A DNA stretch of 64,000 nucleotides from Haloterrigena sp. KLK7 (lineage in GTDB: Archaea > Halobacteriota > Halobacteria > Halobacteriales > Natrialbaceae): NCBI RefSeq assembly GCF_037914945.1, contig NZ_CP149787.1, positions 3,410,001-3,474,000 on the forward strand. The letters run 5' to 3'. Shown here in pieces: positions 1 through 64,000 of the stretch. Each line of letters begins with the position of its first letter. The first letter of the stretch is position 1. The notes under the pieces were generated by a model. The model was given only the letters and a program-made list of their open reading frames with translations. It was not told where the DNA came from and searched no databases. The translations under genes and the position numbers were made by a program.

Positions 1-921
1 AGCGCGTGGATGACGACCCCGACGACCCCGCTGAGGACGGCCAGCGCGAGGAAGCCCTCGACCGTCGTCAACAGGAGCAGCGTCGCGGCGAACGTCCCGA
101 CGATGCCGAGCAGGTACGGGACGTGGGGAAACCGGTCCGCCAGATCGCCGCTGAAGAAGAACGCGGGGACGCCGGCGGCGAAGACGATCGTGAGCAGCGT
201 TCCCGACGCGCGGTCGGAGAGCCCCTTCGACTGCATGTACAGTTCGTAGAAGTTGAACAGCCCCTGCCAGACGAACGAGGCCGCGCCGACGATCGCCAGC
301 GCCGTGACGATGAGCGGCCACTCCGAGAGCGCGCCGGCGACGAACTCGCGGTCGGCATCGCCCGCCGTCGGCATCTCGGTCTCCCTCGCGGCGACCCAGG
401 TGGCGGCCGTTACCAGCACGGCACCGGCGGCGATCGCCCACAGCGAGAGCCGCCAGTCGACGATCAATGTGAGCGCGACGAACGGGGCAGCGGCCACCGC
501 ACCGATCTGGGCGGCGGCGCCGTGAACACCCATCACGCGGCCGACGCGGTCCGGAAACAGTTCGCTCAACAGCGGGTTCGCCGCGACGAAGTAGACGCCG
601 GAGGCGATGCCCATGAGGAACGCGCCGACCAGCAGGTGGCGGACGGTCGTCGCGTTCGCGGCGAGCCCCGAGGCGACCACCAGGATCGTTCCCGAGCCGA
701 GCACGACGTGATGCCTCGAGACTCTCGTGAGCAGCCATCCAGCGGGCAGTCGCGGGGACGCGCTCCCGACCCACACGAGCGTCACGATGAGGCCGGCCGT
801 CGCCTCGCCGATCGCGAACTCGGCGACGAACACGTCCAGCAGCGGGGCGAAGACGATTCTCGCGAGATTGAGCAGAAAGACGAGTCCACAGAGGGAGGCA
901 AAGAGACGAGTGCGGGACACA
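1..921 (-). CDS. MFS transporter, C-terminus cut by window edge
   Basis: Reading the minus strand from a GTG at 921 gives an open frame of 307 codons that runs off the left edge. The protein begins MSRTRLFASLCGLVFLLN and is a chain of hydrophobic helices. Between the second and third helices is a loop of the major facilitator type (VWVGSASPRLPAGWLLTRVS), and a charged central loop follows helix six. This supports a 12-helix cytoplasmic-membrane secondary transporter, usually about 390-400 residues. The substrate cannot be told. No ATG lies near the start, so GTG was chosen. The gene is convergent with nothing visible in the window, and the ligase gene lies upstream on the same strand. Confidence 0.8.
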
Positions 922-1018
922 GTCGGTATTTCCGACAGTCGTTCTCAAGCGTTCCGAAAACGGAACTCCCAGTCCGCTACCTACTGTGCTGGTCTCTGGA
1001 TACCGGCGGCCCCGCTCG

Positions 1019-2815
1019 CTACGCCCGCAGTCGTTCGACGCGCTCGAGCGAGTCGGCGTCGTCGGGATCCTTGTCGGACCGAACCCCCAGGAACCGCGGG
1101 AACCGCAGCGCGTAGCCAGACGAGTAGGTCGGCGAGGTCTGGATCTCCTCGTAGCCGACCTCGAAGACGACTTCGGGTTCGAGATCGACTTCCTGTCCGT
1201 CCTCGGCGGCGATGTGGGGCTCGAGCAGCTCGGTGAGTTCTTCGAGCTTCTCGTCGGTGATGCCCGTCGCGACCTTCCCGACGGTCTCTAAGTCGTCGCC
1301 CGCGCGCACGGAGAGTTCGAACGTGCCGAGGAAGGTCGCGCGTCGTCCCTCGCCCCACTCCGCGCCGGTCACCACGCAGTCCAGCGTCTCCACGTCGGGT
1401 TTGCGCTTGCGCCAGTGCTTGCCCCGCCGGCCGGGCGAGTACGCCGAGTCGGGATCCTTGAGCATGATCCCCTCGTGGCCCGCCTCGAGGGCCGCGGCGT
1501 CGATCGCCTCGATCTCGTCGGGGTCGTCGGTCGTCCAGAGCAGCGAGAGCCCCTCGATATCGGCCTCGTCGTCGACGGTCGCGTCTTCGAGGGCGTCCGG
1601 ATCCTCGTCGGCCTCGGCCAGCACCCCTCGCAACCGCTCGTGGCGCGCCGTCAGCGGCTCCTCGAGCAAGTCCTCGCCGTCGACGTGCAGGCAGTCGAAG
1701 AAGACCGGCCGAACCGTCACGTCCTCGCGGGCCTTCGCGACGTCGTGTTTCCGCCGGAAGCGCTTGAGCACCTCCTGGAACGGGAGCGGGTCGTCGTTCT
1801 CGTCGATCGCGACGACCTCGCCGTCCAGAATCGCGGACTCCTCGAGGGCCCCGTCGGCGAACTCGACGACCTCGGGGAGCGCGTCCGTGACTTCCTCCAT
1901 GTTCCGCGAGAAGACGCGGGTCTCGGCGGTTCCGTCGTCGTCGATCCGATGGTGCAACTGTACGCGAGCCCCGTCGTACTTCCACTCCACGGCGGCTTCC
2001 TCCCACTCCTCGAGCGCGTCGGTCACCGTCCCCGCCTGGGCGAGCATCGCCTGCACGGGGCGGCCGACCTCGAGTTCCATCGCGTCGAGGCCCTCGCGAC
2101 CCTCGTCTCGGGCGACCCGGGCGACCTGCCCGTAGTCGTTCGAGACCTGCAGAGCGCGCTCGACGCGCTCGACGGGGACGTCGAACGCCTCGGCGATCGC
2201 GTCCCGGACGGTGCCCTCGCCGACGCCGATCCGCATCTCCGAGAGGACGAGGCGAGCGAGGTAGCGGGCCTCCTCGCTCGAGCAGCGGTTGAAGAGGCCG
2301 AAGAGGAGGTCGATCTTGCGGTCCTGACTCCCCGATCCCTCCGCGGCGGCCAGCTCCGTGAGCGTCTCGTGGACCTCGCTGACGGTGAGGTCGCCATCGC
2401 CGGCGCCGCCGGTACCGACCTCGTCTCCGCTACCGCCGCCCGTGAACGCGCCGAGTCCCTGCTGACCGCCGAACTCGTAGCCCGCGGCCACCTCGCCGAT
2501 CTCGCCGACCTCGGCCAGTCGCTCCTCGACGTCGTCGCTTCCCACGTTCGTCCCCGCCGCGCGGGCGATCGCCTCGTAGCACGTCGTCGGCCCGATGTCC
2601 AGCGTCGTCGAGTCCCAGGCCGGGACGACGCGTCCCTGGACGAACCGGGCGACGATCTCGAGATTCTGCGGTTCCACCGCAGAGTCAGCGGAACGTCGTT
2701 CCTCGCTATCGCCGTCCGCATCGGCGAGGAGGTCGCTGACGTGGGCGATAATCTCGAGGTCGGCCGGCTCGGCTTCGATCGCGGCGGCGCGGTCGGCGAA
2801 CGTAGCGAACTCCAT
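1019..2815 (-). CDS. lig: ATP-dependent DNA ligase
   Basis: The 598-residue protein seals nicks in duplex DNA using ATP, in replication and repair. The nucleotidyl-transfer motif I is EWKYDGARVQLHH with the adenylated lysine at residue 279. The N-terminal part (about 1-260) is the archaeal/eukaryotic ligase DNA-binding domain, with DRKIDLLFGLFNRC and RIGVGEGTVRDAIAEAF. Motif IV-like DGEVVAID and motif V-like EGIMLKDPDSAYSPGRRGKHWRKRKPD follow (quoted in part), then an OB-fold ending PRFLGVRSDKDPDDADSLE. The ATG at 2815 (MEFATFADRAA) was chosen because it matches the family start; the frame is open further upstream but that part is low-complexity. The gene is divergent from the next one at 2925. 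Confidence 0.96.
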   Translation of the reverse strand: MEFATFADRAAAIEAEPADLEIIAHVSDLLADADGDSEERRSADSAVEPQNLEIVARFVQGRVVPAWDSTTLDIGPTTCYEAIARAAGTNVGSDDVEERLAEVGEIGEVAAGYEFGGQQGLGAFTGGGSGDEVGTGGAGDGDLTVSEVHETLTELAAAEGSGSQDRKIDLLFGLFNRCSSEEARYLARLVLSEMRIGVGEGTVRDAIAEAFDVPVERVERALQVSNDYGQVARVARDEGREGLDAMELEVGRPVQAMLAQAGTVTDALEEWEEAAVEWKYDGARVQLHHRIDDDGTAETRVFSRNMEEVTDALPEVVEFADGALEESAILDGEVVAIDENDDPLPFQEVLKRFRRKHDVAKAREDVTVRPVFFDCLHVDGEDLLEEPLTARHERLRGVLAEADEDPDALEDATVDDEADIEGLSLLWTTDDPDEIEAIDAAALEAGHEGIMLKDPDSAYSPGRRGKHWRKRKPDVETLDCVVTGAEWGEGRRATFLGTFELSVRAGDDLETVGKVATGITDEKLEELTELLEPHIAAEDGQEVDLEPEVVFEVGYEEIQTSPTYSSGYALRFPRFLGVRSDKDPDDADSLERVERLRA

Positions 2816-2924
2816 CGGCGGAGTGTACCGGCGGCGGGAGTAAAACGGTTCTGAGACGGACCGTCCGCCGGCGTCGTTCGCCCGGAGGACTGGTTTAAAG
2901 GCAATCGCGCTCGCACTCGGTGGT

Positions 2925-4478
2925 ATGGCAGAGGAGGAACTCGCCGAGCGAGTCGCCGACGTGCTGGCCGTCGACGCCGCGGCGTTCCGCGAGCGCGCCG
3001 AGGCGGACGCCGAGGTGATCAAGGACGCCGTCGACGAGGGCGTCTTCGACAACCCGCAGGCGATCGTCGGCCTCGAGTACGAGTTCTACGCGGTCAAGAA
3101 CGACGACTGCGCGCTCCGGCGGGTGCCTCGCCGACTGCTCGAACTCATCGGGTTCGAGAAGGAACTCGGCCTGCACAACGCGGAGATGACGACCAGTCCG
3201 CAGCCGCTGAACGCCCACGGGATCGCCGCCCAGGAGTCGGAGGTCAAGGCCCGCCTGCGGACGGCGCTGAACGTCACCCAGTCCGAGCGGATGCGGCTGG
3301 TGAGCGACGCGCTCTGGACGATCCCGCCGGAGGGCGAGGACGCGACGACGTATCTGACCGACAGCGTCGAACGGGCGACGACCGCCGCCGACGGGACCGA
3401 GCGCTCGTTTCGCATCGCGACGAACATGAGCGACTCGGCGCGCTACCACGCGATGGCCAACACGGATCAGGCCGAGTCCGCCGGCATGTGTATCCAGGCC
3501 CCCCACGTGTCGCTGCAGGCCGACACCGTCATGCCGGAGAGCCTCATCACGTCCATCCAACCGCACTACCAGGTGGCCCACGCGCCTGATCTCCCCGACT
3601 ACTTCACCTACGCGCTGCGCATCGCGGGGCCGCTGCTCGCGCTCGGCGTCAACTCCCCGTTCTTCCCGGCGGACCTCTACGACGACGAGGCGACCCCCGA
3701 GGAGATCCTCGAGGACGCCTGGATGGAACACCGGATCAGCGTCTTCGAGACCGTGCTCAACGATCCCACGACGGGCGAGGGGAAAGTGCGGTTCCCCCGC
3801 GACTTAGAGACCGTCGAGGAGGCGATCGACCGGATCGCCGCCGACGACACCATCGTCCCGATGCCAGTCGACGCCGGCGAGCGCTTCGACGATCAGTTCC
3901 CCCACTTCAGCCGCAAACACGGCACCTACTGGCGGTGGATTCGGCCGGTGTTCGGCGGGCCGACGCGCTCGGCCGCCAACGCCCGCATCGAGTTCCGGCC
4001 CATTCCGGCTCAGCCGACCGTCCGCGACTCCGTGGCCTTCCTCGCGGCCTTCGCCGGCCTGATGGAGAGCCTGACCCGCCTCGAGCACCCCGTCGTCGAA
4101 CTCGACTGGCAGCTCGCCCGGGAGAACTTCTACTCGGCGATGGTCGACGGCCTCGAGGCCGAGCTGACCTGGATCACCAACGACGGGAAGGAGACGACCG
4201 ACCGGCTCGCGCTCTACGAGGACCTGCTGGCCCACGCCGAGGACGGACTGACCAACCGCGGGCTGAGCGAAGAGGAGGCCGCGAAGTACCTCTACCCGCT
4301 CCGGCGGCGGGTCCGACAGGAGGTGACCCCCGCCGACTGGAAACGCGAGCGGGTTCGGTCGGAACTCGAGGCCGGCGCCGACCTCGCCGGCGCGATCGAG
4401 GCGATGCAGCAGGCGTACGTCCGCCGGCAGTCGGAGACGCTCCTCGAAGGGAGTTTCGCCGACTGGATCGGCGACTAG
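2925..4478 (+). CDS. GCS2-like carboxylate-amine ligase (glutamate-cysteine ligase family)
   Basis: The 517-residue soluble protein carries the hallmarks of the glutamate-cysteine ligase 2 / YbdK fold: an early glutamate-rich strand (VGLEYEFYAVKND, glutamates 51 and 53), then LHNAEMTTSPQPLN at about 83-96, and a late RIEFRPIPAQPTVRDSVAF near residues 355-375. Haloarchaea use gamma-glutamylcysteine as main thiol, made by a shorter GshA of roughly 360 residues. This protein is about 150 residues longer and has a helical C-terminal tail rich in Arg and Glu, so it may be a paralogue joining another amine to a carboxylate. The family call is fairly secure; the substrate is not known. Confidence 0.7.
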   Translation: MAEEELAERVADVLAVDAAAFRERAEADAEVIKDAVDEGVFDNPQAIVGLEYEFYAVKNDDCALRRVPRRLLELIGFEKELGLHNAEMTTSPQPLNAHGIAAQESEVKARLRTALNVTQSERMRLVSDALWTIPPEGEDATTYLTDSVERATTAADGTERSFRIATNMSDSARYHAMANTDQAESAGMCIQAPHVSLQADTVMPESLITSIQPHYQVAHAPDLPDYFTYALRIAGPLLALGVNSPFFPADLYDDEATPEEILEDAWMEHRISVFETVLNDPTTGEGKVRFPRDLETVEEAIDRIAADDTIVPMPVDAGERFDDQFPHFSRKHGTYWRWIRPVFGGPTRSAANARIEFRPIPAQPTVRDSVAFLAAFAGLMESLTRLEHPVVELDWQLARENFYSAMVDGLEAELTWITNDGKETTDRLALYEDLLAHAEDGLTNRGLSEEEAAKYLYPLRRRVRQEVTPADWKRERVRSELEAGADLAGAIEAMQQAYVRRQSETLLEGSFADWIGD

Positions 4479-4628
4479 GCGGGTTCGTGACGAGAGCCGA
4501 GTATCGATATCGCAGGAACGGGCAGTACGATGCCGCTCGAGGAGTCCCTTCTAGCTGGGCTTCGACGAACTCGCGAGAACTCCGCTCGAGGAGGTTCCCC
4601 TTCGTACGGTCCGAATCGAAACGAAGCG

Positions 4629-4816
4629 TTCTGCTATCGTGGCAACTGGGAATCGCCACGCCCTCCCCAACCGATTCGCTCTCTCCGAGGCTCACGGCGG
4701 CAGAGCCGCCGTTCGCACGGTATGCGAGACCGTCGGTCTCGCACTACTCACGACGACCTCGCGCGGTTTCGTGTCGTGGTTCGCTGTTCGCTCGCCACGG
4801 CACAGCGCGCGCCACC
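4629..4816 (+). repeat. Dispersed hairpin element, copy 1
   Basis: This is one of three related non-coding copies in the window (others at 9442-9640, inverted, and 15853-16045). It starts TTCTGC, then TGGCAAC, CGCCAC and CCTCCCCAACCGATTCGCT, and ends with GCGCGCGCCACC. The core holds two perfect hairpins with 3-nt loops: 4694-4712 (8-bp stem, loop AGA) and 4723-4743 (9-bp stem, loop GTC). About 120 nt of the core is almost identical to copy 2. There is no coding potential; the shadow frames are basic and unlike haloarchaeal proteins. The rest of the 4479-4995 gap holds only the TetR promoter. Confidence 0.8.
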
Positions 4817-4943
4817 CACGCCGGTCACTCGGTAGAGCGCTGCGTTCTCAGTCGCTGGTACCCTCGTGTGACGGATACTCAAATCAGGCGCGTAAGCCAC
4901 ACACAACGTCCGTAAGTCGATTTCGAACCCCAAGATACTTCTT

Positions 4944-4957
4944 TGACTGGCCAGTCA
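4944..4957. promoter_or_regulatory. Palindromic operator upstream of tetR
   Basis: TGACTGGCCAGTCA is a perfect 14-bp palindrome ending 38 bp before the ATG of the TetR gene. It lies in the position of a core promoter, just after an AT-rich stretch (AAGATACTTC). TetR dimers bind such palindromes, and TetR genes next to an exporter usually repress themselves and the exporter, so this is the likely operator. The assignment is inference. Confidence 0.6.
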
Positions 4958-4995
4958 GTTAAGACAAGACCGACCGCTGCCCAGTTCGAATCCTA

Positions 4996-5610
4996 ATGAC
5001 TGATACAACTGAGACTACCGACGAACTCATGGAGGCGACCTACGCCGCGCTCTGCAAGCACGGCTACGCGTCGCTCCGAATGCAAGACATCGCCGACGAA
5101 TCGTCCAAGAGCAAAGCCACGCTGCACTACCACTACGAGAGCAAGCAGGACCTCCTCTACGCGCTGCTGGACCATCTCACCGACTCCTTCGCCGACCGAA
5201 TCGAGACCCTCGAGGGCGAGACGCCGGCCGCGCAGTTACTGGCGCTCATCGACGCCTACCTCGAGCCCGCCGCGGACGACTCGGCGGCCGAGTTCTGGAC
5301 CGCACTGCTCGAGATCAAAGCGCAGGGCCCGTACGACGAGCGGTTCCGGGCCGAACTCGCCGATTTCGACCGGATGCTTCACGGCCGGGTCCGATCGCTG
5401 CTCGAGGAGGGGAGAGACGAGGGCGTCTTCCGGGCGGACGTCGATCCCGACGAGATCGCGGAGTTCCTCGTCACCGCGTTGAACGGCGCCCAGACGCGCC
5501 ACGTGGCCGTCGATCACCCGCTCGAACGGACCCAACGCACGCTCGAGACCTACGTTCGACGCGAACTGCTCGCGGACGACGCCGACGAGACGGAGGGACG
5601 GTTCGAGTGA
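4996..5610 (+). CDS. TetR/AcrR family transcriptional repressor
   Basis: The 204-residue protein has a TetR N-terminal helix-turn-helix at about residues 9-55 (TYAALCKHGYASLRMQDIADE, then SKATLHYHYESKQDLLYALL). A helical ligand-binding domain with a BetI/YcdC-like C-terminus follows. It would bind DNA as a dimer and release on binding a small hydrophobic ligand. Its stop overlaps the GTG start of the MATE exporter by 4 nt (GTGA), so the two are one operon, and a palindromic operator lies upstream. The likely role is control of drug or metabolite export. The inducer cannot be told. Confidence 0.92.
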   Translation: MTDTTETTDELMEATYAALCKHGYASLRMQDIADESSKSKATLHYHYESKQDLLYALLDHLTDSFADRIETLEGETPAAQLLALIDAYLEPAADDSAAEFWTALLEIKAQGPYDERFRAELADFDRMLHGRVRSLLEEGRDEGVFRADVDPDEIAEFLVTALNGAQTRHVAVDHPLERTQRTLETYVRRELLADDADETEGRFE

Positions 5611-7103
5611 CGGTGCGCGACCACCTCGAGGCGATCTTCGAATCGCCCGACGAACTCGATCTGACCGAGGGTGGGATCGCGCGCCCGCTGATCTACCTCT
5701 CGATTCCGCTGATCATCACGAACCTGCTGCAGGTCACCTACAACCTCGCGGACACGTTCTGGCTCGGTCAGCACAGCACGACGTCACTGGCGGCGATCAG
5801 CTTCGCGTTCCCGATGGTCTTCTTCCTCATCGCGCTGGCGCTCGGCGTCTCGGTCGCCGGGAGCGTCCTCGTCGCCCAGCACACCGGGGCCGATGAGGAG
5901 GAACGGGCGGAGTACGCCGCCTCGCAGACGATCATGTACGCGATCATCGCGTCGCTCGCGCTCGGTGCCGTCGGCTACGTCTTCGCCGGAGACATCCTGA
6001 CGCTGTTCGGAGCCGAGGCCGACATCGAGCCGCTGGTCACCGCCTACATGGAGGTCTACTCCGTCGGACTGGTGGCCGTCTTCGGCTTCCTGGTCTTCCT
6101 CGCGCTCATGCGGGGGTACGGCGACACCGTCACGCCGATGCTCGTCATGTTCGGCTCGGTCGTGCTCAACATCGTCCTCGATCCGTTCCTCATCTTCGGG
6201 TTCGAGGGCAACCCGCTGTTCGGCTACCTCGGACTGCGCGGCCTCGAGGCCGACCTGTTCGCCGCCATCGGCTACGCCGGGTCGGGGATCGAGGGCGCCG
6301 CGATCGCGACCGTCTTCTCGCGCGCGTTGGCGTTCGCCGTCGGCCTCGCGATCATGTTCCGCGGCACGCACGGCGTTCGGATCCGCCTCTCGCAGATGAA
6401 ACCCGATCTCGGATACGCGCGCCGACTCATCGAGATCGGGACGCCGGCGTCGATCGAAGGGACCGCGCGAGCCCTTTCGATCAACCTGCTGCTGGTCATC
6501 ATCGCGATGTTCCCCGAGACGGTCGTCGCCGCCTTCGGGATCGGTACCCGCGTGTTCTCGGTGATCTTCCTCCCCGCGATCGCCTTCTCGCAGGGGATCG
6601 AGACGATGACCGGCCAGAACATCGGCGCCGGTAAGCGAGACCGGGCCGAGCGGACGAACCACTTCGGCGCGAAGGTCATGCTGGTCACGCTCACCGGCCT
6701 CGGCGCGGTGGTGTTCCTGGCCGCCGCGCCGATCGTCTCGATCTTCACGACCGACGCCGCGGTCGTCGCCGAGGGCGCGACGTTCCTCCGGTTCACCTCG
6801 CTGACGTTCGGCTTCATGGGCGTGATGCGGGCCTACAGCGGCGGGTTCCGCGGCGCCGGCAAGACGCTCATCGCCGCGGCGATCTCCGTGCTCACCCTCG
6901 GCGTGATCCGCTTCCCGCTCGCGTGGCTCGGCGCCGAGTTCGTCGGCTCGAGCGGCGTCTGGGCCGCCTTCGCCGTCTCGACCGTGATCGGCGGCGGAAT
7001 CGCCTACGCCTGGTTCAACTGGGGCGACTGGCTCGATCCCGCGGCGGTAGAGACCAGCGCCGCGGTCGGTGCCGAAACCGGCGGGAGCCCCGGCGACGAC
7101 TGA
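5607..7103 (+). CDS. MATE family multidrug/cation efflux protein
   Basis: The 498-residue integral membrane protein has about 12 helices in two homologous halves. The typical first-helix pattern is RPLIYLSIPLIITNLLQVTY, followed by ADTFWLGQHSTTSLAAISFA. The second half begins near LIEIGTPASIEGTARALSIN and contains SQGIETMTGQNIGAGKRDRA, which mirrors the first-half loop and is a MATE signature. Such proteins export cationic or lipophilic compounds with sodium or protons. GTG was chosen as start because it overlaps the tetR stop (GTGA), which gives translational coupling. Substrates are unknown. Confidence 0.93.
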   Translation: MTVRDHLEAIFESPDELDLTEGGIARPLIYLSIPLIITNLLQVTYNLADTFWLGQHSTTSLAAISFAFPMVFFLIALALGVSVAGSVLVAQHTGADEEERAEYAASQTIMYAIIASLALGAVGYVFAGDILTLFGAEADIEPLVTAYMEVYSVGLVAVFGFLVFLALMRGYGDTVTPMLVMFGSVVLNIVLDPFLIFGFEGNPLFGYLGLRGLEADLFAAIGYAGSGIEGAAIATVFSRALAFAVGLAIMFRGTHGVRIRLSQMKPDLGYARRLIEIGTPASIEGTARALSINLLLVIIAMFPETVVAAFGIGTRVFSVIFLPAIAFSQGIETMTGQNIGAGKRDRAERTNHFGAKVMLVTLTGLGAVVFLAAAPIVSIFTTDAAVVAEGATFLRFTSLTFGFMGVMRAYSGGFRGAGKTLIAAAISVLTLGVIRFPLAWLGAEFVGSSGVWAAFAVSTVIGGGIAYAWFNWGDWLDPAAVETSAAVGAETGGSPGDD

Positions 7104-7199
7104 CGGAATCTCACCGTAACGGCCCCAGTTCGACGGACGACCGGCCGACTCCGGAATCAGCCACAAGTGATTAAGTATTCACGCTCGAGAGTGTTGCGT

Positions 7200-8192
7200 A
7201 TGGTAACTTTCCTCTCCGGAGGCACCGGAACGCCGAAGCTGTTAGACGGTGCCGCCGCCGCGTTCTCGCCGGAGGAGACCACCGTCGTCGCCAACACGGG
7301 CGACGACATCGAGATCGGCGGGCTGTTCGTCTCGCCGGACGTCGATACGCTGCTGTTTCAGGGCGGCGGGGTGCTCGACCGCGAGACGTGGTGGGGAATC
7401 GACGGCGACACGCACCGCACCAACGACGCGCTCTCGGACATCGCGTCGGCCGCGGGGCTGCCCGACGGCCCGCAGTACCTCCCTGACGACAGACAGACCG
7501 AGGGGCGCGAACTCGCCGACTGGCGGCGCTTCTCGGGCGTCGCCGAGTTCATGACGATCGGCGACCGCGACCGGGCCGTCCACATCACGCGGACGAGCCT
7601 GCTGGACGAGGGGCTGACGTTGAGCGAGGCGACCGCGCGACTCGCCGACGCGTTCGGACTGACGATCGACGTCCTCCCGATGAGCGACGATCCCGTCGCG
7701 AGTCTCGTCCACACCGACGAGGGGATGATGCACTTCCAGGAGTACTGGGTCGCTCGGCGCGGCGAACCGACCGTCGAGACCGTCGAGTTCCGGGGGTCGT
7801 CGAAGGCCGAACCCGCGCCGGGCGTCATCGACGCCCTCGAGGACACCGTCGTCATCGGCCCGTCGAATCCGGTGACGAGCATCGGACCGATGCTCACGCT
7901 GCCGGACGTCGCCGACGCGCTCAGTCAGTCGACGGTCGTCGCGGTCTCGCCGTTCCTCGGCGACGACGCCTTCTCGGGACCTGCGGGCGACCTCATGTCG
8001 GCGGTCAACGCCGACCCCAGTACCGAGGGGCTCGCGACGGCCTATCCGTTCGCCGACGCCTTCGTCGTCGACGAGGACGACGACGCCGAGTTCGACCGCC
8101 CGACGCTCCGGACCGATATCAAAATTGACTCGCCCGAGGACGCCGCGCGGGTCGCCCGGACGGTCGAGGAAGCGATCGATATCGTCGACTGA
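7200..8192 (+). CDS. cofD: 2-phospho-L-lactate transferase
   Basis: The 330-residue enzyme moves the lactyl-phosphate (or phosphoenolpyruvate-derived) group from the guanylated intermediate to the deazaflavin FO, giving F420-0. Sequence marks are the N-terminal [40 protein letters not shown], and [16 protein letters not shown]. The late motif [16 protein letters not shown] binds the nucleotide. The ATG at 7200 ([10 protein letters not shown]) was chosen, since the 11 upstream residues are not conserved-looking and a TATA-like TTAAGTATTC lies about 28 nt before it. Haloarchaea make F420, so the role fits. Confidence 0.95.
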
Positions 8193-8289
8193 GCGAGCAG
8201 TCGATCGGCCGATCGGCCGACCGGCCCTCGAGCGAACGCCTCGACCGCGAAAGACCACGTTCAAGGCCCTCGGCGCCCGACGCTCGAGT

Positions 8290-9042
8290 ATGTTCACGCC
8301 GCCGCTCGCCCTGGCCAGCCTCAGCGGGGAAGCCGACGCCCGGTGGGCTCGAGCGGGCGCCGACTACGCGGGCGCCGCATTTCTCGGCGGCATCGCCATC
8401 GACGGCGAGTCGCGCGCGGCGGCGCGGGAACTCGTCGAACGTGATCGAACCGAGTTCCTCCCCGACGATCCGCTCGCCTTCATCGACCGGCAACTCGCCG
8501 CCCTCGAGGACGTTCCCGTCCAGTCCGCGTTCAACGTCCGGAGCGCGACACCCGAGCCGATTCCCGACGCTGCCCGCGTCTGCCGGGACCGAGACGCGTT
8601 CCTCGAGATCAACGCTCACTGCCGACAGGACGAGCTCTGTGCGGTCGGCTGCGGTGAAACGCTCCTGCGGGACCGCGAGCGATTGTGCGACTACGTCGAA
8701 CGGGCCGCCGACACCGGCGTCACCGTCGGGGTGAAGGTCCGTGCGGAGGTCCCCGACGTCGACCTCCCCGCGCTCGCGGCCGCGCTCGAGGGCGCGGGTG
8801 CCGACTTCGTCCACGTCGACGCGATGGACACCGAGTCGATCGTCCGCGACGTCGCCGAGGCCACCGACCTGTTCCTCATCGCCAACAACGGCGTCCGCGA
8901 CGACGCGACCGTCCGCGAGTACGTCGACTACGGCGCCGACGCGGTCAGCGTCGGTCGGCCCAGCGACAACCCGATCGTCCTCGAGCGCGTCCGCGAGGCC
9001 GTCGATCGACGCCTCGCGCTCGAGGAGCCGCGGTCGCGATAG
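8290..9042 (+). CDS. Dihydrouridine-synthase-like TIM-barrel protein
   Basis: This 250-residue protein resembles a shortened tRNA-dihydrouridine synthase or the related archaeal methanogenesis-marker-9 group. Seen in it: PPLALASLSGEADARWARAG at the N-terminus, a cysteine pair in INAHCRQDELCAVGCGETLL, then FVHVDAMDT, FLIANNGVRDDATVREYVDYGADAVSVGRPS, which look like the phosphate-binding strands 7 and 8 of an FMN barrel (quoted in pieces). The three Cys close together (C-x6-C-x3-C) are unusual for Dus enzymes and could bind a metal or iron-sulfur cluster. It follows cofD by about 100 bp. The fold is likely; the reaction is uncertain. Confidence 0.65.
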   Translation: MFTPPLALASLSGEADARWARAGADYAGAAFLGGIAIDGESRAAARELVERDRTEFLPDDPLAFIDRQLAALEDVPVQSAFNVRSATPEPIPDAARVCRDRDAFLEINAHCRQDELCAVGCGETLLRDRERLCDYVERAADTGVTVGVKVRAEVPDVDLPALAAALEGAGADFVHVDAMDTESIVRDVAEATDLFLIANNGVRDDATVREYVDYGADAVSVGRPSDNPIVLERVREAVDRRLALEEPRSR

Positions 9043-9156
9043 CGCGACCGCCGGACGGCGGGGACGTCGCCTCGAGCGCCGCCGTCTGTAATAAAGCGTC
9101 ACTATGTTCGGACGGAGACTTTTCAGTACACCGCACAACTCGGACGTAGAACCAGT

Positions 9157-9378
9157 ATGGGCCGTCCCAACGAGTACGCCGGCGATATGCGCTGGGGATG
9201 GCAGTGTCCCCGATGCGACGCGGACGTATCGGTCGCCAGAGACCCCGGTTCGGAGACGTTCCGCTGGGTGTGCCCCACCGAGGACTGTCCGTCGATCGGC
9301 TTCGGCTTCAGCTCGCGGCGGCGGGCGCGGCTCGCGCTCCGGGAGTACCGCGAGGCGTACCAGAACATCTACCGCTAA
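9157..9378 (+). CDS. Small zinc-ribbon protein
   Basis: A 73-residue protein with two metal knuckles, WQCPRCDADVSV and WVCPTEDCPSIGFG, spaced as in a zinc ribbon. A basic, Tyr-rich C-terminal helix (SRRRARLALREYREAYQNIY) follows. It is a typical haloarchaeal small zinc protein that probably binds nucleic acid or another protein. It sits alone between the Dus-like gene and hairpin element copy 2. The function is unknown. Confidence 0.75.
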   Translation: MGRPNEYAGDMRWGWQCPRCDADVSVARDPGSETFRWVCPTEDCPSIGFGFSSRRRARLALREYREAYQNIYR

Positions 9379-9441
9379 ACACGACGCGTCGACGTCTTCC
9401 GTACGTTCTATACGACACTCCGGACCGAGGAGCTGGCAGGC

Positions 9442-9640
9442 GGTGGCGCGCGCTGTGTCGTGGCGAGCGAACAGCGAACCACGACACGAAACCGCGCGAG
9501 GTCGTCGTGAGTAGTGCGAGACCGACGGTCTCGCATACCGTGCGAACGGCGGCTCTGCCGCCGTGAACAGACGGGCCGGAGGCCCGCGAGCAGAAATCGG
9601 CTGGGGAGGATGTGGCGTTCCCTGTTGCCATATGAGCAGC
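9442..9640 (-). repeat. Dispersed hairpin element, copy 2 (inverted)
   Basis: Minus-strand copy of the element at 4629-4816. On the plus strand it opens with GGTGGCGCGCGC and closes with the complements of CCTCCCCA and TGGCAAC. Its core shares the AGA-loop and GTC-loop hairpins of copy 1 almost base for base. It also has a further hairpin at 9572-9586 (CGGGCC, loop GGA, GGCCCG) that copy 1 lacks. The element fills most of the 9379-9777 gap, and the promoter of the following gene lies to its right. Confidence 0.8.
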
Positions 9641-9777
9641 CCACTCGAGTAGCAGTCGCCTTCTATCGCCTCGAGAATCGGCCACCGGAATTCATCGGAC
9701 GGATCGAAGGGACCACAGACGGGAACACTCGGCCGGAGAAGCACATCCATAAATCCTCCCCGTACGTACCGAAACGC

Positions 9778-10629
9778 ATGCGAACGCCGGCCGCAAACGC
9801 ACAACTGGCACTCCTCCTCGAGGTCGCGGGCACGCCCAAGCCGGGCAACGTCGACCGACGCCGCGACCTCGAGGACCTGCGATTCGAACACTTCCTCGCG
9901 GGGGCCGTGGGCGCCCGCGACGGCCTCGAGATGGCGGCGAACGGCGGTGCGGTCGGAGCGTCCTTCGAACGCGCCGTCGCGGGCATGGCGACCCAGCGCG
10001 GCGGCAACACCCAGTTCGGCTCGCTGCTGTTGCTCGTGCCGCTCGTCCGCGCGGCCCGCGAGGACTGCGCCCAACCCGTCGTCGAGGCCGTCTGCGAGGA
10101 CACAACCGTCGCCGACGCGGCGGGCTTCTACCGGGCGTTCGACCACGTCGACGTCTTCGTCGACGACCCGCCCGCGGACATGGAGCCGCTGGACGTCCGC
10201 CGCGGGAGCGACGCCGTCCCGGTCCTCGAGGAGCAGGGTCTGACGCTGCTGGACGTCATGAGCCGCAGCGTCCCGGGCGACGACGTCGCGCGCGAGTGGG
10301 TCGAGGGGTTCGAGCGCTCCTTCGGGGCCGCCGAGCGACTCGCCGCGGCCGACGGCCCGGTGGGCGAGCGCACCGCCGAAGTCTTTCTCTCCCTGCTCGC
10401 CGAGCGTCCCGACACGCTCGTCGCGTCCCGCAGCGGCGAGGCCGTCGCGCGGGAGGTCACCGACCGCGCGGCCGAGCTGGTCGAGCGCGACGCCCTCGAG
10501 ACCGACCCCGAGGCCGTCGAGGCCTTCGCCGCGGACCTCGTCGCCCGCGGCGTCAACCCGGGGACGACCGCCGACATCGCGGCCGCGGGGCTGTTCGTCG
10601 CCCTCGAGCACGAGGCGATCGAGGTATGA
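9778..10629 (+). CDS. Triphosphoribosyl-dephospho-CoA synthase-like (CitG/MdcB) protein
   Basis: The 283-residue protein has the CitG family marks: TPKPGNVDRRRDLED at residues 19-33 and GGNTQFGSLLLLVPL in the middle, then a C-terminal SRGVNPGTTAD-like motif (ARGVNPGTTADIAAAG). Known family members make the prosthetic-group precursor of citrate lyase or malonate decarboxylase from ATP and dephospho-CoA. No lyase or decarboxylase genes are nearby, and archaeal homologues are thought to serve another pathway. The stop overlaps the start of the DUF447 gene by ATGA, so the two are coupled. The start ATG was taken at 9778 (MRTPAANAQLALLLEVAG), where the family similarity begins. Confidence 0.85.
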   Translation: MRTPAANAQLALLLEVAGTPKPGNVDRRRDLEDLRFEHFLAGAVGARDGLEMAANGGAVGASFERAVAGMATQRGGNTQFGSLLLLVPLVRAAREDCAQPVVEAVCEDTTVADAAGFYRAFDHVDVFVDDPPADMEPLDVRRGSDAVPVLEEQGLTLLDVMSRSVPGDDVAREWVEGFERSFGAAERLAAADGPVGERTAEVFLSLLAERPDTLVASRSGEAVAREVTDRAAELVERDALETDPEAVEAFAADLVARGVNPGTTADIAAAGLFVALEHEAIEV

Positions 10630-11291
10630 CCGGCGACGAGCCGCGGGCCGACGCGCTCGAGACGACCCCCGAGAACGCCGAACCCGTCGAGTGGCCCGTC
10701 TCGCTGTCGGGGGTCACCGAGGCCGTCGTCGCCACGCTGGGTCCGAACGGGCTGTGGAACCTCGCCGCGCTCGGTCTGTTCGCGCCGGATCGGGACGGCG
10801 GATCGGAAAGGGACAACGCGGGCAGTGACGACAATCTCGTCACCGCGCGCACGTGGGGCGCTACCCGCACCCGCGGGAACTTCCGTCGGCGGGGCGAGGG
10901 CTACGTCCTGTTCGTCGACGACCCCGTCCTCTTCGCCGACGCCGCGCTCTCGATCGTCGAGCGCGAGGAACCGGTGCCGGACGCCGCGAACGCGTGGGCC
11001 CGTGTCGCCGTCGAGTCCCTCGAGACGGGTACCGACGAGGGAACCGAGTGGGAGCGGTGGGCCCTGTGGCCGCTCGAGGCCGGGGTCGAGGCCGAAACGG
11101 TGCCGACGATCGACCGCGGGTTCGGCGCCGTCGTCGAGACCACCGTCGCCGCCTCGCGGCTGGACGTCGACGGCTACGACGAGGCCGAACTCCGTCAGCG
11201 CCTCGAGTACTTCGCCTCGGTCGTCGACCGCGCCGGCGGCCCGCGCGAGCGCGAGGCGCTCGAGCGCGTGCGCGAACACTCCTCGTGGTAA
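10626..11291 (+). CDS. DUF447 family protein (FMN-binding split barrel)
   Basis: A 221-residue protein coupled by an ATGA overlap to the CitG-like gene. It shows the DUF447 pattern: [23 protein letters not shown], then [34 protein letters not shown] (pieces), and a late [14 protein letters not shown]. Solved members of the family have an FMN-binding split-barrel fold. An acidic insertion at about 55-70 ([15 protein letters not shown]) is a halophilic expansion. The constant pairing with the CitG-like gene suggests that both act on one cofactor pathway. No reaction is established. Confidence 0.85.
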
Positions 11292-11410
11292 GGTGCCCTC
11301 GTGGTACGGCGCTGGTCGCTCCGCGGCGAGGCCGCGATCGACCCGCCGTTCCGTCCTCCCCGACAGCGAAAGAGAAAGGCATTAAGAGCCTCTGGACGGA
11401 ACCTCCCTAC

Positions 11411-11605
11411 ATGGCAATCAAACCGGCCTACGTCAAGAAGACCGGGACCATCCTGCTGGAGCGGTACCCGGACGCGTTCACGACCGACTTCGAACAGAAC
11501 AAGGAGAGCGTCGCAAAGCTCACGAACGTCGAATCCAAGGGCGTTCGCAACCGCATCGCGGGCTACGTCACCCGCAAGAAGAGCTCGCAGGCGTCCGCAG
11601 CGTAA
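11411..11605 (+). CDS. rps17e: 30S ribosomal protein S17e
   Basis: The 64-residue protein [20 protein letters not shown] continues into [15 protein letters not shown] and [13 protein letters not shown], the full signature of archaeal/eukaryotic S17e. It is a small-subunit ribosomal protein absent from bacteria. A TATA-like AAGGCATTAAGAG lies about 30 nt before the ATG, which suggests its own leaderless promoter although the DUF447 gene ends 120 bp upstream. Confidence 0.97.
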
Positions 11606-11749
11606 TCAGGGCCTTCTGTCTCGAGTTTTCCGTCCGCGAGCCGCAGGCATCGCGACCGCTCGGCAGTCACGGGTCGCGTCAGAATCGGGGTTCGCGCGCC
11701 GTCGACGAACGGACGACGCGTCGGTCTCGAGTTCGAGTCGGCGAAACGG

Positions 11750-12007
11750 TCAGTGGTCGAAGCCGGAGTCCATGAAGAGGGCGACGATGAGCGCGCCGAT
11801 GGCGAAGAACATGGTCAGCATGAACCCGACCGCGCCGGTGACGATGTTCATCTCCGTGCCGACGACGAACAGTTGCATGCCCTGAAATCCCGTCCAGGCG
11901 AACACGATGGCGACGAGAAACAGGACCGCCGAGACGATTGCGGCACCGATCTGGAACCCGCCGTCGAACGGGCCGACGCCGCTCGAGTTCGCGGTCGAAC
12001 TCGTCAT
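11750..12007 (-). CDS. Small two-helix membrane protein
   Basis: An 85-residue protein from the ATG at 12007, with a GTG three codons earlier as an alternative. It has two clear transmembrane segments, IGAAIVSAVLFLVAIVFAWT and VTGAVGFMLTMFFAIGALIVAL, joined by FQGMQLFVVGTEMN, and a short polar tail. No family was recognised. It is divergent from asd. The acidic, Ser-rich N-terminus is likely cytoplasmic or external; the topology is not certain. Confidence 0.6.
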   Translation of the reverse strand: MTSSTANSSGVGPFDGGFQIGAAIVSAVLFLVAIVFAWTGFQGMQLFVVGTEMNIVTGAVGFMLTMFFAIGALIVALFMDSGFDH

Positions 12008-12172
12008 CGGGACCACCCCGCGTCCGAGCCGGATCGAACGTATTGCGTGTGCATCGGTGAATCAATTTCACTCCGTTTTCTTAACGTCTTCTATGCGCCG
12101 CGTCGATCGGGCGCCGCTCGCGCGCGACGAAAACCCAAACGGTTTTGCGGACACGCCACTGAGTGCGGGAAA

Positions 12173-13207
12173 ATGGCAGTACGAGTAGGCGTCCTCGGCG
12201 CGACCGGTGCCGTGGGACAACGACTAATCCAGCTTCTCGATCCCCACCCCGACTTCGAGATCGCAGCACTGACCGCCAGCGAATCCAGCGCCGGAAAGAG
12301 CTACCGACAGGCCGCGAAGTGGCGCGTCGACAGCCCCATCCCGGACGACGTCGCCGACATGACCGTCACGGCGACCGACCCCGACGAGGTCCCCGACGAC
12401 GTCGACCTGATCTTCTCGTCGCTCCCCTCGAGCGTCGGCGCAGAGGTCGAGCCGCCGTTCTGTGAGGCGGGCTACGTCGTCTCCTCGAACTCCTCGAACG
12501 GCCGGATGGACGAGGACATCCCGCTCGTGATCCCGGAGGTCAACCCCGAACACATCGACCTGCTGGAGGTCCAGCGCGACGAGCGCGGCTGGGACGGCGC
12601 GATGGTCAAGAACCCCAACTGCTCGACGATCACCTTCGTCCCCACGCTGGCCGCGCTGACCGACTTCGGCTTAGAGAAGGTCCACGTCTCGACGCTGCAG
12701 GCCGTCTCCGGCGCGGGCTACGACGGCGTCTCCTCGATGGAGATCATCGACAACGCCATCCCCTACATCGGCAGCGAGGAGGACAAACTCGAGACCGAGT
12801 CCCGCAAACTGCTCGGCGAGTTCGACGGCGCCGAGCTGAGCCACAACAGCATGGCGGTCTCGGCCTCCTGTAACCGCATCCCGACGATCGACGGCCACCT
12901 CGAGAACGTCTGGGTCGAGACCGAGGAGGAACTGACCGTCGACGCGGCCGCCGAGGCCATGCGCGAGTACCCCTCGCTCGACCTGCGCTCCTCGCCCGAG
13001 CCGCTCATCCACGTCTTCGACGAGCCCGACCGTCCCCAGCCCCGGATGGACCGCACGCTCGGCGACGGGATGGCCATCGCCGCGGGCGGTCTCCAGGAGT
13101 CGCCGTTCGGGCTCCAGTACAACTGCCTCGCGCACAACACCATCCGCGGCGCCGCCGGCGCGAGCGTGCTGAACGGCGAACTGCTGCTCGATCAGGGCTA
13201 CATCTAG
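12173..13207 (+). CDS. asd: Aspartate-semialdehyde dehydrogenase
   Basis: The 344-residue enzyme reduces aspartyl phosphate to aspartate semialdehyde with NADPH, the branch to lysine, threonine and methionine. It has the Rossmann motif GVLGATGAVGQRLIQLL (residues 6-22), the catalytic cysteine 150 in VKNPNCSTITFVPTL, and the substrate segment MAVSASCNRIPTIDGHLENV. This is the archaeal/fungal type of the family. The ATG at 12173 follows a TTTTGCGG stretch and matches the protein start MAVRVGVLGATG. Position next to rps17e is common in haloarchaea as far as I recall. Confidence 0.96.
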   Translation: MAVRVGVLGATGAVGQRLIQLLDPHPDFEIAALTASESSAGKSYRQAAKWRVDSPIPDDVADMTVTATDPDEVPDDVDLIFSSLPSSVGAEVEPPFCEAGYVVSSNSSNGRMDEDIPLVIPEVNPEHIDLLEVQRDERGWDGAMVKNPNCSTITFVPTLAALTDFGLEKVHVSTLQAVSGAGYDGVSSMEIIDNAIPYIGSEEDKLETESRKLLGEFDGAELSHNSMAVSASCNRIPTIDGHLENVWVETEEELTVDAAAEAMREYPSLDLRSSPEPLIHVFDEPDRPQPRMDRTLGDGMAIAAGGLQESPFGLQYNCLAHNTIRGAAGASVLNGELLLDQGYI

Positions 13208-13414
13208 TCGAGTCCGCCAGTCGCGGTCGAAGCCGAATTTTTCGCGTGCGGACGTTCGAGTCCCGTAGCGGCGCGGCTCGCAGTGGCACAGCGCCGCGGC
13301 TCGACTCCGAAATGGCACTATACCGCCGTCAGCGACGGTGTCAGCCCCGAACGAGCGCGCCGAATCGTTCCTCTACGGGCCGACCGACCCAATGTATGTT
13401 GGAGGCGTACACAA

Positions 13415-13912
13415 ATGCGTACGGTCCCAACTACGGGTATGCTCCCAGTCATCTCCGATCCCGACTCGCTGACCCCCGTCTCGGCCGGCGCTACCGCCGA
13501 CGGCGACGGGGCGCAGTTCGGCGTGCTCGCGGATCGGCGTCGTCGGGCCGTCCTCCGGTATCTGGACGCCCGCGACGAGGAGTCCGTCTCGCTGTCCGAC
13601 CTCGCGGATCACCTCGTGCTCGAGGACGACGCCGAGGCGGGCGGTGCGCTGGCCAGTTGCGGCGACGCGCTGTTCGGGACGCGGCGACGCGTCGCGATCA
13701 CGCTTCGACACAGCCACGTGCCGAAGCTAGCTGACGCCGGCGCCGTCGCGTTCGACCACGAGACCAACACCGTCGCCCTTCGCGAGGAGGGGCGCGAACT
13801 GCTCGCTCGAGCCGAGACGATCGACGAAAGCGACACCGACGCCGATGCCGACGGCGGCGCCGAGAGCGAGGCGAATCAGGTCGGCGGCGTTGCCGAAACG
13901 CCGACGCCGTAA
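13415..13912 (+). CDS. Winged-helix transcriptional regulator (DUF7344-like)
   Basis: A protein of 165 residues from the ATG at 13415 (157 from an alternative ATG at 13439). The core FGVLADRRRRAVLRYLDARD with SLSDLADHLV, then VAITLRHSHVPKLADAGAVAFDHETNTV (in pieces), is the haloarchaeal single winged-helix domain usually called DUF7344. The acidic C-terminal tail is low complexity. A second protein of the same kind is at 26477-26905. It is a likely DNA-binding regulator with unknown target. Confidence 0.75.
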   Translation: MRTVPTTGMLPVISDPDSLTPVSAGATADGDGAQFGVLADRRRRAVLRYLDARDEESVSLSDLADHLVLEDDAEAGGALASCGDALFGTRRRVAITLRHSHVPKLADAGAVAFDHETNTVALREEGRELLARAETIDESDTDADADGGAESEANQVGGVAETPTP

Positions 13913-14035
13913 CCCGGGGATCGGAGCGCGACGCCTGCTTCTGCCGACTCTACGTCCTTACCGAACGCTACTCACGGACGACTACACTCGCTCACGGGCA
14001 GTTACCGACCGAGCAGCCGGCGGATACGCGCCCGA

Positions 14036-14470
14036 CTACGAGTCGTGCGGTAACGCGACCACCGGGACGGACGCCTCCTTGACCATCCGTCGCGCCACGT
14101 CGCCGGTCAACAGTTCCGCCAACCGGTTGGACTCCCGAGCGGTGAAGACGACAGCGTCGACGTCCCGGTCCCGCGCTTCGGCGAAGATCCGTTCGACGAT
14201 ATCGGTGCCGTAGCAGACGGCCGTCTCGACGGTCGCGTCCGTGGTCGTGGCCTCGAGAGGTTCTAACGCGCGCTCGAAGATCTCCTCGGCGTACTCCTCG
14301 CGCTGTTCGACGCCGGCCTTGTCGGGCGCGCCGCCGCCCTTCTCGATGACGTTGACGAGGATCACCCGACTCGTCTCGGAGAGATAAGGGGCGAGCGCGG
14401 TGGCCGTCCGTTCGCCGTCGTCCGGGTTCGCGACGGGGACGAGTATCGGCCCGTCGAGCGATAGCGTCAT
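14036..14470 (-). CDS. Universal stress protein family (UspA)
   Basis: A 144-residue protein with the Usp fold: first strand PILVPVANPDDGERTATALA, central VILVNVIEK, and last strands VDAVVFTARESNRLAELLTG and ASVPVVALPHDS. The ATP-binding G-2x-G-9x-G(S/T) motif is not intact here (the last loop reads ARESNRLAELLTGDVARRMV), so it may be a non-ATP-binding member. The gene stands alone with ATG at 14470. Two more Usp genes lie at 41469 and 41934. Confidence 0.85.
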   Translation of the reverse strand: MTLSLDGPILVPVANPDDGERTATALAPYLSETSRVILVNVIEKGGGAPDKAGVEQREEYAEEIFERALEPLEATTTDATVETAVCYGTDIVERIFAEARDRDVDAVVFTARESNRLAELLTGDVARRMVKEASVPVVALPHDS

Positions 14471-14644
14471 CGGCTACCTCCCGTTCGATCGCGGTTCGCT
14501 CGAGGCGACGGTCGATCGAGAGCGTGCCGGCGACGGCGCTGACGGCGCCGACCGATGACTATCGGGTCCATACCTCGAATTCGGACGGTGACGTGAAAAA
14601 ACTGCAGACCGCGGTCGGGATTCGGAGGTCGGCAACGGGCGCAG

Positions 14645-14684
14645 GCGATCGATGACGACCGTCAGCGATCGGCGACGACCGGCA
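14645..14684. repeat. Short tandem repeat, two 20-bp units
   Basis: Two head-to-tail 20-bp units, both beginning GCGATC and containing GACGACCG, lie between the stress-protein gene and the dehydrogenase gene. A third, decayed unit follows. The intergenic gap 14471-14759 holds nothing else that I could identify. Confidence 0.55.
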
Positions 14685-14759
14685 GTGATCGACGCTCGAC
14701 GCGGATCGGCGATCGACCGACGGGGCGCAGACGGTCGGCGATTCGAGGATCCCGGGCGC

Positions 14760-15731
14760 TCAGGGCAGGACCTGATTCTCGAGGTCCGCGTCGGGCTCGT
14801 CGGCGAACCGGCGGACGTTCTCGGCGACGATATCGGCGAGTCGCTCGTAGTACTCGGGGGTATGGCCGGCGTTGTGGGGCGTGATCTGGACGTTCTCGAA
14901 GGTCCACAGCGGGTGGTCCTCCGGCAACGGTTCGGGATCGGTGACGTCCAGCGACGCGCCGCGGATCCAGCTCGAGCGCAGGGCCTCGACGAGCGCGTCG
15001 GTGTCGACGACCGGTCCGCGGGCGACGTTGACGAGGACGGCGCCGGGATCCATCGTCACGAACGCCTCGTCGTCGATCAGTCCGCGCGTGGTCTCCGTGA
15101 GCGGACACGCGAGCACGAGGTAGTCGGTCCGCGCCAGCGCGTCGTCGAATTCCTCGCCCTCGAAGCCGACCACCTCGTCGGTCGGGCCGCCCTTCTCGGG
15201 CGTGTACCGGACGCCGATCGTGTCGACGCCGAAGGGCTCGAGGCGGTCGGCGACCGACTCGCCGATCGCCCCCAGTCCGACGATCGTCACCGTCGACCCC
15301 TGCAGTTCCTCGGCCTGGTAGTGGCGCCACTCCCGGCGGCGCTGCTGGCGCGCGCCGACGTGGAATCGGCGGGTAAAGCGGAGGATCGCCCCCAGCACGT
15401 GCTCGCCGATGTTCGGCCCGTGGACGCCCGAGGCGTTCGTCACCGCGACGCCGCGCTCCTCGAGTTCCTCGAGGGGCAGGTGGCCGGTCCCCGCGTAGGC
15501 GCAGGCGAAGACCTCGAGATCGTCGGCGGCCTCGAGTAAGTCCTCCTCGAGGGTCATTCCGGTGACGAACCGGGCGTTCTCGATCAGGTCGCGCTCCGCC
15601 GCCGGCGTGCGAGCGAGTTCGACCGTGCGGTCGGGCAGTCGCTCGCGGATCGCGGCCGCGTACTGTTCGACCGGCATTCCGTGCGTCCCTTTCCGGAGGA
15701 CGAGTACGTCCGGCGCGTCGGTGTCGCTCAT
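14760..15731 (-). CDS. D-2-hydroxyacid dehydrogenase (NAD-dependent)
   Basis: The 323-residue enzyme belongs to the phosphoglycerate/D-lactate dehydrogenase superfamily. It has the NAD-binding VTIVGLGAIGESVADRLEPFG, the LVNVARGPVVDTDALVEAL helix, and the catalytic histidine in VQITPHNAGHTPEYYERL. The arginine (NVARG) and glutamate (DPEPLPEDHPLW) of the active site are also present. The substrate cannot be set from sequence: glyoxylate/hydroxypyruvate or branched 2-keto acids are possible. The ATG at 15731 (MSDTDAPDVLVLRKG) was chosen over a longer low-complexity extension. Confidence 0.92.
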   Translation of the reverse strand: MSDTDAPDVLVLRKGTHGMPVEQYAAAIRERLPDRTVELARTPAAERDLIENARFVTGMTLEEDLLEAADDLEVFACAYAGTGHLPLEELEERGVAVTNASGVHGPNIGEHVLGAILRFTRRFHVGARQQRRREWRHYQAEELQGSTVTIVGLGAIGESVADRLEPFGVDTIGVRYTPEKGGPTDEVVGFEGEEFDDALARTDYLVLACPLTETTRGLIDDEAFVTMDPGAVLVNVARGPVVDTDALVEALRSSWIRGASLDVTDPEPLPEDHPLWTFENVQITPHNAGHTPEYYERLADIVAENVRRFADEPDADLENQVLP

Positions 15732-15852
15732 GTCCGTGGCGTCGGTCAGCGGTCCCAAAAGCGTTCGTCTCCCGGAATTATACTGAACTAGTGCGACGGC
15801 CTCGAGTCTCGGTGGCGATCGGGACCCGATACGACCGAAGACGGATCGCGGG

Positions 15853-16045
15853 TTCTGCCGCCGCTGGCAACGGGGAGTCGCCACTCCCTCCCCAACCGAT
15901 TCGCTCGCTCCTAGGAGGTCGCTCGCTCATCCACTGGAAGACGCAATGCGTCTTCCAAGCCTCTGTTCGCTACGCTCACAGAGACCTCGCACGACGTCGT
16001 TGTCCGCCCTCACTAGCGTTCGGTCGGACGCCGGCGCGCGCCACC
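15853..16045 (+). repeat. Dispersed hairpin element, copy 3
   Basis: The left end (TTCTGC, TGGCAAC, GTCGCCAC, CCTCCCCAACCGATTCGCT) and right end (GCGCGCGCCACC) match copies 1 and 2. The core is different: a 9-bp stem with loop AAT (GGAAGACGC ... GCGTCTTCC, about 15943-15963) and a larger CTCTGT ... ACAGAG hairpin just after it. The AGA and GTC hairpins of the other copies are absent. It ends about 65 bp before the TATA-like box of the reductase gene at 16146. Confidence 0.75.
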
Positions 16046-16110
16046 GCACAACGGCGCGTCGGTTCGAACGAGCGGCCGACTCGATTCAGTCGGGGAGAAA
16101 TTCACCTCGC

Positions 16111-16119
16111 AGATTTTAT
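16111..16119 (+). promoter_or_regulatory. TATA-like box of the geranylgeranyl reductase gene
   Basis: TTTTATAAC lies about 30 nt before the ATG at 16146, the distance expected for a leaderless haloarchaeal transcript. It supports the chosen start. Confidence 0.6.
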
Positions 16120-16145
16120 AACGACACGTTGAGTCCAAACGGCGT

Positions 16146-17534
16146 ATGGAACGCGTAGACGTCGCGATCGTCGGTGGCGGACCCGCAGGGGCCTCCGCGG
16201 CCGAACGGGCCGCGGCACACGGCGCCGAGACCGTCCTCTTCGAACAGGGCGTCCCGCGGGAGGACCGCGACGGGCTCGGGCCGGACTCGACCGACGCCGC
16301 CGGCATGCTCGACTACTGGATCGATATCATGGAGTTCGACTACCGGGAGATCCCCGACGACGTCATCCTCCGCGAACTCGAGTCCACCGAGTTCGTCGGC
16401 CCGTCGACGTCGGTCGAACTGACGAGCACGGGAATGGCGGCCAGCTATCCGAACTTCGGCTACACCTTCCACCGCGCGCGCATGGACGACTGGCTCTACG
16501 AGCGCGCCGAGGACGCCGGCGCCGACCTCCGCGTCGGAACGAGCGTCACGGACCTCGAGACCGATCTCCGCGCCTCGAGCCCGAAGGGACCGACTCACAC
16601 GCTGACCCTCTCGAACGGCGACGAACTCGAGGCCCAGTACGTCGTCCTCGCCGACGGGCCGCAACGACGCATCACGCTGGACGCGCTCGACCAGTTCACC
16701 GCGCCCGGCCGCAGCGTCTCCGACTACCTCTCGCCGCCGGAGGCCAACCACATCGCCTACCAGGAGTATCGGGACTTCCCCGAGGAACTGTTCGCGGAGT
16801 TCGAGGACACCCTCAAGTTCTGGTGGGGGTACATGCCCGGGGAGACCGCCTACCCGTGGATCTTCCCCAACGACGGCACGGTCGCCCGCGTCGGGCTGAC
16901 CATGCCCATCGGGATGGAGCTCGAGGACGTCGAGAACCCCGCCGCCTACGCCTTGCTCGAGCCCGACGACGACAAGCTCCCCTCGGGCGCGGAGTACATC
17001 CGGCGCCTGCTCGAGCGCGAGTACGGTGACGAGTACGACATCGAGGGGGACATCCCGCGCGTCGAGGACCGCGGGAAGTCGAAGGGAACCGAAACCTACC
17101 CGATCTCCTCGACGCGACCGATCGAGTCGCCCGTCGGCGCCAACATCGCCGTCGCCGGCGGCGCGATGGGGACCACCTCGGCGTTCCACGAGGGCGGCTA
17201 CCACGTCGCCGTCCGAACGGGCAAGATCGCCGGCCGCCTCGCCGCCACCGACTCGCTGGAGAACTACAACGACGTCTGGAAGGGAGCCGTCGGCGACGAG
17301 ATCCTGCGCAACGTCTCCTTCGCCGACATCGTGCGGGACTACGGGCCCGACGACTGGGACCGCACGTTCGAGATCGTCAACCGGATGCAGGGCGACGACG
17401 GCGAGGGCCTGGTCAGCCGCGGCTACTCCGCCGGACTGGGCGCCTCGAGGGTGCTCCTCGAGTACAAGCGCCGCAAGTTCAAATACCGCGACGGCGGCTA
17501 CGTCCAGTTGCGCGAGGACGAGTACTTCTACTGA
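16146..17534 (+). CDS. Geranylgeranyl reductase family FAD protein
   Basis: A 462-residue flavoprotein. The FAD dinucleotide motif is VDVAIVGGGPAGASAAERAA (residues 4-23) with the acidic end VLFEQG. The second FAD motif is NIAVAGGAMGTTSAFHEGGYHVAV (in part). The family reduces the isoprenoid double bonds of archaeal membrane lipids or menaquinone. At 462 residues it is longer than the ~400-residue digeranylgeranylglycerophospholipid reductase. The middle motif LKFWWGYMPGETAYPWIFPN resembles the family PxxYxWxFP signature. Several paralogues are normal in haloarchaea, so the exact substrate is uncertain. Confidence 0.88.
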   Translation: MERVDVAIVGGGPAGASAAERAAAHGAETVLFEQGVPREDRDGLGPDSTDAAGMLDYWIDIMEFDYREIPDDVILRELESTEFVGPSTSVELTSTGMAASYPNFGYTFHRARMDDWLYERAEDAGADLRVGTSVTDLETDLRASSPKGPTHTLTLSNGDELEAQYVVLADGPQRRITLDALDQFTAPGRSVSDYLSPPEANHIAYQEYRDFPEELFAEFEDTLKFWWGYMPGETAYPWIFPNDGTVARVGLTMPIGMELEDVENPAAYALLEPDDDKLPSGAEYIRRLLEREYGDEYDIEGDIPRVEDRGKSKGTETYPISSTRPIESPVGANIAVAGGAMGTTSAFHEGGYHVAVRTGKIAGRLAATDSLENYNDVWKGAVGDEILRNVSFADIVRDYGPDDWDRTFEIVNRMQGDDGEGLVSRGYSAGLGASRVLLEYKRRKFKYRDGGYVQLREDEYFY

Positions 17535-17624
17535 GGTCGCGTCTCGCGGTCGCTCGCGACTCGGTGTTCCCAACCAGTTGTAGGAGAACCAGTACTTAGG
17601 GAGGGGCGGATCATACGGAGAGAC

Positions 17625-19187
17625 GTGCCAGCTATCGACAGCGACCGCGCTCGCCGATACCTCTCTGGCGGGTGCGTCTCCGGGCTCGGGCTCCTCATCC
17701 TGCTCGTCCCCCTCTACGATATGTGGGACGACCTCCGGAACCTCTCGTGGGGACTGCTGTGGACGCTGCTCGAGAACAGCGCGCTGCTCGTCCTCGCGAG
17801 CGGACTCGTCCTCGCGGGCGTGTGGATCGTCCGGCTGGACTGGGAGACCGAGTACGTCGTGACCATCGCGAAGTGGAACCTCCTCGTCGGCGGGGCGATC
17901 GCGGTGCTGTTCCTGTGGACCGTTGTGATCCAGCTCCGCGTCATGGAGGAACCGAAGCCGTACGTGCTCGCGCTCAACGGCGTCCTCTTCGGCGTCGTCG
18001 CCGCCTTCGGAATCGGCGTCTACAACGCCAGCAGGCGTCGGTACACCGACGAACTTCGCGAGCGGGAACGGGAGCTCCAGCGGATGTACGACCGGGTCTC
18101 GGAGTCCGAACGACGATACCGGACGCTCGCGGAGCGGTTCCCGGACGGGATCGTCGCCCTGTTCGACGACCGGCCGACGTTCTACCTCTCGGCGGGCGAA
18201 GCGTTCGATCGGCTGCCGATCGATCCCGCCGACCTCGACGGGCAGACCCCGAGCCAGGCGTTCGGCACGGAGTTCGCTGAGACGGTGGAACCGTCCCTGC
18301 AGGCCGCACTGGCCGGTGACAGGGAACGGACGGAGGTCGAGTACGCGAGTCGACACTGGCTCGTCCGAACGATTCCCGTTACCGACGACCGCGGCGAGGT
18401 ATTCGCGGGACTGCTGATGTGCCAGGATATCACCGAACTCATCACGTACCAGCGGCGACTCGAGGAGTCCAACGAGCGCTTAGAGCAGTTCGCCTACGCC
18501 GTCTCCCACGACCTCCAGGAGCCCCTTCGGATGGTCTCGAGCTACCTCGAACTGATCGAGGACCGATACGGTGACGAGCTCGACGCGGACGGCGAGGAGT
18601 TCATCGACTACGCCGTCGACGGCGCCGACCGGATGCGCGAGATGATCGAGGGACTGCTCGAGTACTCCCGCGTCGAGACGCAGGGCGACTCGTTGGCTCC
18701 GGTCGATCTGAACGCCGTCCTCGCGGACGTCTGCGAGGACCTGCAGGTGAAACTCGACGAGTGGGAGACCGATCTCACCGTCGACGACCTCCCGCGCGTC
18801 GAGGGCGACGCCAGCCAACTCCGGCAGGTCTTCCAGAACCTGCTGGAGAACGCGATCGAGTACAGCGGCGACGAGCCGCCGCGCATCCGCGTTTCCGCCG
18901 AGCGCGCCGGCGAGGTGTGGGTAATTTCGGTCGCGGACGAGGGGATCGGGATCGATTCCGACGACGTCGATCGCATCTTCCGGATCTTCGAACGCCTGCA
19001 CACGAGCGAGGAACGCTCGGGGACGGGAATCGGGCTGGCGCTCTGCCAGCGGATCGTCGACCGCCACGGCGGCGAGATCTGGGTCGATTCCGAGCCCGGC
19101 GACGGAACGACGTTCTCCTTCACGCTCCCCGCCGTGGCGGACGAACGCGGAGCGGCGGGTCGAGAATCGCGATCCGATGCGGACTGA
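17625..19187 (+). CDS. Membrane sensor histidine kinase with PAS domain
   Basis: A 520-residue protein read from GTG at 17625. Four transmembrane helices fill residues 1-135, followed by a short coiled linker (TDELRERERELQRMYDRVS) and a PAS domain (about 160-280). The HisKA phosphoacceptor is His295 in FAYAVSHDLQEPLRMVSSYL. The ATPase part has the N box (QVFQNLLENAIEYS), G1 (VADEGIGIDSDDVDRIF) and G2 (RSGTGIGLALCQRIVDRHGG). No response regulator gene is adjacent, as is common for haloarchaeal orphan kinases. The signal is unknown. Confidence 0.92.
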   Translation: MPAIDSDRARRYLSGGCVSGLGLLILLVPLYDMWDDLRNLSWGLLWTLLENSALLVLASGLVLAGVWIVRLDWETEYVVTIAKWNLLVGGAIAVLFLWTVVIQLRVMEEPKPYVLALNGVLFGVVAAFGIGVYNASRRRYTDELRERERELQRMYDRVSESERRYRTLAERFPDGIVALFDDRPTFYLSAGEAFDRLPIDPADLDGQTPSQAFGTEFAETVEPSLQAALAGDRERTEVEYASRHWLVRTIPVTDDRGEVFAGLLMCQDITELITYQRRLEESNERLEQFAYAVSHDLQEPLRMVSSYLELIEDRYGDELDADGEEFIDYAVDGADRMREMIEGLLEYSRVETQGDSLAPVDLNAVLADVCEDLQVKLDEWETDLTVDDLPRVEGDASQLRQVFQNLLENAIEYSGDEPPRIRVSAERAGEVWVISVADEGIGIDSDDVDRIFRIFERLHTSEERSGTGIGLALCQRIVDRHGGEIWVDSEPGDGTTFSFTLPAVADERGAAGRESRSDAD

Positions 19188-19281
19188 CACCCGACGCCGA
19201 CTGATACTCGCGGGACCGTACGTCCACCCTACCGGCGCGTAAGCGGCGATCCTTTTTCCGACTCGACGTTGGACAGCGAGT

Positions 19282-20238
19282 ATGGCTCGGCGAAACGACG
19301 CGAGCGAGTCGAGCGACGCGACGTCGTCGCTCGAGACCGACCCGATTCGGACCGACGGCGGCGGGCACGGCGTCTCGAGCGACGGGGCGACGACCGGACA
19401 CGACCCCGACGGGCCCGTCGGTCCCGACAGCCCCCACGAACCCGACATCGATCACGACGAGCACGAACACCGCAGTCGCTGGCCGCTCGTCGCCGCCGCC
19501 GGCGCCGGCGGCCTCTACGGCGGCGCCGCGATCGCCGTCCTCGGGAACGGGACCGGTCTGATCCCGCCGCTCGTCGGCGTCGCCCTCGCCGTCGTCGGGG
19601 CGATCGTTCTGCTGGCCGGCATCGCCGGATGGATCGACGAAGTGTTTCTCGCGCCCGCGCGAGCGGGCGCCGGCGGAACGTCGTCTCGAGAGTCGTACGT
19701 CTGGACGACGCTGCTCTTTCTCACGACCGACGTCTCGACGTTCGGCGCGCTGTTCATCTACTACTTCTTCGTCAGAATCGGCACGTGGCCGCCCACGGAG
19801 CTGCCGCCGCTGCTGGGGTCGCTCGTGATCGTCAACACCGCGATTCTGATCGCCAGCAGCGTCACGTTCCACTACGCGCACGAAGCGCTCGAGGACGGGA
19901 ATCGGCGCCGCTTCCTCGGTCTGCTCGGGACGACGCTCGCGCTCGGGGTCGTCTTCCTCGGCGGCCAGGCCTACGAGTACTACGAATTCATCGTCCACGA
20001 GGGGTTCTCGCTCGCCAGCGGCGTCTTCGGGACCGCCTTCTACGGACTGACCGGTCTCCACGGGTTCCACGTCGCGCTCGGCGTCGGCGGCATCGCCGTG
20101 CTGTTCTGGCGCGCGCTCCGCGGCGACTACGGCCCCGAGCGCGACACCTCCGTCGCGACCGTCTCGCTGTACTGGCACTTCGTCGACTTCGTCTGGGTGT
20201 TCCTCGTGCTCGTCCTCTACGTGGGCGCGACCATCTGA
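19282..20238 (+). CDS. coxC: Cytochrome c oxidase subunit III
   Basis: A 318-residue membrane protein. After an acidic, His-rich leader of about 65 residues (ending PDIDHDEHEHRSRW), two extra helices precede the conserved five-helix core. Subunit III marks are TDVSTFGALFIYYFFVRIG, QAYEYYEFIVHEG, LTGLHGFHVALGVGGIAVLF and VSLYWHFVDFVWVFLVLVLY. It belongs to the haem-copper oxidase of the membrane and is separated from coxA/coxB by about 2.5 kb. Other haloarchaea often have these genes closer together. Confidence 0.94.
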   Translation: MARRNDASESSDATSSLETDPIRTDGGGHGVSSDGATTGHDPDGPVGPDSPHEPDIDHDEHEHRSRWPLVAAAGAGGLYGGAAIAVLGNGTGLIPPLVGVALAVVGAIVLLAGIAGWIDEVFLAPARAGAGGTSSRESYVWTTLLFLTTDVSTFGALFIYYFFVRIGTWPPTELPPLLGSLVIVNTAILIASSVTFHYAHEALEDGNRRRFLGLLGTTLALGVVFLGGQAYEYYEFIVHEGFSLASGVFGTAFYGLTGLHGFHVALGVGGIAVLFWRALRGDYGPERDTSVATVSLYWHFVDFVWVFLVLVLYVGATI

Positions 20239-20312
20239 GCGGCCCACACCGCTCGGTTGCGTGGCCATGCGCTCGAGACTGCCCGCCGCGCCACGTATTG
20301 CGCCCCGCGTCG

Positions 20313-20507
20313 CTACGGGAGGTCGTCGCCCGCCTCGCGCTCTTCCTCGAGGAGTCGCAGCGTCGGGTCGGGACAGTCACAGAAGGACGTCTGCCCGAGC
20401 GGTTTGCGCGTGCCGTCGGGCCAGACGTGGACGATCCCGATCCGGCCACAGCCCGCACACTTCGCCGCGGCACGCCGCCGCTCGTCGTGTTCGACCACTG
20501 AAATCAC
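20313..20507 (-). CDS. Small CxxC zinc-binding protein
   Basis: A 64-residue protein from GTG at 20507 (another GTG lies three codons in). It has two cysteine pairs, AAKCAGCGRIGIVHVWPDG and TSFCDCPDPTLRLLEEE, likely one zinc site. A Trp-Pro-Asp-Gly turn and an acidic helical tail follow. No known family was recognised. It is downstream of, and on the same strand as, the Tat-exported protein gene. Confidence 0.55.
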   Translation of the reverse strand: MISVVEHDERRRAAAKCAGCGRIGIVHVWPDGTRKPLGQTSFCDCPDPTLRLLEEEREAGDDLP

Positions 20508-20595
20508 CTCGGGTCCGCGGTACGAGGGCCAGTCGGGAAAAACCCCGGTGGCGGTGGCTCGGCCGTCGCGAGCGCGGGCCCGAATCGCCGTCCGG

Positions 20596-21069
20596 CTATC
20601 CGTCGACGGCGGGGTCGGCGGTCCCGTCGACGCTGAGGTCGACGGTGACGTACTGCGAACTCGTCGTCTCCGGTGACCCGTGAATACCGCCCAGCGAGAG
20701 CGAATCACCCGGCTGAAGGGGGTCGGAGTCGGATTCGTCGTCCGCGCCGGTATCGCCACTGTCGGCGGTCGTAAACAGGAGCGCGCGGAAGGAGGGCGAG
20801 GCGTCGTACGCGACGACGTGGCCGGTCGCCTCGGCGAGTCCCTGCGGGTGCCAGTCGACGGTCTCCCGGACCGTGACCGCACTGTCGGGCATGTACTGGT
20901 ACGAGCGCATCACGCCCCGCTCGATCGGTCGCGCTGCGCTCTCGGTCGACTCGGTCCGCGCCCCGTCCGTCGCTCTCGCACTCGAGGTGCCGACGAGCGC
21001 TCCGGTCGACAGGAGACCGCACTTGACAAACGTTCGTCGCGTCGTCGATCCTGACGTGTCCTGATACAT
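20596..21069 (-). CDS. Tat-exported protein of unknown function
   Basis: A 157-residue protein with a twin-arginine signal (GSTTRRTFVKCGLLSTGALV) ending near SSARA, without a lipobox. The mature part is acidic, with a beta-rich segment MRSYQYMPDSAVTVRETVDW, a central AEATGHVVAYDASPSFRALL and a C-terminal SQYVTVDLSVDGTADPAVDG. It may be a small extracellular beta-sandwich protein. It is divergent from manganese catalase, with only 117 bp between the starts, so the two may share a control region. No family was recognised. Confidence 0.7.
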   Translation of the reverse strand: MYQDTSGSTTRRTFVKCGLLSTGALVGTSSARATDGARTESTESAARPIERGVMRSYQYMPDSAVTVRETVDWHPQGLAEATGHVVAYDASPSFRALLFTTADSGDTGADDESDSDPLQPGDSLSLGGIHGSPETTSSQYVTVDLSVDGTADPAVDG

Positions 21070-21138
21070 GAGTACTCCGTCCCTGCTCTCGACCATCGAC
21101 GGTGGGATAATGATTTCCCATGCTGACACAACGGCGCA

Positions 21139-21180
21139 CTGGCAAGTGACAGCATTATCTCGTTCGGTCTGGCCAGTGAC
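21139..21180. promoter_or_regulatory. Direct-repeat operator pair at the manganese-catalase promoter
   Basis: CTGGCAAGTGAC (21139-21150) and CTGGCCAGTGAC (21169-21180) are 12-bp direct repeats with one mismatch, exactly 30 bp apart (about three DNA turns). They bracket the TATA-like ATTATCT at 21154-21160. The second copy ends 7 bp before the catalase ATG, over the expected transcription start. This looks like a regulator site pair. Confidence 0.5.
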
Positions 21181-21186
21181 GTCCGG

Positions 21187-22092
21187 ATGTTCTTCCAAGA
21201 ACCTGAGCTCCAGTACGAGGTCACCGTCGAAGAACCGGATCCGCACTTCGCGAAACTTCTCCAGCAAGCGATCGGCGGACAGGAAGGGGAGATGCGCGTC
21301 GCGATGCAGTACATGTTCCAGGCGTGGGCCCTCCCCGAAGGCTACGAGGAGTATCGGAACCTCCTGATGGAGACCGCAGCGGAGGAACTCGGCCACATCG
21401 AGATGCTCGCCACTGCGGTCACCAAGAACCTCCGCGGCTCGGCAAAGCAGATGGGCGACGAGGCCCAGGAGACCGCGGCGACGGCCGCGGCGATGACCGG
21501 ACAGAACCCCCGCCAATTCCTCTCGGCGGGCGAGTCGGCGATGCCCGTCGACAGTAACGGCGTCCCCTTCACCGGGAACTACATCGTCGCGTCGGGCAAC
21601 CTCGCGGGCGACCTCTACGCGAACGTGATGTCCGAGGCGACCGGACGCACGCTCGCAACGCGGCTCTACGAGTACACCGACGACCCCGGCATGAAGGACA
21701 TGCTCTCCTATCTGATCGCCCGGGACACGATGCACCAGAACCAGTGGCTCGAGGCCCTGGAATCGCTCGACGACCCGGTTCCCGTTCCCGCGAGCTTCCC
21801 GCAGGAACAGGAAAACCAGGAGTACAACTACGCGTTCATGTCGACGAGACGCGAACAGCAGCCCGATCCGGGTTACCCCTGGACGCAGGGCGAGTCGCCG
21901 GACGGCAAGGGACAGTTCTCCTACCTCCCCGAGCAGCCGGGTGACGGGGAAGTCATCGCCCCGCAGCCGAGCCCGATGACGAACGACACGCCGAACCGAC
22001 CCGACGACGAGGCCGCCAGCGATTCGAACGCGACCGGCACCTCGAAGAAGGATTCGTCCGGTACGTCGAACGAGACCGACTCGAAGAAGTAA
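21187..22092 (+). CDS. Manganese-containing catalase
   Basis: The 301-residue ferritin-like protein breaks down hydrogen peroxide at a dimanganese site. Ligand candidates are Glu35 (GGQEGEMRVAMQYMFQAW), the ExxH pair in TAAEELGHIEMLATAV (Glu67, His70), a glutamate in NVMSEATGRTLATRLYEY, and the histidine in ARDTMHQNQWLEALE. The C-terminal 60 residues are a disordered Ser/Asp/Lys tail. The gene sits between coxC and coxA and is divergent from a Tat-exported protein. It is a leaderless gene by the TATA position. Confidence 0.94.
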   Translation: MFFQEPELQYEVTVEEPDPHFAKLLQQAIGGQEGEMRVAMQYMFQAWALPEGYEEYRNLLMETAAEELGHIEMLATAVTKNLRGSAKQMGDEAQETAATAAAMTGQNPRQFLSAGESAMPVDSNGVPFTGNYIVASGNLAGDLYANVMSEATGRTLATRLYEYTDDPGMKDMLSYLIARDTMHQNQWLEALESLDDPVPVPASFPQEQENQEYNYAFMSTRREQQPDPGYPWTQGESPDGKGQFSYLPEQPGDGEVIAPQPSPMTNDTPNRPDDEAASDSNATGTSKKDSSGTSNETDSKK

Positions 22093-22170
22093 GAGCGCGA
22101 CGGTTCGCGTCGCGCGGCTCCGATCGAAGCGTCCCGTGACCGGGGTGGAAGGGGCCGTCGATCGACCGCG

Positions 22171-22740
22171 CTATCGCCGCATTCGTTCCTCGAAGCCCGC
22201 CAGTTTTCGGTAGATCGGCGGCGTCAACACGCCGCCGAATCCCATGAGGATCGCCACCGCGCCGATCGGGAACAGCAACGGCTGCACCTCGAGACAGGAG
22301 TTCTGGGACGTGATCTGGACGTAGTAATGCGTCCCCTCGTATTCGACGACGACCCCCTCGAGCAACGCCGCCCGGTTCTCGAGCTCGCCCGACACCCGCC
22401 CCTCCTGAAGGGGGCTATCGATCGCCTCCTCGAGGGCCCGCCGTTCGGCCGACGAGAGCTGCTCGGCGGGGATTTCGTCGATGGTCGCCAGCGATTCGTT
22501 GTACTCGTCGGCGGGCGTCGCCGTGATCGTCGGCTCGCCGCACAGTCCGAGGCCGTCCTGGACGACCACGTAGCCGCCGACGATCGAGAGAGGGAGTCCG
22601 ACGGCGATCAGGAGAACCCCGAGAAAGGGGGCGGCGTAGGTCAACATGAGCGACTCCGACGACGCGGTCGGTTCGACCGGGCCGGTGCTGTCGGTGGCCG
22701 GCGGTTCGTCCGCGTCCGACGGCGAGGCGTCGTCGCTCAT
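22171..22740 (-). CDS. Two-helix membrane protein downstream of coxA
   Basis: A 189-residue protein whose ATG (22740) overlaps the coxA stop by ATGA, so it is coupled to coxA. It has an acidic cytosolic leader, a first helix MLTYAAPFLGVLLIAVGLPLS, an external loop of about 100 residues, and a second helix LLFPIGAVAILMGFGGVLTP. The loop contains two cysteines (GLCGEP and NSCLEV) that could form a disulfide. No family was recognised. The tight link suggests an accessory subunit or assembly factor of the oxidase. Confidence 0.75.
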   Translation of the reverse strand: MSDDASPSDADEPPATDSTGPVEPTASSESLMLTYAAPFLGVLLIAVGLPLSIVGGYVVVQDGLGLCGEPTITATPADEYNESLATIDEIPAEQLSSAERRALEEAIDSPLQEGRVSGELENRAALLEGVVVEYEGTHYYVQITSQNSCLEVQPLLFPIGAVAILMGFGGVLTPPIYRKLAGFEERMRR

Positions 22741-25016
22741 CGCGGTCCCTCCGACGACATCGGTCGACGACCGCCGAGATACGTGATCATCCCGGCGAGT
22801 CCCAGCCCGTAGATCCAGTGAGCGAGCAGCGCGAAGACGAGGTAGGTCACCAGCTCGAGCCCGGTCTGGCCGGTATAGAAGGCGATGACGAACCCCGAGG
22901 CGATGACCGTCGCGTACCACAGCCCCGTGATGAACGTGAGTTCGCCCGGGAGGTACTCTCCCAACGAGAGGAACAGTAGGGGCCAGACCGTCATCCCGGC
23001 GAAGAGGAAGAGCCCGTATCCGAGCGCGAGGTTCGCCGGCAGTCCGACCAGCGTCGCGAGGTCCGCGAAGGACTCGAGGTCGAAGACGCCCAGCGCGACC
23101 GCGACGAGGAGGACGCCCGTCATGAGCAGCGTGCCGACGAGGCCGCCGGCCGCGCCCGCGCCCGCGTCGCTCACGGCGCGCCGGGCGACCGGCACGATCC
23201 GACCGTACAGCGACGGCGGCCGTTCCTCCTGTGCGGGCACGTACGACGGGCGGACCTCGTCGGGTTCGCTCGGCGGAATCCCGCGCTTGCGCTCGAGGCG
23301 GTCCTCGAACCACTGCCACTCGGGCGTGAACTGCTGGGTCGCCTTCAGCTCCCACGGGTCCGTGGTCTCGACCGGCGACCCCCGGAAGTACGACCAGAGC
23401 ATGTTGTAGAGCCACATGAGGACGCTAATTCCGATAATGAACGAGCCGACGGTCGCGACGACGTGCAGCCCCGAGTACTCCGGCGGGTAGGTCGCGTACC
23501 GACGGGGGTGCTCGAGGAAGCCGAGCGCCATCAGCGTCATGAACGTGAGCCCGGAGCCGATGACCAGCAGCGACGACTGGAAGATCGCGAGCCGACGATC
23601 GTACATCCGTCCGGTAATCAGGGGATACCAGTAGTAGCTGGCGGCGAACATCATGAAGGGGATGATCCCCATGATGATGAGATGGAAGTGACCGACGACG
23701 TAGTAGGTGCCGTGGTAGATGACGTCGACGGGGATGACCGCGAGGAAGATGCCGGTCACGCCGCCGACGATGAACAGGCCGATAGAACCGACACAGAGGA
23801 TCAGCGGCGCGGCCAGTCGGACGTCACCGTTCCACATCGTCGTGATCCAGTTGAACACCTTGATCGCGCTGGGGACGGCGATGGCGATCGACGTCGCCAT
23901 GAAACTCGCCCGGATGCGGGGGTCGACGCCGGTCACGAACATGTGATGGGCCCAGACGCCGAACGAGAGGACGCCGATCGCGATCGTCGAGTAGACGATG
24001 AACTTGAACCCGAACAGCTTCCGGCCGACGAACTTCGGGAGTATGAGACTCATCAGGCCGGTCGCCGGAAGGAAGACGATGTACACCTCGGGATGGCCCC
24101 AGAACCACAGCAGGTGCTGCCAGAGGATGGGGCCACCCCCCTCGACCGCGAAGAACGTCGTTCCGAAGTTGCGGTCGAGCAACAACATGAGCAGCGCGGT
24201 ACCGAGCAGCGGAAACGCGAAGATGACGATCGCGCTCGTGATGAGCATGTTCCACGAGAAGATGTCGAGGTTCGCCCAGCCGATCGACTCGTCGCGCTCG
24301 TAGACGACCGTCGCGATGAAGTTGATCCCGCCGATCGTGGTCGCGATGCCACTCAAGTGGAGTCCCAACAGGAGGAAGTCCGTCTGGGGATTCGGCGCCA
24401 ACGACAGGGGCGGATACATCGTCCACCCGATCGCCGGCTCCTGGAACGCAAGCAGGACCGACAGCCAGTCGTTCGGTACGGCGACCGCGAGCACCGCCCC
24501 CGTCACCTCGGCGACGATCCCCAGTCGAGCGAGCAACAGCGACGGCGGAAGGAGCCAGAACCCGATGGCGTTGAGCCGCGGAAACGCCATGTCGTCGGCC
24601 CCGATCAGCAGCGGCAGGAAGTAGTTCCCGATCCCGAAGAACACCGGCGTGACGAAGAAGATCAGCATCGTCAGGCCGTGCATCGTAAACAACTCGTTGT
24701 ACGTCTGCTCCGTCCAGAGGTTCGCCTCCGGCGTCAGCAGATGCGTCCGGATCATCATCGCGTCGATGCCGCCCCACAGCGCCGCGACGGTACCGAACGC
24801 GATGTAGAGCAGCCCGATTTCGCGGTGATTAGTCGTCGTCGTCCAGCGAATCGCGGCCGCCTTCGCATCGGCCAGACTCAGTTCTCGACGGTGGCCGGTC
24901 GCATATCCCCCGTCCGGCGCCGGATCGGTCCGCGCTCGCCGCGCCAGAACGATCGTCAGAAGGCAGCCGACGACGACAACGACGAACAACGAGACTTCCG
25001 TGAGCGCGCGGTTCAT
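22737..25016 (-). CDS. coxA: Cytochrome c oxidase subunit I with C-terminal membrane extension
   Basis: A 759-residue haem-copper oxidase core. The copper B and haem ligands are in NELFTMHGLTMLIFF, FWGHPEVYIVFLPATGL (with the His-Tyr pair and the A-type Glu), GVWAHHMFVTGVDPR and YYVVGHFHLIIMG. The D-channel loop reads IGADDMAFPRLNAIGFW. The catalytic core ends near residue 590. After a polar linker, four more helices (about 600-750) form an extension. It is followed by the coupled gene at 22171 and is divergent from coxB. The first helix lies before a basic stretch (VLARRARTD). Confidence 0.96.
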   Translation of the reverse strand: MNRALTEVSLFVVVVVGCLLTIVLARRARTDPAPDGGYATGHRRELSLADAKAAAIRWTTTTNHREIGLLYIAFGTVAALWGGIDAMMIRTHLLTPEANLWTEQTYNELFTMHGLTMLIFFVTPVFFGIGNYFLPLLIGADDMAFPRLNAIGFWLLPPSLLLARLGIVAEVTGAVLAVAVPNDWLSVLLAFQEPAIGWTMYPPLSLAPNPQTDFLLLGLHLSGIATTIGGINFIATVVYERDESIGWANLDIFSWNMLITSAIVIFAFPLLGTALLMLLLDRNFGTTFFAVEGGGPILWQHLLWFWGHPEVYIVFLPATGLMSLILPKFVGRKLFGFKFIVYSTIAIGVLSFGVWAHHMFVTGVDPRIRASFMATSIAIAVPSAIKVFNWITTMWNGDVRLAAPLILCVGSIGLFIVGGVTGIFLAVIPVDVIYHGTYYVVGHFHLIIMGIIPFMMFAASYYWYPLITGRMYDRRLAIFQSSLLVIGSGLTFMTLMALGFLEHPRRYATYPPEYSGLHVVATVGSFIIGISVLMWLYNMLWSYFRGSPVETTDPWELKATQQFTPEWQWFEDRLERKRGIPPSEPDEVRPSYVPAQEERPPSLYGRIVPVARRAVSDAGAGAAGGLVGTLLMTGVLLVAVALGVFDLESFADLATLVGLPANLALGYGLFLFAGMTVWPLLFLSLGEYLPGELTFITGLWYATVIASGFVIAFYTGQTGLELVTYLVFALLAHWIYGLGLAGMITYLGGRRPMSSEGPR

Positions 25017-25063
25017 CGGCGCTCACCACCAACGGTCCGATCGCACCGCTCGTCGCCGTGCAT
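25013..25063 (-). CDS. Candidate 16-codon leader peptide ORF before coxA
   Basis: ATG at 25063 starts a 16-residue frame, MHGDERCDRTVGGERR, whose TGA overlaps the coxA ATG (ATGA). A TATA-like TATTTATT lies at 25096-25089, about 27 nt before this ATG, so a leaderless transcript would begin at the small frame and not at coxA. Ribosomes could then reach coxA by termination-reinitiation. This arrangement is seen in the sequence; translation is inferred. Confidence 0.4.
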   Translation of the reverse strand: MHGDERCDRTVGGERR

Positions 25064-25198
25064 AGCGGAAGGCTCACCACCGACCCCAATAAATATGAAC
25101 TCACCATCCAGTGACTGTCATCGGTTTTGATATTCCTTCGAACCCCAGTATCCGTCTACACTCATCCGCAACCGTGACTGTTCACTAAACGATGAATG

Positions 25199-25207
25199 AC
25201 GTATAAC
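25199..25207 (+). promoter_or_regulatory. TATA-like box of coxB
   Basis: CGTATAACA lies about 29 nt before the ATG at 25232. It supports that start as leaderless and rules against the upstream ATG at 25196. Confidence 0.5.
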
Positions 25208-25231
25208 ACGCCGGTCGTTGAACCGCCGTCA

Positions 25232-26005
25232 ATGAGTAGCCGCCGTCGCACGATCGTCGCGCTCACCGTCGCGACGTTCTCGACGCTCCTCGCGCTCACC
25301 GGCACGGTCGCGGCACAGTCGCCCAACCGCGAACTCATCGACGGCCTCGAGTATCAGTTGCTCTACGCCGCCCTGCCGCTGACGCTGTTCGTCCTGATGA
25401 TCCTGATCTACGCGGCCGTCAAGTTCCACGACAACGACGATCCGAAACCGACCACCGAGGACCCCGCCCTCGAGATCACGTGGACCGCCGCGACGGCGAT
25501 CATCCTGCTGTTCGTCGGTCTCTCCGGCTACAGCGTCCTCGTCAATCCGTATATCTCGCCGTCACAGGCACTCGAATCGGACGATCGGAGTCAAGAGGGC
25601 TTCGACTCCTTCGAGGACCTCCCCGACACCGGCGACGAGGAAGTCTACGTCCGCGGCTACCAGTGGGAGTGGCAGGCGACCTATCCCGACGCGAACGTCA
25701 CGACAGAGAATCAGATCGTGATCCCCGCCGGCGAGGACGTAACGTTCTGGCTCACCAGTGACGACGTCATCCACTCGCTTTTCATCCCGGATCTGGGCGT
25801 CAAACAGGACGCGTTCCCCGGCGACTACACTCGCGCACGGACCGTCGTCGACGAACCCGGCCGCTACGACGCGGTCTGTGCCGAGTTCTGCGGCGCCGGT
25901 CACTCGCGGATGGAGGGGGAAATCGTCGTCGTCGACTCCGAGACCTACGAGCAGTGGCTTTCGGAGAACGAGGGGAACGTCACCGACGCGCCGGACCCCG
26001 GCTAG
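25232..26005 (+). CDS. coxB: Cytochrome c oxidase subunit II
   Basis: The 257-residue protein carries the binuclear copper A centre that takes electrons from the donor (probably halocyanin). It has a signal-like first helix (TIVALTVATFSTLLALTG), two anchor helices, and the cupredoxin domain with YQWEWQATYPDANV, SDDVIHSLFIPDLGVKQDAFPG and the copper A site YDAVCAEFCGAGHSRMEGEI. It is divergent from coxA with a 168-bp control region between (to the coxA leader ORF). GTGACTGT occurs twice there (25111 and 25174). Confidence 0.95.
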   Translation: MSSRRRTIVALTVATFSTLLALTGTVAAQSPNRELIDGLEYQLLYAALPLTLFVLMILIYAAVKFHDNDDPKPTTEDPALEITWTAATAIILLFVGLSGYSVLVNPYISPSQALESDDRSQEGFDSFEDLPDTGDEEVYVRGYQWEWQATYPDANVTTENQIVIPAGEDVTFWLTSDDVIHSLFIPDLGVKQDAFPGDYTRARTVVDEPGRYDAVCAEFCGAGHSRMEGEIVVVDSETYEQWLSENEGNVTDAPDPG

Positions 26006-26098
26006 CGGGACGGCCACGACGAGCGGACGATGGAAGAGTTAAACGGGACGAACTCATAGGACGAGTGCGTGCCTTTAGTCCCCGTCCGAGTTTACCCA

Positions 26099-26326
26099 TC
26101 CGGGTGCGATGACAGCGCGGCGAACCCGGGCACGCGATATCCGGTGGGCCTCGCCCACCCGTCCGAGGAGCGCGAGTGCTCCTCCGCCCGGCACGAGGGT
26201 TAGCCAGCCGACGCGGCACGCCGCCACGGGATGAGGCTGGACGTTAGTGTTCCGGGCGATACCGATTTCCATGGATAGATGACTCGAGCCATAGCGCTGT
26301 TTTCACCCGCTGAGAGTCGGGAAAAC
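26099..26326. ncRNA. Candidate structured RNA between convergent genes
   Basis: The coxB and regulator genes converge on a 470-bp gap. Within it: a CCGGGC/GCCCGG pairing (26126-26131 with 26186-26191) encloses two perfect hairpins, 26143-26159 (7 bp, loop CTC) and 26165-26184 (7 bp, loop GCGAGT). Next, CCAGCC (26204-26209) pairs with GGCTGG (26235-26240) around a small hairpin. A terminator-like hairpin, GTTTT ... AAAAC with a CCCG/CGGG inner stem, is at 26299-26326. SRP and RNase P signatures were looked for and not found. The strand is not resolved. Confidence 0.4.
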
Positions 26327-26476
26327 GCGTAATAATTCGTGTGTTAGTTATTGCCACGCTGGAGGTGACGCCAGCGCCTCCACGCTCCATTCCCCTTGGC
26401 CGAACGTTGCCGGCGAGTAGCCCACTCTCCGGCGACTACCGGCTTCCGAACTGAAGCGAGACGGATCGTTGGGATT

Positions 26477-26905
26477 CTACTGTCGCTCCCTGTTCGACGA
26501 GGGTACCGGCTCGCTGTACAGAAATGACTCCATCGACGATCCCGTCACAGTAACCTCGTCTTCGTTCGCGCGCGCTTGGCGGACGGTCTCGCGGATCTCG
26601 GCGAACCCGTCACCCGCGATTACGTCACCCGTCCGACTGTCGTGTTCGACGAGCCCGTGGTCCTCGAGTCTCGGAAGGTGACTGTGAACCAACGACGCCG
26701 TCACTCGCTGTTTTTCTGCCTCGGTGACGTCCTCAATCGATTTCTCCTGCTCCCAGGCAGCGATCTGCAAGGAAACGCTCTCGACGTTCGCGTGATCGTT
26801 CTCTAGAAAGTAGTACAGAAGGTATCGACGGCGCGACTCGGAGAGAATTTCGTAAACAGCGTCCAAGGAGGGACGTTCTGATTCCATATCTACCGAGTTT
26901 TTCAT
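26477..26905 (-). CDS. Winged-helix transcriptional regulator (DUF7344-like)
   Basis: A 142-residue protein from the ATG at 26905 (MKNSVDMESERPSLDAVYEI). The core YEILSESRRRYLLYYFLEND with LPRLEDHGLVEHDSRTGDVI is the haloarchaeal single winged-helix fold. A TATA-like AAATATTTTT at about 26938-26928 is 29 nt before this ATG, which is why it was preferred over the upstream ATG at 26929. The gene lies just after the rRNA operon terminator, reading in the same direction. Its target is unknown. Confidence 0.8.
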   Translation of the reverse strand: MKNSVDMESERPSLDAVYEILSESRRRYLLYYFLENDHANVESVSLQIAAWEQEKSIEDVTEAEKQRVTASLVHSHLPRLEDHGLVEHDSRTGDVIAGDGFAEIRETVRQARANEDEVTVTGSSMESFLYSEPVPSSNRERQ

Positions 26906-27020
26906 ACATCCGAATAAGCCCCGCTCCAAAAATATTTGGTCTCGATACGGAGGTTACGCCGGGCGGGTTAGCGTGTGAACGCGATCCGATAGTGATGTCA
27001 CTACTGGAATAAATACGAAA

Positions 27021-27050
27021 CGCCCCACACAGCGGTGGCTGTGTGGGGCG
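27021..27050 (-). terminator. rRNA operon terminator hairpin
   Basis: Downstream of 5S on the minus strand is a 12-bp perfect stem (CGCCCCACACAG with CTGTGTGGGGCG) and a 6-nt loop, followed by a T-rich run (TTTCGTATTTATTCC). It fits the end of the rRNA transcript. No tRNA gene was seen between 5S and this hairpin. Confidence 0.75.
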
Positions 27051-27070
27051 TAATGATGAGAGTATGAGTG

Positions 27071-27192
27071 GATGGCGGCGAATCGGGTCTCCCAGAGGCT
27101 CGCGCACTCCAGTACTCGCCGAAACGCAGGTGGGCTTAACGTCCGTGTTCGGGATGGGTACGGGTGGCACCCCACCGCTGTGGCCGCCTCAA
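27071..27192 (-). rRNA. rrf: 5S ribosomal RNA
   Basis: The minus strand reads TTGAGGCGGCCACAGCGGTG, then CCGTACCCATCCCGAACACG and ends GATTCGCCGCCATC. These are the conserved archaeal 5S loops, and the two ends pair (GGCGGC with GCCGCC). Length is about 122 nt. It is the last gene of the operon. Confidence 0.93.
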
Positions 27193-27251
27193 CGCCGATC
27201 AACGGAATCGAACCGTCGCAATACCAGTATCGGTGGCAAAACCGTGTAATA

Positions 27252-27281
27252 CGTGTAGTCCAGTTAGCGCCTGGACCCGTT
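27252..27281 (-). other. 23S processing stem, 3' arm
   Basis: Segments 27252-27263 and 27271-27281 are exact complements of 30294-30305 and 30276-30286 on the other side of 23S. Between the paired blocks lie TTA and a short GCGC opposite TGG and ACGC, which resembles the bulge-helix-bulge cut by archaeal splicing endonuclease. Confidence 0.7.
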
Positions 27282-27309
27282 TCCGGGCCAGTGTTGATCC
27301 AGATGCGAT

Positions 27310-30228
<2,919 letters not shown>

Positions 30229-30275
30229 TTCATCGGATCGACGTTACACGGAAGTGTAACGGATAGTGACCCGGG

Positions 30276-30305
30276 AACGGGTCCAGTGGACGCCTGGACT
30301 ACACG
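30276..30305 (-). other. 23S processing stem, 5' arm
   Basis: Partner of the arm at 27252-27281. It lies between tRNA-Ala and 23S on the minus strand. The two paired blocks are 11 and 12 bp, without mismatch. Confidence 0.7.
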
Positions 30306-30451
30306 TACACACGGTCTCATCTGCACACCGTAGACGCGGCATGCATTAACCCTTCCCAGCCACGTTTACACGGGCTGGTGCATCGGTTCGTTCGGATTAG
30401 ATCGAAAGCCCGTCTCCCACTTAAGGGACACGATTCGATCCGCTCCGAGTA

Positions 30452-30523
30452 TGGACCCACAGGGATTCGAACCCTGGGCATCCTCCTTGCAAAGGAGGCA
30501 CTCTACCACTGAGCTATGGGCCC
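30452..30523 (-). tRNA. tRNA-Ala (anticodon TGC)
   Basis: A 72-nt gene in the 16S-23S spacer. It folds as a standard cloverleaf with anticodon loop TTTGCAA and T loop TTCGAAT. The acceptor stem has the G3:U70 pair that marks alanine tRNAs. CCA is not encoded. This is the usual spacer tRNA of haloarchaeal rRNA operons. Confidence 0.98.
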
Positions 30524-30558
30524 ACGTCCGCCCCGGAGGGCGGACAGAGCGCGAAAGT

Positions 30559-30575
30559 GTTAGCCTTGGTAGTTC
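30559..30575 (-). other. 16S processing stem, 3' arm
   Basis: GTTAGCCTTGGTAGTTC here (plus-strand reading) is the exact 17-nt complement of 32264-32280. With the next bases the pair forms a classical bulge-helix-bulge: a 3-nt bulge TTT, a 4-bp helix GGTG/CACC, a 3-nt bulge ACG, then a 9-bp stem (CCCGATCGG/CCGATCGGG). Confidence 0.85.
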
Positions 30576-30675
30576 AAAGGTGCCCGATCGGCCCAACGTG
30601 GGTCGACCGAACGTGAACTGCGTGGCGCAGAGCGCCACGACTTGTGGGCCGGGGCAGCGCCCCGGTCCCGGTCTG

Positions 30676-32150
<1,475 letters not shown>

Positions 32151-32263
32151 GCTATATGATCTCCCCAGTTGGGGAGGGTTTGTTGGCGGTGAATGTTAAG
32201 ATACACACTCACACATGGGTCCACGTTCGGTGACCACGGATCGTCGACCGATCGGGCGTCACC

Positions 32264-32280
32264 GAACTACCAAGGCTAAC
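32264..32280 (-). other. 16S processing stem, 5' arm
   Basis: Partner of 30559-30575, lying 114 bp before 16S. It is where splicing endonuclease would cut the precursor. The rest of the 32151-32836 gap is the operon leader and promoters. Confidence 0.85.
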
Positions 32281-32450
32281 ATCAGATCCCATCTGTACGG
32301 CGGACCGCAGGGGTGGAATCCTCATCTCCTTCGGACCTACTCGTAAGCCACGAAGGGTACTTAACCCCTTCGGACTGTGAGTGGTCCGGGATGACGGGAC
32401 GAGTTGAACGTCCCGTCGATCACGCGTTTGCGTTCATATCCCAACGCCCT

Positions 32451-32470
32451 CGTACACTTAAGGGCATCGG
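32451..32470 (-). promoter_or_regulatory. Possible proximal rRNA promoter
   Basis: On the minus strand, CCGATGCCCTTAAGTGTACG partly matches the two stronger promoter copies upstream (a CCTTA core with GC-rich left side). It lacks a clean TATATA, so it may be a decayed or weaker promoter copy. Confidence 0.35.
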
Positions 32471-32537
32471 ATCAACCTGATCCCGGAAACCGCATCCGGC
32501 ATCGGATTTCGCGTACTTCCATGTACGACGCCAGCCC

Positions 32538-32555
32538 ATATAAGGCCGTCGTCTC
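32538..32555 (-). promoter_or_regulatory. rRNA operon promoter, proximal copy
   Basis: The minus strand reads GAGACGACGGCCTTATAT, identical over 18 nt to the copy at 32736-32753. TTATAT is the TATA element and the CGACGGCC part lies at the BRE position. Haloarchaeal rRNA operons often have several tandem promoters of this form. Confidence 0.7.
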
Positions 32556-32735
32556 ACGACGCCGGTCGGCGTCGATCGCGAGATGATCCGCGGGCCTCGA
32601 GCGAACCGATCGATAGAATCGACGGCTCGCGACGAGAGGCGGGATATAGTGCCTACCTCCGCGCCGGAACACGGCCGGAGGGGACGTGGCGGCGTGGGCC
32701 ACGTCGTTCGCATTAGTGACGGAAGCCGGGGACAT

Positions 32736-32753
32736 ATATAAGGCCGTCGTCTC
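32736..32753 (-). promoter_or_regulatory. rRNA operon promoter, distal copy
   Basis: Second exact 18-nt copy of GAGACGACGGCCTTATAT, 198 bp upstream of the proximal copy. Its transcript would begin around 32710 and run through both downstream promoters into 16S. Confidence 0.7.
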
Positions 32754-32836
32754 GAGAGACGTCTGTCGTACGTTGGTCAGTACCGAGGAGACAGCGGAAA
32801 ACTGAGACAATCGGGAACGGAACGCGGTCCGTACTG

Positions 32837-33463
32837 TTAGCGTCGGCCGGTGGAATCGTCGAGCGAACGCTCCGAGCCCACCGTTCCGAGGAGCAGTCGT
32901 CGGCAGCCGCACAGGAGTTCCCGCAGAACGGGTGCTCCATCGTAGATCCACAGGAGGGCGGTACAGGCAGCGAGACCGATCTGGATCCAGCGGTACATCG
33001 TGAGGTCCCCTGCGAGCAGCTCGTCCCGATACCGGGAGAAGAACAGTAGGAACTGATCGACGAATCCCTGAGTTGAACCGGGGTCGGGGAGTACGACGAC
33101 GGGCCAGAGCAGCAGTTCCGGCTGAAATATACCCTCGCGGACGTACGCGTCGATCACGTCCGCGGGCAGGTGCAGGAGGTAGCCGAGCCCGAACGCGATC
33201 CCGACTCGAGAGCGTCCCGCCGAGCGAGCCACGAGGCCGATAGCGATCGAGACCGGAACCGCAGCGAAAATCGAGTGGCCGAGCGCGTAGCCGGCGTCGA
33301 AGACACCGAACTCCCAGGCCAGCGACTTATCGACGAGATCCGGAAATACCGACGCGAAGACGACTGCGATCGCCTCGAGTCCGGACGGAGAGTCCCGATA
33401 CACCGTGTGACAGAGCACCGAGTAGGCGAGATAGGCGACGATCGCGTGTTCCCACGGCCACAT
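32837..33463 (-). CDS. Membrane metal-dependent hydrolase (YdjM-like)
   Basis: A 208-residue membrane protein with about five helices. Histidine/aspartate motifs of the YdjM/LexA-binding-related family (PF04307 type) are seen: MWPWEHAIVAYLAYSVLCH, VFASVFPDLVDKSLAWEFG, GYALGHSIFAAVPVSIAIGL and GLGYLLHLPADVIDAYVREG. These metal-ligand-like residues lie near the membrane face. The substrate is not known. It is convergent with nothing and lies directly upstream of the rRNA promoters, on the same strand. A second, longer homologue is at 37997. Confidence 0.75.
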   Translation of the reverse strand: MWPWEHAIVAYLAYSVLCHTVYRDSPSGLEAIAVVFASVFPDLVDKSLAWEFGVFDAGYALGHSIFAAVPVSIAIGLVARSAGRSRVGIAFGLGYLLHLPADVIDAYVREGIFQPELLLWPVVVLPDPGSTQGFVDQFLLFFSRYRDELLAGDLTMYRWIQIGLAACTALLWIYDGAPVLRELLCGCRRLLLGTVGSERSLDDSTGRR

Positions 33464-33747
33464 ACGAGGGCGGTGCGGTGGGGAGTGAATAGTTATGCAG
33501 CGCCTGTCGACGGAGCGGGTGACGGTGCGAGCGATACTGGTCGAGAGGAACCGATCGATAATCGAGACGGGTAGGACGCCGATTCGCCCTTCGAAACGAT
33601 CGATTACCGTACTCGGAGTGACGATGCGGGCCGTACGGAACGGCTGAAACTATCTCGAGGATACACTTCCAGAACGGGGAGAGCGCTGGCCACGCCGGAA
33701 TCCGGGTAATCGATACGATTTACCGATGGGTCGTCGTACGCTCCCGT

Positions 33748-33969
33748 ATGGATCGATCGGGATTCGTTAGACTCGCGGTCATCGGGATCGGACTGGTCGC
33801 GCTGAGTTTCTTCGTCCGCGGGTTCAGCCAGTTGGCGTTCGGCCGCGACGTCGCGGACCTGCTCCAGGCGCCGTTTGCGGTCGTCGGCTTTCTCATCGTC
33901 GTCTACCTGTTCGTTCGGGCGACGCTGGATGCGGTCGGTATCTGGACGGTCGAGAACGGCGAGGCCTGA
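33748..33969 (+). CDS. Small two-helix membrane protein
   Basis: A 73-residue protein with two helices, LAVIGIGLVALSFFVRGFSQ and QAPFAVVGFLIVVYLFVRAT, and a short acidic tail (ENGEA). It has no recognised family. It ends 50 bp before hisD on the same strand. The gap 33464-33747 before it holds no other feature that I could support. Confidence 0.65.
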   Translation: MDRSGFVRLAVIGIGLVALSFFVRGFSQLAFGRDVADLLQAPFAVVGFLIVVYLFVRATLDAVGIWTVENGEA

Positions 33970-34019
33970 TCGCCGGGACTAAGGAAACCGTTTTTCCGCC
34001 ACCCCACGAATCGAGTGAT

Positions 34020-35318
34020 ATGACTGTGGACGTACGGGAACTCGCCGACCTCGGACCGGCCGACAGGGCCGCGTTCTTCGACCGTGATGCCGGTATCGAC
34101 GCGATCAGCGACGACGTTCGAGAGATCGTCGACCGCGTACACGAGGAGGGCGACGTCGCCGTTCGCGACTTCACGAGCGAGTTCGACGACGTCGAACTGG
34201 GAAACATCGATATCACTGACGCGTGCGAGCGCGCGTACGAGGATCTCGAGGACGACGTCCGGGAGGCGATCGAGACGGCCGCGGACAACGTCAGAGAGTT
34301 CCACGAAGCGCAACTCCCCGAGGACTGGCGCCGCGAGTTCGGTTCCGGACGGGAGCTCGGCCGGCGGTTTCGTCCCATAGAGCGCGTCGGCGTCTACGTC
34401 CCCGGCGGCTCGGCGGCCTACCCCTCGAGTGCGATCATGGGCGTCGTCCCGGCGGTCGTCGCGGGCGTCGACCACGTCGCGGTCGTGACGCCGCCGGCCG
34501 ACGAGATCAATCCCGTCACGCTGGCGGCGATCCACGTCGCGGGCGCGGACGCGGTCTACAGCGTCGGCGGCGCGCAGGCGATCGCCGGGCTGGCCTACGG
34601 CACCGAGACGATCACGCGAGTCCAGAAGATCGTCGGGCCGGGCAACAAGTGGGTGACGGCCGCGAAGGCGGCCGTTCGAGGCGACGTCGAGATCGACTTC
34701 CTCGCGGGGCCCAGCGAAGTAGTCGTCGTCGCCGACGGGACCGCCGATCCGGAGCTCGTCGCGGCGGAGCTGGTCGCGCAGGCCGAACACGATCCGAACG
34801 CGTCCGTGGTCGCCGTCACGGACGACGCGGACACCGCCGACGCCGTCGCCGCAGCCGTCGACGAACAGGCCGACGCACGCGAGCGCGAGGACGTGATACG
34901 CGGCGCGCTCGAGAACGACGCGAGCGGCGTCTTGCTCGGTCGGTCGATGAGCGAGGCGATCCTGTTCACCGAGGAGTACGCGCCCGAACACCTCTCGATC
35001 ATCGCCGACGACGAGGAGTCGATCCTCGAGCGAATCGACAGCGCGGGCAGCGTCTTCCTCGGACCGAACACGCCGGTGGCCGCGGGCGATTACGCCAGCG
35101 GAACGAACCACGTGCTGCCGACCAACGGCGGTGCCCGCGTGACCGGCGGGCTCTCGATCGAGACGTTCCTCCGGTCGACCACGGTCCAGCGGCTGTCCGC
35201 CGAGGGACTGGCCGATCTCGGCGACACGGTCACGACGCTGGCCGACGCCGAAGGGCTCGAGGCTCACGCCGAAAGCGTTCGGCGTCGGCTCGAGGACCGC
35301 GAGGACGACGGGGCGTAA
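34020..35318 (+). CDS. hisD: Histidinol dehydrogenase
   Basis: The 432-residue zinc enzyme does the last two steps of histidine synthesis, histidinol to histidine, with NAD. Family motifs in order: ERVGVYVPGGSAAYPSSAIM, AGADAVYSVGGAQAIAGLAY, KIVGPGNKWVTAAK, IDFLAGPSEVVVVAD, LVAQAEHDPNASVV, and EEYAPEHLSIIAD with the catalytic Glu-His pair. The zinc-binding SGTNHVLPTNGGAR is near the end. Length is normal. It stands without other his genes, as is usual in haloarchaea. Confidence 0.97.
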   Translation: MTVDVRELADLGPADRAAFFDRDAGIDAISDDVREIVDRVHEEGDVAVRDFTSEFDDVELGNIDITDACERAYEDLEDDVREAIETAADNVREFHEAQLPEDWRREFGSGRELGRRFRPIERVGVYVPGGSAAYPSSAIMGVVPAVVAGVDHVAVVTPPADEINPVTLAAIHVAGADAVYSVGGAQAIAGLAYGTETITRVQKIVGPGNKWVTAAKAAVRGDVEIDFLAGPSEVVVVADGTADPELVAAELVAQAEHDPNASVVAVTDDADTADAVAAAVDEQADAREREDVIRGALENDASGVLLGRSMSEAILFTEEYAPEHLSIIADDEESILERIDSAGSVFLGPNTPVAAGDYASGTNHVLPTNGGARVTGGLSIETFLRSTTVQRLSAEGLADLGDTVTTLADAEGLEAHAESVRRRLEDREDDGA

Positions 35319-35399
35319 GCAGTAGTTACGGCGCCGGTCCGAGGTCCGGGACCGTCCGACCGAGTTTTTACGGTGCTGGATCCGCAAGTACGAATCGAG

Positions 35400-35660
35400 A
35401 TGCCACGGCGTGAACGCGACCGCGACCGGGAGCGTGATCGCGAGTCGGTTGTCGATCCGACCGACGGGCGGGTCCTCGAGCGAAACTACGATTACGCCCA
35501 GAAGAACGTCCGACTCCTGTCGATGTGGTACGACTGCGAACCGAAGCGGATGCTCGAGTTGCTGGCGGAACACGACATCGAACTGTCGCGAAACGACGAG
35601 CGACAGTTCGGAACGTACTATCGAACGGTACAGCAACACGCGAACGGCTACGGTGAGTAG
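35400..35660 (+). CDS. Small conserved-looking protein of unknown function
   Basis: An 86-residue protein from the ATG at 35400. A TTTTTA element at about 35365-35371 is 30 nt before it and supports that start. The first 20 residues are Arg/Asp/Glu-rich (MPRRERDRDRERDRESVVDP). The remainder looks helical (YDYAQKNVRLLSMWYDCEPK, then RMLELLAEHDIELSRNDERQ). No metal or enzyme motif is seen. Confidence 0.65.
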   Translation: MPRRERDRDRERDRESVVDPTDGRVLERNYDYAQKNVRLLSMWYDCEPKRMLELLAEHDIELSRNDERQFGTYYRTVQQHANGYGE

Positions 35661-35798
35661 CCCCGCGGTGTCCGTTACCGGCTTTGGCGACCGGCGCTCG
35701 ACGCGATTCGTATCGATCACGTCTCCGGACGATCGGCAGGTCGAAGAGCGGTTCCGACGGCGTCACAGTTAACATCGTAGCGACGCTACGGAATACAC

Positions 35799-36173
35799 AT
35801 GAGCACGGACAGCATGGATGGCGGGGAGGCGGAGACGCGTCCCGAGATCGAAGTGACCGAAGACGCGGCCGAGCAGGCACTGTCCCTGCTCGAGGGAGAG
35901 GGTCTCGACGACAACGAGGCCGGCCTTCGCCTGTTCGTCCAGCAGGGCGGCTGTGCGGGATTGTCCTACGGGATGCGCTTCGACGACGCACCCGATGAGG
36001 ACGACACGATCTACGAACACCACGATCTGCGGGTGTTCGTCGACCCGGCCAGTCTGAAGTACATCGAGGGCAGCGTCCTCGACTACGAAGACGGACTGCA
36101 GGCCGAGGGGTTCCACGTGGACAACCCCAACGTCGTCAGCGAGTGTGGCTGCGGCGAATCGTTCCGCACGTAA
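35799..36173 (+). CDS. Iron-sulfur cluster carrier, HesB/IscA/ErpA family
   Basis: A 124-residue A-type carrier that passes iron-sulfur clusters to apoproteins. The three cluster cysteines are in LFVQQGGCAGLSYGMRF and SECGCGESFRT at the C-terminus. The fold motifs VTEDAAEQALSLLE and VFVDPASLKYIEGSVLDY are also present. The first 16 residues are an acidic halophilic leader, and the ATG at 35814 (MDGGEAETRP) is a possible alternative start. Confidence 0.93.
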   Translation: MSTDSMDGGEAETRPEIEVTEDAAEQALSLLEGEGLDDNEAGLRLFVQQGGCAGLSYGMRFDDAPDEDDTIYEHHDLRVFVDPASLKYIEGSVLDYEDGLQAEGFHVDNPNVVSECGCGESFRT

Positions 36174-36348
36174 CGCCGCCCGACGCTTCTCGCCGTCCGT
36201 TCGCTGTAGTCACGTACCCTCGAACCAGTAGCAGCGGGACCGTCGAAAAAAGACATCATAAGCGGTGTGCAGGTCGACAACGGCCGTCGACCGACCGCAT
36301 CGAGGTTCCCCGGTCGCGACGTCCGCGTCGGCCCCGGCGGATCGACGA

Positions 36349-36549
36349 CTACTCCTCGAGTTCGAATGCGACGGTGACTTCCGCCTGGTACTGTCGGTCC
36401 TCGACGCCGGCGAGTTCGACGCCGAGCTCGTCGACTTCGATCCAGTAGAGGTTCTGTAAGGTGTCCTCTGCGCGATCGATCGCGTCGTCGGCCGCGTCGT
36501 CGAAGCTCTCCGTGCTCGTACCGATCAGGGTGATCTTCTTGAAGACCAT
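36349..36549 (-). CDS. Dodecin family flavin-binding protein
   Basis: A 66-residue dodecin, which forms a hollow dodecamer storing riboflavin or FMN. It reads [20 protein letters not shown] and [16 protein letters not shown], with the flavin-stacking tryptophan (W) and the final VTVAFELEE strand. The size fits the family. It is convergent with the IscA-type gene. Confidence 0.93.
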
Positions 36550-36647
36550 GGCCCGGATCGCTACACCGCACGGTGACGTAAAGCTGGGTGTCAGTTTCGG
36601 CTCGTGAATCGGATCTGGGGCGTCGGTTCGAGTCGATCGGCCCGACG

Positions 36648-37307
36648 TCAGTCGGCCCGCACTTCGAGGCGCTCGCGAATCGCACCGGAGACGTCGGCGA
36701 GGTACGCGCCGCCCCACGTCGCGACGACGAGCGCGCCGATCGAGTTGAACACGAAGTCGAGCATCGTGTCCTCGAGGCCGTACTGCGTGAGCACGGCCCT
36801 GGTTCCCAGCGCCTGGGCCGCAAGCGCGATGGCGAACTCGAGGATCTCCCAGAGGACGCCGAACGCGAGGACGAACAGCAGGATGAACACGGCGACGAAC
36901 CGCTGGGGGAAGTGGATGCCCTCGGCGTGCTCGTGGAGCGCGCGGACGGTGGCGTAGCCCGCGCCGGCGACCAGTGAGGCCGAGAGCGCGTGGGTCATGT
37001 GGTCCCACCACCAGACCTGACTGTAGAGCGTGACGGTGGCCCCGGGCAGTCCGACAGTCCCGAAGGCGTGGAGGAAGACGGCGGCGGTGATCCACAGCGT
37101 GAGCCGCGGGTCCATCGGGATCTCGTAGTCGCGCTCGAGCAGCGGGGGGAGCTGAGTGACGATCAGTGCGACCCCGGTGTTGATCACGATCCCGCCGTTG
37201 CCGCGCTCGATGCCGACGAACAGCATCCCGATCAGCCCGATTTCCATGAGATAGGTGAGCTGGCGCTGGCGGTGTCGAGACGACAGTCCGCCTGAGAGAT
37301 TACGCAT
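36648..37307 (-). CDS. Integral membrane protein, partner of the next gene
   Basis: A 219-residue protein with about six helices. Notable: [20 protein letters not shown] with a tryptophan cluster and an Asp-His-x-x-His arrangement, and [20 protein letters not shown] followed by [20 protein letters not shown]. These resemble the DUF2238-like membrane family, whose role is unknown. It overlaps the upstream gene 37300-37917 by 8 nt, so they form one operon and possibly a heteromer. Confidence 0.7.
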
Positions 37308-37917
37308 CGTCGACCTCCGCGACCGGCTGGGCCGCCGCCGGAACGCGCCGTTCCGGCCGAACGTACCGTCTGAAGTAGAGTTCGAAGACGACGCCGGCGC
37401 CGAGTCCGGCGACGGCGGAATACACGAACTCCCACATGACCGCGTCGTGGTCGGCCGTAAACGGGATCCCGAGCGTCTGGGCGGCGCTCCACCGGAGCAG
37501 CGCCCACAGCCCGGCCGCGGCCATCGTCGTCACGGCGACGAAGACGACGGCGAAGCCGGGCGTCATCCGGACGGTCGTAAACGACTGGAGTTCGACGGCG
37601 AGAACGAGCGCGATGGCCGCGACCGAGAGATACGACGCGAAGTGGCCGGTCAACCGCTCCGCGCCGACGGCCATTCCGAGTACGGGCAGTGCCGCCATGA
37701 ACAGGACCTCCCAGGGGAGCATCACGAGCGACGATCGATAGGTAACCGGGGGGAGAACCGCCAGCGCGACGAGCGCCGCCGCGAACGTCGCCCACAGGAA
37801 GCCGCCGGTCACCAGTTCGCCGATGCCGACGACCGCGATCGCGACGACTAACACCCACGCGATCGTCGCGTTGGTTCGGCCGTCCGCGATCAGTTCCTCG
37901 AGTAGCGTTTGAGACAC
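37300..37917 (-). CDS. Integral membrane protein, upstream partner
   Basis: A 205-residue protein with about six helices (for example TIAWVLVVAIAVVGIGELVT and YLSVAAIALVLAVELQSFTT). A late DAVMWEFVYSAVAGLGAGVV echoes the [14 protein letters not shown] segment of its partner, so the two are probably paralogues. The C-terminus is a polar tail ending [10 protein letters not shown]. No known function. Confidence 0.65.
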   Translation of the reverse strand: MSQTLLEELIADGRTNATIAWVLVVAIAVVGIGELVTGGFLWATFAAALVALAVLPPVTYRSSLVMLPWEVLFMAALPVLGMAVGAERLTGHFASYLSVAAIALVLAVELQSFTTVRMTPGFAVVFVAVTTMAAAGLWALLRWSAAQTLGIPFTADHDAVMWEFVYSAVAGLGAGVVFELYFRRYVRPERRVPAAAQPVAEVDDA

Positions 37918-37996
37918 AGTGGCTGGTACTGACCGTTCTCACAAAAGCGTATTTCGGTCTGCGCTGAAGTGACCGGACGGCGCGCGATGTGGCTCG

Positions 37997-38989
37997 CTAT
38001 CCGGGAGCCAGAACGGACAGGTAGACCGCAGCGTACGCGGCGAGCGCGACGGTCACAGCGGCCAGGCCCGTGAGGACGACCTCGAGCGTCGACTCCGTCT
38101 GCGGCAGTCGCCGGTAGCTCGAGCGGGGGACGGACGTCGAGCGCCGACCGCGAACGACGCCACAGAGGAGGCCGACGCCGAGGATCGAGAAGACGAAGTG
38201 GTAGGACACCTCGAGGGTCGGCGGCGTGACCGCGAGCGCGGCGAGCCCGTAGACCCCACCGACGCCGGCGCGGCGGTCGACGGACCCGAGGATCGATCGG
38301 TCGGTGAGCCGGCAGACGACCGCGACGGCGAGCCAGATCGTCGCGAGTTCGATCGCGAAGGCGCCGAGCAGGTGTAGCGTCGGGTCCGGGTGGAGGACCA
38401 CTCGCGACTCGAGTACGGCGGCGTCGAAGGGGAAGAACCAGTCGGGCGGCGAGCCGGTGACGAGGTCTCCCCACGGGTGCGACCAGAGTCCCCAGAGCGC
38501 GGCGAGGGCGACCGTCGACGGCGAGAGCGTCGATTCTCGAGCGGCGCCGCGGGCGACGAGCGCGCCGCTCGCCGCGAACAGCGTCATGACGACCGCGGCG
38601 AGGGGCCCGTCCCAACGCAGCGCGACCGCGACGAGCGCTATGAGGAGGCCGCTCGCGACGGTGCGGGCGACTCGCGCGCGATCGGAGCGGCCGCGAGCGG
38701 CGAGCAGTCCGAACGCCGGCGCGGCGACGACGCCGACGACCAGCGAGTGCGTGACCGAGCGGTGGACGGCGCGGCTCGCGTCCCAGAAGGCCGTCGACGC
38801 GCCCAGGACGCCGTCGGACGCCTGCCACTCGAGGAGACCGACGAGCGCGTACGCGACGTCGATGTCGGGAATCGCGGCGAACGCACCGGCGACGACGCCG
38901 ACGACCAGCGCCGGGCGGCGCTCCCAACCTCGCCAGTCGGCGACCAGCGCCGCGACGGCGAACGCGAGGAGGGCGTGACCGACGAACAC
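37997..38989 (-). CDS. Membrane metal-dependent hydrolase (YdjM-like)
   Basis: A 330-residue membrane protein with the same layout as the one at 32837: MFVGHALLAFAVAALVADWR at the start, then AGAFAAIPDIDVAYALVGLL, AVHRSVTHSLVVGVVAAPAF and LWGLWSHPWGDLVTGSPPDW. The conserved His and Asp residues next to helices fit a metal site. About eight helices are predicted by eye. Substrate and role are unknown. Confidence 0.78.
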   Translation of the reverse strand: MFVGHALLAFAVAALVADWRGWERRPALVVGVVAGAFAAIPDIDVAYALVGLLEWQASDGVLGASTAFWDASRAVHRSVTHSLVVGVVAAPAFGLLAARGRSDRARVARTVASGLLIALVAVALRWDGPLAAVVMTLFAASGALVARGAARESTLSPSTVALAALWGLWSHPWGDLVTGSPPDWFFPFDAAVLESRVVLHPDPTLHLLGAFAIELATIWLAVAVVCRLTDRSILGSVDRRAGVGGVYGLAALAVTPPTLEVSYHFVFSILGVGLLCGVVRGRRSTSVPRSSYRRLPQTESTLEVVLTGLAAVTVALAAYAAVYLSVLAPG

Positions 38990-39181
38990 GATGTCTCGGT
39001 TATGTGTCGGGCGGGCTTAAACGGCTCGCAGCCGCGGGACGTGTTACCGACCGTCAGTTTTCGAGCCGGTCGGTCTCTAATCGATCGCATCGCACCCGTC
39101 GCAGACGGGCTTCGTCCCTCCGGCGTGCGGTAGTTCGTCGATGTCGGTAGGTCTTTGCGAGTCGCACTCGAGCACACGACC

Positions 39182-40387
39182 ATGGCTCAGACTCCGTCGA
39201 ACGAGTCGGCTCGCGCGCCATCCGTCGGCGAACTCACCCCTCCGGATCGCACGCTGATGGGTCCCGGACCGAGCGACGTGAATCCGCGCGTGCTCCGGGC
39301 GATGAGCACGCCGCTGGTGGGCCACCTCGATCCGGCGTTCGTCGAGATCATGGACGAAGTGCAGGAGCTATTGCGCTACACGTTCCGCACCGACAACCAG
39401 TGGACGATCCCGATCTCGGGGACCGGCTCCGCTGCCATGGAGGCCGCGATCGGTAACGTCGTCGAACCGGGCGACACCATGCTCGTGCCGACGAACGGCT
39501 ACTTCGGCGGCCGGATGGCGTCGATGGCCCGCCGGGCCGGCGGCGAGGTCGTCGAGGTCGACGCGCCGTGGGGGGAGCCCCTCGATCCCGACGACGTCGC
39601 GGACGCGCTGGCCGAACACGACCCCGACGTCTTCGGCTTCGTCCACGCGGAGACGAGCACGGGCGTCCTCCAGCCCGACGTCCCCGAGCTCACGGCGGCG
39701 GCCCACGACCGCGACGCGCTCGTCGTCGCCGACACCGTCACCTCCCTCGGAGGAGTGGAGCTACGGGTCGACGAGTGGGACATCGACGTCGCCTACTCGG
39801 GGCCACAGAAGTGTCTCTCCTGTCCGCCCGGCGCCAGCCCCCTCACGCTCTCGGACGGGGCCATGGAGAAGGTCCTCTCGCGCGACGAGGAGCCGCGCTC
39901 GTGGTACCTCGACCTCTCCCTGCTCGAGGGCTACTGGGGCGACGAACGCTCCTACCACCACACGGCGCCGGTCACGAACGTCTACGCGCTCCGGGAGGCC
40001 CTCCGGCTGGTCAGCGAGGAGGGGATCGAGGAGCGATGGGCGCGCCACGAGCGACTGGCCGGCGCGCTGAAGGCCGGCGTCGAGGCGATGGGGCTGGAGA
40101 TGAACGCCCCCGACGAGTACTGGCTGCCCAGCTTAAACGCCGTCCGCGTCCCCGACGGCATCGACGACGGCGCGGTCTGTGACGCGCTGCTCGAGCAGTA
40201 CGATCTCGAGATCGCCAGCGGGCTGGGCGATCTGGACGGCGAGATCTTCCGGATCGGCTGTATGGGTCACTCCGCGCGGCCGGAGAACGTCATCTACGTC
40301 GTGACGGCTCTCGGCGACGTCCTCGAGTCGATGGGCGCGGACGTCGATCCCGGTGCCGGCGTGTCGGCGACTCGGGACGCGCTATAA
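39182..40387 (+). CDS. Class V aminotransferase (alanine-glyoxylate / serine-pyruvate type)
   Basis: A 401-residue PLP enzyme. Motifs: MGPGPSDVNPRVLRAMSTPL near the start, IPISGTGSAAMEAAIGNVVE for the phosphate, ALVVADTVTSLGGVELRVDE with the PLP-ring aspartate, and the Schiff-base lysine in YSGPQKCLSCPPGASPLTLS. The late FRIGCMGHSARPENV is typical of the alanine-glyoxylate family. It transfers the amino group between serine or alanine and glyoxylate or pyruvate. The ATG at 39182 was preferred to an upstream ATG at 39155. Confidence 0.92.
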   Translation: MAQTPSNESARAPSVGELTPPDRTLMGPGPSDVNPRVLRAMSTPLVGHLDPAFVEIMDEVQELLRYTFRTDNQWTIPISGTGSAAMEAAIGNVVEPGDTMLVPTNGYFGGRMASMARRAGGEVVEVDAPWGEPLDPDDVADALAEHDPDVFGFVHAETSTGVLQPDVPELTAAAHDRDALVVADTVTSLGGVELRVDEWDIDVAYSGPQKCLSCPPGASPLTLSDGAMEKVLSRDEEPRSWYLDLSLLEGYWGDERSYHHTAPVTNVYALREALRLVSEEGIEERWARHERLAGALKAGVEAMGLEMNAPDEYWLPSLNAVRVPDGIDDGAVCDALLEQYDLEIASGLGDLDGEIFRIGCMGHSARPENVIYVVTALGDVLESMGADVDPGAGVSATRDAL

Positions 40388-40445
40388 CGCGGCGAAAAGC
40401 TGTTTTTCGGGAATCGATGCGGTCCGTAGTCGTGGGTTCGCGATC

Positions 40446-40766
40446 CTATGCGGATACGCGGGGTCCCGGTGGGGCTCGTTCGACCTGATAGTCGTCCCCG
40501 TCGACGACGATGATGGCCCACTCGTACTCCGGATTTCGGCTCCGAAGTCTGGCTTCGAGATCGTCCGCGTCGTCCGGTTCGGCGACGAAACAGTGGAACT
40601 GCCCCGATTCGGAGGGCAACTCTCCTGTCTCGAGGACGGTGTTGACGTGGACGACCTTCCACTCTCGTTCGGCGCGGAACGTCGGGCCGTTTCCTTCGAC
40701 GGTGTAACCGAGCTCTGCGAAGATCGACCTGGCCTGCTCGACGAGTCGCATGTTAACAGGACCCAT
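40446..40766 (-). CDS. Small haloarchaeal protein (DUF7116-like)
   Basis: A 106-residue alpha/beta protein: MRLVEQARSIFAELGYTVEG then GPTFRAEREWKVVHVNTVLE, ending with a strand YEWAIIVVDGDDYQVERAPP. It appears to be one of the haloarchaea-only short families. A second ATG, five codons on, is an alternative start. No catalytic residue is evident. The gap 40767-41072 to the right holds only a 27-bp tandem repeat. Confidence 0.65.
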   Translation of the reverse strand: MGPVNMRLVEQARSIFAELGYTVEGNGPTFRAEREWKVVHVNTVLETGELPSESGQFHCFVAEPDDADDLEARLRSRNPEYEWAIIVVDGDDYQVERAPPGPRVSA

Positions 40767-40981
40767 TCACTACTCCCTATGACGGCATCCACCATAAATG
40801 TTAGTACGTAACAAGACCAGCGAGATTTTCTAACAAACAGCGCTCTGTACGCCTAATTGCGTACGAGTAGAATTCTATCGTCCCGGTTAGTGGTCGGGAA
40901 TCGACAATCTCTGCAGAAACGCGACGAATCAGCGGTTCATCGAGCCTCGGACTGAACCGGTCGTCGTTCGCATTGGTGGTG

Positions 40982-41035
40982 GTCGTCCGCGTCGTTCACC
41001 GCCTTCCCGTCGTCCACGTCGTTCACCGCCTTCGG
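40982..41035. repeat. 27-bp tandem repeat, two units
   Basis: Two adjacent 27-bp units, each GTCGTCC followed by CGTCGTTCACCGCCTTC, differ at three positions. They lie just beyond the stop of the DUF5816-like gene. The unit length is a multiple of three, but no supported gene crosses it. Confidence 0.6.
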
Positions 41036-41072
41036 ACGGCGGCTCCCGAACCGTACGGACTCGAGGCGGGAC

Positions 41073-41312
41073 TCACTCGTGAGCGGCGTCCCACTCGGTC
41101 GGCTTCCGGAAGTTGCCACACTGGTTGCACTTGATGCGGCCCATCGAGTCCATCGCGTTGTCGAAACTCTCGCAGTTAGTACAGAACCAGCCGTATCGCC
41201 GGTCGGCATCGCGAGACTCGTAGGCGACGAGGAACGGTCCCTTCGAGCCGCGGTCGCCCTCGGTCTCCGTCACGTAGACGGTCGTGCCGTCCGCAGTGGA
41301 CCGTGATTGCAT
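41073..41312 (-). CDS. Zinc-ribbon protein (DUF5816-like)
   Basis: A 79-residue protein from ATG 41312. The strands TTVYVTETEGDRGSKGPFLV and WFCTNCESFDNAMDSMGRIK lead to KCNQCGNFRKPTEWDAAHE. The two CxxC pairs form one zinc site. It is typical of small haloarchaeal zinc proteins of unknown role. Confidence 0.75.
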   Translation of the reverse strand: MQSRSTADGTTVYVTETEGDRGSKGPFLVAYESRDADRRYGWFCTNCESFDNAMDSMGRIKCNQCGNFRKPTEWDAAHE

Positions 41313-41468
41313 ATCACCCTCTATCGGCGCTCTCGATAAATGACTGTCCTTCCGCGCTCGCCCCGCTCGGAGCGGCGACACCGGTCACGACCCAGTCATG
41401 ATACACATTCACAGTCGTGATTGTCCTAACTGAAAGGTTTACCCGGGCGGGAGTCGTTCGCTCGTGTA

Positions 41469-41879
41469 ATGTCGCTGGTCGTCGTCCCCGTTCGGTATCC
41501 ACTGTCGAAACGCTCCAAACGTACGCTCGAGCGGGCCATCGAGCTCGCTCGGGAACGGGAGGCGGCGCTGACGGTCCTCCACGTCGACCTCTATCAGAAC
41601 GGGCGGAAAGTGACGCGGGTCGACCTGAAGACCGCCGTCGAGCGGGCGTTCGGACACCTCGAGAACGCCCGGTACGTGGTTCGAACGGGCTTTCTCGTCG
41701 AGGAAAGCATTCTCGACGAGGTGGCGGCGGAGGACGCCGACGCGGTCGTCATCGGCAGCCAGCAGGCGAGCCGATTGCGCCGACTCTTCCGGCGATTCAC
41801 CGACAACCCGGATATCGACCAGTATCTGCGGAGCCACCTCGACTGCGAGGTCATTACGGTCGAAGGCGCCCGCGCGTGA
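41469..41879 (+). CDS. Universal stress protein family (UspA)
   Basis: A 136-residue Usp-fold protein: MSLVVVPVRYPLSKRSKRTL, ALTVLHVDLYQNGR, and VVIGSQQASRLRRLFRRFTD. It lacks the glycine-rich ATP loop. Its C-terminal strand is LDCEVITVEGARA. It converges with another Usp gene at 41934. Confidence 0.85.
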   Translation: MSLVVVPVRYPLSKRSKRTLERAIELAREREAALTVLHVDLYQNGRKVTRVDLKTAVERAFGHLENARYVVRTGFLVEESILDEVAAEDADAVVIGSQQASRLRRLFRRFTDNPDIDQYLRSHLDCEVITVEGARA

Positions 41880-41933
41880 ACGGATCGGTTCTCGTCTCCT
41901 CCGCTGTCCCGACTGACACTCCCGTTTCGCCAC

Positions 41934-42377
41934 TTAGCCGTCGCCGCCCGCATCGCGGACGACGAACACCGGAATCTCGGCGTTATCGACCACTCGCTCC
42001 GAGACGCTGCCCAGCGAGGCGACCTTCTCCCGGGGGCTCTTCCCTCGGGTCCCGATGACGATGAGGTCGATCCCGTGCTCGTCGGCGTACTCGAGGATCG
42101 CCTTCGACGGAGTCCCCTTCCGGACGTCGGTGACGGCCTCGAGCCCGCGCTCGGTGGCCTCGTCGGCAACGTCGGCGACGGCCTCGCGACCCTGCTCCTC
42201 GAGGTCCGCCTCGAGTTCGGGTCCCGTCTCGTCGGTCGCCGCGGCGGTGACGCGGCTGTCGACCACGTACAGCGAGTGGACCGTCGCGTCGTTGTGCTCG
42301 GCGATCGGCAGGCCGTGGGCCAGCGTCTCGGCGATCGTCTCGCTCCCGTCGGTCGGAATGAGGATGTCGTCGTACAT
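41934..42377 (-). CDS. Universal stress protein family (UspA), ATP-binding type
   Basis: A 147-residue classical UspA: MYDDILIPTDGSETIAETLA, ATVHSLYVVDSRVT, and the ATP-binding loop IVIGTRGKSPREKVASLGSV with SERVVDNAEIPVFVV. Such proteins bind ATP as dimers and respond to stress. It is next to an MscS-type channel reading the same way, 113 bp apart. Confidence 0.92.
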   Translation of the reverse strand: MYDDILIPTDGSETIAETLAHGLPIAEHNDATVHSLYVVDSRVTAAATDETGPELEADLEEQGREAVADVADEATERGLEAVTDVRKGTPSKAILEYADEHGIDLIVIGTRGKSPREKVASLGSVSERVVDNAEIPVFVVRDAGGDG

Positions 42378-42490
42378 CGTCGGCTACCACCGACTTGGAC
42401 GGGAACCCGGATAAAAGACGGTCACAGTTCTCCCGCGGCGGTAGGTTCCCGTCCGATGGAGCGGCGACGGCGCGGACGAGCGGCCCGACG

Positions 42491-43528
42491 TCACTGATCG
42501 GCCGGTTCGCCGATGTCGGCCTCGTCTCCCTCTTCGGCCTCGCCCTCGGACCGCCGGTCCCGCTCGGCCGACGACCCGGGCGCCGGTTGCTCGGCCCCCT
42601 GTTCCTCGATCGACATGCGGGCGACGCCGCTCGTCTCGTCGAAGACGTGATGGCGCCGCGGGTAGGCGAACTCGACGTCGATCTCCGCGAAACGGTCGCG
42701 TAATTCCGTCTGCACCTCCGAGCGGGCGACGTTTAGCTTGTAGGGGTTTTTAACCCAGAAGAAGAGCTCGAGGGCGACGCCGTGGTCGGCGAACTCCTCG
42801 ATGTTACAGAGGGGCGCCGCGCCGTACCGCGCGCTGCCGATTCGAATATCCGGCCCGCCGGAGATGACCGTGCCGACGGCTCTGGCGGCCCGTTCGGCCT
42901 GCCGGCGCGCGGCCTCGATGTCGCTCCCGTAGGTGACCGCGAACGAGAGCGAGATCCGGGTCCGTTCGTCCTCGGCGGAGTAGTTGACCACGTCCCGCTC
43001 CTGAATCGCGGAGTTCGGGATCACGATGAACGTGTTCTGGAGGGTGAAGATCTTGGTGTAGCGGATAGTGATGTCCTCGACGAACCCGCGGTGACCCTGG
43101 TCGGGGACCTCGATCATGTCGCCGATCTCGTAGGGCCGGTCGGCGAGCACGAAGAAGCCGTTGATCAGGCTGCCGACCAGCGGCGCGAGGACGACGGCGA
43201 CGACCGCCGAGATGACGGTCACCGAGAGGAGGATCTGCGTGTCGCCGACGCCGAGGATGCCCGCCGCGACGAACAGGGACAACAGCAGCACGGAGAGTCT
43301 GACTCCCCGAAGGACGGTCCGGGTGACGCTGGGGCGTTCGATCCGGCGAGCGACGGTCCGGCCGGCGATTCGAACGACGTACTTCGAGAGGTACCAGCCG
43401 ACGACGATCACGAAGAGCGAGAGGACGATATCGACCGTGGTCTGCGAGACGTCGAACGGCAGCATGCCTCGGATCCCCCTGGCCGCTTCGCTGGCCTCGC
43501 TCTCGTTTCCCTGTAACACCCCGCGCAT
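42491..43528 (-). CDS. Mechanosensitive channel, MscS family
   Basis: A 345-residue small-conductance channel that opens under membrane tension on osmotic downshock. Three helices are followed by the pore-lining TM3 and beta domain: ILLSVTVISAVVAVVLAPLV, GSLINGFFVLADRPYEIGDM, IEVPDQGHRGFVEDITIRYT and FIVIPNSAIQERDVVNYS. A charged, disordered tail of about 50 residues follows YPRRHHVF. The ATG at 43528 (MRGVLQGNESEAS) was chosen; an earlier one is less likely. Confidence 0.93.
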   Translation of the reverse strand: MRGVLQGNESEASEAARGIRGMLPFDVSQTTVDIVLSLFVIVVGWYLSKYVVRIAGRTVARRIERPSVTRTVLRGVRLSVLLLSLFVAAGILGVGDTQILLSVTVISAVVAVVLAPLVGSLINGFFVLADRPYEIGDMIEVPDQGHRGFVEDITIRYTKIFTLQNTFIVIPNSAIQERDVVNYSAEDERTRISLSFAVTYGSDIEAARRQAERAARAVGTVISGGPDIRIGSARYGAAPLCNIEEFADHGVALELFFWVKNPYKLNVARSEVQTELRDRFAEIDVEFAYPRRHHVFDETSGVARMSIEEQGAEQPAPGSSAERDRRSEGEAEEGDEADIGEPADQ

Positions 43529-43628
43529 AGCAGCACACTCTGGGCCGCTGTGGTTAAGAGTTCTGACTGTCACGGATACCCTGCTAACTGGGAACTTGTC
43601 CCACCACCGGAAACTACCCGATTTCGAA

Positions 43629-43641
43629 AGTAGGTGCTACT
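43629..43641. promoter_or_regulatory. Inverted repeat upstream of trmB
   Basis: AGTAG, 3-nt spacer GTG, CTACT is a perfect short palindrome just upstream of the AT-rich TATAATAAATCATATAT promoter of the TrmB gene. It is well placed for an activator or autoregulatory site. Confidence 0.4.
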
Positions 43642-43686
43642 CGGGTTATAATAAATCATATATCCGTCGGGAACGTACGGCGTCGT

Positions 43687-44751
43687 ATGGCACCAGACGA
43701 ACTCCGTTCGACCGTCGAGGGAGTCGGTGAGCGGTTCAATCTCGGCGAGTACGAGATTGACGCCTATCTCACCGTTCTCGAGCAGGGGCAACTCACCGCG
43801 AGCGAGATCGCGGACCGGACCGACATTCCACAGCCGCGGGTCTACGACACGGTCCGTAGCCTCAGCGACCGCGGTCTCGTCGAACTCCGCGAGTCCCGTC
43901 CGATGAAGGTCGTCGCGATCGATCCCGAGGAGGCCTTCGAGAACGTCCAGCAGTCCCTGGCGGAGATGATCGACGAACTCGAGGCCCGATACACCGCGCC
44001 CGCCCGCGACACGGAGGCCGTCTCGCTGGTCAAATCGCGCTCGACGATCCTGCGTTACCTCGAGGAAGTCATCGACGCCGCCGACTACGAACTCTCCCTG
44101 TCGCTGACGCCGGATCTGCTGACCCGGTTCGAGGACGAGCTGAAGGCGGTCGTCGACGCCGGCGTCAGCGTCGACCTGATCGTGACGCCGGCCGGCGAGG
44201 CGCCCGACCCGTCGGAGTTCGATTACCGCGAGATCGCGACGACCGCCCGCGCGCGACGCGGGATCACGACGCCGGTGATCGCCGTCGCCGACGGCAACTA
44301 CTCGATCTACGCGACCCAGGACGCCCTGCGCGACGATCAGGACCGCTACGGCGTCATCTTCAACCGCTCGGCGCTGGGCTTTCTCGTCTCCGGCTTCTTC
44401 GGGACCGTCCTCTGGACGACCGCCGAACGGACCCTCGGCGAGGACGGCAGCTCGCGGACGTACCCGCGCAAGTACGCCACGATCCGCCGCTGTGTCAAGG
44501 ACATCATGGAGGCCGGCGGCGAGTTCTACGCGACGATCGAGGGTCGGGACGTGGACGTCGGCGGCCCGCGGGTCGTCCGCGGCCGCATCCTCGACGTCTC
44601 CTTCGAGGTCAGCGAGGAAGTCGCCAGCCTCACCTTAGAGACCGAGGACGGCGAGGAGGTCACCGTCGGGGGTCGCGTCGCTGCCCTCGAGGACGTCGAG
44701 GCCCACGAAATCCACATCGGCCGCAACGAGCCGCCGATACTCGAGGACTGA
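43687..44751 (+). CDS. TrmB family sugar-responsive transcriptional regulator
   Basis: The 354-residue protein has an N-terminal winged helix ([40 protein letters not shown]). A phospholipase-D-like sugar-binding domain follows ([67 protein letters not shown]). The C-terminal TrmB domain closes it ([17 protein letters not shown]). TrmB proteins sense sugars and switch between glycolytic and gluconeogenic genes or control ABC importers. It stands just before the ABC operon, reading the same way, so it probably controls it. Confidence 0.93.
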
Positions 44752-44887
44752 TCGGTTGGCGTCGTCGACGGCCCTCATCGTCGACGGTCCGCTTCCGTCA
44801 CGGACGATTCGAATCCGTCGTTGATCCTCGAGACGGAACCGATCCGACCGCTATCATTCGGCCAGTACATCGCTCGACGGCCGCATC

Positions 44888-44906
44888 TGCCGACTGCCAG
44901 TCGGCA
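44888..44906. promoter_or_regulatory. 19-bp palindrome between trmB and the sugar ABC operon
   Basis: TGCCGACTG, central C, CAGTCGGCA is a perfect palindrome with 9-bp arms, about 170 bp before the solute-binding protein start. It could be an operator for the importer or the end hairpin of the trmB transcript. There is no T-tract after it, which favours an operator. Nothing else is seen in 44752-45059 except the TATA-like TTTATT near 45033. Confidence 0.45.
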
Positions 44907-45059
44907 ATGGCTGATTGGGCGGCGGTCCGTTGCTGTCGTCGAACTTACCCACCTACACCCGTCGGTTCGTCGTTATCGGCAACGAGGCCGTAATGGAGCC
45001 GCGAACCAGACTATCACACCTTAGTATGTCATTTATTGCCAACAGCTAAGTTACCAACC

Positions 45060-46547
45060 GTGGACGGCCCACAGGTCATGGGACGTGATACTGCCGGTCG
45101 CAACGGCCGGGGTCGGCTCAGGCGGCGATCGTTCCTGAAGACCGCCTCAGCGTCCGCTGCGGCCGGAACGGTCGCCGTTGCCGGCTGTCTCGGTCGGGGT
45201 CGCAAGCCGGGGACAGTGGTAATGACCGCAGATTCGGGTGTCGAGGGGATCATACACAGCGACGGGGACCAGCCCTCGGTTCAGCAGGCGCTCTGGGACG
45301 CCGGTCTCGACGAAGACATCCGCCTCGAGATTCAGACGGTCGTCAGCGACTCCGCGTCGCGGATGCAGACGGCGCAATCCGCGCTCGAGGCGGGTCGCGC
45401 CCCGCCGGACATCCACATGATGGACAGCGGCTGGACGGTCCCGTTCGTCCTGCGCAATCAGACGGTCAACCTGACCGAAGAACTCTCCGAGGAGACGGTC
45501 TCGTTCGTCAACGAGAACTACCTCGACGCGATCCTCGAGACGGCTCGCCATCCCGAGTCCGGAGACCTCCACGGGCTGCCGCTGTTCCCGGACCTCGGGT
45601 TTACCCTCTACAGACAGGACCTGATCGAGGACGCCGGCTACGATACCAGTAGCTGGGGGACGGATCCGCCCCAGTGGGAAGAGTTCGCGAACGCGGTCAG
45701 CGATGCGAGGGACCAGGCCGGGCTCAACTACGGGTACACGACGCAGGCGGCCGCCTACGAGGGGCTGTCCTGCTGTACGTTCAACGAGGTGATGACGAGC
45801 TGGGGCGGGGCGTACTTCGGCGGCGTAGACAACCTCTTTACCGCCGGCGACCGGCCGATCACCGTCGACGAACAGCCGGTCATCGACGCGATTCGGATGA
45901 TGCGCTCGTTCATCGAGGGAGAGAACCAGAACACCCTCGACGGCTACGCCCAGATCTCTCCGTCGCCGATCGTCCAGTGGACCGAACAGGAGTCGCTCAG
46001 CCCGTTCGACGCCGGCAACGCGGTCTCGAACCGGAACTGGTCGTTCGCGATCGCCCAGACCGGCACGGAGGAGGCCTTCGGCGAGAACCTCGGCGTCACG
46101 ACGAGTCCGGTCGGGGTCCCCGAGGAGGAGGCCGAGTTCGAGGGCACCGGCGGCACCGCCGCGGCGCTCGGCGGCTGGAACCTGGTCGTGAGCCCGTTCT
46201 CGGAGCGCAAGGAGGAAGCGCTGCAGGTCCTCGAGGCGTTCGCCAACGAGGAGGTCATGCTCACGGTCTTCGAACTCGGGGGATACCTCCCGCCGAACCT
46301 CGATCTGGTCGCGGAGGCCGATCCGGACGACGTCGGCCCGGTCGCCCGCTACGGCGACGTCGTGCAGGCGGCCAGCGACAACGCGATTCCGCGGCCGGCG
46401 ACCGACCTCTGGCCCGAGCAGTCGGCGCTGATCTACCAATCGGTCAACGCGGCGTACCGCGGTGCGAGTTCGCCCACGGCGGCGATGAACGGCCTCGCGG
46501 AAGAACTCCAGCAGAGCGAAGCGGAGGTGCAAACGAATGGCAACTGA
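45060..46547 (+). CDS. ABC sugar transporter, solute-binding lipoprotein (Tat)
   Basis: A 495-residue protein from GTG 45060, which lies 27 nt after a TATA-like TTTATT; ATG 45078 is an alternative. The Tat signal GRLRRRSFLKTASASAAAG ends in the lipobox VAVAGC, so the mature protein is anchored outside by a lipid. The body has the carbohydrate-binding fold (family 1): YLDAILETARHPESGDLHGL, LPLFPDLGFTLYRQDLIEDA, and AALGGWNLVVSPFSERKEEA. Trp and Tyr residues fit a sugar pocket. It overlaps the next gene by 11 nt. Confidence 0.93.
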   Translation: MDGPQVMGRDTAGRNGRGRLRRRSFLKTASASAAAGTVAVAGCLGRGRKPGTVVMTADSGVEGIIHSDGDQPSVQQALWDAGLDEDIRLEIQTVVSDSASRMQTAQSALEAGRAPPDIHMMDSGWTVPFVLRNQTVNLTEELSEETVSFVNENYLDAILETARHPESGDLHGLPLFPDLGFTLYRQDLIEDAGYDTSSWGTDPPQWEEFANAVSDARDQAGLNYGYTTQAAAYEGLSCCTFNEVMTSWGGAYFGGVDNLFTAGDRPITVDEQPVIDAIRMMRSFIEGENQNTLDGYAQISPSPIVQWTEQESLSPFDAGNAVSNRNWSFAIAQTGTEEAFGENLGVTTSPVGVPEEEAEFEGTGGTAAALGGWNLVVSPFSERKEEALQVLEAFANEEVMLTVFELGGYLPPNLDLVAEADPDDVGPVARYGDVVQAASDNAIPRPATDLWPEQSALIYQSVNAAYRGASSPTAAMNGLAEELQQSEAEVQTNGN

Positions 46548-47580
46548 CACCGATACGGACGTACTGACCGGCGACGAATCCGGACGGAGCCAAGATCGGG
46601 AACGGAGCGGCAATGCCGTCATCAACTGGATGGAAGGCCTGAGCGAGGGGGCCTACGCGTACCTGTTGTTGCTGCCGGCGTTCGCGCTGTTGACGCTCGT
46701 CGCGTTCTATCCGATGATCCGGACGTTCGTTATGTCGCTCCGGGCCGATCAGACGCGGGGCATGGACCCGCTCGGCGGGTTCGTCGGCATCGAGAACTAC
46801 GTCGACATTCTCACCGGGAACGCGCGGCTGGCTCGGCAGTTCCTCGACGTCGGGCTGACCGGTTCGTTCCCCTTTATCGAACTCGGTACCCCGTTCTTCC
46901 AGCAGGCGTTGTTCGTCACGCTCGCGTTCGCGATCATCAGCGTCATCATGGAGACGCTGATCGGGTTCGGACAGGCCTACGTGCTCGATCAGGACTTCCG
47001 AGGCCGGCGCTGGGTCCGCGTCGCGATCATCCTCCCGTGGGCGGTCCCGATCGTCATCCAGGGGATGATCTTCTTCCTGATGTTCCAGCCGACGGTCGGA
47101 TTCGGTTCCGACCTCATGCAGAGCATCGGGCTCTTCAGCTCGACGCCGCTGGCCAACAGCCGTGACGCCTTCATCATCATCCTCGTGGCCGACATCTGGA
47201 AGTCCTCGGCGTTCATGGCCCTGCTGATCCTCGCGGGACTCCAGAGCGTCGACCGGAGTCTGTACGACGTCGCCCGCGTGGCCGGAGCCTCGCCGTGGCA
47301 GCGGTTCAAACTGATCACGCTGCCGCTGGTGATGCCGGCGCTGCTGGTCGCGATGCTGTTCCGAACCATGGACGCGATGCGCGTCTTCGGGCTGATCGAG
47401 TCGACCGCCGGCTGTACGACGGTGCCGTCGCTGACTTGCCTCGTCGTCGAGGCGATGTTCGGCGGCACGCGAATCTACGCGACGGCCGCCGCCGTCGCCT
47501 TCTCGACGGCGCTGGTCATCGGCCTGATTATCGGCGGCTACATCGTGCTCTTCCGCGACACCGAAGGAGGGATGTACTGA
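46537..47580 (+). CDS. ABC sugar transporter, permease 1 (MalF-like)
   Basis: A 347-residue membrane protein with six helices. The ATPase-contacting EAA loop is seen as LYDVARVAGASPWQRFKLIT, followed by LPLVMPALLVAMLFRTMDAM. The start overlaps the binding-protein gene (by 11 nt) and the stop overlaps the second permease start by 1 nt (TGATG). Transports a sugar or sugar derivative with the partners on each side. Confidence 0.93.
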   Translation: MATDTDTDVLTGDESGRSQDRERSGNAVINWMEGLSEGAYAYLLLLPAFALLTLVAFYPMIRTFVMSLRADQTRGMDPLGGFVGIENYVDILTGNARLARQFLDVGLTGSFPFIELGTPFFQQALFVTLAFAIISVIMETLIGFGQAYVLDQDFRGRRWVRVAIILPWAVPIVIQGMIFFLMFQPTVGFGSDLMQSIGLFSSTPLANSRDAFIIILVADIWKSSAFMALLILAGLQSVDRSLYDVARVAGASPWQRFKLITLPLVMPALLVAMLFRTMDAMRVFGLIESTAGCTTVPSLTCLVVEAMFGGTRIYATAAAVAFSTALVIGLIIGGYIVLFRDTEGGMY

Positions 47581-48617
47581 TGTCCGATCCGAACGAACCC
47601 ACCGATCCGAACGACGCCAGGGGTACCGACGGCGACGACCGACCGAGAGACCCGACGCTCCGCCGCCCCGACGGGGGGAGGAACGTCCTCAAGGAGGGCC
47701 GGGACGCGGAACTCGACCGCGGCCCGCTCCAGCAGTGGGCCGCCGACTCCATCGAGAACCCCGAACGAGTCTACCGGGCGCTGTTCTACGTCGCGGCGAT
47801 CTTCTTCCTCTTTACGACGCTGTTCCCGTTCTACTGGCTGCTCATGGTCGCGCTGACGCCCGAAGGACAGCTTCAGGACATTATCTTCACGCCGAACGGG
47901 TTCAACCCCGGCGCCTTCATCGAGGTCTTCGAGGTCATCCCGTTCCACGTCTACATGTTCAACAGCTTCGTGATCGCGCTGGCCTCGACGGCCGTCGTCC
48001 TCGTCGTCGCCAGCCTCGCGGGGTACGCCTTCGGTCGCCTCGAGTTCACCGGCCGAACGCCGCTCATGCTGCTGGTGTTAGTGATTTCGTTCTTCCCGCC
48101 GGCGGCCTTCTTCATCCCGCTGAACGACCTGTTCAACACCTCGTTCTTCTTCCTCGAGCCGATCACCGGCGACGGGACCCTCTACAACACGCCCTTCGCG
48201 CTGGTGACGCCGCTGTCGGCGATCTTCATGCCGCTCGCGATATTTATCCTCACGACCTTCTACGGGCAGATTCCCGACGGGCTCGAGGACGCCGCCCGCG
48301 TCGAAGGAACGACCCGACTCGGTGCGTTGTTCCGGGTCATCATTCCGCTGTCGGCACCCGGCGTCGCGACGGCGGGCGTGCTGACGTTCATCGCGGTCTA
48401 CAACGAGTTCTTCTTCTCGTTCCTGATGACCGACGGACAGCCCGAGAACTGGGCGCCGATCCTCGACGGGATCCTCGCCTACCAGGGCCAGTACGAGGTG
48501 CTTTACCATCTGATGGCCGCCGCGAGTATCATCGGGGTGATCCCCGTCGCGATTCTCGTGGTGATCGCACAGGAGAAGATCGTCAGCGGACTCACCGCAG
48601 GAGCACTCAAGGAGTAA
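47580..48617 (+). CDS. ABC sugar transporter, permease 2 (MalG-like)
   Basis: A 345-residue protein. A polar, acidic leader of about 60 residues precedes six helices (YRALFYVAAIFFLFTTLFPF, then WLLMVALTPE). The EAA loop is LEDAARVEGTTRLGALFRVI and the next helix begins IPLSAPGVATAGVLTFIAV. The end KIVSGLTAGALKE is the normal MalG-type C-terminus. The long leader is an expansion compared with bacterial MalG. Confidence 0.93.
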   Translation: MSDPNEPTDPNDARGTDGDDRPRDPTLRRPDGGRNVLKEGRDAELDRGPLQQWAADSIENPERVYRALFYVAAIFFLFTTLFPFYWLLMVALTPEGQLQDIIFTPNGFNPGAFIEVFEVIPFHVYMFNSFVIALASTAVVLVVASLAGYAFGRLEFTGRTPLMLLVLVISFFPPAAFFIPLNDLFNTSFFFLEPITGDGTLYNTPFALVTPLSAIFMPLAIFILTTFYGQIPDGLEDAARVEGTTRLGALFRVIIPLSAPGVATAGVLTFIAVYNEFFFSFLMTDGQPENWAPILDGILAYQGQYEVLYHLMAAASIIGVIPVAILVVIAQEKIVSGLTAGALKE

Positions 48618-48621
48618 CACA

Positions 48622-49809
48622 ATGGCACGAGTACGACTCGAGAACATCACGAAACGATACGGAGACGAAACGGCAGTGGACGACATCAGCCTCGAGGTCG
48701 AGGACGGCGAGTTCGTCACCTTCGTCGGTCCCTCGGGCTGCGGGAAGTCGACGACGATGGAGACCGTCGCGGGGTTGACCCAGCCCACCGAGGGTCGGGT
48801 GTACATCGGCGACGACGAGGTCACTAACCTCGCCCCAAAGGATCGCGGGGTCGCGATGGTCTTCCAGAACATCGCGCTGTTCCCCCACATGGACGTCTAC
48901 GAGAACATCTCGTTCGGTCTCCGGCTGCGCAAGTACGACGACGATGAGATCCGACAGCGCGTCGAGGAGGCCGCCGACATCGTCCAGCTCGAGGGGATGC
49001 TCGATCGGATGCCGGCGGAGATGTCCGGCGGTCAGCAACAGCGGGTCGGCATCGCCCGCGCGATCGTCCGCAATCCGGACGTGTTCCTGATGGACGAGCC
49101 GTTGGCGAACTTAGACGCGAAGCTCCGGGTGCACATGCGCACGGAGCTCCAGCGGCTCCACCGGGAGCTGGACGCGACGGTCATCTACGTCACCCACGAT
49201 CAGGCCGAGGCGATGACGATGTCCAACCGGATCGCCGTCCTGAACGACGGGAAACTCCAGCAGATCGCCCCGCCGCTGGTCTGCTACAACGAACCCACCA
49301 ACCTGTTCGTCGCGGGCTTCATCGGCTCGCCCTCGATGAACTTCGTCGAGGGGACGCTCGTCGAGGGCGGCCTCGAGACGAACAACTTCACCGTCGACCT
49401 CGATCCGAGCCGGATACAGGGCGTCTCCGTCGGCGACACCGTCACGCTGGGGGTCAGGCCGGAGGACGTCCACCTCTCTCGGTACGCGGACTCGCTCACC
49501 GACCCGACCGATCGGATCGACGCCCGGACCGACGTCTTGGAGCCGATGGGCGACGAGGTCTTCGTCTACCTCTTGCTCTCTGAGGCGGCGGAAGGGTCGA
49601 TGGATCAGGATCCCGCCACGTCACCGAACCAGTTGCTGATGAGCGTCACTCCCGACACGGAGATCGAGGCGGGACAGGACGTCGACGTCGTGCTGGATCG
49701 ATCGAAGATTCATCTGTTCGACACCGCCACCGGCGACGCCTTGCTCCACGGCCTGACCGACCGCTCGGAGCGAGAGCCCGGGACGACACCGACGGAAGCC
49801 GATAGCTGA
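48622..49809 (+). CDS. ABC sugar transporter ATPase (MalK/UgpC-like)
   Basis: A 395-residue ATPase that powers the importer. Walker A is VGPSGCGKSTTMETVAG, the signature is MSGGQQQRVGIARAIV, Walker B is DVFLMDEPLANLDAKL, and the H-loop is VIYVTHDQAEAMTMS. The C-terminal half is a TOBE/OB regulatory domain (GVRPEDVHLSRYADSL). This domain may bind regulators. It is the last of the four-gene importer, 4 bp after the permease. Confidence 0.95.
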   Translation: MARVRLENITKRYGDETAVDDISLEVEDGEFVTFVGPSGCGKSTTMETVAGLTQPTEGRVYIGDDEVTNLAPKDRGVAMVFQNIALFPHMDVYENISFGLRLRKYDDDEIRQRVEEAADIVQLEGMLDRMPAEMSGGQQQRVGIARAIVRNPDVFLMDEPLANLDAKLRVHMRTELQRLHRELDATVIYVTHDQAEAMTMSNRIAVLNDGKLQQIAPPLVCYNEPTNLFVAGFIGSPSMNFVEGTLVEGGLETNNFTVDLDPSRIQGVSVGDTVTLGVRPEDVHLSRYADSLTDPTDRIDARTDVLEPMGDEVFVYLLLSEAAEGSMDQDPATSPNQLLMSVTPDTEIEAGQDVDVVLDRSKIHLFDTATGDALLHGLTDRSEREPGTTPTEADS

Positions 49810-49923
49810 TCCGTCGTCGATCGTCAGCGGTGGGGCCGCGACCGCCGATCGGCTCGTCAGCCGCTGCGGTTTGGCAACGGACAAAAGGTGTTCGAGGACG
49901 AAGATTCCATATAGCGGTATTGG

Positions 49924-49968
49924 ATGGATCAGTATGAGAACGGACTGCGGCTATTGAAACTCCGATGA
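49924..49968 (+). CDS. Candidate short leader ORF before the oxidoreductase
   Basis: ATG at 49924 reads MDQYENGLRLLKLR and stops with a TGA that overlaps the next gene's ATG (ATGA). A CATATA element at 49908-49913 is the only TATA-like site, and its spacing to this ATG is too short for a normal leaderless start. Translation is therefore doubtful. Confidence 0.2.
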   Translation: MDQYENGLRLLKLR

Positions 49969-51032
49969 CAAGAGATCGAAGCGACATCAGAACGGGAATC
50001 GTTGGCCTGGGGAATATCGGCCAGTACCACGCGGAGCGACTCATCGAACTGGGCGTGCCGCTCGTGGGAGGGATGGACGTCGCCGCAGAGGCGCGATCGC
50101 GGTTCGCCCGCCGATACGACGTCGACGTCTACGAGGACCACCACGAACTGTACGATACCGTCGACGCCGTCGTCATCACGACGCCGAACAAGTACCACGA
50201 GGAGTACGCCGTCGACGCCTTGGAGCGCGATCTCCACGTCTTGCTGGAAAAACCTCTCGCCCACTCGTTCGAGAGCGCCGAACGAATCGCCGATGCCGCC
50301 GCCGACTCCGACGGGCACGCGATGGTCGGCTTCAACAATCGATTCTCGAACACGGTCCAGATCGTCCGCAACCGGATCGAACGCGGTGAACTGGGTGAGC
50401 TGACTCACGTCGAAGCTAACTACGTCAGGCGCCGGGGGATCCCGGGACGGGGTTCGTGGTTCACCCGTCGGCAGATCGCCGGCGGCGGTTCGCTCATCGA
50501 TCTCGGCGTCCACGCCATCGATCTGGCCCTCTACCTGCTGGGATATCCGGCCGTCTCGGAGGTGAGCGGCGTCGCCCGCGGCGAGTTCGGTTCCGACGAG
50601 GAGTACGCCTACCTCGATATGTGGGGCGAAGACGCCGGCCCGGCCGGCTTCGACGTCGACGACTCCGCCAGCGCGTTCATCCGGTGTGCCGGCGACCGAA
50701 CCATCTCGCTGGAAGTCGCGTGGGCGACCAACCGCCCGGCGAACCACGAATTCGTCATTCGCGGCACCGAGGCGGCCGCTCGGTTCGACCTGCTCGAGGG
50801 CGATCTGACCATCCACTCGGCGAGTACCGTCGGTCCCGACCACCTCGAGAACACGTCCGTCGAGACGCGGCAGAACGACACGCACTCGGCGGAACAGGAG
50901 GAGTTCTTCGACAGAATTCTCCGCGACGATCCCGACGACAGGAGCGTCGATCACGGACTGTCCGTCCAGCGGATCATCGACGCGATCTATCGGTCCAGCG
51001 ACGACGGACACACGATCGCTATCGACGAGTGA
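49965..51032 (+). CDS. Gfo/Idh/MocA family oxidoreductase
   Basis: A 355-residue NAD(P)-dependent sugar or inositol dehydrogenase. The Rossmann part reads IRTGIVGLGNIGQYHAERLI, then VDAVVITTPNKYHEEYAVDA and the catalytic loop VLLEKPLAHSFESAERIADA with the key lysine-proline. The second domain has GSLIDLGVHAIDLALYLLGY with Asp and His at the substrate. Its place right after the ABC importer suggests that it oxidises the imported sugar. Confidence 0.93.
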   Translation: MTRDRSDIRTGIVGLGNIGQYHAERLIELGVPLVGGMDVAAEARSRFARRYDVDVYEDHHELYDTVDAVVITTPNKYHEEYAVDALERDLHVLLEKPLAHSFESAERIADAAADSDGHAMVGFNNRFSNTVQIVRNRIERGELGELTHVEANYVRRRGIPGRGSWFTRRQIAGGGSLIDLGVHAIDLALYLLGYPAVSEVSGVARGEFGSDEEYAYLDMWGEDAGPAGFDVDDSASAFIRCAGDRTISLEVAWATNRPANHEFVIRGTEAAARFDLLEGDLTIHSASTVGPDHLENTSVETRQNDTHSAEQEEFFDRILRDDPDDRSVDHGLSVQRIIDAIYRSSDDGHTIAIDE

Positions 51033-51125
51033 GGCCGCCGCGAACCCGGCACCGACGGCGACGCCGATGACGATGCCTGCGATCGCAGATACGCGGTTTT
51101 GTCCAGTCCTGTGGTACTGATACGC

Positions 51126-51443
51126 ATGCAGATCGAACGATCCCTCGTTCTCGAGATCAGCCGTCACGAGGTCCCCGTCGGACGGCCGATCACCGTTCGG
51201 GTCCGCGATAAGGGGAACAAACCGATCGAGGGGGCGCTCGTCGAGGCCGGCTCGAAGCGGAAACGGACCGACGACCGCGGTCGGTGCGAGATCGCGTTCC
51301 ACTCGCCCGGATTCTGGAAACTCGTCGCGACCAAGTCCCCGACCGAACGGGTCCGCTATCGGTCGACGTCGACGCTCGTCCGCGCGATGCCGCGGTCGGC
51401 GACGGACCGCCGGCCGCGACGGGTCGGTCCGCCGATGAGATAG
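51126..51443 (+). CDS. Small beta-sandwich protein (carboxypeptidase-regulatory-like)
   Basis: A 105-residue protein: MQIERSLVLEISRHEVPVGR and PITVRVRDKGNKPIEGALVE, followed by DDRGRCEIAFHSPGFWKLVA. This is an Ig-like beta-sandwich repeat as in carboxypeptidase regulatory domains. It lacks a signal peptide, so it probably stays in the cytoplasm. The basic tail (RPRRVGPPMR) is unusual for a haloarchaeal protein. Role unknown. Confidence 0.7.
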   Translation: MQIERSLVLEISRHEVPVGRPITVRVRDKGNKPIEGALVEAGSKRKRTDDRGRCEIAFHSPGFWKLVATKSPTERVRYRSTSTLVRAMPRSATDRRPRRVGPPMR

Positions 51444-51570
51444 CACGCGCTCGGTAGCGCCGATAGACGGTGGACCGACGGCGGACGGGTCACCGATGGA
51501 CGACCGCCGGTGAACGCAACCCCCGTTGCCGGCCCGCGTTTTATTTCGCCCGCCGTCGTTGGTGGTCGAT

Positions 51571-52539
51571 ATGGACATCGGCGTACACACCCCCCCGCTG
51601 GCGGACGAATCGCTCGAGGGCGCGCTCGCGTACCTCTCCGATCTGGGCGTCGACGCGATCGAACCGGGCGTCGGCGGCCACCCGGGCCAGGACCACCTCC
51701 CGCGGGCGGAGCACCTCGACAACGACAGCGAACAACAGGAGGTGCGAAACCTCCTCGACGAGTACGACATGCGGATCAGCGCGCTCGCGACGCACAACAA
51801 CCCGCTGCACCCGGACGACGAGCGGGCCGAAGAGGCCGACACGGAACTCCGCGAAGCGATCCAGCTGGCCGACCAGCTCGACGTCGACGCCGTCACCTGT
51901 TTCTCCGGCCTCCCCGCCGGGGGACCGAACGACGAGGTCCCCAACTGGATCACCGCGCCGTGGCCGCCGGAACACGAGGCGGCCCTCGAGTACCAGTGGG
52001 AACGAGCGGTGGACTACTGGAGCGAACTCGACGACTACGCCGACGAGCGCGGCGTCGATATCGCCATCGAGATGCACCCGAACATGCTGGTCTACGAACC
52101 CCACGGGATGGCTCGCCTCCGCGAGGAGACGGGCGAGCGCATCGGTGCGAACTTCGACCCGTCCCACCTCTACTGGCAGGGGATCACGATCACCGACGCG
52201 ATCCGCTATCTCGGCGAGCGCGACGCGATCCATCACGTCCACGCCAAGGACACCAAGATCTACGACGCACAGGCCCGCGAGAAGGGCGTCCTCGACACGA
52301 CCGCCTACGACGACGAGCCGAACCGCTCGTGGCTCTTCCGCTCGGTCGGCTACGGTCACGGCGAGGCCCACTGGAAGGACATCGTCTCGACGCTGCGGAT
52401 GGTCGGCTACGACGGCGCCCTCTCGATCGAACACGAGGACTCGCTGACCAGTTCGCGGGAGGGCCTCGAAAAGGCGATCGACCTGCTCGACCGGGCGATC
52501 TTCGAGACGGAACCGGGCGAGGCCTACTGGGCCGAGTGA
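51571..52539 (+). CDS. Xylose-isomerase-like TIM-barrel sugar epimerase/isomerase
   Basis: A 322-residue AP2-endonuclease/xylose-isomerase superfamily protein: MDIGVHTPPLADESLEGALA, YLSDLGVDAIEPGVGGHPG, VDIAIEMHPNMLVYEPHGMA, IGANFDPSHLYWQG, IHHVHAKDTKIYDAQARE and YDGALSIEHEDSL. Metal ligands Glu, Asp, His and Glu are in the expected strands. It lies in the sugar island, two genes after the dehydrogenase, and may act as epimerase, isomerase or dehydratase in the same pathway. A TTTTATTTCG element lies about 30 nt upstream. Confidence 0.9.
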   Translation: MDIGVHTPPLADESLEGALAYLSDLGVDAIEPGVGGHPGQDHLPRAEHLDNDSEQQEVRNLLDEYDMRISALATHNNPLHPDDERAEEADTELREAIQLADQLDVDAVTCFSGLPAGGPNDEVPNWITAPWPPEHEAALEYQWERAVDYWSELDDYADERGVDIAIEMHPNMLVYEPHGMARLREETGERIGANFDPSHLYWQGITITDAIRYLGERDAIHHVHAKDTKIYDAQAREKGVLDTTAYDDEPNRSWLFRSVGYGHGEAHWKDIVSTLRMVGYDGALSIEHEDSLTSSREGLEKAIDLLDRAIFETEPGEAYWAE

Positions 52540-52572
52540 GGAGGGACGGTCCCCGAGCCCGAGCCCCGCTCG

Positions 52573-52878
52573 TCAGTCCTCGAGCGAGTACTCGAGGGAG
52601 TCGTCGGTGACCGATCGGTCGCTCACGTCGACGCGACCGTCGCCGAAGACGGTGATCTCGTAGCCCTCGTACTCGAGGACGACGCGTGCGGTCGTCGGAC
52701 CGGCCGTGGGCTCGAACAGTCGGTCCAGCGCCTCGGGGTTGACCACGGCGTAGAGCGGTTCGTACGCCGGCGGTTCGACGTCGGTGACGTCGACGCCTTC
52801 GCGGGCGGCGATCGCCTCGATGATGGCCTGACTGGGCGTCATCGCACCATCGGACGACGGGTCGGACGAAGCGGACAT
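52573..52878 (-). CDS. HalOD1 domain protein
   Basis: A 101-residue protein of the haloarchaeal output domain 1 family: MTPSQAIIEAIAAREGVDVT, then PLYAVVNPEALDRLFEPT and VVLEYEGYEITVFGDGRVDV. HalOD1 stand-alone proteins are common in these archaea and are presumed signal output modules. It is convergent with the sugar isomerase gene. Confidence 0.9.
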   Translation of the reverse strand: MSASSDPSSDGAMTPSQAIIEAIAAREGVDVTDVEPPAYEPLYAVVNPEALDRLFEPTAGPTTARVVLEYEGYEITVFGDGRVDVSDRSVTDDSLEYSLED

Positions 52879-53091
52879 AGGCGTCGCTACATCGAACGTC
52901 CCGATAAGCGTAGCGACTCCCCTGATCTCGTGACAAAACGCCAGTAGAGGGCTCCAGAAGGCTATATTTCGGCGTTACAGGATCGACTGTCGGCGATCGT
53001 CCGACGGAATCGGTCGTCAGATTCGCTCTCGAGACGCGATCGGTCGCGTGCTCCGAGAAACCCACGGGCCGACGCCTCCGACGGTGAGGGG

Positions 53092-53529
53092 CTACTCGGC
53101 GGCCTGTGGCCGAATGAATCGATCGACCGCGGTCCGGAACTGCGGGCTCACCTGGTACCAGAGCCAGCAACTGACTCCGGCGGCGATCACCGCCGTGGCG
53201 ACGATCCCGATCGTCGCCGTCAGGTAGGCCGCCGATCCCTCGCCACCGACTGCGAACACGTTCGCCGGATTGTCGTGAACGAAGAAGAAATAGCACACGA
53301 ACCACGCGGTCGGGAGCAGCGCGCCCACGAGCAACGGGGCCCCGTAGAGGTAGTTCTGCAGCCAGATCAGTCCGAGCGCGCACAGGGGACCGATCACGCC
53401 GACGACCAGCAGGAAGGCGGGCTGGCCCTGCGTAAACGTCGCGTCCACCGTCGACTGCGCGAGGGCGAACAACCCCACGATGACGTAATACGTCAATACC
53501 GGGACCGTGACGATGAGTCGGGGATCCAC
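53092..53529 (-). CDS. Four-helix membrane protein
   Basis: A 145-residue protein from GTG 53529, with helices LIVTVPVLTYYVIVGLFALA, PAFLLVVGVIGPLCALGLIW, LLVGALLPTAWFVCYFFFV and AAYLTATIGIVATAVIAAGV. A short polar end FRTAVDRFIRPQAAE follows. No family was recognised. The gap 52879-53091 holds nothing identified. Confidence 0.65.
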   Translation of the reverse strand: MDPRLIVTVPVLTYYVIVGLFALAQSTVDATFTQGQPAFLLVVGVIGPLCALGLIWLQNYLYGAPLLVGALLPTAWFVCYFFFVHDNPANVFAVGGEGSAAYLTATIGIVATAVIAAGVSCWLWYQVSPQFRTAVDRFIRPQAAE

Positions 53530-53757
53530 GTACTACGATGGCGACCTGTTCGTCTTAACCGTTATTACCGTCGCGTCGATAGGTTCGTCGGCAGTGCGCT
53601 GTGGAAGTCGAGACGACGCGGTCGGGACGACCGCCGCGCCCTCGAGCGAAGCGGCGTCGAAAGTATCGCCCTCGTGGCTCGGAGCGCATTTCTATCAGTA
53701 TTCTTTTTGTAACCATGGGGTTATAATAACGAATCCGATACGATGGGAGAACCGCGT

Positions 53758-53957
53758 ATGCGAGATCTGGGGAGCTCGGATCGGGAATCGGTATCGGCGA
53801 GGCTGCGAATCGCACTCGAGACGGTCGTCGGTCGCGAGAACGGTCGGACCGTCATCGAGGAATGCCGACGCTGCGGGACGGCACGCGAGCTGGAGGGCCT
53901 GTCCTATCCTGTCCGACCTGCGGCTGCGACGGCGTCGCGCGATACCGGATCGAGTAA
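53758..53957 (+). pseudogene. Frameshifted small zinc-ribbon gene
   Basis: From ATG 53758 (about 30 nt after TTATAATAA) the frame reads MRDLGSSDRESVSARLRIAL, then NGRTVIEECRRCGT with one cysteine pair. The matching second pair, CPTCGCDGVARYRIE followed by TAA (53955-53957), lies in another frame. Together they make a normal zinc ribbon, so one base appears missing near 53870-53905. Read straight on, the frame becomes Ser/Arg-rich and crosses the opposing mptE gene. This is either a real mutation or a sequencing error. Confidence 0.6.
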
Positions 53958-54060
53958 CGAGCGCGGTCGATCACGCTCAACGGGCCGTCACTCACCGCTG
54001 ACCAGCGGTTCGCGATCCACCGTCGCGCGATCTCCCGTCACCCCCCGTCGAGTCGGCCGC

Positions 54061-54759
54061 TCACTCGAGGGGCAGGGCGCTCGTGTCAATCGCGTCCCGC
54101 CGGCCGTCCAGCACCGGGAAGCGCTCGCCGCGCCGCGACTCGAGCCAGCGGAGCAGCCGCTCGGCCCACTCGAGTTTGCGCGCTTTGGGCGGGTCGACGG
54201 CGGGGTCCTCGAGGTCCCAGCCGACGAAGACGAGCTCCGCGGCGCCGAAATGGTCGGCGAGGAAGGCCGCCCGGTCGCCGTCGGTGAACCCGCCGAAATT
54301 TCGGACCGGCCCGCGTGACGCGGCCTGCGTCGTCGGGAGGACGAACTCGCTCGCGTAGTCGGGGACGACGTCGCGAACGAGGGAGACGTTATCGCCGTGC
54401 GCGTGGACCGCGACCGGAATCCCCTCGTCGGTCAACCGGCGCGCAGTCTCCGGATTCTTGTCCAGGTCCGTCACCATGCAGTCGACGTCGATCCCGTTCG
54501 CTTCCAGCGTATCGACCGCCGTCGACGCCGCGACGACGACGTCGGCCGTCCGCGCTCGCTCGAGTGCCGACGGCGTCTCGAGCGAGGGGCCGGCGCCGGC
54601 GACCGCCACCGTGGCGTCGCGGAGGCTCGAGAGATGGGCGAGATCGAACTCGTCGGTCAGCGAGGCCAGGATATCGCGGGCTCGCTCGTCGCCGGTTCGA
54701 TCGTAGCCGAAATCGCGAAGAATCGCCTCGTAGACGGGCTCCCACTCGTCGAACTCCAT
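54061..54759 (-). CDS. mptE: 6-hydroxymethylpterin diphosphokinase, archaeal MptE type (DUF115)
   Basis: The 232-residue enzyme makes 6-hydroxymethyl-7,8-dihydropterin diphosphate for folate or methanopterin, replacing the bacterial FolK. The DUF115 signature is seen: ATVAVAGAGPSLETPSALER, VVVAASTAVDTLEANGID, CMVTDLDKNPETARRLTDE, IPVAVHAHGDNVSLVRDVV and ELVFVGWDLEDPAVDPPKAR. The dihydropteroate synthase gene is just upstream on the same strand, the next step of the pathway. ATG 54759 fits the family start. Confidence 0.92.
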   Translation of the reverse strand: MEFDEWEPVYEAILRDFGYDRTGDERARDILASLTDEFDLAHLSSLRDATVAVAGAGPSLETPSALERARTADVVVAASTAVDTLEANGIDVDCMVTDLDKNPETARRLTDEGIPVAVHAHGDNVSLVRDVVPDYASEFVLPTTQAASRGPVRNFGGFTDGDRAAFLADHFGAAELVFVGWDLEDPAVDPPKARKLEWAERLLRWLESRRGERFPVLDGRRDAIDTSALPLE

Positions 54760-54966
54760 ACTCGTACTGACGGCCGGAGTCCTATCCGTGTTCGGACTCG
54801 TCGGTGGCGGAGCGAGTTCTCGTCGGACCAGTCGAGTCGTCACTGGTCGACGTAAGGCCACAATAATTCCGTGTTGTGGGCCGGGAGTCGCCTCCAAAGT
54901 ACCCCTACCCGGGAGGCCGCCCGGCGTCCACTCCCTCTTTTTGAAGCCTCCGCCATAAGCTTTCTC

Positions 54967-56160
54967 TTACTCAAGCATTGTAGCGAGCGACTCGCCGACC
55001 GAAGACAAGTCCCCGTCTTCGCGGCGAAGACGGGCTTCCACGGCCGAAATTCCGGCTATCGAACCGACGATCAATGTATGGTTATCGGTAGCAGAGTACG
55101 CGGATGCGTCGGCGTCGCTGACGATCGACGCCAGGCGGGCTCGGTCGTCGCGTCGAAGGCCCTCGACCTCGATCGCGAGGGAGTACCAGTCGTCGGCGAT
55201 GTCGGGATCGACGCCTCGTTCGTCGAGGTGCGTTCTCAGCTCCCGGCTCGAGGCGACGTCCAGCCGCGAGACCGAGAGCGAGCCGTCGCTCGTCCGCGAG
55301 CGCTCGGTGAACGCGTCGCCGATCAGGGCCGCGTCGCGGGTCTCGGCGACGTCGTGCGTCCGGATCACGTGCGCACCGCGTTCGACGGCCATCGACGTCG
55401 CCGCGAGACTGACCGGCAGCCGTTCCTCGGTCTCGCGCCCCGCGATCTCGCCGAGGAAGTTCTTCCGGTTGATCGAGACCAGCATCGGTCGGTCGAGCGC
55501 GCGGAACTCGCGCAGTCGGCGGAAGGTCTCGCGGTCGTCCTCGAGCGTCTGTGCCTCGCTCCAGCCGCCGAAGGCCGGATCGACGATCGTCTTGTCGGTC
55601 AGTCCGTTCTGCTTGAGGGCTTCGTAGACCTGATCGACGTAGTCGGCCCGTTCGGCCCAGTCCGGCGACTTCCGCCGGGCCCAGTCGGTCTCCTCGACCG
55701 CGCCCGGGCGCTCGAGATCCGGCGGACTCGCCATCTTCGCGACGGCGACGTCGTAGTCCTCGCAGACGGCCGGCATCTCCGGGTCCGCGAAGCCGGCGAT
55801 GTCGTTGACCATGTCGAACCCCTTCGAGAGCGCTTCGTCGGCCACCTCGGCGTAGCGGGTCTCGATCGAGAAGACGGCGTCTCCGGAGACGCTCTCGATC
55901 GTCTCCAGGGCGACGTGGAGGCGGTCGAGTTCTTCCTCGGCGGAGAGCACGTCGAACCGTTTGTTCGCCGACTCGAGGCCGATATCGACGATGTCGGCGC
56001 CGTCGCCGATGAGTTCCTCGTCGACGTACCGGGCCGCCTCGCCGGGATCGTCGTAGACGCTCGGATCGTAGGGGGACTCCTCGCTGACGTTCAACACGCC
56101 CATAATGCGGGGCGGATAGTCGTCACCGATCCCCAACCCCGCCGCGTCGACGTTGTGCAT
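54967..56160 (-). CDS. folP: Dihydropteroate synthase
   Basis: A 397-residue TIM-barrel enzyme that joins the pterin diphosphate to p-aminobenzoate. Motifs: PRIMGVLNVSEESPYDPSVY, GADIVDIGLESANKRFDVLS, GFDMVNDIAGFADPEMPAVC, MLVSINRKNFLGEIAGRETE and RGAHVIRTHDVAETRDAAL. The usual GGESTRP reads GLESANKR, a change found in archaeal forms. About 110 C-terminal residues go beyond a standard FolP of ~280 (SRLDVASSRELRTHL onward) and form an extra domain of unknown role. Confidence 0.92.
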   Translation of the reverse strand: MHNVDAAGLGIGDDYPPRIMGVLNVSEESPYDPSVYDDPGEAARYVDEELIGDGADIVDIGLESANKRFDVLSAEEELDRLHVALETIESVSGDAVFSIETRYAEVADEALSKGFDMVNDIAGFADPEMPAVCEDYDVAVAKMASPPDLERPGAVEETDWARRKSPDWAERADYVDQVYEALKQNGLTDKTIVDPAFGGWSEAQTLEDDRETFRRLREFRALDRPMLVSINRKNFLGEIAGRETEERLPVSLAATSMAVERGAHVIRTHDVAETRDAALIGDAFTERSRTSDGSLSVSRLDVASSRELRTHLDERGVDPDIADDWYSLAIEVEGLRRDDRARLASIVSDADASAYSATDNHTLIVGSIAGISAVEARLRREDGDLSSVGESLATMLE

Positions 56161-56273
56161 ATCCGATCTGAGGAGAGGAAACGGAAATGACCCCCGGTTC
56201 CGGCGTATTCGGCGAACGGACGATACGGTGTCGTTTTCGGTGTATTGATCGCAGAATCGCTTTCGGCGCGCAA

Positions 56274-57515
56274 CTACGCGGTCTCGTCCTCGTCGTCCTC
56301 GAGGACGGCCAGCCGCGAATCCCGCAGGAGCACCTTCTTGACGATCGAGGGATTCTCGAGGAGTCGATGTTTGGCGTGGGCGCCGCGGCCGCGGCCGCGA
56401 CCCTCGCGCTCGGACTGGATCACGTTGAGGAAGTTCTGCTCCTGGAGGATCTCCTGTACGCGCCGTTCGGAGAGGACGTCGAAGTCGAGCTGGCGGGCGA
56501 CCTCCTTGTACTGGTTGTAGATGATCTTCGTCGGGAACTCCTTTTCCGTGCTGTTCTCGGTCAGCAGCGTCAGCGAGTAGAGGATCGCCTTCGCCTGCTG
56601 GGGCGAGCCCTCGATCAGTTCGTTGAAGCGGTCGGCCTCGGTCTTCTCCTTGGCATCGCGGACGTGGTCTGCCGTGACGCGGGTCGCGTTCTGTTTCTTC
56701 GCGATGCGACCGGCGTTTCGGAGGATGTCGATCGCCTTTCGCGCGTCGCCGTGTTCCTGGGCCGCCAGCGCCGCCGTGAGGGGAATCACGTCGTCGGAGA
56801 GCACCCCGTCGTGGAAGGCGTCGCGTCGCTTCTCGAGGATTTCGACCAACTGGTTGGCGTCGTACGGCGAGAAGACGAGTTCGTCGCGAGAGAGACTGGA
56901 TTTGACCCGCTCGGAGAGGTGATCGGGGAAATCGATCTTGTTCGAGATGCCGATGATACCGATACTCGAGTCCGAGATGCGTCGGTTCTCGCCCGCGCGA
57001 GAGAGTTTCCGGAGGACTTCGTCGTCCTCGAGCATATCGATCTCGTCTAGGATAACGATGGTGACGTCGGTGCAGTGATCGATCGCCTGCCAGAGTCGCT
57101 TGTAGTAGTCGCCGGTGCCGAGGCCGCGGTCGGGGACGGAGACGCCGCTCCGATCGGGTTCGTTGACGATCTGGGCGATCGTCTTCACGATCGACGCCTC
57201 GGTGTTCTGTTCGCCACAGTCGATGAAGGCGTACTTGACGGTGACGTCGTCGCGCTGCGCTTCCGAGATCACCCGCTGGGTGATCGATCGGGAGATGAGT
57301 GATTTGCCGGTTCCGGTCTTGCCGAAGATGAACAGGTGGTTGGGCTCGCTCCCGAAGATAGCCGGGTTCAGGGCGTCCGCAACCCGTTGCATCTGCTCGT
57401 CACGACCGACGATCCGATCCGGACCGGGCAGGTGCGTGATCTCGAGCAGGCGCTCGTCGGCGAAGACCGGATCGTCGTACCGAAAGAGCGGGTCTCGATC
57501 GTCGTTGGCGGACAT
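56274..57515 (-). CDS. orc1: Orc1/Cdc6 replication initiator
   Basis: A 413-residue AAA+ ATPase that binds origin repeats and loads the MCM helicase. Walker A is FGKTGTGKSLISRS (core at residues 65-72), Walker B is VTIVILDEIDMLEDDEV, sensor 1 is IGIIGISNKIDFPDHL, and sensor 2 is in HGDARKAIDILRNAGRIA. The C-terminal winged helix that binds DNA contains LSERRVQEILQEQNFLNVIQ. The neighbouring intergenic region carries origin repeats, so this is the initiator of that origin. Confidence 0.97.
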   Translation of the reverse strand: MSANDDRDPLFRYDDPVFADERLLEITHLPGPDRIVGRDEQMQRVADALNPAIFGSEPNHLFIFGKTGTGKSLISRSITQRVISEAQRDDVTVKYAFIDCGEQNTEASIVKTIAQIVNEPDRSGVSVPDRGLGTGDYYKRLWQAIDHCTDVTIVILDEIDMLEDDEVLRKLSRAGENRRISDSSIGIIGISNKIDFPDHLSERVKSSLSRDELVFSPYDANQLVEILEKRRDAFHDGVLSDDVIPLTAALAAQEHGDARKAIDILRNAGRIAKKQNATRVTADHVRDAKEKTEADRFNELIEGSPQQAKAILYSLTLLTENSTEKEFPTKIIYNQYKEVARQLDFDVLSERRVQEILQEQNFLNVIQSEREGRGRGRGAHAKHRLLENPSIVKKVLLRDSRLAVLEDDEDETA

Positions 57516-57565
57516 TGCGGTACCCCGTGGCTTCCGACTGGATTGAAATAAAGGTATGGAGATCG

Positions 57566-57580
57566 CTCGCGGATGTAAAT
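57566..57580 (+). repeat. Origin half-repeat next to orc1
   Basis: CGCGGATGTAAA in this stretch recurs in inverse at 57957-57969 (TTTACATCCGCGA), an exact 13-nt inverted match. It shares CGCGGATGTAA with the repeat at 57691-57714. It is likely an incomplete origin recognition box. Confidence 0.6.
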
Positions 57581-57690
57581 GCCGACTGACAGGCCGTAAG
57601 GAGCCCGTATTTATCCGTGTTGGCCGGTCTGACAGGAGACGGCGGCCTCGCGCTTCTAATCGCGGCGGCGACTCGGGCGTGTCAAACACC

Positions 57691-57714
57691 GACACCCCCG
57701 TCGCGGATGTAACG
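57691..57714 (+). repeat. Origin recognition box 1
   Basis: GACACCCCCGTCGCGGATGT then AACG: the C-rich left arm and GTAACG right end match box 2. The G-string (here read as CCCCC) and CGCG core are as in haloarchaeal Orc1 boxes. Confidence 0.75.
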
Positions 57715-57855
57715 CTGGCATCGGTCAGCGGCCGAACTTCGAGCTGCCATCGTTGCCGGAAGAAACGGATATAGACATCACTGAGATGAGAAGAACCGGG
57801 CTGAGAGCCGGGGTAGCGGGTGATTTTGCCACCTGTGTGACGAGCGTCTGACGCT

Positions 57856-58042
57856 GAGGGGACACACACCCCCGTCGCGTTTGTAACGGGGAAGGTGGGG
57901 GAGGGGGTACAGAATTATCCCGGATTCCGACGAGATTCAGACGTCATCACCTCGAATTTACATCCGCGACACTGGTGTGTTCCACGAAGAGACCCCCACA
58001 CCTAGATGGCGTTACAAACGCGATGGGGGTGTGTGTCCCCTC
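57856..58042. other. Core replication origin with inverted boxes
   Basis: Box 2 (57856-57888) and box 3 (58010-58042) are 33-bp inverted repeats with a single mismatch, each made of GAGGGGACACACACCCCC, CGCG and TTTGTAACG. Between them are 121 bp including a G-rich run (57894-57907), the AT-richer AGAATTAT and GAATTTAC segments (likely unwinding region), a half-repeat at 57957 and CCCCCACACC at 57993. Such a pair around an AT-rich segment next to orc1 defines an origin in haloarchaea. Confidence 0.85.
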
Positions 58043-58253
58043 GACGGCTCGGACGGCGGCACTCACTCGAGCGCGGAACGATCCGAACCGAACCAGTTCG
58101 GTTAGAGATTTCACGACGCCGGGAAACACGATCCGACTCATTCAGCGGAGAAGGGGATCCAACTCGTCCAGACGATGCAGATTCGGGCAGATTCGTAGAC
58201 GGCGCAGATTCAAGAGATCCAGAGATCGCCTTCCACTGCGTATAGACTATAGA

Positions 58254-58297
58254 CTAGTTCTAGCTCTAGTTCTAGCTAGTCTAGAACTAGAGCTAGA
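58254..58297. repeat. CTAG array inside a long palindrome
   Basis: CTAG occurs at 58254, 58260, 58266, 58272, 58276, 58281, 58287 and 58293: eight copies in 43 bp, spaced 6, 6, 6, 4, 5, 6 and 6. Segments 58259-58275 and 58281-58297 are perfect 17-bp inverted arms with a 5-bp spacer. ATAGACT is repeated just before. It lies 212 bp beyond origin box 3. No coding frame uses it. Confidence 0.85.
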
Positions 58298-58404
58298 GAG
58301 TTGTTGTTACCCTCCCCACCTAAAACAGTGTGGACACCGTTTCAAACGGGAACCGCTGGACTCCCGAACGCGTCCCTTTTGCCACCGCAGCGGATAGTCG
58401 GGGT

Positions 58405-58578
58405 ATGACCGACACGTCCCTCGAGCCGTCGGCCGCTCAGTGGATCGACTCGAGCGACGGTATCACCTCGAGTGATGGTGTCGCTCCGAGTGACGGACTC
58501 CCAAGCCGATATATGCGAACGGACGGAACCGAAACGGATACACCGCTCCTCGAGCGGATATCCTCCATCGACCGATGA
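58405..58578 (+). CDS. Possible small acidic protein ORF before the RNA methyltransferase
   Basis: A 57-residue frame, MTDTSLEPSAAQWIDSSDGI onward, with a repeated SDG pattern (SSDGIT, SSDGVA, PSDGLP). Its stop overlaps the next ATG by ATGA, which suggests coupling. The acidic composition is haloarchaeal, but no family was recognised and the frame may be chance. Confidence 0.35.
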   Translation: MTDTSLEPSAAQWIDSSDGITSSDGVAPSDGLPSRYMRTDGTETDTPLLERISSIDR

Positions 58579-59342
58579 CTCCCGAGCCGTCCGCGACCGA
58601 GCAGTCGTCCGATCGCACGCCGCCGGCGGTCGCCGTCGTCGACGCCCAGTTCCCGGGCAACGTCGGCACCATCGCTCGAGCGATGAAGAACTTCGGATTC
58701 GAGGACCTCCTGCTGGTCGATCCGCCCGAACTCGATCCCGACGGCGAGGCCTACGGGTTCGCGGGCCACGCCCGCGAAGACGTCCTGCCGAACGCGACGG
58801 AGATCTCGTTCGACCGGCTCGTCGCGGAGTATCACACGATCGGCTGCACGGCGGTCACCAACGAGGACGACCGCAGCCACGTCCGCTTTCCGTTCTCGAC
58901 GCCCGCCGACCTCGCGGAGCGGCTCCCGACCGTCGAGGCGCCGACGGCGCTCGTCTTCGGCCGCGAACGCGTCGGGCTGACCAACGAGGAACTCGCCCGC
59001 ATCGACGAGATCTGTTCGATCCCGGCCAGCGCCGAGTACCCGGTGCTCAACCTCGGTCAGGCCGCGACGATCACGCTCTACGAACTGCGCTCGCTGACCC
59101 TCGCCGACGACGAGACCCAGCTTCCGGACGTCGAGCGGGTCCGGGCCCCCGAACCGACCGTCGATCGGCTCTACGACCAGTGGGCGGCGCTCCTCACCGA
59201 GATCAACCATCCCGAGGAGAAACGCGACAAGACGATGCGCATGCTTCGGCGCGTGTTCGGGCGCGCGGACCTGACCGAACGCGAGGCGAACACGCTGCTC
59301 GGCATCCTCCGTCGGGCGACCGAACGACCGGCCGAGAACTGA
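58575..59342 (+). CDS. trmJ: SPOUT RNA methyltransferase, TrmJ-like
   Basis: A 255-residue enzyme that methylates ribose (2'-O) in tRNA, in archaea at position 32 by TrmJ. Knot motifs: VAVVDAQFPGNVGTIARAMK, FGFEDLLLVDPPELDPDGEA, TALVFGRERVGLTNEELARI and YPVLNLGQAATITLYELRSL. An 80-residue helical C-terminus (EEKRDKTMRMLRRVFGRADL) follows, as in TrmJ. The gene borders the origin on the side away from orc1. Confidence 0.9.
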   Translation: MTPEPSATEQSSDRTPPAVAVVDAQFPGNVGTIARAMKNFGFEDLLLVDPPELDPDGEAYGFAGHAREDVLPNATEISFDRLVAEYHTIGCTAVTNEDDRSHVRFPFSTPADLAERLPTVEAPTALVFGRERVGLTNEELARIDEICSIPASAEYPVLNLGQAATITLYELRSLTLADDETQLPDVERVRAPEPTVDRLYDQWAALLTEINHPEEKRDKTMRMLRRVFGRADLTEREANTLLGILRRATERPAEN

Positions 59343-59512
59343 GTCGCGGACGATCAGCGGTCTCCAGACGACGAGCTCGAGACGAGCGAGAACGCTGAAC
59401 GCGGCGCGACGAGAACCAGCGTCGGGCGCAACCCTGATCGCCGCCGCAGTCACCTTCCTGCGCCGTCGCGTGGCCACCACAGTGATATCGGGGTAGCGAC
59501 CAATACGAGTAA

Positions 59513-60586
59513 ATGACTGAGATAAATCGACGACAGACACTGTATCTGACGGGAACGGGGATGGCAGCGTTGGCCGGCTGCTCGGGATCGACCGACGAGT
59601 CGACCGATCCCGATGCCGATTCCGACGAGTCCGACGACGGTGCGGACGAATCCGACGAGATCGACGTGACCACTGAGCACGAGGGAACCATCGACGCCGG
59701 AGCGCTCCCCTCGTACGCGTCACTGCTACCCGATCTCGATCGGTCCGAATACTTCTACGGGGCGATCGATATCGAAACGATGGTCGCGCTCTTCGAGGAG
59801 GAAGACGTGCGATCGGGCGAGGAGCCGACGGATCCGCTCGTCGTCAACCCCGTCAGTATCGCCCTACTGAGTTCCTACGGACTGACCCGCCTCAGCGAGT
59901 CGCCGGCGGCGAACGCGTACAGTTCGCACGACGAAACGCCGGACGGCGAGGGCACACTCGTGTACGTGAACGGGATCTACGCGATTCTCGGCGAATACGA
60001 TCGCGACGGCCTCGAGACGACCCTCGAGGAAGACGGATACGAGAGTCAGGACGCCGGCGACGCCTACGCGATCTACGCGCACGGGGAGACCGGCGGCGTC
60101 GTCGGCGTCACGGACGAGGTGTTCGCCTTCCCCAATCCGAACGCAGGGGGGTCAGGTTTCGACCCGACTACTGCGATTCGACGGACGCTCGAGACCGCGG
60201 TCGGACGGCGGGAGCCGAAACACGCCACCGACGACGAGTTCGAGTGGCTGCTCCGGGCCGGGAGTAACAGCGGCATCGCGACGGGCATCTATACCGACGC
60301 CGACGAGTTCGACGCTGCGTATCTCGGGTCCGACCGGTCCGACGAAGAGACCGGGAGTCTCGAGACCGACTACGACGCGTTCGAGGGTGCGAACGGCGCC
60401 CACCAGCAGCTCGTCCTCGCGGACGATAACGGCGCTCGCGCCGGCGCCACCGTCACGTACGCGGCCGAGGACCGCGTCGACGTCGGCCGCCTCGAGTCGT
60501 CGCTCGGGACCGAAGCCGACGCGGTCGACGTGGTGCGAGACGGAACGGCGGTGTCGATCGACGCCGAGTACGCCGGCGATCTCTGA
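59513..60586 (+). CDS. Tat-exported lipoprotein of unknown function
   Basis: A 357-residue protein: Tat signal MTEINRRQTLYLTGTGMAAL with lipobox LAGC, then an acidic Ser/Asp spacer to about residue 55. The body has two similar alpha/beta halves, each with a YGAIDIETMV- or QQLVLADDNGAR-type strand and a following helix. No catalytic motif is visible. Several haloarchaeal lipoproteins of this style exist, of unknown function. Confidence 0.75.
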   Translation: MTEINRRQTLYLTGTGMAALAGCSGSTDESTDPDADSDESDDGADESDEIDVTTEHEGTIDAGALPSYASLLPDLDRSEYFYGAIDIETMVALFEEEDVRSGEEPTDPLVVNPVSIALLSSYGLTRLSESPAANAYSSHDETPDGEGTLVYVNGIYAILGEYDRDGLETTLEEDGYESQDAGDAYAIYAHGETGGVVGVTDEVFAFPNPNAGGSGFDPTTAIRRTLETAVGRREPKHATDDEFEWLLRAGSNSGIATGIYTDADEFDAAYLGSDRSDEETGSLETDYDAFEGANGAHQQLVLADDNGARAGATVTYAAEDRVDVGRLESSLGTEADAVDVVRDGTAVSIDAEYAGDL

Positions 60587-60710
60587 CGCTGCGCGACGAT
60601 CGATCGCCGCGACTCGAGAACGGAAATTCGTCCGACGGAATCATCACCTCCTCCCGCACTGAATTAGCGTCCCGTCAGACACCGCAGTGGAGTACGGAAC
60701 CGGGAACTGC

Positions 60711-61379
60711 TCACCGGGATTCGGCCGTCGCGGTCTCGCGCTCGGTCGCTCGAGTCCCGTCGTCGCGGGCGACCAGCTGTCCCGTTTCGGAGACGGTTCC
60801 GAGCCAGCCGCATTCGGGGCAAGCGAACAGTCCCTGGCCGTCGATCATCGAGGCGCCGCAGTCCGGGCAGGCGTCCGCCGTCGCGTTCGCGGCCGCCGAC
60901 GCCGCCGCGTCTTCGGGCTCGCCGCCCAGCGGGGTGGGAAGCTCGCCGGTCCGGAGCGCGGCGATCGCCTCGTCGGTCGTGTACGTCTCGTCGACGTCCT
61001 CGTCGGTGTGCGGGAAGACGCCGACCAGTTCGTCGTCCGCGTAGAGTTCGAGACAGAGCATCGGCATGATCAGCAGGTCGGTCGTCCCGCCGCTGATCTG
61101 GTTGGTCGCGGTGCGCTCCCGGAACGGCGGTCGAATACTCACGCCTCGGCGGTCCGCCCACTGCTCGAACCGCTCGAAACTCTCGAGGGCTTCCTGATAG
61201 GGCGTGTCGTCCGTCAGCGTGACCTCCTTGGGCCAACTGCGCAGTAGCAAGTCGTCGACCGCGCCCTCCGACTCGCAGGCGCGAAGGGTCTCGACCTGCC
61301 TGTCGACCGGCTCCAGTAGCAGCGGTGCGCGCACGTGGCAGACGGCCGTGATCTCGGTTGCTTGTGTGTCTGTCGTCAT
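60711..61379 (-). CDS. Protein with C-terminal zinc ribbon, unknown function
   Basis: A 222-residue protein. The first 125 residues form an alpha/beta domain (EITAVCHVRAPLLLEPVDRQ, VDDLLLRSWPKEVTL, ESFERFEQWADRRGVSIRPP, LLIMPMLCLELYADDELVGV). A linker then leads to a zinc ribbon, ADACPDCGASMIDGQGLFAC with PECGWLGTVSE. The N-terminal domain was not recognised. It is likely cytoplasmic. Confidence 0.75.
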   Translation of the reverse strand: MTTDTQATEITAVCHVRAPLLLEPVDRQVETLRACESEGAVDDLLLRSWPKEVTLTDDTPYQEALESFERFEQWADRRGVSIRPPFRERTATNQISGGTTDLLIMPMLCLELYADDELVGVFPHTDEDVDETYTTDEAIAALRTGELPTPLGGEPEDAAASAAANATADACPDCGASMIDGQGLFACPECGWLGTVSETGQLVARDDGTRATERETATAESR

Positions 61380-61526
61380 TAGTTCGGTGTTCGTTCGACC
61401 AACGCGTGAACTGATAAAGATTGTCGACGCCGCAGATAACCGACACTAGCCGCGCAGCGAGACTGTCGGGATCGATCGGAATACGGTCGACCCCGCGGCG
61501 GTCATCGGAAACAGTGGCCACTGCCC

Positions 61527-62480
61527 CTACTTCGAGGTCACAGTCGAACGCGTCTCGAGGGCCGACCGCAGCAGCGTCCGGAGCGCACTGCGCTTGACGA
61601 TACCGAAGCCCGCGAGGATCGTCACCAACCCGAGAATCATCACCGAATCGACGACGTGGCCGAGCGCGATCCAGCTGACGCCCATCGCGACGACCGGTTC
61701 CGCGTAGCTGACCAGACTGACCTGCGTCGCCCCGCTTCGGTCGAGCAGTTCGAAATAGAGCAGGAACGCGAACACGCCGGAAACGAGCGTCAGATAGCCG
61801 TAGGAGACCAGCGCCGACAGGGTCGGATCGATCGCCGCGACCGATTCGCCCCGCAGGGCCGCCCAGCCCAACAGCACCGCGCCGCCGACGAGCATCGCCC
61901 ACGCCTGGAGCGTCTCGAGCGGGAGTTCCGAGTCGATCGGTCGCACGAACACGCTCCCAAGGGCGAACGCGACGGCCGAGGCGAACACCAGGGCGGCCCC
62001 GACGGTGACGTCGTCGCCGAGCGACCCGGGCGACGGCTGGACCACGGCGATGACGCCGACCAGTCCGAGCACGAAGCCGACGACGCCGCCGAGCGAGAGC
62101 CGTTCTTCGGGGAGAACGACGCCGGCGAACGCCGCCGTGAGGATCGGAGCCGTACTGACGAGCGTCGCCGCGACCGCGCCCGAGACGTACAGTTCGCCGA
62201 GGTACAACAGCCCGTGATAGAGCGCGATGACGAAGACGCCGGCGACGGTCACCGCCAGCCACTCCGCCCGGCCTCGCGGTCGCGTCCGATCGGTCACGAC
62301 GGCCGCGTATCCGAAGACGATCCCGCCGGCGATCGCGTAGCGGAGGCCGGCGAACAGCAGCGGCGGCACGTATTCGAGCCCGATCTCGATCGCCACGAAC
62401 GACGTTCCCCAGCAGAGCGCGAGCATCGAAAAGAGCACCGCTTCGCGGTACTCGTCCGGAACTGAGTCGAGTAGTCTCAT
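61527..62480 (-). CDS. EamA family permease (DMT superfamily)
   Basis: A 317-residue protein of ten helices in two EamA repeats: SMLALCWGTSFVAIEIGLEY, LLFAGLRYAIAGGIVFGYAA and GAVAATLVSTAPILTAAFAG in the first; QVSLVSYAEPVVAMGVSWIA in the second. Such proteins export metabolites such as amino acids. A TAAATAT element about 30 nt before ATG 62480 supports that start over GTG 62498. It is divergent from an Lrp-type regulator, so the regulator may control it. Confidence 0.92.
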   Translation of the reverse strand: MRLLDSVPDEYREAVLFSMLALCWGTSFVAIEIGLEYVPPLLFAGLRYAIAGGIVFGYAAVVTDRTRPRGRAEWLAVTVAGVFVIALYHGLLYLGELYVSGAVAATLVSTAPILTAAFAGVVLPEERLSLGGVVGFVLGLVGVIAVVQPSPGSLGDDVTVGAALVFASAVAFALGSVFVRPIDSELPLETLQAWAMLVGGAVLLGWAALRGESVAAIDPTLSALVSYGYLTLVSGVFAFLLYFELLDRSGATQVSLVSYAEPVVAMGVSWIALGHVVDSVMILGLVTILAGFGIVKRSALRTLLRSALETRSTVTSK

Positions 62481-62660
62481 ATTCGATTCGGAAATCACTC
62501 CGATATTTAGATCCTTCTACGACCGATCGGATATCTCCGGATTGAGAACCACACATATGGATGTATTCCGAACGACTCCCCATATACAGTCCCAGACTTG
62601 CAGAAAACTCTAATTACATCGGTCGAAAGACACATCTCGCTGGTCGTCGAACAGCGATTC

Positions 62661-63149
62661 ATGGCCATCGACGAACGCGACGTGCGCCTGCTGAAGGCGA
62701 TCGCCGAACTCGAGACGGGGAGCCCGGAACGGCTCCACGAGGCGACCGGGATCCCGGTCTCGACGATCCACTACCGGCTCAACAATCTCCGAGAAGAAGG
62801 GATCATCGCAAACGATCGCTACGAGATCGACCTCGAGGAACTCGGGCTCGGGGTCACCGTCTTAGTCGAGGTTCACGCCGACTACCAGGGATCGTACGAG
62901 GAGTTCGCGGACCGACTGCTGACCGTCGAGGGCGTCACGAACGTCTACTTCACGATGGGCGAGACGGACTTCATCGTCGTCGCGCGGCTGAGCGGCAGCG
63001 AGATGGTCGAGCGACTGATCGCCGAGTTCGAACAGCTCGAGGGCGTCGAACGGACCGACTCGACGTTCGTCATCTCGGCGATCGAGGAACGGGACGCGCT
63101 CCAGAGCTACGAATTGGAGACGCTGCTCGAGGAACTGACCGACGAGTGA
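62661..63149 (+). CDS. Lrp/AsnC family transcriptional regulator
   Basis: A 162-residue protein. N-terminal helix-turn-helix: DERDVRLLKAIAELETGSPE, TGIPVSTIHYRLNNLREEGI. The C-terminal RAM ligand domain has GVTVLVEVHADYQGSYEEFA, VTNVYFTMGETDFIVVARLS and FVISAIEERDALQSYEL. These regulators sense amino acids as octamers. Divergent to the EamA permease, it fits the Lrp-exporter pairing. The ATG at 62661 (MAIDERD) was chosen; an upstream frame to 62598 is not typical. Confidence 0.92.
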   Translation: MAIDERDVRLLKAIAELETGSPERLHEATGIPVSTIHYRLNNLREEGIIANDRYEIDLEELGLGVTVLVEVHADYQGSYEEFADRLLTVEGVTNVYFTMGETDFIVVARLSGSEMVERLIAEFEQLEGVERTDSTFVISAIEERDALQSYELETLLEELTDE

Positions 63150-63210
63150 GAATCGACCGAACGCGATCGACGTACGGAACCCGAATTGAGACGGGCTCGA
63201 GGCGGGATTC

Positions 63211-64000
63211 CTACGCGCGCTTCTGGATCTCCTCGCGGAGCAGTTCGCTCACGAGGTCGCCGTCCGCTTTCCCGCGCAGGGCCCCCATGCACTCGCCCAT
63301 GAGACCCGAGAACGCCTGCATTCCCTCTTCTTCGACCTGCTCCTCGTTACGTTCGACGACGTCGACGACGGCGTCGCGGACCTCCTCCTCGTCGGCACCG
63401 CCGAGCCCGGCTTCTTCGGCCGCCTCCTCGGCGGTTCGGTCCGGTTCCTCGGCCAGCGCGGTCAGCAGGTCCGGTACGCCCTCGTTGGGGAGGTCGCCGC
63501 TCTCGGCCATCGCGAAGACGCCCTCGAGGTGCGCCCGCGTCAGGTTCTCGACGGGGACGTCGTCCCGGCGGAGCTCGGTCAGCGTCGACTCGAGCGTCGA
63601 CGCCGCGAGCGTCGGATCGATCCCGTCGGCGACGACGTCCTCGAACAGCGGCATGTACTCGCCGTAGGCGACCTGTTCGGCCAGTCCAGCGCCGAGGCCG
63701 TACTCGTCCTGGTAGCGCTCGACCTTGTCGGTCAGCAGCTCCGGCTCGGGAACCTCGCTGGGATCGGGTTCGACCGGCGGCACGTCCGTCTCGGGGTACA
63801 TCCGCGCCGCGCCCGGGAGGGGACGGAGGTAGCGGGTCGTCCCGTCGTCGTTCGCGTCGCGGGTCTCCTCGGGGACGCCCTCGAGGGCGGTCGCGGCGCG
63901 CTCGGCGGCGGCGTCGATGGCCGCCTCCGCCACGTCGGTGTCGGCGGCGACGATGGCGACGGCGTCTTCGGGCCCGGCGCCGACGGCCTCGCGCAGGTCG
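63211..64000 (-). CDS. gatE: Glutamyl-tRNA(Gln) amidotransferase subunit E, C-terminal part
   Basis: The minus-strand frame is open to the right edge, giving about 263 residues of the C-terminus. It holds YLRPLPGAARMYPETDVPPV, typical of GatB/GatE, then ELLTDKVERYQDEYGLGAGL, and ends with a YqeY-like helical tail (FSGLMGECMGALRGKADGDL). GatDE turns Glu-tRNA(Gln) into Gln-tRNA(Gln) in archaea. The N-terminus lies outside the window. Confidence 0.93.
   Translation of the reverse strand, partial: DLREAVGAGPEDAVAIVAADTDVAEAAIDAAAERAATALEGVPEETRDANDDGTTRYLRPLPGAARMYPETDVPPVEPDPSEVPEPELLTDKVERYQDEYGLGAGLAEQVAYGEYMPLFEDVVADGIDPTLAASTLESTLTELRRDDVPVENLTRAHLEGVFAMAESGDLPNEGVPDLLTALAEEPDRTAEEAAEEAGLGGADEEEVRDAVVDVVERNEEQVEEEGMQAFSGLMGECMGALRGKADGDLVSELLREEIQKRA

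Follow-up and report, generated by a model that had tools for sequence, protein, structure and literature searches.

What role does a dense array of a single tetranucleotide play beside a predicted replication origin in a haloarchaeon? The question is raised by eight CTAG sites crowded into 43 bp upstream of an orc1/cdc6 initiator gene of Haloterrigena sp. KLK7, within the window analysed here (the whole stretch of 64,000 nucleotides, positions 3,410,001 to 3,474,000 of contig NZ_CP149787.1). At oriC of E. coli, a GATC cluster acting with Dam and SeqA controls the origin, and the array resembles this cluster in being a dense group of a palindromic tetramer, the target of an orphan methyltransferase, at an origin. 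The two differ in that oriC uses m6A in GATC, a common tetramer, whereas the array would involve m4C in CTAG, which is rare genome-wide; moreover, the array lies outside the initiator boxes and no reader protein is known for it, in contrast to oriC with SeqA. To our knowledge, no SeqA-like reader has been described in archaea.

CTAG clusters located upstream of orc1/cdc6 genes were described across haloarchaea, where more than one of these genes in a genome frequently has one, and their presence was correlated with an orphan m4C methyltransferase, a Dam-like role in replication control being proposed (Blow et al., 2016, PLoS Genet, PMC4752239, Fig 6D; the motif is printed as CATG in the text and as CTAG in the figure legend). 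The sequence-only reading of the window, according to which no archaeal counterpart had been described, was therefore wrong, since exactly such clusters were reported in that paper. The array shares with them the motif, the non-coding place upstream of orc1/cdc6, the occurrence at several orc genes and the orphan methyltransferase, and several of their hallmarks were found here, namely a non-coding cluster upstream of orc1/cdc6, its conservation at orthologous sites and a gene of the methyltransferase family. Whereas Blow et al. (2016) assessed motif density in 500-bp windows, the present analysis adds the single-base anatomy, the position relative to the ORBs, the turnover of the sequence and a species-private palindrome. 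The array is a further case of the published haloarchaeal cluster type, newly resolved in detail; the function of CTAG methylation in haloarchaea has been called an open question (Fullmer et al., 2019, PMC6471742).

A predicted origin and its CTAG array

The features of the site are as follows (window coordinates):

56274..57515, minus strand: orc1/cdc6 initiator gene, 413 aa (Pfam Cdc6_lid and Cdc6_C; orthologues in relatives)
57857..57887, minus strand: ORB-L, ORB-like repeat with G-string, inverted copy (from sequence)
57888..58010, no strand: spacer between the ORBs, including an AT-rich part, cagaattatcc...gaatttacatcc
58011..58041, plus strand: ORB-R, ORB-like repeat with G-string (from sequence)
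58254..58296, no strand: array of eight CTAG sites in 43 bp, with distances of 6, 6, 6, 4, 5, 6 and 6 bp from one start to the next
58259..58275, plus strand: left arm of a perfect 17-bp inverted repeat, TCTAGCTCTAGTTCTAG, species-private
58276..58280: spacer between the 17-bp arms, 5 bp, CTAGT
58281..58297, minus strand: right arm of the perfect 17-bp inverted repeat, CTAGAACTAGAGCTAGA, exact reverse complement of the left arm
58575..59342, plus strand: SpoU/TrmJ-like RNA methyltransferase gene (trmJ; Pfam PF00588), the usual neighbour by synteny

This layout is that of archaeal origins, in which inverted ORBs flank a putative unwinding region beside orc1/cdc6, and the origin is predicted from sequence. 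The claim that the array stands beside the replication origin thus holds as a prediction, based on the Orc1/Cdc6 gene and the two inverted ORB-like repeats. These repeats were detected in almost the whole family (ORB-L in 97 of 98 genomes, allowing at most 9 mismatches of 31, and ORB-R in 96 of 98). By analogy with known archaeal origins, the spacer between them is the likely unwinding region, and the array begins 212 bp beyond the end of the outer ORB (ORB-R). As judged from its gene neighbourhood, this orc1-adjacent predicted origin is distinct from the canonical oriC1 of the same genome, because the OapC-adjacent orc1 (C1:1533195-1535165, L336) is a different paralogue.

The eight CTAG start at positions 58254, 58260, 58266, 58272, 58276, 58281, 58287 and 58293, in agreement with the original description of eight sites in 43 bp that are mostly 6 bp apart, and exact reverse complementarity confirms the perfect 17-bp arms and their 5-bp spacer. 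CTAG is strongly avoided in this Haloterrigena genome: the window holds 30 CTAG in total against 105 in dinucleotide shuffles, and 22 of them are spread over the ~64 kb outside the array. As this background is well under that of the shuffles, the array is not due to chance; the Poisson probability that any 43-bp stretch of the window would hold eight CTAG comes to ~2e-15 at the observed background rate and ~5e-10 at the higher shuffled rate, which bears out the earlier statement that such a density cannot be accidental. Across all five contigs of the genome (4.64 Mb), three CTAG at exact 6-bp spacing occur only at this array.

As a separate observation, purines predominate family-wide (0.64) on the plus strand of a 25-bp bin that directly adjoins the cluster centre on its right, and this place (58300-58330 in the window, and its equivalent in relatives) often carries runs such as agaaagagaag.

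Conservation at the orthologous origin

The region upstream of the orthologous orc1 was compared in 98 Natrialbaceae genomes. At least three CTAG within 60 bp were found at the orthologous origin in 91 of these genomes and at least four in 82, the cluster being present in 19 of 22 genera with a median start 701 bp upstream of orc1 and 159 bp past ORB-R. In one of the seven cluster-negative genomes (G079), the contig ends short of the position that the cluster occupies in that genus. Within Haloterrigena, all six genomes show five to eight CTAG in 60 bp, 612-738 bp upstream of orc1, and Haloterrigena salina (G001) has the same origin with an Orc1 that is 99% identical. Beyond the family, more than half of the fetched genomes of genus g60 of family f5, the Orc1 of which is ~69% identical, carry a cluster ~570-740 bp upstream, and the other f5 genera and Halorussus mostly lack a cluster in the region upstream of orc1. 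Clustering at the orthologous origins of relatives, a check that the sequence-only reading had itself named, was thus found in both close and distant relatives. No cluster was present upstream of a different orc1 paralogue family (L313-L317); hence, orc1 genes do not in general carry such a cluster.

A promoter element of trmJ was also considered and ruled out, because the cluster keeps its position at the origin when trmJ is located elsewhere (G027 and G132, in which the cluster remains near the ORBs) or sits between the ORBs and the cluster (G022, G081 and G123). The cluster is real, and the comparison of relatives shows strong conservation and indicates that it is functional.

CTAG content is kept, spacing and palindrome are not

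Within a fixed region 550-950 bp upstream of orc1, CTAG occurs 499 times, GTAC 164, ATAT 104 and TTAA 14 times. The density in the cluster zone is 36.8 CTAG per kb vs 4.8 for GTAC, but this zone was chosen by its CTAG and the fixed region provides the fairer comparison. GTAC, which has the same composition as CTAG, is not enriched in the origin region, and the other tetramers are far lower in the fixed region; hence, the enrichment is specific to CTAG rather than a property of AT-rich DNA in general.

These counts bear on two alternative explanations. According to the first, CTAG would merely be less avoided in non-coding DNA, through relaxed counter-selection or the decay of an inserted element, and the array would have no function. 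The genome-wide avoidance of CTAG and the non-coding, AT-rich nature of the region agree with this explanation, but it is contradicted by the above-composition enrichment in the fixed region. In addition, the cluster holds its place in 19 of 22 genera between neighbouring sequences that cannot be aligned, and no other NTAN tetramer comes near the density that CTAG reaches in the cluster zone; we regard this explanation as extremely improbable. According to the second, the array would be an easily melted or bent element, the TA steps and AT-rich context of which help to unwind the origin. TA steps are flexible and the AT content is 0.63 at the cluster vs ~0.43 nearby; however, CTAG is the only strongly enriched NTAN tetramer, with TTAA and ATAT rare and GTAC not enriched, and unwinding probably takes place between the ORBs, away from the array. 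A melting element is therefore improbable.

The arrangement of the sites is much less constant than their presence. Start-to-start spacings across the family range from 4 to >20 bp with a mode of 5-6, so the regular 6-bp spacing of the present array is not conserved in relatives. Helical periodicity was sought in the family clusters and no period was found, and this possibility was dropped in view of the broad spacings. The NCTAGN contexts are mixed, with no longer consensus around CTAG.

The palindrome fares similarly. Its 17-bp arm compares with a median of 8 bp over 82 clusters, and arms longer than those of shuffles that keep the CTAG positions (p<=0.05) were found in 6 of the 82, with ~4 expected; four of the six belong to the genus Haloterrigena. 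The idea that the palindrome forms a cruciform or hairpin as a functional element draws on the perfection of the 17-bp arms and on their length, which is above that of CTAG-position-keeping shuffles (p ~0.01). Nevertheless, the long palindrome is limited to this species and shorter arms follow from the self-complementarity of CTAG, so that the cruciform suggested by the sequence-only reading was not borne out and appears largely refuted by the comparison with relatives; we consider it highly improbable. Taken together, the unwinding, cruciform and relaxed-avoidance explanations are poorly supported.

When the genus is aligned, the ORB blocks are 58-70% invariant, the DNA on either side of the array 0-16% and the array block 32%. 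The core of the array, TCTAGATCTAGTTCTAGCTAG, is common to four genomes of the genus, differs by one base in the present genome and is alignable between flanks that do not align. The comparison thus indicates that the persistent trait is CTAG content at one place, around which the sequence, the spacing and the flanks turn over, the 17-bp palindrome being private to this species.

CTAG clusters elsewhere in the genome

Clusters were located genome-wide by pattern searches, a triple being three CTAG with gaps <=16 bp. Such triples occur at about six independent places in the 4.64-Mb genome, three of which lie on the upstream side of an orc1 gene. Clusters therefore accompany several orc1/cdc6 genes in this genome: that of the present origin; that of the oapC-type canonical oriC1, with eight CTAG (G000:C1:1535887-1536019; L336:7887-8019) and a second group of three (G000:C1:1536249-1536271; L336:8250-8272); and the orc1 at C1:345449-346645, with three CTAG ~400 bp upstream. 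Each oriC1 group adjoins a pair of long G-string repeats, an alternation seen in this genome. Additionally, the Orc1 encoded at oriC1 (L336:5195-7165) contains, within its AAA+ domain, an insert of ~140 residues (around positions 219-362 of the reading frame); an intein was considered and rejected, as the insert is acidic low-complexity sequence.

Away from orc1 genes, an equally rich cluster of nine CTAG in 129 bp (G000:C1:279537-279665; L333:5538-5665) lies between a DUF1616 gene and a MarR-like helix-turn-helix gene, and replication control does not explain it. A weak cluster at C1:243479 is found in a low-GC region that looks acquired. A further one of these places is a 20-bp tandem repeat in four copies with one CTAG each (CTAGTGG...TCCTA; G000:C1:264569-264632; L335:4570-4633). 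The sequence-only reading had held that many equal clusters unrelated to origins would speak against it. This check came out mostly in its favour: few were found elsewhere, with three of about six at orc1 genes, but the C1:279537-279665 cluster is equally rich; CTAG clusters are enriched at origins and not exclusive to them.

The main rival explanation is a CTAG-specific binding protein, either nucleoid-associated or an accessory origin factor, that ignores methylation. This explanation is consistent with the constant position at the origin and the specificity for CTAG, and with the C1:279537-279665 cluster, which lies between two non-origin genes in the manner of an operator. It also has a precedent in Sulfolobus, where the nucleoid-associated protein UBP binds the essential ucm motif at origins (PMC12141716). 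The array resembles the UBP-ucm system in being an accessory, conserved, non-ORB element at an archaeal origin, but ucm follows a defined consensus and is the binding site of a nucleoid-associated protein, whereas the array is a variable set of tetramers. Further arguments against a binding protein are that neighbouring sites lie 4 to >20 bp apart with no fixed period, that no longer consensus surrounds CTAG and that sites 5-6 bp apart cannot all hold ordinary dimers. On balance, such a protein seems rather unlikely as the explanation.

The CTAG methyltransferase

The genome encodes a homologue of M.MthZI (G000:C1:3191427-3192485, minus strand), with 48% identity over 347 aa. M.MthZI is known from plasmid pFZ1 as a CTAG methyltransferase (specificity from literature cited in Fullmer et al., 2019, PMC6471742), and the presence of a homologue agrees with the sequence-only reading, which had named such enzymes as common in haloarchaea. 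Among 391 genomes of the class, 332 encode relatives of this enzyme; among the matches listed, it is present in all Natrialbaceae, and the genomes listed as lacking it all belong to family f5. Methylation of CTAG as m4C is documented for Haloterrigena salifodinae BOL5-1 (4,856 sites, 74.5% detected; PMC8103870) and for Natrinema pallidum (PMC12160562). Orphan status, i.e., the lack of a cognate CTAG restriction enzyme, was reported for the family (Ouellette et al., 2018, PMC5867850; Fullmer et al., 2019, PMC6471742).

Enzyme and cluster do not always coincide. Four Natrialbaceae (G019, G021, G026 and G091) and two f5 genomes (G394 and G414) carry the enzyme and lack a cluster at this origin. 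When f5 genomes (g33 and others) were compared, clusters proved to be missing upstream of the nearest orc1 to almost the same extent whether or not the enzyme is present, a comparison restricted to orc1 paralogues only ~50% identical, with no comparable origin. As a side observation, a cluster (CTAGCTAGCTAGTAGCTAG; G151:C3, L144:770-788) lies ~420 bp upstream of orc1 in G151, in which the CTAG methyltransferase was not detected, and the enzyme-positive G301 has a similar cluster at a related orc1 (L145).

Haloferax volcanii is able to live without origins. In this species, deletion of the CTAG methyltransferase causes no growth defect, and CTAG density is raised only near oriC2 (Ouellette et al., 2018, PMC5867850). 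The present case is similar in that CTAG is enriched near an origin in a haloarchaeon, with HVO_0794 as the enzyme in Haloferax volcanii; however, oriC2 shows a regional rise of both CTAG and GATC, whereas the array is compact and consists of CTAG only.

A candidate methylation mark at the origin

Because CTAG is the target of a conserved methyltransferase, the cluster probably serves as a methylation mark with a part in origin control, and we infer that the number of methylatable CTAG sites close to the ORBs is under selection. The proposed mechanism, in analogy to the GATC clusters with Dam and SeqA in E. coli, would run as follows. The eight sites would be fully methylated before replication, and passage of the fork would render all of them hemimethylated at once. 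The dense hemimethylated mark, or its slow re-methylation, would then be read by a putative protein, which would either hold back or permit the following round of Orc1-dependent firing or label the new origin copies. Sites 4-6 bp apart would be too close for one ordinary binding protein each, and such crowding may therefore suit a chemical mark or an oligomeric reader.

The methylation mark finds support in the place kept across the family, the specificity for CTAG, the alignment of the core within the genus, the cluster at oriC1, its persistence at the origin when trmJ moves, the enzyme gene, the m4C reported in the genus and the correlation with the enzyme published by Blow et al. (2016). 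Arguing against it are the lack of a known archaeal reader, the normal growth of the deletion strain (albeit in a species that can do without origins), the enzyme-positive genomes that lack the cluster, the enzyme-negative G151 with a cluster at orc1 and the rich C1:279537-279665 cluster off orc1. Weighing both sides, we see an even chance that the array is a cluster of methylation sites, i.e., a motif-density mark, the hemimethylated state of which after fork passage signals a newly fired origin. It is possible, albeit doubtful, that the array is the cis part of an archaeal m4C origin control in which the hemimethylated state is read and re-firing is prevented; jointly with this, and just as tentatively, the Dam/SeqA logic would have been invented independently in Archaea, working with Orc1/ORB origins.

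Implications

The comparison separates what is kept, namely the CTAG content and its place, from what is accidental in this species, namely the palindrome and the 6-bp spacing: across the family, the array is kept as a CTAG-rich cluster while its letters change. With eight sites in a compact array 212 bp from an ORB, this origin offers a clean target for asking whether archaea time their replication by DNA methylation.
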